Made by a program: the position numbers and the translations under genes. This document shows, piece after piece, positions 1 through 44,521 of a DNA stretch of 44,521 nt. A model generated the notes under the pieces. That model made no database searches, was not told the DNA's origin, and worked only from the letters and a program-made list of their open reading frames with translations. The stretch is from a virus. The DNA is taken from IMG/VR virus record IMGVR_UViG_3300032896_000441, positions 1 to 44,521 of that record; one strand, given 5' to 3'. Numbering within the stretch: position 1 is the first letter of the stretch; each line of letters begins with the position of its first letter.

Positions 1-801
1 ATGACGAACATCACTTGGGGCTCCTCCATCCGGGACTTCGGCAAGTGGCAGCTCGCTGCTGACCGCGCGCCGGGGACCATCCGCCTCTACGCCTACCGCC
101 TCCGCGACCTCGCCGCCCTCGCCCCGGCCGGCCCCTCCGCGGTCACCGACGAGCTCCTCCTGGAGGTCATCGGCACTCACAAGGCGGCAGAAACCAAGAA
201 GAGCGTCCGGACCACCTACCGGACGTTCTTCAAGTGGGCTCACAAGTCCGGCCGGGTGCCCAGCAACCCGGCCGAGGACCTGCCCTCCATCACCATCCCC
301 CAGAAGCTGCCCAACCCGACCCCCGAGCCGGTCCTGGAGCTCGCGCTGCGCAGCGCGGATGAGCGCGAGCTCTTCATGCTCCGTCTCGGCGCGTACGCCG
401 GCCTGCGGTGCTGCGAGATCGCGATCGTGCATTCCGACCAGTGGGACCGCTACCGACGTGTGCTGAAGGTGGTCGGCAAGGGCGGCAAGATGCGTCGCGT
501 CGCGATCGCGCAGGAGGACCTGTGCCGCCTCCTCGACGACCTCGAGGGGTACGCGTTCCCGAACCGCTGGACCGGTCAGCCGATCACCGCGGGCCACGTC
601 TCCCGGCTCCTCTCGCGAGCGCTCGCTGAGACCTTCACCGGCCACACGCTGCGGCATCGGTTCGCGACCAAGGGGCTGAAGGGGACGAAGAACATCGTCG
701 CGGTCTCCAGGATGCTGGGCCACGCGAAGCTCGACACGACCCTGGTGTACACGCTGCTCGACGACGACGAGCTGTACGAGGTCGCGGCCGCCGTCGCGTA
801 G
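1..801 (+). CDS. int: Tyrosine recombinase (phage integrase)
   Basis: This 266-residue integrase would catalyse site-specific recombination between phage attP and a host tRNA attB. The N-terminal part (about 5-95) looks like a SAM-like arm/core-binding domain, and the catalytic domain follows. The full active-site set is visible: R136 (AGLR), K160 (VGKGGK), H215-x-x-R218 (HTLRH), H241 (LGHAKLDTT) and nucleophile Y250. The protein is short for the family because it lacks a long arm-binding extension. The window begins on its ATG, so the ribosome site cannot be judged. The far end of the window is a tRNA half, so int would sit directly beside attP if the molecule is circular. That is the usual phage arrangement. 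Confidence 0.95.
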   Translation: MTNITWGSSIRDFGKWQLAADRAPGTIRLYAYRLRDLAALAPAGPSAVTDELLLEVIGTHKAAETKKSVRTTYRTFFKWAHKSGRVPSNPAEDLPSITIPQKLPNPTPEPVLELALRSADERELFMLRLGAYAGLRCCEIAIVHSDQWDRYRRVLKVVGKGGKMRRVAIAQEDLCRLLDDLEGYAFPNRWTGQPITAGHVSRLLSRALAETFTGHTLRHRFATKGLKGTKNIVAVSRMLGHAKLDTTLVYTLLDDDELYEVAAAVA

Positions 802-844
802 AAACCCGGACAAGACCGGCGCGGCCGTGGCACCCTGCGTGGCC

Positions 845-1594
845 ATGAGCAACGCGCCTGCAGGCTGGTATCCGAACCCAGGTCCGGAGGGTGGCCAGCG
901 TTTCTGGGACGGCGAGCAGTGGACCGATCAGCAGCAGCCGGGAGCGTCGGCGGCGTACCAGCCGCCGGCGTCCCCGGTTGACGCGATGGCGAAGCGGCGA
1001 GCCACGAACGCCAGGACGCTGAAGATCTTCGGTGGCGCCCTGGGTGCCCTCCTGCTGATCGTGATCATCGGCGCTGCCGTCGGTGGGGATGACGAGGAGC
1101 CGGCGGCGTCCGACTCGAAGTCCGACGCCGGCGCCAGTGCCGCGCCGCCGAAGGCCGACGAGAGCCCGGCGGCTCCGCCCAAGCCGGCGAAGCCGATCGA
1201 GCAGGTGCAGGACGCCGTCGACGAGAGCGACGCCGACGACCCGACTGTCTCCCGGTGGGGCGGCCGTGGGTCGTGGCTGGTGGAGTTCAAGGTCAAGGAC
1301 AACCTGAGCATGGGCATGGTCCGGGGTGGGATCGCCATCGACGTGTTCGACATCGCCGAGGAAATCTCCAAGCTCGACGACGACGTCCCGGTCAAGGAGG
1401 TCGCGTTCCGCGGCACGTTCCCCCTCGTCGACAAGTTCGGTGAGGAGGAGGACGGCCAGGTGTTCTTCACGACCTTCCGCGGCTCGGACATCCGCAAGAT
1501 CAACTACGACAACGTGATGACCTCCGAGATGGACACCGTCGAAGCGCTCGCGATCGACAACATCGTCGGCCTCCACCCTGACTTCCGCGACTAG
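845..1594 (+). CDS. DUF2510 membrane protein, possible lysogeny or exclusion factor
   Basis: The protein has 249 residues. Residues 5-28 match the DUF2510 motif (PAGWYPNPG, WDGEQWT). One membrane helix follows at about 60-80, then a Pro/Ala/Asp-rich linker and a folded-looking C-terminal domain (about 135-249). An N-in, C-out topology is likely. I chose the ATG at 845 because the DUF2510 motif starts right after it; a GTG at 827 is the alternative, and neither has a clear Shine-Dalgarno. It lies 43 bp after int on the same strand and is insulated from the late operon by a strong hairpin, so it may be expressed from the prophage. A role in superinfection exclusion or host-surface change is inference only. 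Confidence 0.75.
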   Translation: MSNAPAGWYPNPGPEGGQRFWDGEQWTDQQQPGASAAYQPPASPVDAMAKRRATNARTLKIFGGALGALLLIVIIGAAVGGDDEEPAASDSKSDAGASAAPPKADESPAAPPKPAKPIEQVQDAVDESDADDPTVSRWGGRGSWLVEFKVKDNLSMGMVRGGIAIDVFDIAEEISKLDDDVPVKEVAFRGTFPLVDKFGEEEDGQVFFTTFRGSDIRKINYDNVMTSEMDTVEALAIDNIVGLHPDFRD

Positions 1595-1608
1595 GCACCA
1601 CAGACAGA

Positions 1609-1648
1609 ACGTGGCCCCCGCCGACCCGAAGGTCGGCGGGGGCCACGT
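1609..1648. terminator. Bidirectional hairpin terminator between convergent operons
   Basis: A perfect 18-bp inverted repeat (1609-1626 and 1631-1648) surrounds a CGAA tetraloop. It lies between the stop of the plus-strand DUF2510 gene (1594) and the stop of the last late gene (1670). There is no T-tract, which is common for actinobacterial terminators. It most likely ends transcription from both sides. Confidence 0.88.
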
Positions 1649-1669
1649 CTGTGTCGAGCAGCTCGGGCG

Positions 1670-2101
1670 TCAGGTCCGCTCGACGACCACCTTCTCGGTG
1701 CCGCCCTCACCGGCGACCGTCTTGACGAAGGCGCGGCGCGACGTCGCGGCCTCGATCGCCGGCGCGATCTTCAGCGGCCGCCAGATCGACTGGTACGTCG
1801 CGATCGCGGCCACGCAGATCACCAGGAAGCACGACAGCAGGCTCCGACCGGTGAACTCGTCGGTGAAGAACGCCGTGCCGCCGCCGGCGACGATCGACCA
1901 GACGATCGTGACGAGGGTGCGCCGGCGGCCGGACCAGGTGGGCTGCTGCACCACGGCGATCAGCAGGGGCGAGGCGAAGCCGACGATGAGCGCCCACATC
2001 TGGGCGTCCGTGACGACGTCGACGGGCTGCGAGTCGGCCGCGGCCGGCGCGAACAGGGCCAGGAGGTGCACGGCGTACACCTCAACGGTCAGCAGGATCA
2101 T
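1670..2101 (-). CDS. Small multi-pass membrane protein, holin candidate
   Basis: The 143-residue protein has an N-terminal hydrophobic segment and further helices near residues 35-50, 65-80 and 88-103, followed by a charged cytoplasmic-type tail. The ATG at 2101 is preceded by AAGGAG at good spacing, and the gene overlaps the previous one by 20 bp. It is the last gene of the late operon, just downstream of the endolysin and two other membrane proteins. That position and the size fit a holin that permeabilises the membrane for the amidase. I see no family-specific signature, so the holin call rests on context and hydropathy. Confidence 0.6.
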   Translation of the reverse strand: MILLTVEVYAVHLLALFAPAAADSQPVDVVTDAQMWALIVGFASPLLIAVVQQPTWSGRRRTLVTIVWSIVAGGGTAFFTDEFTGRSLLSCFLVICVAAIATYQSIWRPLKIAPAIEAATSRRAFVKTVAGEGGTEKVVVERT

Positions 2102-2567
2102 CCTTCTCTCCTTCCAGCGCCGGCGGTGTCGCCGGCGGCAGATCGTGGGGGTGGGACGGGAGCGCCCGCAGCGCGGAGTCGGCCGCGGCCCGGGCGATCT
2201 CGTCGACGACGACACCGCGCAGCGTCAGCACGGTGTCGGTGAGCTGCCCGGCGTACTCCAGGCAGCGGGACTCCTGCGCGGCATACATGTGCCGGTGCAG
2301 GGTCTTCTTCTCCTCGAGCTCGGCCTCGGCCTGGCGCCGGAGCCGGCGTTCCTCGTGGAGGTCGGTGCGCGTCTCGGTGAGGGCCGACCCCAGCGCCTCG
2401 AGGGCCTGCTTGGTCTCCTCCAACTGGTGCTGGTCGCGCTGGACCTGCGCAGCGGCCGCAGCCTGACGGTGCTGGTCCCTGCGGCTGTTCCGGTTGACGT
2501 AGATGGTGCCGATCGCGGTGATCACCGCGGCCGCTCCCAGCAGCAGAGCGGAGGGGTCCACACTCAC
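2082..2567 (-). CDS. Single-pass membrane protein with long coiled coil, lysis cassette
   Basis: The 161-residue protein starts at GTG 2567, in a GTGA overlap with the gene before it. It has an N-terminal hydrophobic helix (about 7-25), then a charged Gln/Glu/Arg-rich coiled coil (about 30-100), and a Pro-rich C-terminus. This shape resembles an inner-membrane spanin or a holin accessory protein. Classic spanins belong to Gram-negative hosts, so a spanin assignment would be odd here. Its place between two holin-like genes links it to lysis, but the exact role is unknown. Confidence 0.6.
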   Translation of the reverse strand: MSVDPSALLLGAAAVITAIGTIYVNRNSRRDQHRQAAAAAQVQRDQHQLEETKQALEALGSALTETRTDLHEERRLRRQAEAELEEKKTLHRHMYAAQESRCLEYAGQLTDTVLTLRGVVVDEIARAAADSALRALPSHPHDLPPATPPALEGEKDDPADR

Positions 2568-3025
2568 CTGCCCTTCGGTTCGTCGTACTCCCTGACGATG
2601 GGCTCGAACGGCGATCGCATCGGCTGCCGGCAGATCACCAGGTCCTTCGCGGTGAGGGCGGTCGCGAAGATGACGCCGATCGGCGACACGGCGCCGCCCT
2701 CTTGGTAGGCGAGGAGGAACCCAGCGGCCCACACCGACGTCGAGATCGCGGACAAGCTCAGAGCGACCCTCGCGTGGCCCTCGCTGCCCCGGATCGCGGC
2801 GTACGTCAGGTGCGCTCCCCCGACGAGGAAGGCCACGCCCCACACCCACACGGGCAGCACCGCTCGGATGACCTGGAAGCTGTCGCCGTCGAAGTCGGCC
2901 ACCAGGACGATGCACGCGGCCCCGACGAGGATGTGCCGCGCGGCCGCGATCACCAGGTAGGCGCGAGCTCGCCAGGTCATCTGCTCCTCGGGGACCGAGG
3001 GCAGGACGCCGACGGCCATCGTCAC
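2564..3025 (-). CDS. Four-helix membrane protein, second holin candidate
   Basis: The protein has 153 residues. Four hydrophobic segments are visible at about 23-42, 52-76, 85-105 and 113-128, followed by a polar C-terminal tail. GTG 3025 overlaps the endolysin stop (GTGA); ATG 3019 is an alternative start. The position directly after the amidase gene is typical for a holin. With the gene ending at 1670 there are two holin-like proteins, so one may be an antiholin. No named family was recognised. Confidence 0.55.
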   Translation of the reverse strand: MTMAVGVLPSVPEEQMTWRARAYLVIAAARHILVGAACIVLVADFDGDSFQVIRAVLPVWVWGVAFLVGGAHLTYAAIRGSEGHARVALSLSAISTSVWAAGFLLAYQEGGAVSPIGVIFATALTAKDLVICRQPMRSPFEPIVREYDEPKGR

Positions 3026-4032
3026 TTGGCGGCTCGGAGCGGCTTGCCCAGACGGCGCGCAAGCTCGAAGACCGCCGGCCGAGCAGCTGCAGCACGCCGG
3101 AGGGCGGCCTTCACGGTGGTGCCGCGCTGGTCGACCTTCGCGGCGAGGACCTTCTCGGCGGTGCGGGTGGCGATCTTCTCGATGTCCTCAGGGGTCACGT
3201 CGTCGTCCTCCAGGTAGCGGGTGAGCTCGGCCTCTCCGGAGGCCGAGGTGTAGCCGAGCCGGTCGATCTTCCGGCTGGTCCAGGTCGAGTGCTCGGAGTG
3301 GTGAGCGAGCTCGAAGTAGGACCGGAGAGCCGCGTTCGAGCGGCCCATGAACTCGCGCATGGTCATCCGGTCGCCGGTGCGGGGGTTGACGAGGACCCGG
3401 TCCCAGTCGGCCGCCTGCAGGCCGCCCTCCCACTCGGTGCCCCAGGCGTAGCGGCGGGCGGAGTCCCGCGGGATGGTGAACCGCTGGCCGCGCCCGGTCG
3501 GCACGGTCAGCGGGCCGCCCTGCCCCGGGTGGTTGGCCCACCCGAACGTGATGATCCGGTACGTCAGGTCCCAGCCGCCGTACCCGTTGCACAGCGGACC
3601 CGGGAGCGCGAGCGCCGGGTTCGGGTGTGGCCGGCCCGCTCGGCAGAGCCCCAGGACCGGGGTGAGGTTGCCCGGCGAGTATCCCGACACCGTGTGGTGC
3701 GACATCTCGTCGACGACGTGCAGCGCGTCCCACACGCCGTAGGCGCTGGGCCGACCCGGGAGCAGGTCGATCCGGGCCTCCGGCACGCCGTGGTCGAGCA
3801 TCACCGTCCGGAGCTCGCGGGCCTTGGCGAGCGCCCGGTCCCGGTCGCTGGCGCCGCGGGCGGACCGGGACAGCACGAGCCGGGCGGGGGGCTCGTCGAC
3901 GTCGACGAGCTGGCCGGCCTCGTGGCCCGCGGTCAGCTCCTCGGTGGTGGGGTGGGCCAGGACGTCGCAGACGTCGACCCAGGTGCCGTGCTTCGGTGGC
4001 TCATCGGCCTCGAGCAAGATCGCGTCGGTCAC
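3022..4032 (-). CDS. Endolysin: N-acetylmuramoyl-L-alanine amidase (PGRP/amidase-2 type)
   Basis: The 336-residue lysin would cleave the bond between muramic acid and L-Ala in peptidoglycan at the end of infection. The amidase domain spans about 95-265. The first zinc ligand lies in the SHHT motif (H112/H113), and the second metal/catalytic region is HHSEHSTW with K255 and D257 (244-257). The C-terminal 70 residues (270-336) are basic and helical and may bind the cell wall. There is no signal peptide, so export through a holin is expected. The gene starts at GTG 4032 behind a GGGAGG-rich stretch and is followed by three membrane-protein genes. The first 90 residues match nothing I recognise. 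Confidence 0.85.
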   Translation of the reverse strand: MTDAILLEADEPPKHGTWVDVCDVLAHPTTEELTAGHEAGQLVDVDEPPARLVLSRSARGASDRDRALAKARELRTVMLDHGVPEARIDLLPGRPSAYGVWDALHVVDEMSHHTVSGYSPGNLTPVLGLCRAGRPHPNPALALPGPLCNGYGGWDLTYRIITFGWANHPGQGGPLTVPTGRGQRFTIPRDSARRYAWGTEWEGGLQAADWDRVLVNPRTGDRMTMREFMGRSNAALRSYFELAHHSEHSTWTSRKIDRLGYTSASGEAELTRYLEDDDVTPEDIEKIATRTAEKVLAAKVDQRGTTVKAALRRAAAARPAVFELARRLGKPLRAAK

Positions 4033-4102
4033 CGATCACCACCTCCCTTCATCTAGTGGGCGGGGTGGTGAAGTGGTGCGCGGCCGAGTCCGCGCGCGAC
4101 GG

Positions 4103-4300
4103 TCAGGGCTCGGTCGGCGCCGCGGCGTCGGTGATCGCGGCCTGGAGGATGGCGGGGTCGCCGCCGTCCTCGATGAAGCGGCGCGCGGCGTCGGCGACCT
4201 GGACGGGCACGTCGGCGAGGCGTCGACGGCGTTCCTGCTCGGTCTGCACGGCGCGGCGGTGCTCGTCGAGCTCGTCGTCGTCCAGGGTGGTCAGGTCCAT
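4103..4300 (-). CDS. Small tail-associated protein of unknown function
   Basis: This 65-residue acidic, helical protein is preceded by GGAGG six bases before the ATG at 4300. It sits ten bases after the tail-fibre stop and before the endolysin. Small helical proteins in this place are common in actinophages. They may act as fibre chaperones or as a link to the lysis module. No domain was recognised. Confidence 0.6.
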   Translation of the reverse strand: MDLTTLDDDELDEHRRAVQTEQERRRRLADVPVQVADAARRFIEDGGDPAILQAAITDAAAPTEP

Positions 4301-4310
4301 GGGTGCCTCC

Positions 4311-6302
4311 TCAGGCTGCGGTGCCGGGCAGGGTGGTCGGCCAGGGGTCGCTGGTCTTGTAGGACAGCGATCCGTAGTAGGGGTTGTCCGTCGTCGCCCG
4401 GGTGATGTTCAGCCCGGTGGTCCCGAAGAATGCGGGGCGGATCGTTGGGGCGGTGGGAGGTCCCGAGACCGTGTGGACCGTGTGGCGCTCGGGGTTGGCC
4501 CCGGCGAGGACGTCGGGGCGGAAGCCGGTCGGGATCGCGGAGACCGCGACCGCCGTCGTGGACGACCCAGGGCTCAGGGCCGCGATGCGCCAGAAGACTC
4601 CTGCCTCCGTCCGGCAGATGGCAACCGCTGCGACTCCCACGGTTGCCCCGACCCAGCCGTTTGCGAGGAGTCCTGAGACGTCCCGCCAGCCGGTGTCGCC
4701 GGAGATGCAGACCCAGCCGGTCGAGCCGGTGCCGGTGTCCTTGTGCCAGCGTCGCGCGCCGTTGGTCTTGGCGAGGTCGACGTACTCCGCCCCCGGGGAG
4801 GCAGTGACGATGCCCTCCGGGGAGCCGATGCCCTCGTTGTAGCGCGTCCCGGCCTGCCCGAGACCAATGACGTCGGCTGCACGCACGACGAGCAGGTCCG
4901 AGATGCTGTTCCGCGCGGCGCCCGACCAGCGGGCACCCGGGGACGGGCCGAAGAAGAACGGCAGCGCGCGCGGGCTCTCCTCCATGAGCAGGTCGCCGGC
5001 GTGGTACGTCGCGCCCTCGGTCAGTCCAGCAGTCTGCTTGCTGATGAAGAACGTCACCGATCCGGTCGCGGTCGCGGTGAAGGTGACGGCGAGGCGGCGA
5101 GGGGTGCCGACGGCGTCGTCGGAGACGCCGCGCACCACGCTGCCTGGAACGGCGGTAGCGCTGTAGACCGACGCCCGGAGGCCGCCGCCGAGCGGAGCGT
5201 CCTTCTGCATCGAGACCGAGCAGGTGTAGGTCTTTCCGCTCTCGACGTTGAAGGTCTGAGCCAGGCCCGCGTCCAGGTTGGAGATGCCGGTCCCGTATGT
5301 GAACGCGACGCCGGGCTCGCCCGAGTCCGGGAACACGACGGGCGACTGCGCGATGCCGAAGCCAGCGCCGCCGTTGACGTTCCCCCAGTTCGTGAGTGTC
5401 ACGCCCGTCGGGGTGCGGGCGAGGTTGCGCCGCACGATCGGCATGGAAGGGATCGCGGCCCGGGCGGCCTCGGCAGCCAGACGCGCGGTCTCGGCGAGCG
5501 CGCGCTGCTCGCTGGCCGTGGCCGCGGACCCGGACGCCGCGGTCGCTGAGTCGGACGCCGCCGTGGCCTGAGCGGTCGCGGCCGCCACCTGCGCGAGCAC
5601 CGCCTGCTGAGCCGCCTCCGCCGCCTCCTGCGCGGCCAGCGCACCGAGCCGGGCCGAGTCCGCATCACCAGCGGAGTCCGACGCCGCACCTGCCGCCGTC
5701 GATGCGGCGGACGCCGAGCCAGACGCTGCCGTCGCGATCGCCTGGAGCTCGATCTCGGCCTGCGTGAGGGTCGTGTCGAGCGTGGTGGTCGCGCCCGTCA
5801 CCAGCTGGTCGACCTGCTCGGTCGCTTCGTCGACGAGCTCGCCGACCTGCGCGGCCGCCTGGTCCCGGTACTCGCGCGCCTGGTCGGCGTAGGCCCGGGC
5901 GGCGATCGCGGTCTCCGGCCGGCGCTGGCCGTCGGGGATCATGCGGAGCTCCAGCTGATCGCCGTCGTCGACGAGGACCTGGAACTCCTTCGTGATCTTG
6001 CTGAACTCGCCGCGCTTCGCACGGTTCTGGACCCGCGCGGTGAAGACGCCCCAGAAGCCGGTGATCGTGGCACCGTGCTCGTCGACGAACCCGTCCTGGT
6101 CGACGTGCGGGAAGGCGAAGCTCGCGACGCCGTCGGTGACGGTGACGGGCTCGGCGAACGGGTAGATCGCCTGACCGGTCGCGGCCCAGATCACGACGCC
6201 GTTGGTCTCGACCCACGCGTTGACCACGGCCTCGGTGCCGAGCACCCCGCTCGCGCGGCCGAACGTGACCTGGGCGGTGCTGATCCCTTCGGGCAGCGGC
6301 AT
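4311..6302 (-). CDS. Tail fibre protein with alanine-rich coiled coil
   Basis: The 663-residue protein is probably a receptor-binding fibre. Residues 1-125 form an N-terminal, beta-rich attachment domain. Residues about 130-290 are a long Ala/Ser/Gln/Glu heptad region of the kind that trimerises in fibres. Residues about 300-450 look like a carbohydrate-binding jelly roll (NLARTPTGVTLTNW and later beta strands), and the last 190 residues form a beta-rich tip. I chose ATG 6302 because GAGGAG lies at ideal spacing; an in-frame ATG at 6332 would overlap the previous gene. It lies last in the tail module, as host-range fibres usually do. Confidence 0.8.
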   Translation of the reverse strand: MPLPEGISTAQVTFGRASGVLGTEAVVNAWVETNGVVIWAATGQAIYPFAEPVTVTDGVASFAFPHVDQDGFVDEHGATITGFWGVFTARVQNRAKRGEFSKITKEFQVLVDDGDQLELRMIPDGQRRPETAIAARAYADQAREYRDQAAAQVGELVDEATEQVDQLVTGATTTLDTTLTQAEIELQAIATAASGSASAASTAAGAASDSAGDADSARLGALAAQEAAEAAQQAVLAQVAAATAQATAASDSATAASGSAATASEQRALAETARLAAEAARAAIPSMPIVRRNLARTPTGVTLTNWGNVNGGAGFGIAQSPVVFPDSGEPGVAFTYGTGISNLDAGLAQTFNVESGKTYTCSVSMQKDAPLGGGLRASVYSATAVPGSVVRGVSDDAVGTPRRLAVTFTATATGSVTFFISKQTAGLTEGATYHAGDLLMEESPRALPFFFGPSPGARWSGAARNSISDLLVVRAADVIGLGQAGTRYNEGIGSPEGIVTASPGAEYVDLAKTNGARRWHKDTGTGSTGWVCISGDTGWRDVSGLLANGWVGATVGVAAVAICRTEAGVFWRIAALSPGSSTTAVAVSAIPTGFRPDVLAGANPERHTVHTVSGPPTAPTIRPAFFGTTGLNITRATTDNPYYGSLSYKTSDPWPTTLPGTAA

Positions 6303-6304
6303 GC

Positions 6305-7774
6305 TCAGCTCCTCGCCGAGATGTTGAGGCACCGGATGCGGACCGAGGCGTTGGCCGTGTTGCAGCGAACGCCGTGCTTCGTGTGGCCGCTGTACGTCGC
6401 CGACTCGCCCGGGGCGAGCGTGTGGGTCAGCACCTGGCGCCCGTTCAGGAACCCGAGGAGCTTGTCGAGCACGGCCACCAGAGACAGGTGGTACTCCTGC
6501 CCAGGGTTGAGGGCGATGCTCGTCGTCCAGTTCACGATGGTCGCGCCGCGGTAGAGCTCCAGACGGCCCGAGGGTCCGTTGAAGTACCAGCCGAGTCGGG
6601 TGTTGGCGTCGGTGCTCTTGGCGATGACCCCGACCACGACAGCTGGGACGTAGGTGACGAGCGCGGAGACCTCCGCGTCGCTGAACCCGGTCTCGACGAC
6701 CACGTTGCCGGCGGTTGTGCAGGTGAGCGCCGACCCGTTCGGGACGAACACCCCGCTCGACTGCGCCTCGTAGGTGTGTCCCGTCTCGGTGTTGCCGAGC
6801 GTCTTGCGTGAGTACCGGTCCAGGACCTCGGGGACGCGAGAGGCGGTGGGCGCCGGGAGGTCGAAGGCGTCAGCGATTCGTGCGGCCATCAGTGCGTGGC
6901 CGGCGTCGCTGGGGTGGATGTTGTCCGGCTCGATGAGGTCGAGCGGGTCGGCTGCGCCTGGTCCGGAGGCCTCGGCGGCCTCGAAGGGCGTGAGTCCGTC
7001 GACGTAGATCGCGTCGGAGCGCTCGGTGACGACGGCCTGCATGGCCTCGACGAAGTCCTGCCAGGGCACGGCGGGGGCGGCGACGTCGGGGCGGGCGTAG
7101 GTGGAGCAGACGACCTGGAGCGGGTTGTTGCCCGCAGCGGTCGAGACCTCCGTGAGGCGGGCGTCGAGCTCGGCCTCGAAGGTCGCGGCCGGCGTACCGA
7201 AGAAGTAGTTGTTGGCGCCGATCATGTGGACCACGACGGCCGGCTTCACGACAGCGATCTGCGCCAGGGTGCCGCTGGGCACGTAGTTCGCCGACGTCGT
7301 TCCACCGATGCCGCCGTTGAGGACGTGCACTCCCGGCAGGGTGCGCTCGACGGCGCCGGTGAGGTCGCCCACGGGCGGCTCGTAGCCGTAGATCCCCGAG
7401 GGGAATGCCGCCTGCAGGCGCGCCGCCAGCACGTTGACGAAGCGGCGTGACGCGATCGTCGCTCCCACCCCGCCGGTCGACGACGACCCGAGCGTCACCA
7501 CCGTCACCGGGCCGCGCTGAGCCTTCGCCAGCTGGGCCAGGACGCGGCTCGCGTCCGAGAGGGCGGCGTCTCTCGCGCCGGCGATCGTGGCCGCGATGCC
7601 GTCTGCGAAGACGCCGCCGGCGTTCAGCGCGGCGGCCATCGTGCCGTCGTTGAGGGTGGCGCCGGCGGCGAGGTTCTCGTCGGACCACTCGGCGAGCTGG
7701 CGGAGGTAGCCGGGGACGTCGTTCGGGTCGTCAGCGACGGGGTACGGCGCGCCGTTCGGGGTGGTCTCCGGCAT
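6305..7774 (-). CDS. Tail fibre/spike with SGNH (GDSL-like) hydrolase domain
   Basis: The protein has 489 residues. After an N-terminal linker (about 1-85) lies an SGNH hydrolase fold: block I LGSSSTGG (95-102, nucleophile within the serine run at 97-99), block II GGIGG (154-158), block III GANN (186-189) and block V D284-x-x-H287-P. The C-terminal 150 residues are beta-rich and may bind a surface glycan (LamG/jelly-roll type). The enzyme could remove acyl or acetyl groups from cell-surface glycans during adsorption. It starts in a TGATG overlap with the baseplate-I gene, and a second fibre gene follows. The substrate cannot be read from the sequence. Confidence 0.82.
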   Translation of the reverse strand: MPETTPNGAPYPVADDPNDVPGYLRQLAEWSDENLAAGATLNDGTMAAALNAGGVFADGIAATIAGARDAALSDASRVLAQLAKAQRGPVTVVTLGSSSTGGVGATIASRRFVNVLAARLQAAFPSGIYGYEPPVGDLTGAVERTLPGVHVLNGGIGGTTSANYVPSGTLAQIAVVKPAVVVHMIGANNYFFGTPAATFEAELDARLTEVSTAAGNNPLQVVCSTYARPDVAAPAVPWQDFVEAMQAVVTERSDAIYVDGLTPFEAAEASGPGAADPLDLIEPDNIHPSDAGHALMAARIADAFDLPAPTASRVPEVLDRYSRKTLGNTETGHTYEAQSSGVFVPNGSALTCTTAGNVVVETGFSDAEVSALVTYVPAVVVGVIAKSTDANTRLGWYFNGPSGRLELYRGATIVNWTTSIALNPGQEYHLSLVAVLDKLLGFLNGRQVLTHTLAPGESATYSGHTKHGVRCNTANASVRIRCLNISARS

Positions 7775-8382
7775 CAGATGATGGTTCCTTCCTCGGGCAC
7801 GTGCGGGGTCATGGAGCCGAGGGTCGGGAAGCGCTCGGCGAGCTCGGCGAAGGTGCCGTGCTCTGCGGTCAGGTGGGCGAAGGTGGCGCCGTGGTCGACG
7901 ACCTCGACGTCGGGGTCGATGAGGAGCCCGACCGGCTTCTGGGTCGCTGCGGCCGCGACGACGTCGGCGAGGTCCTCGGGCGCCTCGGAGGCCCACACGC
8001 GGATCTTGAAGGTCCACGGGCCGTCGGTGCGCTCGAGCACGTCGACGCGCTTCGTGGCGCCGGTGAGGACGGTCTGCACTGCGCCCTTGATCGCCCGTGG
8101 GGTGCCGCGGCGCCACTGTGCGCGGCTGCGGACGAGCTCGCGCTGCTGCTCGGTGGTCAGGCCGTCGGGGACGGGGGTTCCGGTGGCGCGGCCCAGCCAT
8201 GCCGGGTCCGGGGTCTCGTTGATGTCGAACCCGGCGGTCCAGCCCCGGGCCGTGGGCTGCACCAGGGCGTCGGCACGCTCGAGCACCGAGGTGAGCGCCT
8301 CGACGAGCGGCTGCAGCTGCTCGCCGGCGCGACGACGGAAGGTCGGGCCGAGCCCTGCCAGGACCCGCTCAGCGACGGTCAC
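7774..8382 (-). CDS. Tail protein I (Mu gp48 / P2 gpI-like baseplate wedge)
   Basis: The 202-residue protein lies between baseplate J and the fibres, exactly as in P2- and Mu-type contractile tails. The helical N-terminus (about 1-65), the PAWLGRATG region and the RGTPRAIKGA motif before a beta-rich domain fit the gpI family. This wedge component connects the central baseplate to the fibres. It starts with GTG 8382 in a GTGA overlap with baseplate J. Confidence 0.85.
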   Translation of the reverse strand: MTVAERVLAGLGPTFRRRAGEQLQPLVEALTSVLERADALVQPTARGWTAGFDINETPDPAWLGRATGTPVPDGLTTEQQRELVRSRAQWRRGTPRAIKGAVQTVLTGATKRVDVLERTDGPWTFKIRVWASEAPEDLADVVAAAATQKPVGLLIDPDVEVVDHGATFAHLTAEHGTFAELAERFPTLGSMTPHVPEEGTII

Positions 8383-9593
8383 GACACCGTCACCACGAGG
8401 GACGACCCGCCGGGGCCGACCGGAGAGGGCAGGGCGCCGGGTCCGGTCAGGGTGGTGGCGTGCTCGTCGCCGTTGACGGTCACCACGATCGCTGAGGTCA
8501 CGTCCGGGACCTGGGCGGCGACGACGGCGAGGTCGAGGGTCCGCAGCGTGGTCCGCTCGGACCAGCTGTCCGGGTCGGCGGCTGTCGATCCCCAGGTGGC
8601 GGGATGGATCGCCGCGGTGATCGCGGCCTCGACTGCGGCCTCGACGGCGACGAGGTCGGCGCCGGGGACGGCTTCGAGCGTGACGGTGATGTCGAGGTCG
8701 GTGTACGTCGGCTCGGCGAGGATGATGCGGAAGTTGACCTCGCGGGCCAGCTCGAGCTGGTCGGCGAGGTCAGCGGCAGTGGATCCGCCGACCGGTTCGC
8801 CGTCCGCGTCGATCGCGATCACCGTGGCTGTGCGCTCGTGGGTGCCGGGTTCCTCCGGGTCATAGAGGTCGATCGCCATCGCACGCTGCACGCCGTTTAC
8901 CGTCCGGGCCAGGGTGGCGAGATCCGCGGCCCGCACCCCGCCGGGACGGAGCGTGGCGAGGTAGTCGGTCAGCCGGTCGAGGTAGTCGGTCAGGGACTCG
9001 CCGTCGACTCCCCCGGACGCGTGCGAGCCCATCGACGTGTAGAAGACGTAAGGGTGGCTCGTCACTGCGACCACCTCCGAGCCCTCGCCGGCCGAGACGT
9101 TCCCGACCGTGCCCGGCACGGTCGCCTGCGTCTCGACGGTCACCGCGGCGATGTAACTGGTGACGACACCGCCGCTGGTCATGAGCCGGTTGAAGGTGAC
9201 GACCTCGTCGAAGTCTGCGGTCGACTGGAAGGTGACGCCGTTGGCGACGACGGTGAAGCCGGCTGGGAAGCTGATGGGGATGTCGATCGTCGGTGGTGTT
9301 GACGGCGGGAACGTCTTCGTGCGCAGGGCGAGCGTGATGTCGGCGATGGCGTACGCGTCTGTCCGCGGGACGATCCCGAACACGGTCTCGCCGATGGCGG
9401 CCAGGGTGAGGCGGAAGCCCTCGGCCACGAACGCGTTGATCGCCGCCGCGGCGACTCCGATCTCCTCACCGAGGGCGACCTCGGGGGCGCCTTCGTTCGG
9501 CTCCCAGCCCTCGATGCGTGCACGGATCCCATTGAGGATCTGCGCGATGAGGCCGTCCTCGTCGACGTCGAGCTCAGGGTCCTCCCAGGGCAT
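8379..9593 (-). CDS. Baseplate J-like protein (Mu gp47 family)
   Basis: The 404-residue protein is the main baseplate wedge subunit of a contractile tail. Family features are the helical N-terminus with the G-E-x-I-G element (about 35-55), the beta-rich middle, and the C-terminal region with VPGADLVAVEAAVEAA, which is typical of gp47/J proteins. The length is usual. It begins at the ATG next to the gp25-like gene and is followed by tail protein I. Confidence 0.92.
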   Translation of the reverse strand: MPWEDPELDVDEDGLIAQILNGIRARIEGWEPNEGAPEVALGEEIGVAAAAINAFVAEGFRLTLAAIGETVFGIVPRTDAYAIADITLALRTKTFPPSTPPTIDIPISFPAGFTVVANGVTFQSTADFDEVVTFNRLMTSGGVVTSYIAAVTVETQATVPGTVGNVSAGEGSEVVAVTSHPYVFYTSMGSHASGGVDGESLTDYLDRLTDYLATLRPGGVRAADLATLARTVNGVQRAMAIDLYDPEEPGTHERTATVIAIDADGEPVGGSTAADLADQLELAREVNFRIILAEPTYTDLDITVTLEAVPGADLVAVEAAVEAAITAAIHPATWGSTAADPDSWSERTTLRTLDLAVVAAQVPDVTSAIVVTVNGDEHATTLTGPGALPSPVGPGGSSLVVTVS

Positions 9594-9908
9594 TCAGACC
9601 TCCTCGGTGGTCACGGGTGTGCTGGGCCGCACCGTTGCGGCCTGGTCGGCGAACGAGACGAGCAACTCGACGTCGACCGGGTCGGCGCGCTCTTCCCACT
9701 CCAGGACGACGTCGGCGAGGACGGACAGGTCGAGACCGGCGCCGATGGGGTCGGGCATCCCGTAGTCCGGGATCGCGGTGCGCTCGCCGGGGCGGGTGTC
9801 GATCAGCAGCGCGACGGACTGAGCGATCTCCGGCTCGCTGTCCTGCTCGTGCGTCGCGAGACCGTCGTCGTGGCCGATGACGATCGGCAGGGCGAGGGTG
9901 CGGGGCAT
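9594..9908 (-). CDS. gp25-like baseplate wedge protein (GPW/gp25 family)
   Basis: The protein has 104 residues. The family pattern is visible: a central EIAQSVALLIDTRPGER stretch, then a YGMPDP element and a helical end. gp25-like proteins start sheath assembly at the baseplate. The order gp25, J, I is conserved across Mu-, P2- and T4-like baseplates. The start ATG overlaps the upstream stop (TGATG). Confidence 0.9.
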   Translation of the reverse strand: MPRTLALPIVIGHDDGLATHEQDSEPEIAQSVALLIDTRPGERTAIPDYGMPDPIGAGLDLSVLADVVLEWEERADPVDVELLVSFADQAATVRPSTPVTTEEV

Positions 9909-10174
9909 CAGGCTCCTTCCCAGGCGGCGATCCAGGGACCGCTGTCGGTGTGGACGAGCAGCACCAGGGTTCCGACGGGCAGCGGCTCGGTGGTGAGCTC
10001 GCCGTCGACGAGCACGGGGCGGGTGCCGCCGTAGCAGGGGCCGTGCGGGGCGCGGGTGTCGCCGTCGAGGACGGTGACGTACACGCCGTCGTCGTCGACG
10101 CTGCTGACGGTGCCTGTTGCTGGCGGCCGGGTGAGCGATCGGGGGCGGCGCTGCACGAGGTCGTCGACGGCCAT
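9908..10174 (-). CDS. Small beta-rich baseplate protein, probable OB-fold
   Basis: This 88-residue protein is almost wholly beta (GTVSSVDDDGVYVTVLDGD and LPVGTLVLLVHTDSG), in the manner of gp5 N-terminal or gpV OB folds. Its place between the hub and gp25 fits a spike or hub-adaptor protein that plugs the tail tip. No membrane-piercing repeats are present, so a full spike protein is not evident. Confidence 0.65.
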   Translation of the reverse strand: MAVDDLVQRRPRSLTRPPATGTVSSVDDDGVYVTVLDGDTRAPHGPCYGGTRPVLVDGELTTEPLPVGTLVLLVHTDSGPWIAAWEGA

Positions 10175-11472
10175 CAGAGCCACCACCCGGCGCCGGTGTA
10201 CTGCGGCGCGTAGGCCTTGAAGATCCCGGTGCCGTACGCGGTGCCCTTGGCCTCAATCGTGGAGCCGTTGCCGAGGGAGATCGCTACGTGCTGGATGTCC
10301 TCGGTCTGGATGAACAGCAGCGCCCCGCGGGTCTTCAGTGCCTTGTCGACGCTCATCGTCTTCCCGGCCGCCTGGACGGCGGCCCACTGAGCCGCGGATG
10401 GCTTGGCGAGGACCTTGCCGCCGGCGCGGGTTGCCTCCTGGACGAGCCCGGAGCAGTCCCATGAGCCGGGGCCGGAGGCACCCCACACGTAGGGGTCGCC
10501 TTGCTGGGCGAGCGCGAAGTCGACCATCTTCGCTCGTGCGCCGGACGCCTTGCCGCCGCCGTCGGCGCCGTCCTGGCCGGGGATGAAGTCCGGGTCGCCG
10601 CCGTCGCCCTTCCGGGAGTTGCGCTCCCGCTTGGGCTCTCGCAGTGCGTGCTTGGCCCGCACGAGCGACACTGACGCGCGCGGCGAGGTCACGGTTCTGG
10701 AGATCTCCGAGACCAGCCACCGGCCGTCCGCGGGACCCATGTCCTCGACGAGCACGACGGACCCGGCCGGGAACTTCAAGGCGCCGACGTCGACGGTGGC
10801 GGTCGCCTCGCTGGCGCGCCGGCCGACGTCGAGGTTGAAGTCGATGTCGTGGCAGCCCCCGGTGTACTCCTGCAGCCTGGTGGGCCGGGCGTCGCGGTCG
10901 ATCAGCCAGTCGTCGCCGCCCATGACCAGCCGGCGCCCGTCGGAGAACCTCCGCCACCTGATGTCCTCGGCGGCCTCACCGAGGACCTCCCACGAGCTGG
11001 TGCGATCTCCGCCGGTGGAGCGCTCGACGACCCGCTGGATCGGACCACGCTTCGCCGGGTCCACGGCGACCGGGATGCCTGCTTCGCGGGCGAGACGCTC
11101 TGCGAGCTCGCGGCGGGTGATCCTCCCGGGCTTGATCGAGAGCCGCTTCTTGCGGCGGCGCAGTGCCGCGACGATCGCGTCCTCGAACGTGAGCGTGAGG
11201 ATGTCCGAGCCCTTCGCGACGCGGACCAGCTCGAAGTGCATACCGTCGAAGACCACCCAGCACCGCTCGTCGAGCGGGGTGCGGCCGCGCAGCAGCTTGC
11301 GGTGCTGGTCGAGGACCTGGAGCTCCAGGGTGGACGCGCCGTCGATGGTCTGCTTGACCGTGGGGTCGCCGGCGATCGCCTCGACCAGGTCGACGCGCAT
11401 GCCGCGCTTCCCGCCGCTGACCAGCTCCAGCTTCTCCAGCACGCCGGCGACGAGGGTCGGGTCCGTGGGCAT
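10174..11472 (-). CDS. Baseplate hub fused to NlpC/P60 peptidoglycan hydrolase
   Basis: The protein has 432 residues. The first 290 resemble the XkdQ/gpD-type hub that caps the tail tube. After a Gly/Asp/Lys-rich linker (about 285-310) comes an NlpC/P60 cysteine-peptidase domain: C340 in WDCSGLVQ, H395 in IQHVAISLG and E407 as likely third residue. The enzyme would cut stem-peptide bonds (gamma-D-Glu to diamino acid is typical) to let the tube cross the wall. The start ATG 11472 is in a TGATG overlap. An out-of-frame continuation upstream of it is not part of the gene. Confidence 0.88.
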   Translation of the reverse strand: MPTDPTLVAGVLEKLELVSGGKRGMRVDLVEAIAGDPTVKQTIDGASTLELQVLDQHRKLLRGRTPLDERCWVVFDGMHFELVRVAKGSDILTLTFEDAIVAALRRRKKRLSIKPGRITRRELAERLAREAGIPVAVDPAKRGPIQRVVERSTGGDRTSSWEVLGEAAEDIRWRRFSDGRRLVMGGDDWLIDRDARPTRLQEYTGGCHDIDFNLDVGRRASEATATVDVGALKFPAGSVVLVEDMGPADGRWLVSEISRTVTSPRASVSLVRAKHALREPKRERNSRKGDGGDPDFIPGQDGADGGGKASGARAKMVDFALAQQGDPYVWGASGPGSWDCSGLVQEATRAGGKVLAKPSAAQWAAVQAAGKTMSVDKALKTRGALLFIQTEDIQHVAISLGNGSTIEAKGTAYGTGIFKAYAPQYTGAGWWL

Positions 11473-12005
11473 CAGCCCTTGCCGCCCTTCCCCTTGTCCC
11501 GGTCCTTGTCCTTGCTGTCCTTTCCGCGGGACTTCTTCGCGTGGCTCTTCACCAGCTGCGGCTCGATGTACTCCAACAGCGTGAGGGTCAGTTCCTGCCG
11601 GATCCGCCGGCCAGCGGAGTTGCGCTCGCGGGCGCCGTACGCGAGGTCCTGGAGCACCCACCTGGTCGTCGACGGGAAGTGCAGCGGACCGGAGACCTGC
11701 AGCACCGGCGGCGGGAGGGTGACGCGCTTCGGCCGGATGCTCCTCCCCCAGCTCGCGACCCGTGCCAGCTCGGCCTCGATGACCCGGTCGACCCCGGGCC
11801 GAACCTCCATCCCGTCGAGCATCAGCGGGAGCGTCCAGGTGACCTCCGGTGTGCCGCCCCAGTAGACGCCCGTCGTGCGCCGCGGCCGCGGGAGCGTCTG
11901 CCACCCACCCACGCCGCCGCTGGGCTCGTCGTCGCCGATGAGCTCGAACACGATGGGAGGCCGGACTGTCGGTGTCACCGGCCGGATGGACACCCGGGTC
12001 GTCAC
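11472..12005 (-). CDS. Tail-tube/baseplate connector protein with lysine-rich tail
   Basis: The 177-residue protein lies between tape measure and hub, the position of LysM/tube-initiator (XkdP, gp53-like or CIS-tube) proteins. The core (about 1-150) is beta-rich. The last 25 residues are an unusual run of Lys, Asp and Gly (KDSKDKDRDKGKGGKG region) that is probably disordered. No LysM signature is clear. It starts at GTG 12005, overlapping the tape-measure stop (GTGA). Confidence 0.7.
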   Translation of the reverse strand: MTTRVSIRPVTPTVRPPIVFELIGDDEPSGGVGGWQTLPRPRRTTGVYWGGTPEVTWTLPLMLDGMEVRPGVDRVIEAELARVASWGRSIRPKRVTLPPPVLQVSGPLHFPSTTRWVLQDLAYGARERNSAGRRIRQELTLTLLEYIEPQLVKSHAKKSRGKDSKDKDRDKGKGGKG

Positions 12006-14392
12006 AGCCGCGCCTCCTGCGAGCGGAGGTCGTCGAGGACGGCCTCGCCGAGGACGCGACCGTTGGGGAGCATGAGCTGGATGACGATCGGGCCACCGGG
12101 CCAGGCCGGCCCGACGGTGAGCTCGCCCTCGTCGAGGTCGAGCTCGTCGGACGGGAGGCTGAGCGGCGCCGCCGCGGTGAGCCGCGACGGCACGCGCGGC
12201 ACGATCGTGCCGCTCTGCTCGGGGACGAACAGCTCGGGGCGGTGCTCCCCCACGATGTACGGCCGGCCAGCGATCACGGGACCGCCGCGCGCACGCGGAG
12301 CCGCACCGCCGACACCGCGGGGCCGGGACTCGTCGCCGCTGCGGACGGTGTTGATGGTGATCGTGGCGCTGCGGTCCCGGCCCAGGTTGTCGACCCGGTC
12401 CTGCACGCCCTTCAGCTTCGTCCCGAGCGCGTCGAGCTTGTCGATCGTGGCGTCACCGAACGCGTCGAAAGCCCGGCGGGCGCCCTTGATCTTGTCGCCG
12501 ATGCCAGGCACCCAGCCCATGCCCTTCTCCGCGGCCGACAGGATCCCGTCAAAGGCAGAGAACGCGGCCTTCAGCAGCCAGGTGAAGGCCTTGATTCCGA
12601 CGCGGGCCATCATCAGGTAGGCCGAGGCAAGGAGCCGGAAGTAGCCCACAAACACGTCACCGATGAACGACCCGAACGGCTTCAGGACCTTGTTCCACAC
12701 GAAGTCGACCCCGGAGCGGAAGGTCTCGCTCTTCTTGTAGGCCAGGATGAAGCCACCCACGAGAGCGGCGATGCCGGCCACGACCAGGCCGATCGGGTTG
12801 GCCGTGAGAGCGGCGTTGAGGAGCCACTGCGCGCCGGTCCAGATGCCGGTGGCCAGCGCGATGGCCTTCGTCGCGGCCGAGTGCGCGATCGCGCCGGCGG
12901 TGGCCCGTGCACGTGCCAGCAGCCCGACGTTGTGGGCACCGGTGTTGGCCGTGACCGCGGCCGTCTCGGCGACCGTGCTCGCGACGACAGCGGTGCGGCT
13001 GGCGACGAGCGCGGCGTTGCTCTTCGTCAGCTGGCGGTTGGTGATGAGCTCGGCGACCTTCAGCGGCAGCGACGCGGCGAGCACGACGTTGGCGGCCAGC
13101 TGGGAGACCTTCAGCGCGCCGTACCCGATGATCAGGTACGGGACGGCCTTGGCGAGCAGGTCGGTGTGATCCGCGAGGAACCCGGTGACGACCCCGGTGA
13201 CCTCGAGCATGTCGGAGATCCCGGGCAGCTGCCGCCCGACCTCCTCGAAGACGGGGCCGAGGTCGCGGACGTCGTCGGCGAGCTGGCCGACCTGGTTCTG
13301 AGTCTGGCCGAGGCTGAAGCCGTCGAAGCGGCTCTTGAGCGAGTCCCAGCGGTCGACGGTGGTGTCGATCGCGCCGGGCAGCTGGTGGGCGAGCTGGCGG
13401 CCCCAGCGGGCGAACTTCGTCGACAGGCTCTCGGCGCTGCTCTCCATGCCGGGCAGCGCGGCCCGCAGCTCGCGGACCGCGACCTTGGCGACGGAGTTGA
13501 AGCCACGGAAGAACCCGGTCGCCGCGGTAGCCATCGGCCCGCCGAGCAGCGTGAAGAACGACTTGATGCGCCCCTCAGCACCGCGCTGCTGGTTCGCCAG
13601 ACCGCCCGACGTGCGCGCGAGGTCGCCCTGCGCGTCGCCCAGGCTGCCCAGGATCAGCTTGTGCCGCACCATCACCTTCTGCTGCTCCGTCAGCGTCCCG
13701 GTGAGACCCATCTCCGCGGCCTTCGCCTTCATGGCGGCGTCGGAGATGAAGATGCCGAACTTCCTCAGGGGCTCCGCCTCGCCAGACAGGCCGGACTGGA
13801 GTGCCTGGAAGACCTCGCCGGGGTCCTGGTTGTAGAAGGACGCGAGATCGAGGCCGGCCTTGGTGAGATCGGTCGAGAACCCCGGCAGCTCCTTCTTCGC
13901 GATACCGGCGGCCTTGCCGAAGACGCCGAACTGGCGGGTGGCGTCCTGGAGCTCGGGGTTGTAGATCCCGAACTGACGGGTGAGCCGGTTGAGGTCCTTC
14001 TGCACCCCACGCGCAGAAGGACCGAACACCGTGTTGAAGGCGGACGCGGTCTCGGCGGCGTCGCCGGCGAGACTGATCGCCTTCACGCTGACCCCGGCCG
14101 CGGCGACACTGAGCGCGGTGAGGCCGGCCACGCCGACCTTGGACGCGCCGAGGATGCCGCGGCCCACGACGCTGACCACGCTGCGGCCGCCGCGAGCGAC
14201 GGCCAGCAGCCCGGACTTCACCTTGCCGGACGCAACGGCGAGGAGACCACGCTCGGCCCGCTTGCCGGCCTGGCCGACCTCGTCCGCGGTCTCAGCGACG
14301 TCCTGCAGCTCGCCCTGGGTGTCACCGAGCCCCTTGGCGACCGCCCGGCGCTCCTTCAGCGAGAGCCTGAGCCCTACCTCTTCCTCAGCCAC
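12002..14392 (-). CDS. Tail tape measure protein
   Basis: The protein has 796 residues. It is Ala-rich and helical, with a coiled-coil N-terminus (about 1-60), phage tape-measure features near residues 75-300, and hydrophobic helices in the region of about 430-545. It sets tail length and is ejected during infection. At the common rule of about 1.5 angstrom per residue the tail would be near 120 nm. The GTG start follows GAGGTGA. It lies directly after the frameshifted tail chaperones and before the hub, as in most tailed phages. A long plus-strand reading frame antisense to it is only a GC shadow. Confidence 0.93.
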   Translation of the reverse strand: MAEEEVGLRLSLKERRAVAKGLGDTQGELQDVAETADEVGQAGKRAERGLLAVASGKVKSGLLAVARGGRSVVSVVGRGILGASKVGVAGLTALSVAAAGVSVKAISLAGDAAETASAFNTVFGPSARGVQKDLNRLTRQFGIYNPELQDATRQFGVFGKAAGIAKKELPGFSTDLTKAGLDLASFYNQDPGEVFQALQSGLSGEAEPLRKFGIFISDAAMKAKAAEMGLTGTLTEQQKVMVRHKLILGSLGDAQGDLARTSGGLANQQRGAEGRIKSFFTLLGGPMATAATGFFRGFNSVAKVAVRELRAALPGMESSAESLSTKFARWGRQLAHQLPGAIDTTVDRWDSLKSRFDGFSLGQTQNQVGQLADDVRDLGPVFEEVGRQLPGISDMLEVTGVVTGFLADHTDLLAKAVPYLIIGYGALKVSQLAANVVLAASLPLKVAELITNRQLTKSNAALVASRTAVVASTVAETAAVTANTGAHNVGLLARARATAGAIAHSAATKAIALATGIWTGAQWLLNAALTANPIGLVVAGIAALVGGFILAYKKSETFRSGVDFVWNKVLKPFGSFIGDVFVGYFRLLASAYLMMARVGIKAFTWLLKAAFSAFDGILSAAEKGMGWVPGIGDKIKGARRAFDAFGDATIDKLDALGTKLKGVQDRVDNLGRDRSATITINTVRSGDESRPRGVGGAAPRARGGPVIAGRPYIVGEHRPELFVPEQSGTIVPRVPSRLTAAAPLSLPSDELDLDEGELTVGPAWPGGPIVIQLMLPNGRVLGEAVLDDLRSQEARL

Positions 14393-14405
14393 GACTCACC
14401 TCGCT

Positions 14406-14645
14406 TCACTTCTTGAAGGCCCGCGCGATCCACCGGGTGATGGACCGTGCGGTCAGGCCGGCGGTCTTGCCGGCCTGGTAGTCGGCCAGGGACTTCTCGC
14501 TGTCCTGACGGAGCTGCTGGGCCTTCTTCAGCACCGCGGTGACGAGCTCGAAGTCGTCGGGGTGGAGACCGAGGTAGCGCAGCGGGTCGAAGCCGAGGGT
14601 GAGGGCGACCGCCGCCCCCTCGATGAGGGCGGGGTCGCCGGTCAG
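14406..14645 (-). CDS. Tail assembly chaperone, frameshift extension (GT-like part)
   Basis: These 79 codons lie in the -1 frame of the upstream chaperone and have no good start of their own. They would be reached by slippage at 14645-14651, giving a fusion of about 262 residues that wraps and loads the tape measure. The segment is helical and basic at its end (ITRWIARAFKK). The arrangement matches the conserved G/GT device of tailed phages. Confidence 0.82.
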   Translation of the reverse strand: MTGDPALIEGAAVALTLGFDPLRYLGLHPDDFELVTAVLKKAQQLRQDSEKSLADYQAGKTAGLTARSITRWIARAFKK

Positions 14646-15193
14646 TTTCCCGCGGTGTCCTGCTCGAGCATGTCGCGGGAGTAGCCGGACCACTCACCGA
14701 GCTCGGCGGCGGTGGAGATGATGTCACCGTCGGTGAGGTAGAGCCCGCGGACGACCTCGACGGCCTTCCCTGCCGGGATCTCCAGGAGCCGCGCGAGCCG
14801 CTTGTCGAACTGCGGCCAGTCGTCCGGGTTGGTCGACCGGTCGGCCGGGTCGATCGACACCTTCTCGCCGTCGGCGTCGACCTCGAAGACGCCGATGCAG
14901 GCCTCGGCCAGGAGCGTGGCGTTGGCGTTGACGATGCGGTGGTCGTCCTTGCTTTTGCGGGCCTTCTCACCTGCGGCGTCGATGCGCTTCTGCTCGGTGG
15001 GCTTGAAGCGCACCCAGAGCTCGGGCTCGTAGCGCGGGACCTTGATGTCGACGAACAGCGCGGCCTTGGCCCGGTCTCGACGGGCACGGATGCCGTCCAG
15101 GATGCTGCCCGGCGCGGCGGGCGCCTCGCCGGGCTCGGGCTGCTCGCCGTGGCCGACCTGGTCGGCCTCGAACCGGTCGCTCTCGTGCCCCAT
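14642..15193 (-). CDS. Tail assembly chaperone (G-like, zero-frame product)
   Basis: The 183-residue protein lies between tube and tape measure. It has a disordered acidic N-terminus (about 1-30), an SILDGIRARRDRAKAA helix, and a WVRFKPTEQ element often seen in actinophage tail chaperones. It ends ...DTAGN at a slippery site. The ATG at 15193 shares one base with the tube stop (TGATG). Most ribosomes would make this short form and a minority the -1 fusion. Confidence 0.85.
   Translation of the reverse strand: MGHESDRFEADQVGHGEQPEPGEAPAAPGSILDGIRARRDRAKAALFVDIKVPRYEPELWVRFKPTEQKRIDAAGEKARKSKDDHRIVNANATLLAEACIGVFEVDADGEKVSIDPADRSTNPDDWPQFDKRLARLLEIPAGKAVEVVRGLYLTDGDIISTAAELGEWSGYSRDMLEQDTAGN
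14645..14651 (-). promoter_or_regulatory. Programmed -1 frameshift site, slippery GGGAAAC
   Basis: On the minus strand the last sense codons read GCG GGA AAC TGA. This is the textbook X XXY YYZ heptamer (G GGA AAC), placed exactly in frame one codon before the stop. Slippage changes GGA AAC to GGG AAA and continues CTG ACC GGC. About 12 bases downstream a CCGCCCTC...GAGGGGGCGG stem could stall ribosomes. Confidence 0.85.
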
Positions 15194-15600
15194 CAGGCCA
15201 CCTCCTCGATCTCGGCGACGAGCTCGCACTCACGCGGCTCGTCGCTGTTGGAGTCCACGTCGCCGGTGTTGATCGAGGCGAGCCGGCCGATGTAGATCGT
15301 CGGCTTGCCCCAGGGCAGGCCGTCGTCGTCGAGGGGCTGCTCCGTGATGACGACGCGCGCCCGGCCGACTCGCGCACGGAGCCGGCGGCCGAGCGCGATG
15401 TCCCGCTCGCGCTCGTAGCCGCGACCGATGGTGACAGCGCCGGTCGTGGGCCGGGAGGCGTAGGACTTCTCCTTCGTGGTCCCCCCGGGCCGGCGCTTGG
15501 TGATCTCGGCGGTGGTCTCCCCCCCGCTGAGGGTGTCCCACGCCTCGGTGGGCGTGCCGTCGATCACGGCGGTGATCAGGTACTGGCTCTGCGTGCTCAC
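15193..15600 (-). CDS. Tail tube protein
   Basis: This 135-residue beta-rich protein follows the sheath gene, as tube genes do in contractile tails. The N-terminal YLITAVIDGTP strand, the K-R-R-P-G-G-x-T segment and the VTIGRGYERERD motif fit an actinophage myovirus tube subunit. The GTG 15600 start overlaps the sheath stop (GTGA). It would polymerise into the inner tube around the tape measure. Confidence 0.85.
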   Translation of the reverse strand: MSTQSQYLITAVIDGTPTEAWDTLSGGETTAEITKRRPGGTTKEKSYASRPTTGAVTIGRGYERERDIALGRRLRARVGRARVVITEQPLDDDGLPWGKPTIYIGRLASINTGDVDSNSDEPRECELVAEIEEVA

Positions 15601-16721
15601 GCGGCTGCTCCTTCGGCGACGGCGGTCACCACGGCGATGGTGATCCGCTCGGTGTGGGCGGTGGCGGCAACCTCGGCGGCCGCGTGGACCTGACCCAGCG
15701 CGATCGTCTCGGCGGGGTTGTTGGCGAAGCTGCAGTCCGCGTCGAACGCGTCGTCGGGTGCCTCTCCGTACAGCGCTCCGGCGCTGTAGAGCCCGAGGAG
15801 CACACCCCGGATGGCGCCTTCGATCTCGGCGAACAGCTGGCCGCGACCGTCGATCTGGCGTCCGAGGAACGCGAGCATCACGCCGCTCATGCTGGTGACC
15901 AGGGACATCGCGAGCCGGCCGACGTTGAACTGGCGGAAGGTGTCGTCGTCGGACAGAGACCGCCAGCCGGTGAGGGTCGGCTTGCCGTTCCGGAGTCGGA
16001 TGAGGTTGACCCCGGCGTCGTAGAGGGTGTCGGCGTCGACGTCGCTGAAGACGGTCGTGACGCCCAGGCCGCGGCGCACGAGCCCGACATCGCGGCCCTG
16101 GTCGAAGATCGGGGCGTGGTTGGTGTGCCCGACCGCGGCGTCGCCGCGGGCGGCGAGACCAGCGGCGATGACGGATGCGGGGACGTCACGGGTCGTGCCG
16201 CCGGGGCCGGGAACGGTGACCCAGGGGCCGACCATGCTCGCCCGGATCGAACCTGCCGCGGCGTTGAGGCCCGCCGCGGCAGCGGCCGTGGTGGCGGTGA
16301 CCACCACGGCGGGGGTGTCGAGCAGCACGGCGCGCTCGTCGAACTCCTCGGCGTGGTCGATCAGCGCGGCGTACGCCGCCGCGGTCGTGACCCCGGGGAT
16401 GCAGACCTGGCCCGGCCCGTGGTCCTTGGTGAGCTTGCGGAGGCCGGCGGTCCACTCGGCCTCGGTGACGGCGGCGACGTTGGCCGCGGCCGCGCGGACG
16501 ATGACGACCAGGGGCGCCCCCTGCTCGAGGGCGTCGCCGACGAGCGCGGCGACGGTGTCCGGCACGTTGGCCGCGGTCGCGTCGGCCGACGACAGGCACT
16601 TGGTGGGGACGGCGGGACCGTCGGCGCCGGCGTACACCATGAAGCAGGTGCCGGTCGGCGTCGGGTCACCGCGGCGCGGGAGCGCCCCGGTGACGTTGAC
16701 GATGATCTGCGGACGGGACAT
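15597..16721 (-). CDS. Contractile tail sheath protein
   Basis: The protein has 374 residues. The C-terminal half carries recognised sheath features: GVNLIRLRNGKPTLTGWRSL, FRQFNVGRLAMSL, and a LFAEIEGAIRGVLLGLYSAGAL helix pair ending in a beta strand (ERITIAVV). The sheath surrounds the tube and contracts to drive it through the envelope. Start ATG 16721 has AGGAG seven bases upstream. It is the clearest evidence that the virion is a myovirus. At 374 residues it is short, consistent with a simple two-domain sheath. Confidence 0.93.
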   Translation of the reverse strand: MSRPQIIVNVTGALPRRGDPTPTGTCFMVYAGADGPAVPTKCLSSADATAANVPDTVAALVGDALEQGAPLVVIVRAAAANVAAVTEAEWTAGLRKLTKDHGPGQVCIPGVTTAAAYAALIDHAEEFDERAVLLDTPAVVVTATTAAAAAGLNAAAGSIRASMVGPWVTVPGPGGTTRDVPASVIAAGLAARGDAAVGHTNHAPIFDQGRDVGLVRRGLGVTTVFSDVDADTLYDAGVNLIRLRNGKPTLTGWRSLSDDDTFRQFNVGRLAMSLVTSMSGVMLAFLGRQIDGRGQLFAEIEGAIRGVLLGLYSAGALYGEAPDDAFDADCSFANNPAETIALGQVHAAAEVAATAHTERITIAVVTAVAEGAAA

Positions 16722-16725
16722 GCGG

Positions 16726-17280
16726 TTACTCCTGTGGGGTCGTGACGGAGACGTGCGGGTGGGTGCTCTGGACGAGCGGCCAGGCGGTGCCGGCGTCAAG
16801 GTCGACGACGTTCTCGACCTCGATGTCGAAGGCGACGGCGCAGCCGCCGAGGGTGCGGGCGGCGGTCTTCTGCGGCAGCTGCGCGTACTCCTCGCCGGCC
16901 CAGGTGACCGTCTTGGCGACGCCGCCGAGGGTTCGGTTCTGGAGCAGCACGGTGCGGACGTACGACGCCCACTTCCGCGATCGCGCAGCGGTGTCGCGGT
17001 GGTCGGTGCCACGGTCGTAGATCCCGACGGCGAGTCGCCAGGTGGCGGTCCAGCCCTTGCCGCGGGACTTGCTGGGACGGTCGACGAGCCCCGGCGAGGT
17101 GATGGCGCCGACCGGGAAGTTGGCCGAGGTGAGCGCCTCGATCGCCGGCACCTGCTGCCAGGTCGTGACCGGCTTGAAGCCGGTGACGCCCAGCAGGGTG
17201 ATGAGCTCCGGGAGCTGCTCGGTCAGGATCTCCTCGGCGGCCTGGCACAGGTCGTCGGCGCTGATGATGCGGGCGGTCAT
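16726..17280 (-). CDS. Tail terminator / neck-type protein
   Basis: The 184-residue protein comes just before the sheath. It has a helical N-terminus (ADDLCQAAEEILTEQLPEL) and a mixed alpha/beta body (GWTATWRLAVGIYDRGTDHRD, then TAWPLVQSTH), a layout common in gpU-like tail terminators. Start ATG 17280 overlaps the previous stop (ATGA). The role is inferred from position and shape. Confidence 0.65.
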   Translation of the reverse strand: MTARIISADDLCQAAEEILTEQLPELITLLGVTGFKPVTTWQQVPAIEALTSANFPVGAITSPGLVDRPSKSRGKGWTATWRLAVGIYDRGTDHRDTAARSRKWASYVRTVLLQNRTLGGVAKTVTWAGEEYAQLPQKTAARTLGGCAVAFDIEVENVVDLDAGTAWPLVQSTHPHVSVTTPQE

Positions 17281-17705
17281 GCGCCGGCTCCGTTGACCAG
17301 GTAGCCGAGCAGGTCCTGCGCCCACTCGCTGACCTTGCTGGCCGGCGGAACGGGGGCGGGGTCGCGCTTCGGCATGCCGCGAGCGCCTCGCTTCAGGTAC
17401 GCGGCGGCGGGCGAGTCGGAGAGCAGGGTGACGCTCTCCTCGGTGATTCGCTCGGCGCCGGGCTTCGTGAGGCTGTCCAGGAGGCCGGCGGTGTCGACGA
17501 GGATCCGGCTGCTGCCCTTCGCGCGGACCGTGGAGGGGTCGAGCGCGGCCCAGGTCCCGAACCCGGCGGTCGCGAACACCTCCTCCTCGTAGGCGCGGAG
17601 TTCGCCGGCGAGGAGCTGCAGCAGCGGGCGGGGCTGGTCGACACGGTCGAAGATGTCGCCGAGGAACCGCTCGGCGGCCCGGGTGTCCACGTCGATGTCG
17701 ATCAC
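17277..17705 (-). CDS. Virion morphogenesis protein (Mu gpG-like, tail completion)
   Basis: The 142-residue protein resembles the phage virion morphogenesis family: helical start (AERFLGDIFDRVDQP), then FATAGFGTWAALDPSTVRAKG and ILVDTAGLLDSLTKPGAE, the typical 'W..L...T...K....L..TG.L..S' pattern. It is thought to help join head and tail. GTG 17705 follows the upstream TGA by one base. Confidence 0.78.
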   Translation of the reverse strand: MIDIDVDTRAAERFLGDIFDRVDQPRPLLQLLAGELRAYEEEVFATAGFGTWAALDPSTVRAKGSSRILVDTAGLLDSLTKPGAERITEESVTLLSDSPAAAYLKRGARGMPKRDPAPVPPASKVSEWAQDLLGYLVNGAGA

Positions 17706-17706
17706 G

Positions 17707-18147
17707 TCAGCACCTCCGTCTCGGGTCGGCCGGGTCGGGGAACCGCTCGGCGGGCGGGAAGTCGCCGACCGGCCCGAGAGCCGGGGTGGCGCCGTCCTCG
17801 CCGTTCTCGCCGAGCGGGATCGCCTGCAGCTGGGCGAGCGCGCGCAGGTAGCGGCGCTCGAGGAACGCGGCACGGCCGAGGTCGCCCGGGCCTTGCTGTT
17901 CGGGGAACAGCGCGGCCTCGAGCTGCGCGGCCGTGCCAAGGGTGATGCACCAGACGGCCAGATCGTGGCGGGGTCCCGGGTCGGGATTGGCCCCGGCCAG
18001 GGGGATCACCTCCGTGGCGATCCCCCTGACCGTCTCCTCGAACAGCGTGGATTCCTCTGTCTCGCTGTCGAGCAGCTGCGGTGCGCGGGCCAGGAGCAGG
18101 GCGCTGACCTGGTCCTTGCTCACCGCGGCCGCGATGCCGTCGAGCAC
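17707..18147 (-). CDS. Head-tail connector candidate
   Basis: This mostly helical 146-residue protein starts at GTG 18147, one base after the upstream TGA (TGACGTG, the same junction as in the next gene). It lies between the capsid genes and the gpG-like gene, where gp15/gp6-type adaptors are found. The region DLAVWCITLGTAAQLEAALF followed by LERRYLRALAQLQAI is adaptor-like. No firm family match. Confidence 0.6.
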   Translation of the reverse strand: MLDGIAAAVSKDQVSALLLARAPQLLDSETEESTLFEETVRGIATEVIPLAGANPDPGPRHDLAVWCITLGTAAQLEAALFPEQQGPGDLGRAAFLERRYLRALAQLQAIPLGENGEDGATPALGPVGDFPPAERFPDPADPRRRC

Positions 18148-18148
18148 G

Positions 18149-18415
18149 TCAGCTCCGCTGCGACTTCGGCGGCTTGGGCAGCGGCGGGGGCGGCGGGTCG
18201 TCGGTCGACGTCCCGCCGGTGTTGGGCTGGCCGCCTCCCTCGCTGCCCTCGTCACCGGCCGGCGCGACCGGCACCGGCTTGTCCCCGACGGCTCCGAGGC
18301 TCAACAGCGTGGCGACGTGCTTCGCCAGCGCGTTGTCCGGGATCGGCTCGCCCTGGAGGACCTTGACCGTGCCGCTCTCGGTGCGGACGTAGGTCACGGG
18401 CGCGTGCCCGATCAC
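18149..18415 (-). CDS. Small head-region protein with proline-rich tail
   Basis: The protein has 88 residues. A short beta-type start (HAPVTYVRTESGTVKVLQGE) is followed by a helix and a disordered Gly/Pro-rich tail ending in a run of prolines. GTG 18415 overlaps the upstream stop. Proteins of this type next to the capsid gene are common but unassigned; they may decorate the head or act at the connector. Confidence 0.55.
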   Translation of the reverse strand: MIGHAPVTYVRTESGTVKVLQGEPIPDNALAKHVATLLSLGAVGDKPVPVAPAGDEGSEGGGQPNTGGTSTDDPPPPPLPKPPKSQRS

Positions 18416-19173
18416 GACGTCACCCCGCTCGTCGGCGGGGTGGCGCCGGCCAGGGTCTCCTGGAGCTGGGTGACGAGCCGCGGCCGCGCCTTGTCGCCCT
18501 TCTCCGCGCGCTCCTTGTCGAGGGCGACCTGGGCGCGGGTGACGTCGCCGTCAACCCAGGCGAGGACGTCGTCGATGCGGTCCGTCAGCGGCTGGGCCGG
18601 CGGGACGGGGCTCGTCGACGTGATGTCTCCGGCGGCGGCCGCGGCGGCCAGGGCCGCCTCGTCGAGCTCGCTCGGCGTGGCCGCGGCGGCCGCGGCCGTC
18701 TGGTCGTCCTTCAGCTGCCGCTCGGCGGCGTCGACGGCGGCCTGGTCGGCCGGGGTCGCCGGCGTCGTGGGCTCCGTCCCGGGGGCACTCGATCCGCCGA
18801 GCAGGTCGAGGACCTCCTGGCGGGCCTCGGAGCCGCGGTTGAGCTCGCCGGCGAGGAGCAGCGACGTGACGTCGATGCCCTCGGCCGCGGCCTTGGCGAT
18901 CGCGCCCTCGACGTCGCTGACCGACGCGGAGCGCATCCAGTCGTTGAGCTCGTCCTGCTCCAGGTCGTCGAGGTCCTCCATGGCGAAGACGTCGAGCACG
19001 CCGTGGCGCTGCAGCTGGCTGGGGTCGTCGACGAAGGCGCCGTGGCGCTGGCCGCGCTCGAAGTCCTCGCCGTCGATCGTGATCGTGTCGCCGCGGCGCG
19101 CGAGGCGCTCGGAGCCGTTCTCCCGGGCGTAGGAGAACAGCGCGTGGGCGATGGTGACGGTGTGCTCAGCCAT
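18412..19173 (-). CDS. Head-region protein of unknown function
   Basis: The 253-residue protein starts eight bases inside the capsid gene end. Residues 1-55 are beta-rich (TVTIAHALFSYARENGSERL, RGDTITIDGEDFERG). Residues 80-130 are an acidic helical part, and the C-terminal half is Ala/Thr-rich with a likely coiled coil. It could be a head-completion or scaffold-like factor. I recognise no family. Confidence 0.6.
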   Translation of the reverse strand: MAEHTVTIAHALFSYARENGSERLARRGDTITIDGEDFERGQRHGAFVDDPSQLQRHGVLDVFAMEDLDDLEQDELNDWMRSASVSDVEGAIAKAAAEGIDVTSLLLAGELNRGSEARQEVLDLLGGSSAPGTEPTTPATPADQAAVDAAERQLKDDQTAAAAAATPSELDEAALAAAAAAGDITSTSPVPPAQPLTDRIDDVLAWVDGDVTRAQVALDKERAEKGDKARPRLVTQLQETLAGATPPTSGVTS

Positions 19174-20071
19174 CGAGCCCCGTCACCTTCTTGATCGCGT
19201 ACGGGTTGGTGACGTACATGACCGGCCGCACCGAGGACTGGACGAGGGTCTTCTCGTTCTTCACGATGCGGTCGGTCTCGGTGCGCAGCGGCTGCTCGAC
19301 GCGCATCTCGCCGACCTGCTGCGACGCGACGGCGTAGCCGGTGCCGTTGGGGACCCGGTTGGAGCTGAAGACCTCCTTGATCTTCATCGACTCGAGCACC
19401 TGGGCGAGCTTGTCTCCGTACGTCACGACCAGCTGGTAGTGCTGGGTCGGGTTGATGATCCAGGTGTCGTACTGGACGCCCAGCTCGTCCTGGTCAGCGA
19501 TGAGCTGCGCCTTGGCGAAGTCGGCGGCCGGCCACAGGGTGTTGTTGGTCTGCGACGAGCCGCCGGTGACGACGTTGCCCCAGTCGTTGCCGACGAAGGT
19601 GCCGGCGCCACCGAGGGCGGTGATCGCGGCCTCGAGCTCGGCGATCGCGCGGGTGTTGACCTTGCGCACGATCGTGTTGGCCAGCAGGGTGACCTGGTTG
19701 TTGAAGTGGCTGACGTCGTTGCGGTCGCGCGCCTCGTCGAAGACGTAGAACTTGCCGCCGTACTTCTCGACCTCGGCGACCTTCGGCGCCCGCCGGCTGG
19801 AGCCCACGATGGGGAACTCCTGGCCGGGCATGACGCGCTCGACGTCGCGGTCGAGGTAGAGCTCGTTGAGGACGGCCTGGTCGTAGATCACGGCGCCGCC
19901 GACCACGGTTCCGCCCTGGGCGAAGATCCGGGTAACGATGAAGTTCTGCAGCGTCATGTCGGCGATGCGGCGGGTGATGCGGGTGGGCTGCTTCAGCGCC
20001 GTGTCGACGGTGAGCGTGTCCCCGGTGACGACCGGCGGGCCGAGCGGGTAGGTGACGGGTGCGGTTCCCAT
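19166..20071 (-). CDS. Major capsid protein
   Basis: The 301-residue protein lies directly after the decoration gene and before the connector genes. It matches the actinophage capsid style: an N-terminal segment (YPLGPPVVTGDTLTVD), TRITRRIADMTLQNFIVTRIF, and the YGGKFYVFDEARDRND region followed by helices with NTIVRKVNTRAIAELE (spine-helix-like). It forms the icosahedral shell with an HK97-type fold expected. The start ATG 20071 has GGAG upstream. Confidence 0.85.
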   Translation of the reverse strand: MGTAPVTYPLGPPVVTGDTLTVDTALKQPTRITRRIADMTLQNFIVTRIFAQGGTVVGGAVIYDQAVLNELYLDRDVERVMPGQEFPIVGSSRRAPKVAEVEKYGGKFYVFDEARDRNDVSHFNNQVTLLANTIVRKVNTRAIAELEAAITALGGAGTFVGNDWGNVVTGGSSQTNNTLWPAADFAKAQLIADQDELGVQYDTWIINPTQHYQLVVTYGDKLAQVLESMKIKEVFSSNRVPNGTGYAVASQQVGEMRVEQPLRTETDRIVKNEKTLVQSSVRPVMYVTNPYAIKKVTGLDG

Positions 20072-20090
20072 GAAGGTTGTTCTCCTGCTC

Positions 20091-20465
20091 TCAGTAGAGG
20101 CTGATCTCGGCGTCGCCGCCGTTGACGGCGGCCGTGACGGCGTAGCCGACGGCGATACCGGCGGCCTTGGTGACGGCGGTGCCGTTGGCGCCCACCTCGA
20201 CCTCGGCGAAGGCCGCGATGTTGCCCCCGGCCGTGACGAAGGTGACGCGGCTGTTGCCGCGGTGGGTGCCGAGCGGCTTGCCGAGCGCGGCGTCCTGGGT
20301 GGACACGCCCATGGCGCGCCCGGCGGCGTCGGCGTGGGCCACGCTGATCAGGCCGCCGGTCCGGTTGCCCGAGATCTTCAGGAACCGCTTGCCGATCACG
20401 GCCGCGCTCGCGTGCACGGTCAGGTCGGCACCGGGCTCGTAGACCCCGTGGTTCTCGTTCGCCAT
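20091..20465 (-). CDS. Capsid decoration / cement protein (DUF2190-like)
   Basis: This 124-residue, almost all-beta protein sits between protease/scaffold and capsid. Short Gly/Ala/Val strands (KFLKISG-type, VTFVTAGGNIAAFAEVEVGA, GIAVGYAVTAA) fit the DUF2190/cement family that stabilises shells. The ATG at 20465 is one base from the protease stop. Confidence 0.75.
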   Translation of the reverse strand: MANENHGVYEPGADLTVHASAAVIGKRFLKISGNRTGGLISVAHADAAGRAMGVSTQDAALGKPLGTHRGNSRVTFVTAGGNIAAFAEVEVGANGTAVTKAAGIAVGYAVTAAVNGGDAEISLY

Positions 20466-20466
20466 G

Positions 20467-21831
20467 TCAGGCTCCCTTCACGGCCGGGGCCGGGTAGCCC
20501 GGGAACCAGCCGTCGTCGCTGGCGGAGGCCTCCGCCGAGGTGGCGTCGTGCCCGAGCTCCTCGATGGGCACGATCACGGGGGCGCTCTCGAGGTAGGCGC
20601 GGGTCTCGGCGGGGGCGCGGTCGTACTGCTGCTGCCAGGCCGCTCGGGCGGCCGGGGGGAACCGGTCGCGGTGCGCGTCCAGGAACGCCTCCCGGTCCTG
20701 GGTGCGGAGCCGCTCGGCGGCCTGGGCACCCAGCTGGGCGTTGCTCTGCGCGGTCTCCCAGGCGACGGTGGGCACGAGGGTGAAGCCCTCGGGCGCCGTC
20801 GCGGTGGTGGCCGCGCTGGTGGTGCTCGTGCCGGCGTCCTCGGCGCGCTCGGCGAGCGCCTCCGTGATCGCAGCCACGATGGTCTCGGCGTCCGCGGTCT
20901 CGGGGAAGCCGACCTGCTCACGCAGGGTTGCGATCTGCTCGTCGGTGAGATCCACGAGAGCAGCTCCTTCCGTTCTGTTGGACCCGGGCGCGGACGCGAC
21001 CGGGGGCTTGGGGGTGCCGCTGCGCGAAGCGCCGGCGGCTGCGGGCCGCTCGCCCTGCCAGGCGGCGCGGGCGGCGGGGTGGACCGTCTGCTCCAGGAGC
21101 GCGAGGTCGTGCGCGATCCGCGCGACCATCTCGTCGTCGTCCTCGTCGATCTCGTCCTCGGGAGCGACGGGCGGACTGCCCGCGGCCGGTCGAGTTCCGA
21201 CGCTGTCCGCGAGGCCGGCGGAGACCGCGGCCTCAGCGGTGTACCAGGTGCCGCGGCCGTTGTTGGCGAGCATCACCTGGCGCCACTGCTCGGCGGTGCC
21301 GCCGGCGCGGTAGGCGTAGACGCCGGCGTAGTTGGCGCTCTGCCCGTCGATCCACTCGGCTGCCGCGCGCAGCTCGTCGGCGTTGCCCCAGCCGCCGGTG
21401 GAGGCGTCGTGGAGCATGAGCTGGGAACCGGGGCACATCACGATCTCGTCGCCGGCGATCGCGATGACGGATGCCGCGGAGGCGGCCAGCCCGTCGACGA
21501 CGACGATGATCTTCGCGGTGTGGTTCCGCAGCAGGTTGGCGATCGCGATGCCGTCAGCGGCATGGCCGCCGGGCGAGTGGATCCGGACGTAGATGACGTC
21601 GTCGTCCATCGTGCGCAGGGCGTTGCTGACGGACTCGGCGTCGAAGCCTCGCCACCAGCCGCCCACGAGCCCGTAGAGCCACAGCTCGCCGACGGAGCCG
21701 GCAGGCGGGGCCTCGGTGGTCTCGTCGTCGACGGCGGCGGCGGCGACTCGGGAGCGGTCGCCGACGAGCATCTGGGCCTGGGCTGCCACCTGGTGCGGGG
21801 TGCGGATGGTGAGGAGTCCGGGCTGGGACAT
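20467..21831 (-). CDS. ClpP-like head maturation protease with scaffold-like C-terminus
   Basis: The protein has 454 residues. Residues 45-215 form a ClpP/SppA-type serine protease: HSPGGHAADG (85-94), catalytic S118 in GLAASAAS and H141 in MLHDAS, with D209 a possible third residue. The C-terminal half is disordered then helical (LTDEQIATLREQVGF) and probably serves as an internal scaffold. I prefer ATG 21831 because AAGGAGG lies just upstream; ATG 21864, in an ATGA overlap with the portal stop, would add 11 residues. It cleaves capsid-assembly proteins during head maturation. Confidence 0.88.
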   Translation of the reverse strand: MSQPGLLTIRTPHQVAAQAQMLVGDRSRVAAAAVDDETTEAPPAGSVGELWLYGLVGGWWRGFDAESVSNALRTMDDDVIYVRIHSPGGHAADGIAIANLLRNHTAKIIVVVDGLAASAASVIAIAGDEIVMCPGSQLMLHDASTGGWGNADELRAAAEWIDGQSANYAGVYAYRAGGTAEQWRQVMLANNGRGTWYTAEAAVSAGLADSVGTRPAAGSPPVAPEDEIDEDDDEMVARIAHDLALLEQTVHPAARAAWQGERPAAAGASRSGTPKPPVASAPGSNRTEGAALVDLTDEQIATLREQVGFPETADAETIVAAITEALAERAEDAGTSTTSAATTATAPEGFTLVPTVAWETAQSNAQLGAQAAERLRTQDREAFLDAHRDRFPPAARAAWQQQYDRAPAETRAYLESAPVIVPIEELGHDATSAEASASDDGWFPGYPAPAVKGA

Positions 21832-21860
21832 GTCGCCTCCTTGGCGGACGGTCGGGGTGG

Positions 21861-23111
21861 TCATGCGGCGGCCCGGCTCACGTGCTGGCGGAGGAAGGCG
21901 GCCAGGTCGTCGTCGTCCTCGAGACCGGCGGCCTTCCGGAGCAGGGAGATCTCGTCGTCGACCTCGGTGGCGGTGCCGATGGGCTCGAACACGATGAGCG
22001 GAGCGGGCTCGGTGCGGCCGAAGTTGATGTCGACCAGGTCCTCGACGACGTGGAAGTTCGAGGTGTCGGCGTAGTCGCCGGCGACGTGGTCGAGCGACTG
22101 CGTGAAGAAGTCCTTGAACGAGCTGCCGAGTGCCCAGGAGCCGGTCTGCGACCCGAGGTTGAGGAAGTGGGCGAGCACGGCGCGGGCGATCTGCTCGTCC
22201 TGGTATCGGACGAACTTCTCGGGGTCGAGGAGCTGGCCCTCGACGCCCTTCAGCGCGAGCTCGGCGCCGTGCGGTAGGGCCGCGCCGGAGTTGCTGCCAC
22301 CGCGGGCCTGGGTGGCGATCGCCTTGCCCTTCTCGAGGCTGGTCTCCTTCTCGGCCGCGGTGTAGACGGGGAGCCCGACGCTGTTCCGTTCGACGCCGAT
22401 CGACCAGTGGCGCAGCGCGCGGTCCTTCAGCAGCCAGTTCTTGTAGGCAGAGCGCAGCAGGCTGGTGCCGAGCCAGTTGCCGCCCTCGCGGTCGAGGACG
22501 TACGCCACGAGCCGGTTGACCGGGATCTTGCTGCCGCCGGCCCCGGTCATCACCGACATGGGCGCGTACTGCTCGATCGACACCAGGCCGCCGTCGCGGG
22601 CGACGTTGATCTGCGAGATCGACCGCTGCATCCGGGGCGCGAGCTTCCGGATCCGGGCACGGCCCTGCTCGTCGTAGCGGTAGACCTGCTCGAAGTACAT
22701 GTGGCCGAACGGCAGCATCAGCAGCGCCATCCGGGTGTGCTGGTTCCAGGAGAACCGGTCGCGGCCTCGGAGCCGGGCCTGGTTGTTGCCCTCGGACTCC
22801 TGGCCCTTGATCGGCAGGCCGAGGTTGCTGGCCACGAACTCGGTGACCTCGGGCCGGCAGCCGGTGCCGTCGACGGACCACCGGGTGCGCAGGATCGGCG
22901 AGGTGACGGCGCGGAGCACGGAGGACACCTGCGCGTCCTGCCGGCGCATCTTGTCGAAGATCGGGATCGAAAGCGGCCAGACGAGCTCGGGGGTGTCCTC
23001 GTTGCTGAGGTCGTTCCAGAAGCCGCGGCCGCCAACGGTGTCGTCGTGGGCGTAGCCCTTCTCGCGGACGGCGACGGGCGAGGGGGCCGGCTCGGTGGTC
23101 GTCTCGGTCAT
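21861..23111 (-). CDS. Portal protein (DUF935-like)
   Basis: The 416-residue portal would form the dodecameric vertex through which DNA enters and leaves. Recognisable segments are VSSVLRAVTSPILRTRWSVD, the MPFGHMYFEQVYRYDE region, and HFLNLGSQTGSWALGSSFKDFF, which is typical of Mu gp29-like (DUF935) portals. The ATG 23111 has AGGAGG close upstream. Unlike its neighbours it does not overlap the preceding late gene, because a plus-strand cassette separates it from the terminase. Confidence 0.88.
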   Translation of the reverse strand: MTETTTEPAPSPVAVREKGYAHDDTVGGRGFWNDLSNEDTPELVWPLSIPIFDKMRRQDAQVSSVLRAVTSPILRTRWSVDGTGCRPEVTEFVASNLGLPIKGQESEGNNQARLRGRDRFSWNQHTRMALLMLPFGHMYFEQVYRYDEQGRARIRKLAPRMQRSISQINVARDGGLVSIEQYAPMSVMTGAGGSKIPVNRLVAYVLDREGGNWLGTSLLRSAYKNWLLKDRALRHWSIGVERNSVGLPVYTAAEKETSLEKGKAIATQARGGSNSGAALPHGAELALKGVEGQLLDPEKFVRYQDEQIARAVLAHFLNLGSQTGSWALGSSFKDFFTQSLDHVAGDYADTSNFHVVEDLVDINFGRTEPAPLIVFEPIGTATEVDDEISLLRKAAGLEDDDDLAAFLRQHVSRAAA

Positions 23112-23144
23112 CGGACCTCCTCTCGGTGAGGGCGCGGCCCGCTA

Positions 23145-23168
23145 CCGTGGGTGTACGTACACCTACGG
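23145..23168. promoter_or_regulatory. 24-bp palindrome, operator candidate
   Basis: The two 12-base arms (23145-23156 and 23157-23168) are reverse complements except for one position, with a perfect GGTGTACGTACACC core. It lies between the portal start (minus, 23111) and the plus-strand gene at 23186. A TACCGT hexamer that could be a plus-strand -10 overlaps its left edge (23143-23148). The RHH protein encoded just downstream is a natural candidate ligand (inference). Confidence 0.7.
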
Positions 23169-23185
23169 CGGGATGGGACACGGGG

Positions 23186-23419
23186 ATGGACGAGGAGGCG
23201 GCGAGCACCGCTGGCCGGCGGTCGCTGGACGCGGACTTGGCGAGCGACGCCGCGGCGAAAGCGAAGACCCCGACGGCGAATCTGCACGCGGTCGAGCTGC
23301 ACCGGGAGGCGGCTGCGTGGTGGCGGCGGGCGGGCGACGCGCGCCTGGTCGAGCGGCACGAGACGTGGGCGAAGCTGCACGCTCAGCTGGCCGCGAGGCT
23401 CGGCGACGACGAGGGCTAG
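23186..23419 (+). CDS. Small helical protein, first gene of inserted plus-strand cassette
   Basis: The protein has 77 residues, mainly helical and charged, with a HREAAAWWRRAGDARLVERHE segment that could be a helical hairpin. Start ATG 23186 follows a G-rich stretch (GGGATGGGACACGGGG). It lies head-to-head with the portal gene and five bases before the RHH gene, so the two are cotranscribed. Function unknown: it may be a partner of the RHH protein, such as in a toxin-antitoxin-like pair, but nothing proves this. Confidence 0.6.
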   Translation: MDEEAASTAGRRSLDADLASDAAAKAKTPTANLHAVELHREAAAWWRRAGDARLVERHETWAKLHAQLAARLGDDEG

Positions 23420-23424
23420 GCACA

Positions 23425-23616
23425 ATGGCCGCCATGACGCCGCCGAACCAGCCGAAGACCCAGCACCGGAGCATCCGGGTCCCTGACGAGCGGTGGGCGA
23501 GAGCGAAGGCGAAGGCTGCCGCTGACGGGACGACGATCAGCGCCGTGTTCAACGCGTTCCTGGACGAGTACGCGCCGCCGTCAGAAGCCGACGGTGTTGA
23601 CGTCGAACTGACCTGA
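23425..23616 (+). CDS. Ribbon-helix-helix (Arc/CopG-like) DNA-binding protein
   Basis: The protein has 63 residues. After a short N-terminal arm, HRSIRVPDERW forms the beta ribbon, and WARAKAKAAADGTTISAVFNAFL gives the two helices of an RHH repressor. It overlaps the end of the large terminase gene tail-to-tail by 36 bp. A second ATG at 23434 is possible. It could autoregulate through the palindrome at 23145-23168, since RHH dimers bind short palindromes near their own promoters. Confidence 0.75.
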   Translation: MAAMTPPNQPKTQHRSIRVPDERWARAKAKAAADGTTISAVFNAFLDEYAPPSEADGVDVELT

Positions 23617-25131
23617 CCCGGGCGTCTTCCCCTGGCGCTCCTCGTCGAGTGCCTCGGGGTCCGGCGGCGGCTCCTTGGCGTCGGTCAGGATGTCGAGCGC
23701 CTCAGCTGCCCAGCATCCGCCGAGGAACGCGGAGACGTCGGCGGCGACTGCGCGGCGGAGGGTCGTGGTGCCGCGGACGGTTCGGACGCTGGCTTCGGCG
23801 AGGGCGGACGTGAGGACGCTCCCGCCGCGGTGGACGAGGTCGGGCAGTCCCTCGTTGGGGTCCGCCTCGACGATGACGTCGTGCATGTTGCCCCAGGCGC
23901 GGGTGACTTCCTCGACGGTGAGGAGGTGCACGGGCACGCCCTCATCCATGATCGGCCCGACGAGGTTGTTCGCCGGCGACATCGGGTCGATCGCGACGCC
24001 CAGGCTGTCGTGCTTCTCGTGGAGCCGCGCGATCTCCTTAACGGTCCACTGCGTGCCGGGCTCGTTCTTGATGCACTCGATGTGCTTACGCCCGTCGGCG
24101 CGCCGGCCGGCGACGGTGATCGAGGACCGCATCCGGTCCCACTTGGTCTCGATGGTGAAGACGACCTTGCCGACGATCGTCGAGTCCTTGTCCTGGGCGC
24201 GCTCCCAGCGCATCCGCGGGATGATCCAGTCCTCGCCTTCCTCGCGGGGGTAGTCGCCGATCCCGAGGTGCTCGTGGCCGAACTTCTCGAGGGAGAGCCG
24301 GCCCAGCTCGCTCTCCATGTAGCTCGCCGTCATGCGGCGCCCGAAGGCGGGGTTGACCAGCGCCCAGGTCCTCGGCGACGTGGGGTCGTCTTCGTCTGCG
24401 GCGACCCACCGGTAGGCGACCATCCGGCTTGCGCGCTTCTCGGAGCGACGGACCATGCGGCCGAGGACGACGGAGCGGCTGTTGCCGGCGTTCCCTCCCC
24501 ACCACAGTTGAGGGTTGGGGCGGGCGCTGAGGGTGGGTCCGAGAGCGGCGATGTGGTCGTCGGTGATCTCCTGCGCCTCGTCGAGGATGACGCAGTCGCC
24601 CGTGAGGCCGCGGCCGCCGCCGGCCGTGCGGGTGCGGAACTTGACCATCTGGCCGGTCCACAGGGTGATGGACAGCTGGCCGTTGGTGCGGCGGAAGCCG
24701 CTGGTGCGGCCGTCGTTGACGACCTGCTCGTGCAGGACGGGATCGGACCGGATCAGCCCTTCGATGCGCTCGAAGGCGTTCTTGGCGGTGTCGCCCTCGT
24801 GGGCTGAGTAGACGATCAGCTGCTCACCGAACAGGAACAGGCCAGCGAGCACGCGGGCCTCGAACACCACGCTCTTGCCGTTCTGGCGGCTGAGCTCAAC
24901 GAGCACGTCATCGGCGGCCCAGCGCTCGGCCGGGTTGCCGGCGGCGTCGTACCCGTCGACGATCGCGCAGCCGTCGATCAGGAAGTTGCGTTGCCACTCA
25001 TCGAGGTCGAGGCCGATGCGGTCGCACAGCTCGACGGCCTCGTCGCCCCGGGAGTACTTCGTGTCGGGCACCCACAGCCGGTGGGTCGGGTCCTGGGACC
25101 CGAGGATGTGCTCAGGAGGTGCGACGGCCAC
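23581..25131 (-). CDS. terL: Terminase large subunit
   Basis: The 516-residue protein is the ATP-driven DNA-packaging motor and nuclease. The Walker A-like motif is SRQNGKS (81-87) and Walker B is VILDEA (181-186). The C-terminal nuclease region includes the AIDPMSP motif with conserved Asp. GTG 25131 lies 20 bases inside the small-subunit gene. The order small terminase, large terminase, portal, protease, capsid is standard. Its 3' end overlaps the plus-strand RHH gene. Confidence 0.93.
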   Translation of the reverse strand: MAVAPPEHILGSQDPTHRLWVPDTKYSRGDEAVELCDRIGLDLDEWQRNFLIDGCAIVDGYDAAGNPAERWAADDVLVELSRQNGKSVVFEARVLAGLFLFGEQLIVYSAHEGDTAKNAFERIEGLIRSDPVLHEQVVNDGRTSGFRRTNGQLSITLWTGQMVKFRTRTAGGGRGLTGDCVILDEAQEITDDHIAALGPTLSARPNPQLWWGGNAGNSRSVVLGRMVRRSEKRASRMVAYRWVAADEDDPTSPRTWALVNPAFGRRMTASYMESELGRLSLEKFGHEHLGIGDYPREEGEDWIIPRMRWERAQDKDSTIVGKVVFTIETKWDRMRSSITVAGRRADGRKHIECIKNEPGTQWTVKEIARLHEKHDSLGVAIDPMSPANNLVGPIMDEGVPVHLLTVEEVTRAWGNMHDVIVEADPNEGLPDLVHRGGSVLTSALAEASVRTVRGTTTLRRAVAADVSAFLGGCWAAEALDILTDAKEPPPDPEALDEERQGKTPGSGQFDVNTVGF

Positions 25132-25867
25132 TTCGCTGCCGGAGTTCGTCGAGCCAGGTCACGCTGCCTCCCTTGCCGGAGCCCTCGCCGTCGGGGGCGT
25201 CGCCACCGCCGCTCGGCATCGGGGTCCTGGTCGTGCCGGCCAGCCCTCGCAGCTGCGACATCGTCATGCGGAGCTCGCGCGCCGCGGTGGCGGTTGCGTT
25301 CGGGTCGCCGCGGTGCTCGTCGACGACGCGGGCGAGGACGAGGGCGGCCGCGGCGAGTGCCGGCGCCGCGGTCCGCAGCCGGTCGACCTCCTCGGCGGTG
25401 GCGGTCTCGATCGGGCCGAGCTGGTCGGTGACGGGCAGCGGGTCGGTCGAGATGATCCGCATGCGCTCCTGCGCGACGTCGACGAGCTGCGCCATCGCCT
25501 TCAGGTCGCCCTTCAACGCCTTGGGCCACAGGACGGTCTGCAGCTTCTCCAGCCGGTCGACCTCCAGCGCCTTCGCTTCGTCCCGAGCCGGCGGCAGGCT
25601 GCCGGCCAGCGCTCGCAGGTACGACGCGTGAGCGGTCGAGACGTCGCGGAAGTTGAGGCGGTCGGCGATGACGTCGAACGGGACGCCGGCGCGGCGCAGT
25701 TCCAGGACGTTGCGATCGCGGGCGGTGACTCGTGGAGCCGCAGCCTTCTTCGCCGGCGCGCGCTTCGTGGTCTTCTTCGCCGCGGTGGCCTTCTTCGCAG
25801 GCGCCTTCTTCGCGGTGCTCTTCTTCGCAGCCGGCTTGGCGGCCGCGCGCTTCTTCGGAGGGGTCAT
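25112..25867 (-). CDS. terS: Terminase small subunit with histone-like basic N-terminus
   Basis: The protein has 251 residues. The first 45 are a Lys/Ala/Pro run with repeated A-K-K motifs, like histone H1 tails. Residues about 48-75 form a helix-turn-helix (RDRNVLELRRAGVPFDVIADRLNF). The rest is helical (oligomerisation), with a disordered Gly-rich end. It recognises packaging DNA and activates TerL. The start ATG 25867 shares its base with the methyltransferase stop (TGATG). The assignment rests on the HTH and its place directly before terL. Confidence 0.8.
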   Translation of the reverse strand: MTPPKKRAAAKPAAKKSTAKKAPAKKATAAKKTTKRAPAKKAAAPRVTARDRNVLELRRAGVPFDVIADRLNFRDVSTAHASYLRALAGSLPPARDEAKALEVDRLEKLQTVLWPKALKGDLKAMAQLVDVAQERMRIISTDPLPVTDQLGPIETATAEEVDRLRTAAPALAAAALVLARVVDEHRGDPNATATAARELRMTMSQLRGLAGTTRTPMPSGGGDAPDGEGSGKGGSVTWLDELRQRSGRRTS

Positions 25868-27213
25868 CAGGCGGCCTCGAGGAACGAGACCGCCTCACCC
25901 GTGGCAGCTCGAACGGGGAGCTCGCCGGTGTGCTGTTCCCACCGACGGCAGATCACGTCGACGTACTTCGGGTCGAGCTCGACGAGCGCGGCGACACGGC
26001 CGGCGTGGTGGCACGCAATGAGCGTCGATCCGGATCCACCGAACGTGTCGAGCACGAGCGCACCCGGGCGGGTGTTGTTCTCGATCGCGCGTCGTACGAG
26101 CTCGACCGGCTTCATGGTGGGGTGCTCGGCCGAGCGAGCGGGCCGCTCGTGCTCCCACACGGTGGACTGCTTGCGACCGCCCTCCCACGTGTGGCCGGCG
26201 CCAGGCTTCCACCCGTACAGCACCGTGCCGTGCTCGTCCTCGAAGTGGGGCGGCACGGCAGGGGTCCCGTCGAGCTGCCAGCCGTAGAAGATCGTCTCGT
26301 GCTGGCCGTGGTAGTCGGCGCGGCCGAGGACGAACCGGTCCTTGACCCAGACGATCTGCTGGCGGAGCGGGAGCCGCGCCTGGTCGAGCGCGAGCCGGAA
26401 CAGGGTCTCCAGCGCCCCCGAGGGCGAGCACACGTAGAAGCTCGCACCCGGCGCGAGGACCTGGGCGGCCGCGGCGAAGGCGCCGTCGAGCAGCTCGCGC
26501 AGCTGCTCGGGCGTCAGGTCGTCGTTCTGGATGGTCAGCTGCTTCGCCGTGCCCCCGCGGTACGAGACGCCGTACGGCGGGTCGGTGAACAGCAGGCCGG
26601 CAGGACGCTCATTGAGCGCCACGCGGACGTCCTCGATCGAGGTCGCGTTGCCGCACACCACCCGGTGCGGGCCGAGCTGCCAGACGTCGCCCTCGATCGA
26701 GATCGGGTCGGCCTCTGGGTAGTCCGGGGCGTCGTCGACGTCGGTCAGCGCCTCGGCCGGTCTGGCGGCCGCCAGGATCTCGGCGACCAGGTCGTCGTCG
26801 TACCCGGTGCCATCGGTGCCGGCGCCGCTCGCCTGCAGGAGCTCGAAGACTTCGGCGAGCACGGCGTCGTCGGTCGATGCCAGGTCGTTCATGCGGTTCT
26901 CGACGAGCAGGATCCGCAGGGCGGCGTCGTCGTCGACGTCGACCCAGAGCACCGGGACCACCGTGGCGCCGCGTGCCTTCGCCGCGGCGAGTCTGTGGTT
27001 CCCGACGAGCACGTGGGTCGTCGAGCGCTGGGCGACGATCGCGCCGAAGAACCCGTTGACGTCAATCGAGCCGGCGATCCCGTCGAGGTCGCCGCGGCGC
27101 GGGTTGCGCGGGTGGGGTCGCAGCTCGTTGACGTCGACGAGCGCGTACTCCTGCTCGAGGAGTACTGCGGCCGAGGCGGCCAGGCCGTCGACGACCCGAG
27201 CGGCGCTGCTCAC
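25867..27213 (-). CDS. ParB-domain / DNA methyltransferase fusion
   Basis: The protein has 448 residues. Residues 24-110 are a ParB/Srx nuclease-like domain (HPRNPRRGD, VLVGNHRLAAAKA). Residues 175-425 are an N6-adenine/N4-cytosine methyltransferase with DPPY (211-214) and the AdoMet loop FGGSGS (391-396). The motif order, catalytic before AdoMet, indicates the beta class. It could modify phage DNA against host restriction or mark packaging sites. It sits between an HNH gene and the terminase genes, all translationally coupled. No cognate restriction enzyme is evident. The target sequence is unknown. Confidence 0.9.
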   Translation of the reverse strand: MSSAARVVDGLAASAAVLLEQEYALVDVNELRPHPRNPRRGDLDGIAGSIDVNGFFGAIVAQRSTTHVLVGNHRLAAAKARGATVVPVLWVDVDDDAALRILLVENRMNDLASTDDAVLAEVFELLQASGAGTDGTGYDDDLVAEILAAARPAEALTDVDDAPDYPEADPISIEGDVWQLGPHRVVCGNATSIEDVRVALNERPAGLLFTDPPYGVSYRGGTAKQLTIQNDDLTPEQLRELLDGAFAAAAQVLAPGASFYVCSPSGALETLFRLALDQARLPLRQQIVWVKDRFVLGRADYHGQHETIFYGWQLDGTPAVPPHFEDEHGTVLYGWKPGAGHTWEGGRKQSTVWEHERPARSAEHPTMKPVELVRRAIENNTRPGALVLDTFGGSGSTLIACHHAGRVAALVELDPKYVDVICRRWEQHTGELPVRAATGEAVSFLEAA

Positions 27214-27461
27214 CAGTCCCTCGACGGGTTGAATCGCTTGCGCTGCAGCGCTGCTTCGGCGCCGGCCTTCCGGTTGCAGCTCGCGTGCTCGATTCGGTCG
27301 CCGACGGCGTTCGGGTCGTCAGCGAGGTCCACCGAGTGGCCGAGGTCGAGGTCTTGCCCCTTCAGCATCGGCTCGCCGCACCGCGGACACGGCGTGTTGA
27401 GCGCGTGCGGAAGCAGCTGCTCGCGGCGCTGCTGGTGGGACCACCCACGAGGGTTGCTCAC
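27210..27461 (-). CDS. HNH-type endonuclease, compact
   Basis: The protein has 83 residues. A CPRCG zinc knuckle (25-29) precedes a His-containing LDLGHSVDL motif and an IEHASCNRKAG end, which together give the His-Me (HNH) finger pattern. HNH proteins beside terminase genes often take part in DNA packaging and cos/pac cleavage. GTG 27461 overlaps the upstream stop (GTGA), and its own stop overlaps the methyltransferase start. Confidence 0.8.
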   Translation of the reverse strand: MSNPRGWSHQQRREQLLPHALNTPCPRCGEPMLKGQDLDLGHSVDLADDPNAVGDRIEHASCNRKAGAEAALQRKRFNPSRDW

Positions 27462-27787
27462 ACCGGTTCCCCGTGCGGGCGGTGGGCCGGGTCGAGCCCC
27501 GAGCCGGCCGCCAGGCCGCGGCTGCCGACGCCGTCCTCAGAATTTTCCCGATGACGGGGAGAGACGGCCTGAGCGGCAGTCAGGAACGACGTGGGGTCCC
27601 CGAATTTTTCCTCAGCGAGGCCCCGAGAGACGTGCTCAGAGCGCGCGTCGAGCAGGCTGTCGATCTCCGCGCCGAGCCGGAGCTGCCGAGCCACGTCGGA
27701 GGCACGACAGGCTGCGAGACGACCGGCGCTGAGGTGGGTCAGCGCCTCGTCGATCTCCTCGAGCGAGAGGTCAGCGTCGACGACCAT
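27458..27787 (-). CDS. Small protein of unknown function before the packaging genes
   Basis: The 109-residue protein has a helical first half (LSLEEIDEALTHLSAGRLAACRASDVARQL) and a disordered Pro/His-rich second half. It starts in a TGATG overlap. It is the second gene of the late operon. No family recognised; position suggests a packaging or regulatory accessory. Confidence 0.5.
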   Translation of the reverse strand: MVVDADLSLEEIDEALTHLSAGRLAACRASDVARQLRLGAEIDSLLDARSEHVSRGLAEEKFGDPTSFLTAAQAVSPRHRENSEDGVGSRGLAAGSGLDPAHRPHGEPV

Positions 27788-28140
27788 CAGCCGAGCACGA
27801 CCTCTCCGGAGCGGCGATCGAGGTGGGGTAGGAGCTCGACGTAGTGGTCACCGGTCCAGCCGGCAGCGGGCGTAGTCACGTAAACGAGATCCAGATCGGC
27901 ACGGGGGTTCAGGTGCCGCGGATCGGTCAGCACCTCGAACCGGATCCATCCGCCAGTCAGCGACGTGATGCGCTCGCGCCCGTTCGCCAGGTGCACGGAG
28001 TCGGTCTCGTCGTGGAACAGCGGGTCCTGGCGCGCCAGGTGCAGTGCCTCGCGAACGTCGTGCATGGTCGGGCTCAGCACCAGCACGCGCTTGTCGAACC
28101 TCATCTGCAACAGCAGGCCGGACATGACGATGCGGTTCAC
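27787..28140 (-). CDS. First gene of the late operon, unknown function
   Basis: The 117-residue protein starts at GTG 28140, eight bases after a perfect AGGAGGTGATC. A GTG at 28149 lies inside the ribosome site and is less likely. The sequence is mixed alpha/beta (KRVLVLSPTMHDVREALHLARQD, later DLDLVYVTTPA). A vague resemblance to the ATP-binding half of terminases (a 'VLVLSPT' strand) is not enough to name it. It follows a non-coding regulatory gap. Confidence 0.55.
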   Translation of the reverse strand: MNRIVMSGLLLQMRFDKRVLVLSPTMHDVREALHLARQDPLFHDETDSVHLANGRERITSLTGGWIRFEVLTDPRHLNPRADLDLVYVTTPAAGWTGDHYVELLPHLDRRSGEVVLG

Positions 28141-28143
28141 GAG

Positions 28144-28154
28144 GATCACCTCCT
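28144..28154 (-). promoter_or_regulatory. Full-length Shine-Dalgarno AGGAGGTGATC
   Basis: On the minus strand this 11-base stretch is fully complementary to the conserved 16S rRNA 3' end (GATCACCTCCT). It lies eight bases before GTG 28140 and decides that start. It implies very strong translation of the first late gene. Confidence 0.8.
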
Positions 28155-28165
28155 CGCGTCGAAGC

Positions 28166-28185
28166 CTTGAACTGTCTCGTTCAAG
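28166..28185. promoter_or_regulatory. Short palindrome before the late operon
   Basis: Perfect 7-base arms CTTGAAC / GTTCAAG surround TGTCTC. It lies 25 bases upstream of GTG 28140 and could be an operator or a 5'-UTR hairpin. It is distinct from the two other palindromes near plus-strand cassettes. Confidence 0.55.
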
Positions 28186-28198
28186 TAGCCGTTGTCGC

Positions 28199-28242
28199 GT
28201 GACCGGCCCGGCCCGAGGTCACGGTGACACCGGGCCGGTCAC
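28199..28242. terminator. Long-stem dyad, terminator or operator
   Basis: Perfect 13-base arms (28199-28211, 28230-28242; GTGACCGGCCCGG type) enclose an 18-base loop that itself contains the small dyad GTCAC-G-GTGAC. There is no T-tract. It may stop read-through in either direction or present a nested operator. Confidence 0.6.
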
Positions 28243-28295
28243 GCTGCCGCCGTGGCCGGCCCCAGCCGCACCACGTGGACCCCGGAAATGCAGAA

Positions 28296-28322
28296 GCCCC
28301 GCGGACCGGTGGTCAGCGGGGC
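28296..28322 (-). terminator. Hairpin terminator of the upstream minus-strand operon
   Basis: GCCCCGC/GCGGGGC arms with an inner GACC/GGTC pair and a GGT-size loop are followed on the minus strand by TTCTGCATTT. It lies 125 bases after the stop of the gene ending at 28447 and before the late operon, which suits an intrinsic terminator. Confidence 0.65.
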
Positions 28323-28446
28323 GGTAGGTACAAGACGAGCAACAGTGACAGGAGGGTGACGTACGAGCGTGAACGAAGTCAACTACCCGGACTAGACCCC
28401 GCGTGTCGGACCGAACCGGCCTCTGACCAGGGATGATGAGGTCTGA

Positions 28447-28686
28447 CTAGGTCTGATCGAGAGGCTTGATGTGGTCGGCCGGGACCCAGCCCTGACGGCC
28501 AGACCAGGAGATGTTCCCGCCGCCCGAGAACCACACGACCATGCCCTCCCAGCCGCCGCTCTTCGGGTTGCGTCGCCACTCGACGAGCACTCCAGGCTTC
28601 CGCTCGTGCCACCGGCCATCGAACGCGACCCAGACGTGCTGCGGGACGGTGTACCCCTTGGTTCCGGTCCCGTCGTTCGCACGCAT
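28447..28686 (-). CDS. Small beta-rich protein, tryptophan-rich
   Basis: The 79-residue protein is rich in Trp and Gly (HVWVAFDGRW, WSGRQGWVPADHIKPL) and looks like a small SH3-like barrel. I chose ATG 28686, 35 bases after the nuclease-like gene's stop, because the upstream continuation of the frame is an arginine-rich shadow of that gene. It is the last gene before the regulatory gap. Function unknown. Confidence 0.55.
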   Translation of the reverse strand: MRANDGTGTKGYTVPQHVWVAFDGRWHERKPGVLVEWRRNPKSGGWEGMVVWFSGGGNISWSGRQGWVPADHIKPLDQT

Positions 28687-28720
28687 CCGATCAGTGTGCA
28701 GGCTCTCGTCAGTGCCTCGA

Positions 28721-29581
28721 TCAGCGACGTGCCTTGCGGCGTGCGCGTCGTCGAGCACGGCGTCGGGCACGGCGGGCGCGGCGGCGTCGCCGGCGACGTT
28801 GGGCGCGGGTGAGGAGCCGGCCACGGAGGCGGACCTTCCGGTGGTCGGATGCCTCGGTGTACGGAAGCGCGACCAGCTGCGGCTCCAGCAGGCCCGCGAC
28901 GAGGCAGAAGTCGATCCACCGTCCTGACCCGCCGTGCGTGCCCTTCTCGTCTGGGATGGCCGGGAGCTGCAGCTCTGGCCAGGCCTCGCGAAGGTAGGCC
29001 CGGACCCACGCCTTGTGGACGTCGAGGTTCCAGTCGGCCCACACCACCACGAAGTCGGGCCGGTGCTTGGCCGTCCAGTCGGTGACGATGCTGCGGTAGC
29101 GCTGCACCGCGAGGCGGTACTGCCGGGCGCGATCGCTTCCCCAGGCGGCCTCGACGGAGGCGGGTAGGTGGGCGTCGGTGATGATGCCCGTCTCGCCGGT
29201 GAGCAGGTGCCGTACGACGGCGACGGTGCACACCACGATGTCGCCCGGCCCCAGGTCGGGGCCGATCTCGTACGACCGCCACGACACGACCAGCCACACG
29301 GACCCGTCAGCAGCGAGCGCGGTCTCCCCCATCGGGCCGGGACCACCCTGCAAGAGCTCCCACCCGTTGCGCTCCAGGACGCGTGTCAGGTCGCGAGAGC
29401 GGCGAGCGCCGGCCACCTCAGTCCACCCGGCGAGCTGGACGTGCTCCAGGGTGTCGACGGCCTCTGCACAGAGGCTCCGCGAGGTGCGATCCCACCTCGA
29501 CGCCGCGTGGTCCATCTCGATCCGGGTGGCGCGCCGCGGGAGGACCTTGCGAAGCAGCCCGGCCGCTGGGTGGCCGGTCAC
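28721..29581 (-). CDS. EEP-fold (DNase I-like) nuclease/phosphatase candidate with arginine tail
   Basis: The protein has 286 residues. Motifs appear in the order expected for the endonuclease/exonuclease/phosphatase fold: a VRHLLTGETGIITDAHLP strand-loop with H138, WADWN (181-185, like GDFN with D183 and N185), RWIDFCLV (221-228, like IDYI) and SDH (245-247). The last 30 residues are nearly all Arg with some Ala/Lys, a strong nucleic-acid-binding tail. N-terminal catalytic Asn/Glu are not obvious, so activity is uncertain. GTG 29581 overlaps a 26-codon ORF (GTGA). Possible roles are host DNA degradation or RNA cleavage. Confidence 0.68.
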   Translation of the reverse strand: MTGHPAAGLLRKVLPRRATRIEMDHAASRWDRTSRSLCAEAVDTLEHVQLAGWTEVAGARRSRDLTRVLERNGWELLQGGPGPMGETALAADGSVWLVVSWRSYEIGPDLGPGDIVVCTVAVVRHLLTGETGIITDAHLPASVEAAWGSDRARQYRLAVQRYRSIVTDWTAKHRPDFVVVWADWNLDVHKAWVRAYLREAWPELQLPAIPDEKGTHGGSGRWIDFCLVAGLLEPQLVALPYTEASDHRKVRLRGRLLTRAQRRRRRRRARRARRRARRRARRKARR

Positions 29582-29658
29582 TCGCTGGCTTCGCTCTCAG
29601 CCGCGGCGTCCTCAGCGTCCAGCTCGTCCCAGGCGCGCACCCAGTCGTAGCCGCTCAC
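29578..29658 (-). CDS. Very short acidic ORF coupled to the EEP-like gene
   Basis: The ORF has 26 residues (WVRAWDELDAEDAA in its core), with GTG start at 29658 and a stop overlapping the next start as GTGA. It has no strong Shine-Dalgarno. The coupling overlap matches the rest of the operon and argues for translation; it could be a leader peptide. Confidence 0.4.
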   Translation of the reverse strand: MSGYDWVRAWDELDAEDAAAESEASE

Positions 29659-29710
29659 CTGGTGCCGTCCTCGGGCGTGAGCGGTCCGGGCGGAAGGATC
29701 CTGCCCCGAC

Positions 29711-29752
29711 CTGTAGACAACTCTACAGTTCCGTCTGTAGAGTGCTCTACAT
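29711..29752. promoter_or_regulatory. Twin palindromic operators over a leaderless promoter
   Basis: Operator 1 (29711-29728) is CTGTAGA-CAAC-TCTACAG. Operator 2 (29735-29752) has the same arms around GTGC, with one mismatched outer base. Their centres are 24 bp apart. A promoter TAGACA (29714-29719), 18 bp, TAGAGT (29738-29743) lies inside them. ATG 29751 is only seven bases after the -10, so the transcript is probably leaderless. A bound dimer would block the polymerase. Confidence 0.78.
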
Positions 29753-30080
29753 GGAGATCACGTACAGCACCGGCACCTACTACGGCGAGGCCGAGACCCT
29801 GCACCGCTGGTTCGCGGTCATCGACGGCGAGCAGGTCGGCGAGCTGTACGTCGCGATCGACACCGAGATCATCATGAACATCGAGGTCGACGCCGCCCAC
29901 CGGGGCGAGGGCATCGCCCGAGCCCTGTACGAGGCCGCGGACGCTCAGCTCGTCGAGCTGAGGCACGCGCCGGCCGCAGCCTGCACCCCGGAGGGCTTGG
30001 CGTTCGCCGAGGCGATGGGCGGCCCGGTCGCCGACGACATGGACGAGCTCGCCACCTACCACGAGATGATGGAGGACTGA
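29751..30080 (+). CDS. GNAT-family N-acetyltransferase
   Basis: The protein has 109 residues. Acetyl-CoA motif A is clear: IEVDAAHRGEGIARALYEAA (44-63) with the R-x-x-G-x-A loop at 51-56. Upstream strands (WFAVIDGEQVGELYVAI) fit the GNAT sheet. The protein is short, lacking part of the N-terminal half. It is transcribed against the surrounding genes from a tightly controlled promoter and coupled to an HTH gene five bases downstream. The substrate is unknown: it may modify a host protein, toxin or small molecule. Confidence 0.78.
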   Translation: MEITYSTGTYYGEAETLHRWFAVIDGEQVGELYVAIDTEIIMNIEVDAAHRGEGIARALYEAADAQLVELRHAPAAACTPEGLAFAEAMGGPVADDMDELATYHEMMED

Positions 30081-30084
30081 CCCA

Positions 30085-30441
30085 GTGAGCACCGACTGGA
30101 CTGCCTGGCTCGGCCCCGCCGCCGAGGCCATGACCGACGAGCAGCGCGAGCGGTTCGAGGCCGAGGCCGAGGCCGCGATCGCACGCATCGGGGATGACCC
30201 CGACCTGCAGCCCGAGCGCGACACCGCGCTCGCCGCGCTCACGCAGTACCTGCTCGGCGAGACCGACATCGACGAGGCGGGCCGGAAGCGCCAGCGGACC
30301 CGCGAGGCGGCCCGACACGCCTCGATCGCGGCGCAGCAGGTCGCGCTCCTCGCTGTCCGTGACGGCATGGCCGAGGCCGAGGCGGGACGCCGGGCCGGCC
30401 TCGACCGGATGACGGTTCGGAAGCTGCTCGGGAAGATCTGA
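30085..30441 (+). CDS. Small HTH protein paired with the acetyltransferase
   Basis: The 118-residue protein is acidic and helical. The C-terminal 25 residues (GMAEAEAGRRAGLDRMTVRKLLGK) form a helix-turn-helix like those in actinophage regulators. GTG 30085 follows GGAGG located in the end of the acetyltransferase gene. It is the natural candidate to bind the twin operators, though this is inference. The 30442-30552 stretch after it has no gene I can support. Confidence 0.62.
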   Translation: MSTDWTAWLGPAAEAMTDEQRERFEAEAEAAIARIGDDPDLQPERDTALAALTQYLLGETDIDEAGRKRQRTREAARHASIAAQQVALLAVRDGMAEAEAGRRAGLDRMTVRKLLGKI

Positions 30442-30552
30442 CCCTTCTCGTCCGCCTGAGCGGCCCGTGAAGCGCAGCGGCAAGCGAGCGGGTGGAGCAG
30501 CGAGTCGCCTACCTCGCACTCGTCGTCGTGCGCCCCCTTCTCGGCCTGGACG

Positions 30553-30825
30553 TCAGCCATGGCGGGCCTCCTCGATGAGGGCGCGCAGCTCGGCGTTGAC
30601 GATCGCGCGGTCGTAGGTGGTGACGTCGGCGGGGACTGCCTCGCCGTGACGGATCCACGCTTCGAGCTTGCGGATCAGCTCGGAGCGCCGAGCGTTCACC
30701 CGGGCGTAGTCCCGGCAAGCCTGCGAGAACCCCTCGCCGGCCTCCTGGGCGTGGTCCTTCCAGTGCTTCACCTCTGCACGGAGGCGCTCGATCTCCGCGT
30801 CAGTCTCGGTCTGGACGTCACCCAC
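30553..30825 (-). CDS. Coiled-coil protein, end of the early operon
   Basis: The protein has 90 residues, mostly a charged helix (TDAEIERLRAEVKHWKDHAQEAGE, then NARRSELIRKLEAWIRHG). The GTG 30825 start overlaps the previous gene by eight bases. It is the last early gene I can support before the plus-strand cassette. Function unknown. Confidence 0.6.
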   Translation of the reverse strand: MGDVQTETDAEIERLRAEVKHWKDHAQEAGEGFSQACRDYARVNARRSELIRKLEAWIRHGEAVPADVTTYDRAIVNAELRALIEEARHG

Positions 30826-31033
30826 GGCGCACCTCGCTCCACTTCGCAGTCAGGCCGACAGTGGCCTCGACCGGGTCTCGCTGCGAGCCCATCTGGCGGG
30901 TGACGGCGGTGACGTTCGCTCCGTCCGGGATGCCAGGCAGCCACGCCTTGATCTGGTGCGCCATGAGGTAGCTCCCGGGCTCGGCCGTGACTGTGCTGCT
31001 GCACTCGACGTGCACCTGCTCGGCGGCGCTCAC
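30818..31033 (-). CDS. Small protein of unknown function
   Basis: The 71-residue protein is beta-rich (HVECSSTVTA, ANVTAVTRQMG, EATVGLTAKWSEV). GTG 31033 overlaps the 29-residue peptide stop as GTGA, which favours it over an in-frame GTG at 31045. No family recognised. Confidence 0.58.
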   Translation of the reverse strand: MSAAEQVHVECSSTVTAEPGSYLMAHQIKAWLPGIPDGANVTAVTRQMGSQRDPVEATVGLTAKWSEVRRG

Positions 31034-31119
31034 GGCCGTCCCCACAACACGCTCAGGGCAGCAATGGGCAGCGAGAACATCGCCGCGCAGCAGCCTGCGG
31101 CCTCGAGGACGGCGATCAT
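31030..31119 (-). CDS. 29-residue hydrophobic peptide in a coupled chain
   Basis: ATG 31119 overlaps the upstream 13-codon ORF (ATGA), and its TGA overlaps the next start (GTGA). The peptide is a single hydrophobic helix with two Cys and a charged end (MFSLPIAALSVLWGRP part). It could be a small membrane peptide. Confidence 0.5.
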   Translation of the reverse strand: MIAVLEAAGCCAAMFSLPIAALSVLWGRP

Positions 31120-31157
31120 GCCCGGACCTCGCGGTCGCTGGGGATGCGGTCGTTCAT
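31116..31157 (-). CDS. 13-residue ORF with strong ribosome site
   Basis: AAGGAG lies six bases before ATG 31157. The start overlaps the HTH gene stop (ATGA), and the stop overlaps the next start (ATGA). The product (MNDRIPSDREVRA) is too short to fold. It may act as a coupling or leader ORF. Confidence 0.4.
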   Translation of the reverse strand: MNDRIPSDREVRA

Positions 31158-31372
31158 GTCGAGCTCCTTCGAGTGCTCCGGCGCCTCTTGCGCCGAGGGG
31201 TGGCGGCCGCGAGCTCCTTCACGCTCGCGAGGTCGTACAGCGCCGTCCTGCCGTCGGCATCGAGGCCGACCGGGAACAGGCGCTCGGAGGAGATCCAGGT
31301 CGCGACCGTGGTGCGCGGTACACCGGCAGTCCGAGCGGCCTCGGAGACGTTCACCAGCACACGGGCGGTCAC
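31154..31372 (-). CDS. MerR/excisionase-type HTH protein
   Basis: The protein has 72 residues. SEAARTAGVPRTTVATWISSERLFPVGLD forms a winged HTH of the excisionase/MerR-N type, followed by a wing (RTALYDLASVKEL) and a basic tail. GTG 31372 overlaps the upstream stop (GTGA). It is a second such protein besides the one next to the repressor, so it may regulate the early operon. Confidence 0.75.
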   Translation of the reverse strand: MTARVLVNVSEAARTAGVPRTTVATWISSERLFPVGLDADGRTALYDLASVKELAAATPRRKRRRSTRRSST

Positions 31373-31866
31373 GACTGCGCCAGCCGCTCGTGCTCGGCGA
31401 GGACCTGGTCGTACGGGATCCAGATCGCGACCTCTGGCCACGTGTGGGCCGCCTCAGCGGCGTCGTACGACGACCAGTCGACGTCGACGCCGGCGACCGA
31501 CTTGGCGCGGATCGGGTTGTGGTTCGTGCCGATCTCCTCAACGGCGACCTCGACGGGCAGCAGCGGGACCAGACGCTCCTTGACCAGAGCCGCGAGGGTG
31601 ACGTGCCAGGCGGATGTCGGGTCGTACAGCACTCGGCCGGCTGGATCGTCCGTCGGGTACGGCAGGCCGAAGGTGTCGCAGTAGTCGAGTAGCTGCGCAG
31701 GGACGTCGCCGTCGTTGAACCCGAAGCGGGAGAACAGGCACTCGGAGCCGAGCCGCAGCGCGTCCTGCGGTTCGCCGACGTCGACGACCGGGATCCCGAG
31801 CTCCTCCGACACGAAGGCCACCACCGCGGGGTCGGCGCCGGCCGGGTCGATGCGCCAGCCGGTCAT
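31369..31866 (-). CDS. Early protein of unknown function
   Basis: The 165-residue protein is acidic and mixed alpha/beta (DPAVVAFVSEELGIPVVDVGEP, later PEVAIWIPYDQVLAEHE). ATG 31866 overlaps the ASCH gene end (ATGA). No catalytic motif or known family is visible. Conserved-looking single Cys residues are few, so a metal site is unlikely. Confidence 0.6.
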   Translation of the reverse strand: MTGWRIDPAGADPAVVAFVSEELGIPVVDVGEPQDALRLGSECLFSRFGFNDGDVPAQLLDYCDTFGLPYPTDDPAGRVLYDPTSAWHVTLAALVKERLVPLLPVEVAVEEIGTNHNPIRAKSVAGVDVDWSSYDAAEAAHTWPEVAIWIPYDQVLAEHERLAQS

Positions 31867-32342
31867 GCGGCCTGCCTGCGGATCTCCGACAGGACGCTGG
31901 GGTTCTTGATCTCCCACATCCCCTGAGAGCCGCGCAGCTCGACGGGGCGGTACAGCGGCCGCACGTTCGTGATCTGCAGATGCGCAGCGTTGTCCTCGGC
32001 CCAGGGCGAGCAGAGCCGGCCCGACGCGAGGCACTGCTCGGAGGTGTGGATGCCGGCGAGCGTGGCGATCGCCAGGACGTGGCCGAACATCCAGGCCGGG
32101 TCAGCGCCAGGCCCTCCCGGGCCGAAGCCCGGGTCGACCGTCGACAGGCGGCGCATCCGGTTCCAGGCGTCGGTGCCGGCGTACCGGAGGCCGGCGTGAA
32201 TCGCGATCGGGCCAGGGCGGTTGAACTGCGCGACCGCGGCGTGCAGCCCAGTGCGGTTGCGGCGGTTCTCGACGTCTTTCCCGCCGCGGACGATCGCCCA
32301 CGCCCAGGGCTGCTGGACGGTGATCGCGCGCAGGGTCCTCAC
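31863..32342 (-). CDS. ASCH-domain (PUA-like) protein
   Basis: The protein has 159 residues. The N-terminal TVQQPWAWAIVRGGKDVENR and the IAIHAG segment are typical of ASCH folds, which bind RNA or modified nucleotides. The C-terminal part (WAEDNAAHLQITNVRPL) completes the barrel. GTG 32342 overlaps the upstream gene. Such proteins are frequent in phage early regions; the ligand here is unknown. Confidence 0.8.
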   Translation of the reverse strand: MRTLRAITVQQPWAWAIVRGGKDVENRRNRTGLHAAVAQFNRPGPIAIHAGLRYAGTDAWNRMRRLSTVDPGFGPGGPGADPAWMFGHVLAIATLAGIHTSEQCLASGRLCSPWAEDNAAHLQITNVRPLYRPVELRGSQGMWEIKNPSVLSEIRRQAA

Positions 32343-32872
32343 GAGCTCGCTCCCCCGTCTCGGCCGCGCGGGTAGCGGTGGATCGTGCCGAAGGGCACCT
32401 CGGCCGTCACCTCGACCGTGGTGAAGCCCTCGTGCGTGACGACGCGGACACCGCGTCCCTGCTGCAGCGCGGTCTCACATGCCTGCTCGATCCGCGCGGC
32501 CTCGGCCTGGGCGAGCTGCAGTACTGCCCGCTCCAGCGCCTCGGCCGCCTCCGAGGTCTTCCCGCCGCGGCGGCTGCGCGTCTCGACGGTCCAGGTGACC
32601 TCGACGCTCCGCTCGTCGACGAGCATGGCGAGGATGCCGACCGAGACGCACCAGTCCTCGTGAGGCGCGTCGGCGACGTGGCAGGTGCAGCAAGCGTCAG
32701 CGGCCAGGGCAAGCCGCGAGGCGACGATCTCCTCGACAGCCCGGTCACCGGCGCTCTCACAAGGCCCGCAGACGTACACCCCGGGCACCGTGTCGGCGTG
32801 GCGGCCGCAGACGCCGGCGTGCAGCTGGCGGCGCTCCTGGGCGGTCAGCGTGACCTTCAGGCGGGCGGTCAT
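32339..32872 (-). CDS. Cysteine-rich early protein, probable zinc binding
   Basis: The 177-residue protein has two Cys/His clusters: CGRHADTVPGVYVCGPC (about 22-38) and CCTCHVADAPHEDWC (about 62-76). The rest is a helical segment with Glu/Ala and a beta end (EGFTTVEVTAEVPFG). The clusters suggest a zinc ribbon. ATG 32872 overlaps the upstream stop (ATGA). Function unknown. Confidence 0.65.
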   Translation of the reverse strand: MTARLKVTLTAQERRQLHAGVCGRHADTVPGVYVCGPCESAGDRAVEEIVASRLALAADACCTCHVADAPHEDWCVSVGILAMLVDERSVEVTWTVETRSRRGGKTSEAAEALERAVLQLAQAEAARIEQACETALQQGRGVRVVTHEGFTTVEVTAEVPFGTIHRYPRGRDGGASS

Positions 32873-33216
32873 CGACGTCCCCGCTTCGCTCGCGCGACCG
32901 CGAGGTCGAGCACGTTCGTTGGCGCCGGCGGCTCGGGCTTGTCGACCAGCGCGGGCTGGCACGTCGCGGCGTGCGGCATCGCGCGGACCTCGGTCTCGCG
33001 GTCGATCATGTCGTCCTTGCCGAGCGCCCGCGCGTGAGAGCGGCGGGGGTTGATCGCGCGGACGGCGACGTTGCCCTTCGGGTCCTCCAGCGGGTCGAAC
33101 GGCTGCCACTTGCCGCCCGGTCCGCGCTCGGACGCCACCGTGACGGCGAACACGATCGCGGCCTGGCACGTCCGGCACTTCGCCTGCATGCCCGGGACCG
33201 GGCGACGGGCCGTCAC
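32869..33216 (-). CDS. Zinc-ribbon-like protein, paralogue A
   Basis: The protein has 115 residues. The pattern C-x2-C-Q-A-x-I-x-F, then G-G-K-x-x-P-F-D-P, then a late A-M-P-H-x-x-x-C also appears in the 118-residue protein at 38542-38898, so the two seem paralogous. One metal site with three Cys and a His is plausible. GTG 33216 overlaps the ParB-like gene stop (GTGA). Confidence 0.65.
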   Translation of the reverse strand: MTARRPVPGMQAKCRTCQAAIVFAVTVASERGPGGKWQPFDPLEDPKGNVAVRAINPRRSHARALGKDDMIDRETEVRAMPHAATCQPALVDKPEPPAPTNVLDLAVARAKRGRR

Positions 33217-34154
33217 GACCGAGCCTCGATCTTCGAGCGCTCGTCGGAGCGGATGACGTCCTCCCAGCAGCGACCGCAGCCCACTCCCCCGACGCGGCCG
33301 GGCGTGTGCTTGCTGTGGCCCTGCTGCTGGCACAGCTGCGCGACGGCGCGGGCCAGCGGGTGGTGGCTGGTCAGGTGGGCCGCGGACTTCTTCCCCTGAG
33401 CGCCGGGCCGGTGGTGGCCGCCCTGGCGTCGGCCGGCGGTCGTGCCGGCGGCGAGGGTCATGGTGCCCTCGCGGATCCGCTCCTGCTCGGCCGGTGGGAG
33501 GTCGAGGAGCGCGAGCCGGCCCGAGACGTACGGCTGGGACCGCCCGATCTTCGAGCCCAGGGCGGCGTCGGTGAGGCGGTCGCGGGTCTTCAGCCGCTGC
33601 AGCGCGCGGGCCTCCTCGATCGGGTCGAGGTCCTTGCGCTGGCCGTTCTCGATCAGCATCTTCCCGAGGACGTCGTCGGGGTGGACGCCGGCCTTGATCA
33701 GGCACGGGATGTGGGTCCATCCGAGCTTCACCGCGGCCGCGTGGCGGCGGTGCCCGGAGACGATGATCAGCAGGCTCTGGTGGCGGCGTGCGACGACGGG
33801 CTGCACCAGGCCCTCGCGGACCATCGAGTCCATCAGCTCGGCGAGGTCGCCCAGGTCCTCGCGGACGTTCTCCGGGTCGGCCTGCAGGCGCTCGATCGCG
33901 ATCTCGAGGTAGACGTCGCCCTCGTCGGCGTCGTCGACCTCGGAGTCGCGTCGAGCTGCTCGGGCGAGGATGTCCGCGGCGCGGCGCATCGAATCGGGCT
34001 GGGGCCATCCGTGCTGCTCGACGACGCTCTTGACCTGGGCGATGCCGAGGTTGTGGTTCGCGGCGATCGTCGGCAGCGCCTGGTTCGGGTAGCGGGCGTC
34101 CGCGGCCGCGCGGAGGATCGCCGCCTTCACGCCCTTCGGGATGTCACCGGACAC
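33213..34154 (-). CDS. KorB-like ParB partition/regulator protein, paralogue 1
   Basis: The protein has 313 residues. An N-terminal HTH-like helix set (about 1-50) is followed by a ParB N-terminal domain (LLIIVSGHRRHAAAVKLGW, then ENGQRKDLDPIEEA) and an HTH domain (ALGSKIGRSQPYVSGRLALL). The C-terminus has HTPGRVGGVGCGRCWED with two Cys. It shares ENG-x-RKDL-x-PIEEA with the protein at 41468-43042. Such proteins bind CTP and DNA in partition or silencing; here plasmid-like maintenance seems unneeded because int is present. Confidence 0.85.
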   Translation of the reverse strand: MSGDIPKGVKAAILRAAADARYPNQALPTIAANHNLGIAQVKSVVEQHGWPQPDSMRRAADILARAARRDSEVDDADEGDVYLEIAIERLQADPENVREDLGDLAELMDSMVREGLVQPVVARRHQSLLIIVSGHRRHAAAVKLGWTHIPCLIKAGVHPDDVLGKMLIENGQRKDLDPIEEARALQRLKTRDRLTDAALGSKIGRSQPYVSGRLALLDLPPAEQERIREGTMTLAAGTTAGRRQGGHHRPGAQGKKSAAHLTSHHPLARAVAQLCQQQGHSKHTPGRVGGVGCGRCWEDVIRSDERSKIEARS

Positions 34155-34605
34155 GACGCACCTCCAGCCGGACCGCCACCAGCGCTTCGGCGTCGGCCGC
34201 CACGTACACCCGGGCACCGTTGTCGAAGCGGATCATCCGGGGCGTGCCGCCGCGGGTGTCGAGGCGGAACGCGACGATGCGGCCGGCCTCGCTCTGGCCG
34301 TGAGCGTCGAGGATGCCCGTGGCGTCGGCGGCGACCTTCAGCCGGCCGATGATCGGCACCCGGAGAACGTCCATGCCGATCGCCAGCCGGTCGATGGGCA
34401 CCGACCGGGTCGTGAAGTTGCCCATCGTGGGGTTCGCTCGCGCCCAGTCGTCGACCCCCCGGTCGGCGCTAGCGCCGGGTCGGTGGGTGGGGGCGCCGTG
34501 CATCTGGGCGACGCGGCGCCAGTGGCGCGCCCGGCGACGCGCGGCGGTGAGCGCGACGAGCAGGCAGATGATGACGATCGCTCGGAACAAGGGGGTCTCC
34601 TTCAC
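34144..34605 (-). CDS. Membrane-anchored early protein
   Basis: The 153-residue protein has one hydrophobic helix at about 7-21 followed by Arg residues, so it is probably anchored N-out or as a signal anchor with a soluble beta-rich domain (PTMGNFTTRSVPIDRLAIGM, later NGARVYVAADAEALVAVRL). GTG 34605 overlaps the small gene before it, and the end overlaps the ParB-like start by 11 bp. Function unknown. Confidence 0.58.
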   Translation of the reverse strand: MKETPLFRAIVIICLLVALTAARRRARHWRRVAQMHGAPTHRPGASADRGVDDWARANPTMGNFTTRSVPIDRLAIGMDVLRVPIIGRLKVAADATGILDAHGQSEAGRIVAFRLDTRGGTPRMIRFDNGARVYVAADAEALVAVRLEVRRVR

Positions 34606-34730
34606 AGCTCTTCCTTGGGCGAGCCCGGGACTCCCGAGGTGGACTCGTAGACGCAGCCGCGGTGCGGCTCGTGGGGATCGATGCGGGTGCAGGCCAGGCC
34701 GTCACCGGCCAGCCGCGCCTCGCAGGTCAC
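34602..34730 (-). CDS. 42-residue cysteine-containing protein
   Basis: The start GTG 34730 is in a GTGA overlap and the stop is in another. Three Cys residues and His near Glu (CEARLAGDGLACTR, EPHRGCVYE) could bind metal. The size and coupling suggest a real small gene; the longer upstream frame is Arg/His-rich shadow. Function unknown. Confidence 0.55.
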   Translation of the reverse strand: MTCEARLAGDGLACTRIDPHEPHRGCVYESTSGVPGSPKEEL

Positions 34731-35431
34731 GCCGACCACCTGGTGATGGCGATCGCGCCCGGGGTCGCGGCGGTGACGGCGACGGCGTACCAAGCGGCCA
34801 CGTACTCATCACCGCAGCCACAGGCATCGAGCGGGTGGTCCTCTAGGTCCTCGGCGTCGTAGTCGTCGGTACAACGGCGGCATACGGCGGCGTGACCGGC
34901 CGGGAGGACCCACAGGCGCTCGACGCCGTCCATCGGGTAGTCGGCGGCGCTCATGCTGAACCCCTCGCTCTGCGCGAGCGCGGCGGCGAAGTGATCCAGG
35001 CCGTCGTCGTCGAGGTGGCCGAGCGCCAGGGCGTACTCGCCGTCCTCGCCGAGCCAGGTGAACCGGATGCCGTCAGACACCCACGCTGGCGTGATGCGCT
35101 CGGGCATGCCGGGCAGTGGAGCGGCCGAGTCGCCGGGGTCGACCGGCGACTCGTGCGGGGCGCTGTACCGCTCCAGCGTGACCACGAAGTCGTCGTACGA
35201 CAGCGCGACCTTCTCGGGCGCTGGGAGCGTGGAGGCGATGTGCTCGTTGCCCACCTTGCGGGCGTCGTGCTGGCTGGGGAAGGTGCCCTCCTGGAACCGG
35301 CACGGCTGCCGGCAGCGGACCGTCCAACCGGCCTCGTCGGAGCCCTCGGTGACGGTCATGTGCACCAGCCGGTCCAGGTCGACCGAGTCAGCGTGCAGCT
35401 GGACCACGTTGCTGGTCTCTGCGGTGCTCAC
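34727..35431 (-). CDS. Early protein of unknown function
   Basis: The 234-residue acidic protein has an N-terminal part with CRQPC (about 40-44) and a C-terminal CRRC...CGCG cluster that may bind zinc. The segment RFTWLGEDGEYALALGHLDDDGLDHF repeats the style of phage early proteins. GTG 35431 overlaps the upstream gene. No recognised domain. Confidence 0.58.
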   Translation of the reverse strand: MSTAETSNVVQLHADSVDLDRLVHMTVTEGSDEAGWTVRCRQPCRFQEGTFPSQHDARKVGNEHIASTLPAPEKVALSYDDFVVTLERYSAPHESPVDPGDSAAPLPGMPERITPAWVSDGIRFTWLGEDGEYALALGHLDDDGLDHFAAALAQSEGFSMSAADYPMDGVERLWVLPAGHAAVCRRCTDDYDAEDLEDHPLDACGCGDEYVAAWYAVAVTAATPGAIAITRWSA

Positions 35432-35817
35432 GCTTCGTCACCCGCCCGGAGAGCGGTCTGGACGGCGCGTAGGTCGGCGAGCGCCTTCCCGAGCCCGTCG
35501 GTGTAGCCGTCGCGGTGGCCCTCGCTGTAGCCGAGGCGGAAGGTCGCGCGGGTGCTGGTGCCGCGGCGGCGGGCGGACTGCCAGGCGCGCCGGTAGCGGC
35601 CAGCCATGCGGGCGAGATCGCCGTTGATCTCGTTGATGCTGCGCAGCTGGGTGAGCAGCGAGTCATGATCGGCCATCACGCAGCGCGCGGCCCGGCCCGC
35701 GTCGTTGAGGGCGCCATCGCCGACGCGCAGCTGGTCGACGCGGTCCTGCTCGAGCAGCCAGTCCAGCCACTGCTCAGGGGTGGGCATCGTGCCCTCGGCC
35801 CAGGTTCGGGGCGTCAC
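35428..35817 (-). CDS. Helical early protein of unknown function
   Basis: The protein has 129 residues. It has PTPEQWLDWLLEQDRVDQL near the start, then a long basic helix (MAGRYRRAWQSARRRGTS) and an aromatic-Gly stretch (RLGYSEGHRDGYTDGLG). GTG 35817 is coupled to the upstream stop. Nothing identifies the role. Confidence 0.55.
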   Translation of the reverse strand: MTPRTWAEGTMPTPEQWLDWLLEQDRVDQLRVGDGALNDAGRAARCVMADHDSLLTQLRSINEINGDLARMAGRYRRAWQSARRRGTSTRATFRLGYSEGHRDGYTDGLGKALADLRAVQTALRAGDEA

Positions 35818-36602
35818 GGGGTCTCCTTCAGGTGCTTGGCGAGGGTGAGGCGGCCGGCGAGGGCGCCCCACGAGGTGACGGGGTCGTTGGACTCGCGGAC
35901 CCAGCTGTGGACGAAGCGGCGCTCGGTTCTGCAGGGGCAGATCGGGTGCTGGCACTGGCACGTCGCGCGGGTGCCGTCGGCGCGGCGGGGGCGCTCGCAG
36001 CGGATGACGCCGGAGTGCAGGTAGACCACGAGGGTCCGGTTGCGGCAGTGCGGGCACTCGGCGGCCAGGGCGGTGCGGTCCTCGCCGTCGAGGAGGCGGC
36101 CGGCGAGCTCGGCGAGGTGGCGCAGGTCGACCTGGATCGCGCGAGCCACGCGCAGCTGCGTGACGGTCCACAGCAGGGTGCGGAACCGGTTGACGAGCTG
36201 GCCGGTGGTCTCGCCCTCGTCCGGGACCGGGATGGCGGACTCGGGGTCGTGACGGACGATGAACCTGATCAGGTGCCGCAGGGTCATCTCGATCTCCGCG
36301 ACCAGTGCCCAGCCGCTGACGTTGCCCGGTGCCGCCGTCGCGCCCTTGCCGGCGGGCAGGCCGGCGGCCTCGGCCTGGCGTCGGGCGAACCTGTCGGCCA
36401 GGAACTGCTTGCCCATCTGCGCTCGGGTCGCGGCCGGAGTGAAGGTGAGGCCGGGCTGGCGCGAGTCCGCGAGATTCTGCAGGAGCGGCAGCTGGCGGTA
36501 GACGTCGCCGAGCAGCTTGGAGCAGTCGGCCAGGGCCAGCTCGAGCAGCTCGGCCTGGGTGGTCGGCAGCTCGTCGGGCTGGCGGGCGGGCTGCGCGCTC
36601 AC
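35814..36602 (-). CDS. Early protein with C-terminal zinc ribbon
   Basis: The 262-residue protein is mainly helical over residues 1-175 (AELLELALADCSKLLGDVYRQL, LRHLIRFIVRHDPES). A zinc ribbon CPHCRNRTLVVYLHSGVIRC precedes a CQCQHPICPC cluster, so one or two metal sites are likely. It could bind nucleic acid at the replication module, in which it sits. GTG 36602 overlaps the HNH gene stop. Confidence 0.62.
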   Translation of the reverse strand: MSAQPARQPDELPTTQAELLELALADCSKLLGDVYRQLPLLQNLADSRQPGLTFTPAATRAQMGKQFLADRFARRQAEAAGLPAGKGATAAPGNVSGWALVAEIEMTLRHLIRFIVRHDPESAIPVPDEGETTGQLVNRFRTLLWTVTQLRVARAIQVDLRHLAELAGRLLDGEDRTALAAECPHCRNRTLVVYLHSGVIRCERPRRADGTRATCQCQHPICPCRTERRFVHSWVRESNDPVTSWGALAGRLTLAKHLKETP

Positions 36603-37000
36603 GGTGCCCCCACGGCGTACTGGCCGTCCCGGGTGAGATAGACGGTTCGGTGGCCGTGGAGCACGACGGGGACCTCCCAGGGGTTGAAGCCGGTACGGAG
36701 CAGCCAGCCGGCGTCGTACGCCGCGGTGCGGTGGGACTCGATGCGTCCGTGGCAGCCGGTGGTGCCGGTGCCGCAGAGCAGGAGCAGGTTCGAGACGTCG
36801 TTGATCCACGTCGTCGACGAGCCGCCCATGCCTCGGGGGCGGCGGTGGTGCTTCGAGGACGGGGCGCCGGCGGACAGGTCGGTCGCGCAGAGCTCGCAGC
36901 GGGCGCCGGCGCGGTGGAACAGGAGCATCTGGGTCTCCTCGCCGGGGCCGGTGCTGGCGCGCTTGGGCCGGCGGGTGGCGCGGCGGCGGTTGAGGGTCAC
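36599..37000 (-). CDS. HNH endonuclease
   Basis: The protein has 133 residues. CELC (34-37) and a later C-G-T-G-T-T-G-C-H give the zinc ligands. HHRRPRGMGG with NLLLLC forms the His-Asn-His catalytic finger. The basic N-terminus (NRRRATRRPKR) may bind DNA. It lies between the DUF3263 gene and a zinc-ribbon gene and overlaps both. It may be a homing-type or recombination nuclease rather than a packaging factor, because a second HNH lies beside terS. Confidence 0.82.
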   Translation of the reverse strand: MTLNRRRATRRPKRASTGPGEETQMLLFHRAGARCELCATDLSAGAPSSKHHRRPRGMGGSSTTWINDVSNLLLLCGTGTTGCHGRIESHRTAAYDAGWLLRTGFNPWEVPVVLHGHRTVYLTRDGQYAVGAP

Positions 37001-37272
37001 GGGAGGAGTCCCTTCGTCGACCGGTGGGCGCGTAGGAGGTCGCGGCGCTCGACGAGGCGGCGCACGGTGGCCGGGTCGTAGGCGTCGGCGGCGGGCAGGC
37101 TGAGGACGTGGTGGAGGACCTGGGCGTGGCGGGTCGGCCCTCGGCCGAAGCGCTCCAGGACCAGTGCGTCGCGGATGCCGGCGAACTTGAACCAGCCGGC
37201 GCGCTCGAAGGCGATCACCTCGGCCTGGCGCACGGACAGGCGGGCGTCGAGCTGGTCGGGGTGCTCGGTCAC
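36997..37272 (-). CDS. DUF3263-like helical protein
   Basis: The protein has 91 residues. The pattern V-I-A-F-E-R-A-x-W-F-K-F-A-G, later R-F-G-x-x-x-T-R-x-x-Q-V-L, then D-P-x-x-V-R-R-L fits DUF3263, a small HTH-like family found in actinobacteria and their phages. GTG 37272 overlaps the initiator gene (GTGA). Its role is probably regulatory or replication-linked by position. Confidence 0.75.
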   Translation of the reverse strand: MTEHPDQLDARLSVRQAEVIAFERAGWFKFAGIRDALVLERFGRGPTRHAQVLHHVLSLPAADAYDPATVRRLVERRDLLRAHRSTKGLLP

Positions 37273-38222
37273 TGGTCACCTCCGCGGCGTCGCTCGTTCG
37301 CCTCGCCGGCGCAGTCGATGCAGGTCCCGTCGCTCTTCAGCTGCCGCCAGGCGTGCTCGGGGCACATGGCCGCCTTGGTTCGGACGACGGCGAGGCGCCG
37401 GCCGGGCGGCGGCATGGCTTCCCAGCCGGCGAGGAAGGCCTGGGCGAACACGGGCGGGGTGGCCCGGCAGGTCAGCACGGCGTGGTCGACAAGCGCGTCG
37501 TCGCCGTGGAGCTCGATGAGCGCCTCGATGCGGGCGGTCTTCTCGGCGCCGAGGGAGTCCCAGCGCAGACCGCGCAGCGGGGCGTGCTGGTTGACCTTCG
37601 AGGCGAGGATCGCGACCGGGCCGGAGGCCACGGTCTGCGGCTCCTGGTCGACGGCGATCGCGGCCGCTGCTGCTGCAGTAGTTGTAGTTCTTGTCTGAGT
37701 GCTTGCCACCTGTCCGCGTGGCGTGTCAGACGACTCGGGCGATCGTGTGACAGATCCGGGCGGGACGGTGTCAGACGGTCGCGGGAGGTCGTTTGCCACC
37801 GCGAGCGGGCGCGTGTCAGACGACTCGGGCGATCGTGTGACAGATCCCCCCGTGTCCGTGTCAGGCGATCCGGGGTGGTCGTCTGACAGGTCCAGCGGGG
37901 CCGTGTCAGACGACTCTTCGGTCAGCTGGCCCGGGAGGAACAGTCGGTAGCGGGCACGACGACCCCGCTGGCCGTCGCGGCCAGGGCGGGTCGGCTTCAC
38001 GACCTGGGCAATCCAGCCGGCCTCGACGAGGGATTCCAGGCGCCGCCACACCGTGCGGGTGGAGACGGCCCGGTCGGACGCCAGCGCCTGCTCGTTGATC
38101 ACGACGTTGAGCCCGGAGGCACCGTCGGAGTCGAGGGAGACGCGTAGCGCCCACCAGCGCAGGTCCTCGGTCATGTCGGCGACCAGGACGGCGCGCTGCC
38201 AGTCGAAGAGGTTCACGACCAC
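37269..38222 (-). CDS. Replication initiator, lambda-O-like, with iterons in its gene
   Basis: The protein has 317 residues. The first 95 form a winged HTH (NEQALASDRAVSTRTVWRRLESLVEAGWI). Residues about 105-175 are a Ser/Asp/Thr/Pro linker of five 15-residue repeats, each with an SDT or PDT core. The C-terminal 130 residues are helical, ending with a Cys cluster (CPEHAW...CIDC). The linker DNA is the iteron array, as in lambda O, where the N-terminal domain binds iterons inside its own gene and the C-terminal part recruits helicase. I chose GTG 38222; GTG 38216 is also possible. Confidence 0.78.
   Translation of the reverse strand: MVVNLFDWQRAVLVADMTEDLRWWALRVSLDSDGASGLNVVINEQALASDRAVSTRTVWRRLESLVEAGWIAQVVKPTRPGRDGQRGRRARYRLFLPGQLTEESSDTAPLDLSDDHPGSPDTDTGGSVTRSPESSDTRPLAVANDLPRPSDTVPPGSVTRSPESSDTPRGQVASTQTRTTTTAAAAAAIAVDQEPQTVASGPVAILASKVNQHAPLRGLRWDSLGAEKTARIEALIELHGDDALVDHAVLTCRATPPVFAQAFLAGWEAMPPPGRRLAVVRTKAAMCPEHAWRQLKSDGTCIDCAGEANERRRGGDQ
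37671..37705. other. AT-richer stretch beside the iterons, candidate unwinding element
   Basis: This 35-base stretch (TGCAGTAGTTGTAGTTCTTG core) has 16 G/C of 35 (about 46%), far below the surroundings. It lies just downstream of the iterons in the direction of the initiator gene, the same relative place as the AT-rich region of the lambda origin. Unwinding is inferred. Confidence 0.5.
37723..37912. repeat. Iteron array, 5 units at exact 45-bp period (origin candidate)
   Basis: GTGTCAGACG-type units start at 37723, 37768, 37813, 37858 and 37903, each 45 bp apart. Four are identical and one (37858) has a single change. Inverted TGACA half-sites lie between some (37745, 37835), and a perfect inverted TGTCAGAC copy occurs at 37881. 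A 37-base segment repeats exactly at 37721-37757 and 37811-37847. All lie within the initiator linker, in frame (45 bp is 15 codons). Confidence 0.82.
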
Positions 38223-38230
38223 CCGAGTCC

Positions 38231-38545
38231 CTACTTGGCCGCTTCGAGGAGCTCGTGCAGCCGAGCGTGGAACGTGAGGGCCATGCCCGCGTCGAACCGG
38301 ACGAGGGTGTTCATGACGTGGGCGCACAGCTGCGCCGCCCCGTCGGCGTCGACCAGGTAGATCACGTCCAAGCGACCGTCCTGGTGCAGCAGCGGCCCCT
38401 CCAGCTCGACCGCGAGGAGCGGCCCGGAACCGCGGCCCTCCACGCCTGCAGCCTGGACGTGCTGCAGCGCGGCTCCGCCGTCGGTGTCGACGACGACCGG
38501 TCCCGGCTGGCCGTGCTCTCTGAAGGGGTCGCTGATGATCTTCAC
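38231..38545 (-). CDS. Early protein of unknown function
   Basis: The 104-residue protein begins with GTG 38545 (GTGA coupling) and ends eight bases before the initiator start. It is beta-rich in the first half (GPVVVDTDGGAALQHV, GPLLAVELEGPLLHQDGRLDVIYLVDADG), with a helical end. Its place directly before the initiator is suggestive of a replication accessory, but no family was recognised. Confidence 0.58.
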   Translation of the reverse strand: MKIISDPFREHGQPGPVVVDTDGGAALQHVQAAGVEGRGSGPLLAVELEGPLLHQDGRLDVIYLVDADGAAQLCAHVMNTLVRFDAGMALTFHARLHELLEAAK

Positions 38546-38898
38546 GGGCGCTGGGTCTCCCTCTCGGTGTGCTTCGCCGCGACGTGGTCGAGGCACTGGT
38601 GGACGCGGTGCCACGGCATCGCCATGACCTCGTCGCGGGCGTCGTCGGTGGTCCAGCCGGGCCGGGCGGACTCCAGTTCGGCGATCAGCTCGTCGGGGTC
38701 CCAGGCAGTGCGGCCCGACACCGGCAGCGCCGGCACGAGCGGCTGAAGCCGGTCCTCGTCACGGACCGGGATGGGATCGAACGGTCGGGCGCGTCCAGGC
38801 TTGCCGTCGCGGCCGCGGACCCAGAAGAACGAGATCCGGGCCTGGCAGTGCTGGCAGCGCGGCAGGGGCCGCGGCCGCGGGCGGGTACGGCGCGGCAT
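38542..38898 (-). CDS. Zinc-ribbon-like protein, paralogue B
   Basis: The 118-residue protein shares C-x2-C-Q-A-x-I-x-F, R-P-F-D-P and a late A-M-P-x-H-x-x-x-x-C with the protein at 32869-33216. The basic, Pro/Arg-rich N-terminus (RRTRPRPRPLPR) could bind nucleic acid. ATG 38898 shares a base with the upstream stop (TGATG). Function unknown. Confidence 0.65.
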   Translation of the reverse strand: MPRRTRPRPRPLPRCQHCQARISFFWVRGRDGKPGRARPFDPIPVRDEDRLQPLVPALPVSGRTAWDPDELIAELESARPGWTTDDARDEVMAMPWHRVHQCLDHVAAKHTERETQRP

Positions 38899-39410
38899 CA
38901 GTCCGTCCACCCAACGAGCCGGCCGACGCCGGCGACCGCCGCGGCGACGTCCGGCGTCAGGACCGTCGTCTCGTCGACGACGGCGATGGAGTACTGCTGA
39001 CCGGTGCGCGCGCGGCCGTGAACCACCGGGGGCGGCCAGGGACCCTTCCACGCGCCGCACCAGCAGCCCGTGCGGTACTTGATGTCCCCGCCGACCTTCT
39101 CCCGCGGCCCGAACGAGAACGGCCGCGGGAGCCACCGGTGGACGTGACCCGGCTCGACCACCGGCGTGGGGACGCACAGCCGTTCGTACGCCGCACGGGC
39201 GCGGGCCAGCCGACGCGCGTCGCGCCGGCGGCCGGCCTCCATCAGCCCGACCATCGTCCGGGCCGGATCCGGGGTTGGCGGCTCGGGATGGCCGGCGATC
39301 TTCGCTGGCGTGTGGTCCGGGCATCGGCGCGCGTTCATGAACTGCTGCGCCTGCTTCCCGCACAACCCGTCGGCGAGCGGGTAGGTGCAGGTCAACCACG
39401 GCCGGGTCAT
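38898..39410 (-). CDS. Early protein with cysteine clusters
   Basis: The protein has 170 residues. CTYPLADGLCGKQ with a CPDH pair near the N-terminus suggests a zinc site. GCWCGAWKGPWPP in the middle has further Cys and Trp. The basic helix RRRDARRLARARAAYERL may contact nucleic acid. ATG 39410 overlaps the upstream stop (ATGA). No family recognised. Confidence 0.58.
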   Translation of the reverse strand: MTRPWLTCTYPLADGLCGKQAQQFMNARRCPDHTPAKIAGHPEPPTPDPARTMVGLMEAGRRRDARRLARARAAYERLCVPTPVVEPGHVHRWLPRPFSFGPREKVGGDIKYRTGCWCGAWKGPWPPPVVHGRARTGQQYSIAVVDETTVLTPDVAAAVAGVGRLVGWTD

Positions 39411-39805
39411 GCGCACCCCCGGCGGAACTTCTTCAGCTCGGGGTCGTACTGGTACCAGCACACGATCTGGGAGGCGAGCTGCTGATCGAAGCTCCGGGTG
39501 ATGCTGGTCGGCCGGTGGCAGTGACGGCAGGTGCCGCCGTCGACGAGCACCTGGAGCAGCCGCATGATCGCGACCTCGGGGTTCGGGCCGGCCCCGACCT
39601 CGAAGCGACGGCCACCGAAGCTCGCGACCGCGATCCATACGACCGGGTCATCCTCGTCGCAGTAGCGCACCTGGAAGGACCGGGCACCGACCCTGGGGAC
39701 CATCGCGGCGGCCGCACGGAAGAAGTCGTCGTCGAGGTCGGCCGGGCGGCCGCCCGCAGGTCCGCGGGCGCCCGCAGGGTTCCTCGGCTTGCGTCGGTTG
39801 CCCAT
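39407..39805 (-). CDS. Early protein with CxxC motif
   Basis: The 132-residue protein has a disordered basic N-terminus, a central alpha/beta part (ARSFQVRYCDEDDPVVWIAVASFGG), and CRHCHRPTSI near residue 95 that could bind metal. ATG 39805 is in a TGATG overlap. No named domain. Confidence 0.58.
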   Translation of the reverse strand: MGNRRKPRNPAGARGPAGGRPADLDDDFFRAAAAMVPRVGARSFQVRYCDEDDPVVWIAVASFGGRRFEVGAGPNPEVAIMRLLQVLVDGGTCRHCHRPTSITRSFDQQLASQIVCWYQYDPELKKFRRGCA

Positions 39806-39960
39806 CAGCTCGCCTCCGCCCCGGCGAGAGCGAGCACGACCACGACGCCGGCGAGAACCGTGACCAGGAATGCCCGCCGCCGACTGCCCGGCTCTGCCGC
39901 CAGCGCGGTGGTGATCCCGGCGAGCAGCAGCGCCGCGGTCCACAGCGCGTAGCGCGTCAC
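39805..39960 (-). CDS. Small two-helix membrane protein
   Basis: The protein has 51 residues. Two hydrophobic helices (about 4-20 and 32-47) are separated by a charged turn (EPGSRRR), so a hairpin in the membrane is expected. GTG 39960 overlaps the upstream gene (GTGA). The role is unknown; such proteins are found in early operons of actinophages. Confidence 0.6.
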   Translation of the reverse strand: MTRYALWTAALLLAGITTALAAEPGSRRRAFLVTVLAGVVVVLALAGAEAS

Positions 39961-40322
39961 GACCCGGCTCCCAGGAGCACCTCGCGGACGCCGTCCTCGT
40001 TGCGGGCGAGCGTGACGAGGTCGATGGGGTGGAGCGTGTGGGGCTCGCTGTCCGCGCACGAGTCGCCGCCGGGCGTGCCGACGCACGCCTCACAGATGAC
40101 GACGTCGATGCGGACCGTCGGCCCCATCAGCCCGAAGCCGGTGTAGACCCGGTACGAGGTCAGGGTGCCGACGACCGTCCTGCTCGCAGCGCTGTTGGGT
40201 GCTCCGAACAGGTCGAGCACCGTGAAGCGGATGACGGCGCCCACGCACTCGGACGTCAGCAGGTGGGCCTGCGTCACCTTGGCCAAGCGGCGCCGGTACG
40301 CCTCGATCTGGCGGGCGGTCAT
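39957..40322 (-). CDS. Early protein of unknown function
   Basis: The protein has 121 residues. After a basic helix (RQIEAYRRRLAKVTQAHLL) a beta-rich part (AVIRFTVLDLFGAP, TLTSYRVYTGFG) and a C-E-A-C...C segment follow. ATG 40322 overlaps the upstream stop. No named domain. Confidence 0.57.
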   Translation of the reverse strand: MTARQIEAYRRRLAKVTQAHLLTSECVGAVIRFTVLDLFGAPNSAASRTVVGTLTSYRVYTGFGLMGPTVRIDVVICEACVGTPGGDSCADSEPHTLHPIDLVTLARNEDGVREVLLGAGS

Positions 40323-40507
40323 CCGGGGCTCACCTGGTCCAGGCCGAGATGCTCGAGCATGTCCAGAAGCTCGTCCTGCCAGCCGCCGGCGATCGCGGCC
40401 TCGGCGACGGAGACCGCCGCACGGCGGCGTTCGGCGTCGGGGACCTGCCCGAGCTGCAGACCGGCGCCAGCGTCGCCCAGGCCGGGGATCACGCGGGACT
40501 CGGTCAT
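40319..40507 (-). CDS. Small helical protein
   Basis: The 62-residue acidic, helical protein (ERRRAAVSVAEAAIAGGWQDELLDMLEHLGL) starts at ATG 40507, overlapping the HTH gene stop (ATGA). Too short for a functional call. Confidence 0.55.
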   Translation of the reverse strand: MTESRVIPGLGDAGAGLQLGQVPDAERRRAAVSVAEAAIAGGWQDELLDMLEHLGLDQVSPG

Positions 40508-41316
40508 GATGCCTGCCCTTCGTTGTCGCGCGGGATGTAGCGGTTCGTGTTCCAGCCGGTGAGGCGCTCCAGGTCCCTCAGAGACCGGCCGGTGTCTGAC
40601 CAGCGGCGGACAACCTCGGTGCGCGTCGCCCGGTTGGCCTCCGCGGTCCGGCCGCTGAGGATCCGGTCGACGACGACGTCGTCGACGGCGGCCTCGTCGC
40701 GGCAGCGGGTGGGTTCGGGGCGTTCGGCGGGGTCGTCGATGTCGTCCCAGGCGAGCGGTGGCAGGTAGCCGTACGTCGCCGCTCGGTGGGCGGTGAGGCT
40801 CGACGGGCCGCGGCGGCCGGACAGGCGCTCGTAGGCGTCGTCGATGGCACGCCAGCGCCGCGCGATGGTGCGCGGCCGCCGGCCGAGCGCGAACACGCTG
40901 CTGGAGGTTCCGGTGAGCTCGCTGATGGCGCCGTGGGACCAGCCGAGGGCGAGCATCGCCCGGACCCGACGCGTGGCGCCGAGCGCGGGGACCTTCGCCT
41001 CGCTGTCGAGGACGGACGGCACAGCCACGGAGACGGGGACGTCGAGCAGCGGGAGCAGCTGGCGCTCGACGCGCTGGTGCTCGCCCAGCACGATGAGGCG
41101 CAGGCCCTGGTCGGACCCGGCGCCCGCCATCGTGACGATCGCGTCGTACGGCCACTGGCAGTCGAGCAGGGCCTGGATCCGCTCTCGGAAGGGGCCGGCG
41201 TCCAGCAGGCCGGTCTCCTCGCCGCGCAGGAGTGCGAGCTGGCGGCGCTTCCGCCGGCGCTGGGTGACCAGACGTTGGCGCTGAGCCCGGTACTGGTCGA
41301 GTTCCTGGGCGCTCAC
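40504..41316 (-). CDS. HTH-containing early regulator candidate
   Basis: The protein has 270 residues. A basic coiled N-terminus (LDQYRAQRQRLVTQRRRKRRQLALLRG) precedes two HTH-like segments: MLALGWSHGAISELTGTSSSVF (middle) and TGRSLRDLERLTGWNTNRYI (C-terminal). It could be a transcription regulator or a terminase-like DNA binder. GTG 41316 overlaps a small membrane gene (GTGA). The family is unknown to me. Confidence 0.6.
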   Translation of the reverse strand: MSAQELDQYRAQRQRLVTQRRRKRRQLALLRGEETGLLDAGPFRERIQALLDCQWPYDAIVTMAGAGSDQGLRLIVLGEHQRVERQLLPLLDVPVSVAVPSVLDSEAKVPALGATRRVRAMLALGWSHGAISELTGTSSSVFALGRRPRTIARRWRAIDDAYERLSGRRGPSSLTAHRAATYGYLPPLAWDDIDDPAERPEPTRCRDEAAVDDVVVDRILSGRTAEANRATRTEVVRRWSDTGRSLRDLERLTGWNTNRYIPRDNEGQAS

Positions 41317-41471
41317 CGCTCGCCACCTCCCAGCACGAGTCGCAGGAGGGCGAGGCCGAACTTGCTCCGGCCGAAGCGGCTGTTGGGCCGATCCGCAGCG
41401 GCGAACGCGCCGATGGCGATCCACAGGAGCGCCAGCAGGATCGCCCAGAAGATCCACGCGTCGTCGGTCAT
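41313..41471 (-). CDS. 52-residue single-pass membrane protein
   Basis: ATG 41471 overlaps the ParB-like stop (ATGA), and the TGA overlaps the next start (GTGA). Residues 5-25 (AWIFWAILLALLWIAIGAF) form one membrane helix, followed by a basic Arg/Lys-rich tail that should face the cytoplasm. Possible roles are membrane anchoring or exclusion. Confidence 0.6.
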   Translation of the reverse strand: MTDDAWIFWAILLALLWIAIGAFAAADRPNSRFGRSKFGLALLRLVLGGGER

Positions 41472-43042
41472 GACTTCGCCTCACCGGACTCGTCGTCGAC
41501 GAGGTGGATCGCGGAGTCGGCCGGCTGGTCGCAGTCGGTGCAGGCGTACTCGGGGTCGCCGGCGAACGGGTGCGGGTCGAAGGTCGGGTCGTCGGGCGTG
41601 GCGGTCTCGGCCTGGTCCGTGCTCGACGGCTCGGGGTCGTCGATGGAGGCCTGGCCGAGCAGATCCTGGTCGTCGTCGGTGAGGGTGTGGCCCTGACGCT
41701 CGGCGAGGGTGATGTAGGCGCGCACGAGCTCGGCGTTCAACTGGTTCCAGGTGTAGTGGTTGTGGCCGCTGCGGACCGAGGCGACCTGTCGGTCTTCGAT
41801 CCCCACGGCGAGCACGACGACAAGGGTGCGGAGCAGCTCGGGTCCGGAGGCGTCGGCCAGCTCCGCGACGTGGTGGCGGAACAGCTGAAGGTCGGCGTCC
41901 TTGCGGGAGTACTCCCACCGCTCCCACCGGTTGGGCTCCGGGGTGTCGGTGAGGTCGAAGTACTGCGCGAGGCGCCCCTGCTCCAGGTTGCTGATGAGGG
42001 ACGGCAAGAGGTTGCGGAGCAGGTCGACGAGGACCTTGTCGACCTTCATGCCGGGCTTGATGGCTTCGGCCAGCGAGCGGACGCGGAGGCGGCGCGCGAC
42101 CTCGATCGCCTCCTGCCGAGCCTCGCGCTCGGCGGCGGCCCGTTCGGCTCGGGCGCGGTCGGCGACCGCGGCCTCGTCTCGCTCCTCGTCGGTGTGCGTC
42201 TCGGGTGCGGTGCAGACGAGGATGACCGCGCTGTTGTAGATGCCCCACTCCAGGATCGCGGCGAGGCAGTCCTTGTGACCCTCGCGGTCGGTGACGCCGG
42301 TGTGAGCGAGCCGGGCGACCTTGTGCTTCTCGATGTCGACGTGGATCTCGCCGGTGGACTCCAGGACCGTCACATCGGGGTAGTCCGTCGCGGCCCGCTT
42401 CTCGGCCGCGAGGCGGTTCTTACGGCGGCCCTTGGCGTACTCCAGCTCGTACCTGAGGTTGCCGCTGCCCGCGGCCTTCTCGAGCTTCTTCGTCGTGGCG
42501 GGGTCGTCGGCGAAGGAGGCGATCGCCAGGGCGTCGTCGAGGGTGAGGTCGCCGGCGTGGACCTTGGTCTGGGTGGTCTTGGCGAGCTTCAGCAGCCGCC
42601 GCCGGGCGGTGACGGTCTTCGGGTCGACCCCGACGATCTCGGCGATCTCCTTGACCTTGCGTCCGAACAGCGCGAGCTGCTCGTAGCCCTCGGCCTCCTC
42701 GATGGGAGACAGGTCCTTGCGGCGGCCGTTCTCGACGAGCATCGCCTCGACCTGCGAGGCCTCGTCGACCAGGTCGGTGCGGACGATCGCGGGCACCACC
42801 TTCAGCCGCGCCTTCTTGGCGCCGGCGAGTCGGCGGTGCCCCGCGATGAGCACGTAGGTGTCGTCGCCAGCGGTGTGCGGGGCGACGATGAGCGGCTGGA
42901 GGATGCCGGAGGCCTTGATCGACGCGACGAGCTCGTCGTCGGCGACGGCCTTGCGGCGGACGTTCTTCGGGTGCGGGACAACGAGCGTGAGGTCGAGCTC
43001 GTGCTCGTACGTCGATGTCGTGGTCTCGGTGGTGGTGCTCAT
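41468..43042 (-). CDS. Large KorB-like ParB protein, paralogue 2
   Basis: The protein has 524 residues. The ParB N-terminal domain (VPHPKNVRRKAVADDELVAS, YVLIAGHRRLAGAKKA) is followed by ENGRRKDLSPIEEAEGYEQL and an HTH (KVKEIAEIVGVDPKTVTARRRLL). A long charged coiled coil lies at about 285-320. The C-terminal part ends with a C-x2-C pair. ATG 43042 has GAGGTCACAC upstream. It is the largest early protein and could silence host or phage promoters, or act in replication. The link to partition is only by family. Confidence 0.85.
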   Translation of the reverse strand: MSTTTETTTSTYEHELDLTLVVPHPKNVRRKAVADDELVASIKASGILQPLIVAPHTAGDDTYVLIAGHRRLAGAKKARLKVVPAIVRTDLVDEASQVEAMLVENGRRKDLSPIEEAEGYEQLALFGRKVKEIAEIVGVDPKTVTARRRLLKLAKTTQTKVHAGDLTLDDALAIASFADDPATTKKLEKAAGSGNLRYELEYAKGRRKNRLAAEKRAATDYPDVTVLESTGEIHVDIEKHKVARLAHTGVTDREGHKDCLAAILEWGIYNSAVILVCTAPETHTDEERDEAAVADRARAERAAAEREARQEAIEVARRLRVRSLAEAIKPGMKVDKVLVDLLRNLLPSLISNLEQGRLAQYFDLTDTPEPNRWERWEYSRKDADLQLFRHHVAELADASGPELLRTLVVVLAVGIEDRQVASVRSGHNHYTWNQLNAELVRAYITLAERQGHTLTDDDQDLLGQASIDDPEPSSTDQAETATPDDPTFDPHPFAGDPEYACTDCDQPADSAIHLVDDESGEAKS

Positions 43043-43082
43043 GTGTGACCTCGGTTCTCTCGGTGGGTGAGGGCTGGGGACC

Positions 43083-43553
43083 TCAGGTGGATGCGGGCAG
43101 CGGTGGCCGGCCGCGGGCCAGGAGGCCCGAGGTCGGTGTCTCTCTGGTGGTGAAGCCGGCGAGCCCGTATCGCCAGCCGGAGATGTGGGCGTGCAGAGAC
43201 GCGACGACTCGGCCGTCGGGGAGCTCGATCGGCGTCGTGCACAGGACGTGGTCGAACAGCGCGAGCGAGAGGTGCGCCACTTGGTCGACCTCGTCCGGGG
43301 CGTCGGCCGTGACGCCGGCGAGGAGCAGGTCGAGCACGGTCGCCCCGGCGTACGCCTGCTGCAGCTGCGCGACGGTGTCGGTCTGCCACGGCGGTCCCTG
43401 GACGTCATCGAGGGGCGCGACGCGCTTCGTGCCGCAAGTGACGTGGGGCGTGAACGGGTGCGGCCCCTGAGGCTGACCGTCACTGCTGGTGCAGCAGCAG
43501 GTCAGCATCCGGCTGACGTCGCGCCGCGGCGCGTCGTCGAGCTGCTCCTCCAT
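43083..43553 (-). CDS. Early protein of unknown function
   Basis: The protein has 156 residues. The start ATG 43553 shares a base with the previous stop (TGATG). It has CCC near the N-terminus (about 20), an alpha/beta middle (ATVLDLLLAGVTADAPDEVDQVAHLSL) and the stretch PDGRVVASLHAHISGW. No named domain; a few conserved-looking Cys/His could bind metal. Confidence 0.57.
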   Translation of the reverse strand: MEEQLDDAPRRDVSRMLTCCCTSSDGQPQGPHPFTPHVTCGTKRVAPLDDVQGPPWQTDTVAQLQQAYAGATVLDLLLAGVTADAPDEVDQVAHLSLALFDHVLCTTPIELPDGRVVASLHAHISGWRYGLAGFTTRETPTSGLLARGRPPLPAST

Positions 43554-43858
43554 CAGCACTGCCCCGGCCTCTGGTGCTCGAGCTTCTGGTGCGCACGGAG
43601 GACGTCGAGCGCGCTCGATGGGCAGCGAACGGACAGGGTCCCCACCGGCCGCGGCGGCGTGAGTGCCTGAGCGAGCGCCGTGGCGACCTCGTGGAACTCC
43701 CGCTCGACCGGGATCCAGGACGTGCCGGCGCCGCGCAGGTACACCCGGGTCGTCTCCGGCGAGTCGGGATCCTGCGTGACCGCCGCGACGTCAGGCGGCG
43801 AGACGAGGACCTGGTCGCTGAGCTGGAGCAGGCCGGGCAGAGTCACGATCTCGGTCAC
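43553..43858 (-). CDS. Early protein of unknown function
   Basis: The 101-residue protein is the second gene of the early operon. It begins with beta strands (VTLPGLLQLSDQVLVSPPDVAAV), then a helix (EFHEVATALAQAL), and ends basic. GTG 43858 overlaps the xis-like gene stop (GTGA). No named family. Confidence 0.58.
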   Translation of the reverse strand: MTEIVTLPGLLQLSDQVLVSPPDVAAVTQDPDSPETTRVYLRGAGTSWIPVEREFHEVATALAQALTPPRPVGTLSVRCPSSALDVLRAHQKLEHQRPGQC

Positions 43859-44070
43859 GACGACGTCCCAGCCCTCAGCCGGGCGAGCAGCTCGTCGACG
43901 TCGCCACGGCGGAACCGGCGCTGGCCACCCAGGGTGCGCTGGGAGCGGATCTTGCCCTCGGCGTCCCAGCGGCGGATGGTCTCGACGCTGACCTGCAGCT
44001 CGCGGGCGGTCGGGCCGATCGCGAGCAGCTCGTCCGCCGGGTCCTGGGTATACCCAGTTTCGTTCGGCAT
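43855..44070 (-). CDS. Xis/Cro-like MerR-type HTH, first early gene
   Basis: The protein has 71 residues. GPTARELQVSVETIRRWDAEGKI forms the HTH and GGQRRFRRGDVDELLARL the wing, which is the excisionase/MerR-N fold. It is divergent from the repressor-like gene over a 112-bp gap, in the place of Xis or a Cro-like switch protein. A -10 TAGGTT ends six bases before the ATG at 44070, so its mRNA may be leaderless. A 14-bp palindrome lies in its first codons. Confidence 0.82.
   Translation of the reverse strand: MPNETGYTQDPADELLAIGPTARELQVSVETIRRWDAEGKIRSQRTLGGQRRFRRGDVDELLARLRAGTSS
44044..44057. promoter_or_regulatory. Perfect 14-bp palindrome in the start of the xis-like gene
   Basis: CTGGGTATACCCAG lies at codons 5-9 of the xis-like gene, just downstream of its presumed transcription start. 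A repressor bound here would block transcription of the early operon. Codon constraint alone does not require a perfect palindrome. Confidence 0.6.
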
Positions 44071-44076
44071 GGCCGG

Positions 44077-44106
44077 AACCTAAGCATGCCCAGAGTTCCA
44101 GGGCAA
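44077..44106 (-). promoter_or_regulatory. Early leftward promoter (candidate)
   Basis: On the minus strand TTGCCC (44106-44101), 18 bp, then TAGGTT (44082-44077) forms a sigma-70-like promoter. The -10 ends six bases before ATG 44070, giving a leaderless or near-leaderless transcript. Confidence 0.68.
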
Positions 44107-44144
44107 GCACATCGGCCCTGGCGTGGCACACCCATTCCTAGGTA

Positions 44145-44175
44145 TTGACAGGTTTGAGCAGGTTTTGGGTAGGGT
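44145..44175 (+). promoter_or_regulatory. Repressor promoter (candidate)
   Basis: TTGACA (44145-44150), a 19-bp spacer and TAGGGT (44170-44175) precede ATG 44183 by seven bases. The spacer is slightly long. CAGGTTT direct repeats overlap it, so it is probably autoregulated. Confidence 0.72.
44149..44165. repeat. Two CAGGTTT direct repeats, one helical turn apart
   Basis: CAGGTTT occurs at 44149-44155 and 44159-44165, starting exactly 10 bp apart, across the repressor promoter spacer. Such phased repeats fit a repressor or Xis binding site. Confidence 0.5.
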
Positions 44176-44182
44176 CGGGCGT

Positions 44183-44521
44183 ATGACCAGTGACGTAGTG
44201 GGCGCAGAGCCCACCCCGTACATCCCCGAGTTCCTCTTCGGCGACAAGGTGCGCAAGATCCGCCGCGACGCCGGCGAGAGCCAGGGGACGATGGCCCAGA
44301 AGCTTCAGGTCAGCTCGGCGACCGTCGCTGCCTGGGAGACCAGCATCAACATGCCGCGGAACGCGGTCTCGATCGCTCAGAGGATCGAACTGGCCTACGG
44401 AGTGCCCGCCTGGTGGCTACTCGGGCTGCAAATGCCGACCGCCCCCAGGCCCGGTGGGCCTGAGGGCGGTGCGACTGCTGGGCTCCCCCGGTTGGACTCG
44501 AACCAACAACCCTCCGGTTAA
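44183..44521 (+). CDS. XRE-family repressor-like protein whose gene end is the att core
   Basis: The protein has 112 residues. Residues 19-81 form an XRE HTH (VRKIRRDAGESQGTMAQKLQVS, then SSATVAAWETSINMPR, ending GVPAWWLLG), as in phage immunity repressors. There is no dimer or cleavage domain. Residues 86-112 are encoded by a hairpin and by the tRNA 3' half, so they are not likely to be a folded domain. ATG 44183 is seven bases after the -10, giving a leaderless mRNA. The stop TAA lies in the tRNA anticodon loop. It is divergent from the xis-like gene. Confidence 0.82.
   Translation: MTSDVVGAEPTPYIPEFLFGDKVRKIRRDAGESQGTMAQKLQVSSATVAAWETSINMPRNAVSIAQRIELAYGVPAWWLLGLQMPTAPRPGGPEGGATAGLPRLDSNQQPSG
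44438..44470. terminator. Hairpin inside the repressor reading frame, next to the tRNA
   Basis: Two 7-bp stem segments (ACCGCCC with GGGCGGT, CAGGCCC with GGGCCTG) separated by one C-A mismatch enclose a GGT loop. The hairpin lies ten bases beyond the tRNA 3' end as read on the minus strand, so it could end the tRNA transcript after integration as well as the repressor transcript. Confidence 0.65.
44481..44521 (-). tRNA. Partial tRNA 3' half (anticodon NUU, probably Asn), attachment core
   Basis: On the minus strand the sequence gives the end of the anticodon loop (UUAA), stem CCGGA, variable loop GGGUU, T arm GUUGG-UUCGAGU-CCAAC, acceptor CGGGGGA and discriminator G. The anticodon must end in UU, so Asn or Lys; the G discriminator favours Asn. 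The 5' half lies outside the window. In a phage this 3' half is the attP core that rebuilds the host tRNA after integration. Confidence 0.82.

Follow-up and report, generated by a model that had tools for sequence, protein, structure and literature searches.

To our knowledge, actinobacterial phages and integrating elements with a mapped replication origin are few. At the origin of iteron plasmids, an AT-rich region that is unwound lies next to repeated sites to which a winged-helix initiator binds; these iterons are usually direct repeats located outside the coding sequence of the initiator. In lambda and in Stx phages, ori-lambda lies within the initiator gene O, whose central part holds the iterons and, directly after them, an AT-rich element (PMC7466680). 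The lambda-type O initiator acts as dimers, and the number of repeats alters the length of the protein, the two extra iterons of Stx phages adding 13 residues to O (PMC7466680). For the RepA-type extrachromosomal mycobacterial prophages, the authors suggested that the origin may be located in repA or immediately ahead of it, a placement like that in lambda, and no repeats were identified (PMC7157519). A survey of actinobacterial integrating elements deals with other replication proteins and does not contain the word iteron (PMC3218068).

The locus described here belongs to a virus record of 44.5 kb with a GC content of 71%, which was analysed over its whole length (44,521 nucleotides, hereafter the window). 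It resembles the O gene of lambda and Stx phages in having intragenic repeats in the middle of the gene followed by an AT-rich element. Unlike lambda O, the window protein has no match to the Pfam family Phage_rep_O, the sequence of the sites is unrelated and the C-terminal domain is different; no P-like loader was recognised, the gene downstream of the initiator being DUF3263/NapA-like and most small genes having no assigned function. Lambda and Stx phages carry four to six iterons, whereas the window carries nine short sites, strictly alternating in orientation and 20–25 bp apart. Compared with iteron plasmid origins, the sites are intragenic and alternating. Like the RepA prophages, this is an actinobacterial temperate phage with an HTH initiator, but here the repeats, their phasing and their conservation at the DNA level are explicit.

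The window contains a contractile-tail gene set (sheath, baseplate, terminase, head protease, and major head protein), with an integrase at its left end and an HTH gene at its right end. The latter (44123–44521) runs out in a peptide ending in LDSNQQPSG, which we take to be the kind of ending often read from the 3' end of a tRNA, so that the record may, as a guess, end at an attachment site. Genes with a ParB-like N-terminal domain were observed at 25867–27213, 33213–34217, and 41468–43048, one of them fused to a DNA methyltransferase.

The longest in-frame ORF covering the putative initiator gene extends over 37269–38327. We set the start at the internal GTG listed in Table 1 because similarity to the homologue L037 begins only there. 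The protein matched no Pfam family at E 0.01 in a Pfam scan, Phage_rep_O (PF04492) included, which places it outside the lambda O family as defined by Pfam. HTH_36 (PF13730) left the window protein itself unmatched and was above the cut-off in 6 of the 10 N-terminal relatives scanned. Matches to PHROG 391 and 8540, annotated as “replication initiation O-like,” were weak (E 2.2e-4 and 2e-3), and 10 of 14 unrelated control genomes likewise give hits to the phrog_391 profile. A profile search of solved structures likewise returned weak matches, the best one (E 0.005) being a hypothetical transcriptional regulator. The single-sequence AlphaFold model of the N-terminus was of low confidence (pLDDT 65) and uninformative, and a PDB search with this model gave nothing usable.

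The C-terminal domain shows a C-x2-H...C-x2-C-like pattern in several of its members. It is joined to other N-termini in L039–L043 and in Rhodococcus phage REQ2, indicating that the protein is modular. The REQ2 protein gp37, annotated as an HTH protein, shares this domain (39% identity over 83 residues) and has its lowest-GC segment in the linker, as in the window; its N-terminal domain is different and no comparable array was found in it. DnaA domain IV-like proteins (L048:7128–8024 and L043) are encoded upstream of the C-terminal-domain relatives L041 and L043, which hints at a link to replication. The product of the neighbouring DUF3263 gene weakly resembles NapA, a nucleoid-associated protein of mycobacteria.

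Between the two domains, inside the gene, we found an array of nine 11-bp sites with at most two mismatches (37723–37913), whose consensus reads TCGTCTGACAC on the coding strand and GTGTCAGACGA on the plus strand. Their orientation alternates strictly, with steps of 20, 25, 21, 24, 20, 25, 21, and 24 bp. When one mismatch is allowed, GTGTCAGACGA occurs six times in the 44.5-kb window, each time inside the array. Tandem Repeats Finder called it with periods of 90 and 45 and a score of 259, far above that of the other arrays in the window. The initial annotation had reported five GTGTCAGACG-type units at exactly 45-bp spacing, encoding five SDT repeats. These five units are real and their spacing is exact (sites 1, 3, 5, 7, and 9 in Table 1), but they represent one orientation of the array and about half of the sites, the four inverted ones between them not having been counted. 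The units read SSDT, SPDT, SSDT, PSDT, and SSDT, so that one of the five has PDT instead of SDT. Nine alternating sites describe the array better than five 45-bp units do. Since the inverted sites occur in two codon phases and are read as different peptides (LSDD and SVTR), they do not correspond to one repeated peptide.

Table 1. Coordinates of the putative initiator gene, its parts and the sites in its linker (positions in the window).
Feature	Position	Strand	Remarks
Initiator gene	37269–38219	minus	316 aa, GTG start at 38219; from the ORF list; L037 aligns from residue 2
N-terminal winged-helix-like domain, residues ~1–98	37926–38219	minus	Relatives match HTH_36 (PF13730) above cut-off
Site 9	37903–37913	+	Kept in L037
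Site 8, inverted	37879–37889	-	Kept in L037
Site 7	37858–37868	+	Kept in L037
Site 6, inverted	37833–37843	-	Kept in L037
Site 5	37813–37823	+	Kept in L037
Site 4, inverted	37789–37799	-	Kept in L037
Site 3	37768–37778	+	Kept in L037
Site 2, inverted	37743–37753	-	Kept in L037
Site 1, GTGTCAGACGA	37723–37733	+	
AT-rich stretch, candidate unwinding element	37671–37712		GC minimum, rare codons, kept in L037
C-terminal domain, conserved C-x2-H and C-x2-C	37272–37640	minus	Common to relatives with other N-termini and REQ2 gp37
DUF3263 gene, next gene downstream of the initiator	36997–37272	minus	Present in L037 too

The AT-richer stretch that had been noticed beyond the repeats directly adjoins the array. 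At 37671–37700 its GC content falls to 0.43 (record mean 0.71), which ties for the lowest value of any 30-bp window in the record, and at the same place L037 has a GC content of 0.39 over 36 bp. The codons of this stretch include six threonine ACA or ACT and one AGA; phage-wide, codons ending in A or T make up 4.2% of threonine codons and AGA 1.8% of arginine codons. At its inner edge, the stretch also contains a degenerate but conserved element that reads TGGCA.GCA.TCAGACA on the coding strand. On the strand opposite to the gene, positions 37671–37700 read TAGTTGTAGTTC, loosely like DnaA-trio repeats, a triplet pattern that could come from the threonine codons alone.

The homologue L037 was reached from the major head protein, through a related Actinomycetota MAG and a search of its genome. 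It is a full-length match to the putative initiator (59% identical, E 3e-96) and the sole close homologue found. The gene order is also kept, with a homologue of the gene at 38898 upstream and the DUF3263 gene, an HNH gene and the gene at 35814 downstream of the initiator. Phage, plasmid, viral and genome collections searched with DNA or with single proteins yielded no direct relative except the C-terminal domain of REQ2, and a pattern scan of viral contigs for paired sites gave no match. Two contigs matched by a conserved 20-mer (L078 and L079) were discarded as chance hits, having neither an array nor a related gene.

The alignment of the two linkers is gapless and the nine sites correspond one to one, with an offset of three bases throughout. 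Third codon positions agree at 29 of 29 positions inside the sites and at 37% of the 35 positions between them; the base identity is 83% inside and 46% between sites, and the amino-acid identity across the array region is 49%. The third positions being fixed in the sites while the spacers and the protein diverge, selection acts on the DNA rather than on the protein. Tandem Repeats Finder detected no tandem repeat in L037, and the array is thus not a recent duplication. The initial annotation had proposed to align homologues, and its reading would have been refuted by homologues that kept the linker and lost the DNA period; they show the opposite, with DNA sites conserved beyond the protein in L037.

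We also rewrote the linker synonymously at the codon frequencies of the phage itself (4000 trials). The recoded linkers contained on average 2.3 sites and at most 6 (9 observed), and at most 1 exact site (3 observed). Since recoding never produced nine sites, the array exceeds what the protein requires. Permuting the synonymous codons within the linker gave a mean of 5.0 sites and reached nine, but this test is milder because the rare codons of the linker are retained.

A profile of the N-terminal domain gave 26 matches in 24 of the 299 genomes of one actinobacterial order. For an array to be scored as significant, the 350 bp following the domain had to hold more direct 9-mer repeats than any of 200 dinucleotide shuffles. 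Such an array directly follows the N-terminal domain in 16 of 23 usable loci, whereas 5 of 115 control windows taken from these loci contain one. The layout, noticed first in a single actinophage, is common among related initiator-like genes of Actinomycetota. The motifs vary between elements, and steps of 21–24 and 44–46 bp recur. The repeat distances fit a period of about 11 bp (mean resultant 0.52, reached by none of 5000 random sets, a p-value that is optimistic because distances within one array are not independent). For 12 of 14 arrays, the lowest-GC 36-mer of the 450-bp region begins no more than 50 bp past the array (binomial 9e-10); for the other two it lies inside the array. The effective number is slightly smaller, given the homology between L037 and the window and the motif common to L056 and L057. 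The reading frame of L038 runs into a stop behind the first unit, while its array continues with steps of 45–46, 45, 45, 22, and 22 bp; a recent nonsense change is possible, the frame being open again after this single stop. A tyrosine integrase gene is located close to three relatives, as expected for mobile elements, and no terminase was found on the same contig as any relative.

Other repeats were observed in contigs collected through the ParB-like proteins. A k-mer count over the ParB relatives, dominated by base composition, showed an intragenic CCCGTCACGA-type array (L006:2847–3752, minus strand) in the gene directly upstream of a DnaB-like helicase gene on a phage contig; this array may be an intragenic origin of a second kind. 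On a viral contig related by ParB, an 18-bp unit is repeated in tandem at least 19 times (L008:3377–3710).

From these comparisons, we consider it probable (roughly 80%) that the linker of the initiator gene corresponds to the replication origin of the phage. With sites lying within the coding sequence between two domains and an AT-rich element directly beside them, the locus fits a lambda-type intragenic origin in which the iterons would be bound by the encoded initiator. The N-terminal winged helix would bind the nine 11-bp sites, since the arrays track the winged-helix domain and not ParB, and it would probably do so as dimers across inverted neighbours. Neighbouring sites are about 22.5 bp apart, or two helical turns, which would place them on roughly one face of the DNA. 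The protein–DNA complex would open the adjoining AT-rich stretch, and the C-terminal domain may then bring in the host replisome, possibly by recruiting the helicase; the genes scanned yielded no recognisable phage helicase, loader or primase. The idea of an origin in the initiator linker following the logic of lambda, already put forward from the sequence of the window, is thus well supported by the comparative evidence, except that the inversion of GC skew looked for at the array is lacking. The suggestion that this arrangement is convergent with lambda was not established, as both proteins look winged-helix and the PHROG O-like matches are weak (E 2e-4) and unspecific.

Three other explanations of the array were considered. 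It could represent regulatory sites through which the winged-helix protein, or another regulator of the phage, controls the transcription of early genes. The sites are indeed alternating and operator-like, and autoregulation is frequent among HTH proteins. However, they lie far inside the reading frame, past the start codon, nine phased sites would be an unusually large set for an operator, and the lowest-GC segment is regularly on the far side of the array, which suits an origin and not a promoter; we thus regard this explanation as unlikely. That the repeats are simply a low-complexity protein linker, perhaps produced by slippage of a 90-bp unit and without a role at the DNA level, would agree with the duplication of such a unit at 80% identity, with the suitability of SDT repeats for a flexible linker and with the nine sites reached by codon permutation. 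It is barely tenable in view of the 29 of 29 third positions shared with L037 while protein and spacers diverge, of the two codon phases of the inverted sites, of the 22- and 23-bp steps that break the frame in relatives and of the L038 array that outlasts its frame.

The ParB-like genes of the phage, three in number, raise the possibility that the array is a parS-like centromere for their products, which appears highly improbable. No ParB_N gene is located near the array in 12 array-bearing relatives, the ParB_N matches in those genomes (one each in eleven, two in G730) lying on a different contig or at a distance above 100 kb, while L046, L048, and L050 carry the ParB of this phage without the motif. 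The site does not therefore travel with the ParB gene, and we rejected the partition site as a candidate. In addition, the sites form no compact palindromes and no ParA was recognised in the genes scanned.

Returning to the origin, the lambda-type layout has long been known. The actinobacterial class, the phased alternating array and its spread look new within the literature searched: our search, most subscription papers being outside its reach, found no description of helically phased arrays in actinobacterial initiator linkers. We lean toward the view that mobile elements across Actinomycetota share self-contained replicon genes, in which a winged-helix domain would be followed in frame by a helically phased (~22.5 bp) array of the sites that it binds and by an unwinding element. 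The sites and the DNA-binding domain would change together, the DNA-binding domains would swap between C-terminal parts, and the DNA element could outlive its frame. If this is true, such origins could be recognised from sequence alone by searching directly behind winged-helix domains for phased repeats that end in an AT-rich stretch. In the same step, the motif bound by each initiator would become known, and many testable initiator–site pairs would follow, as well as small replicons for actinobacterial genetics. In these genes, a single stretch of sequence would plainly serve both as a DNA element and as the code for a protein linker.
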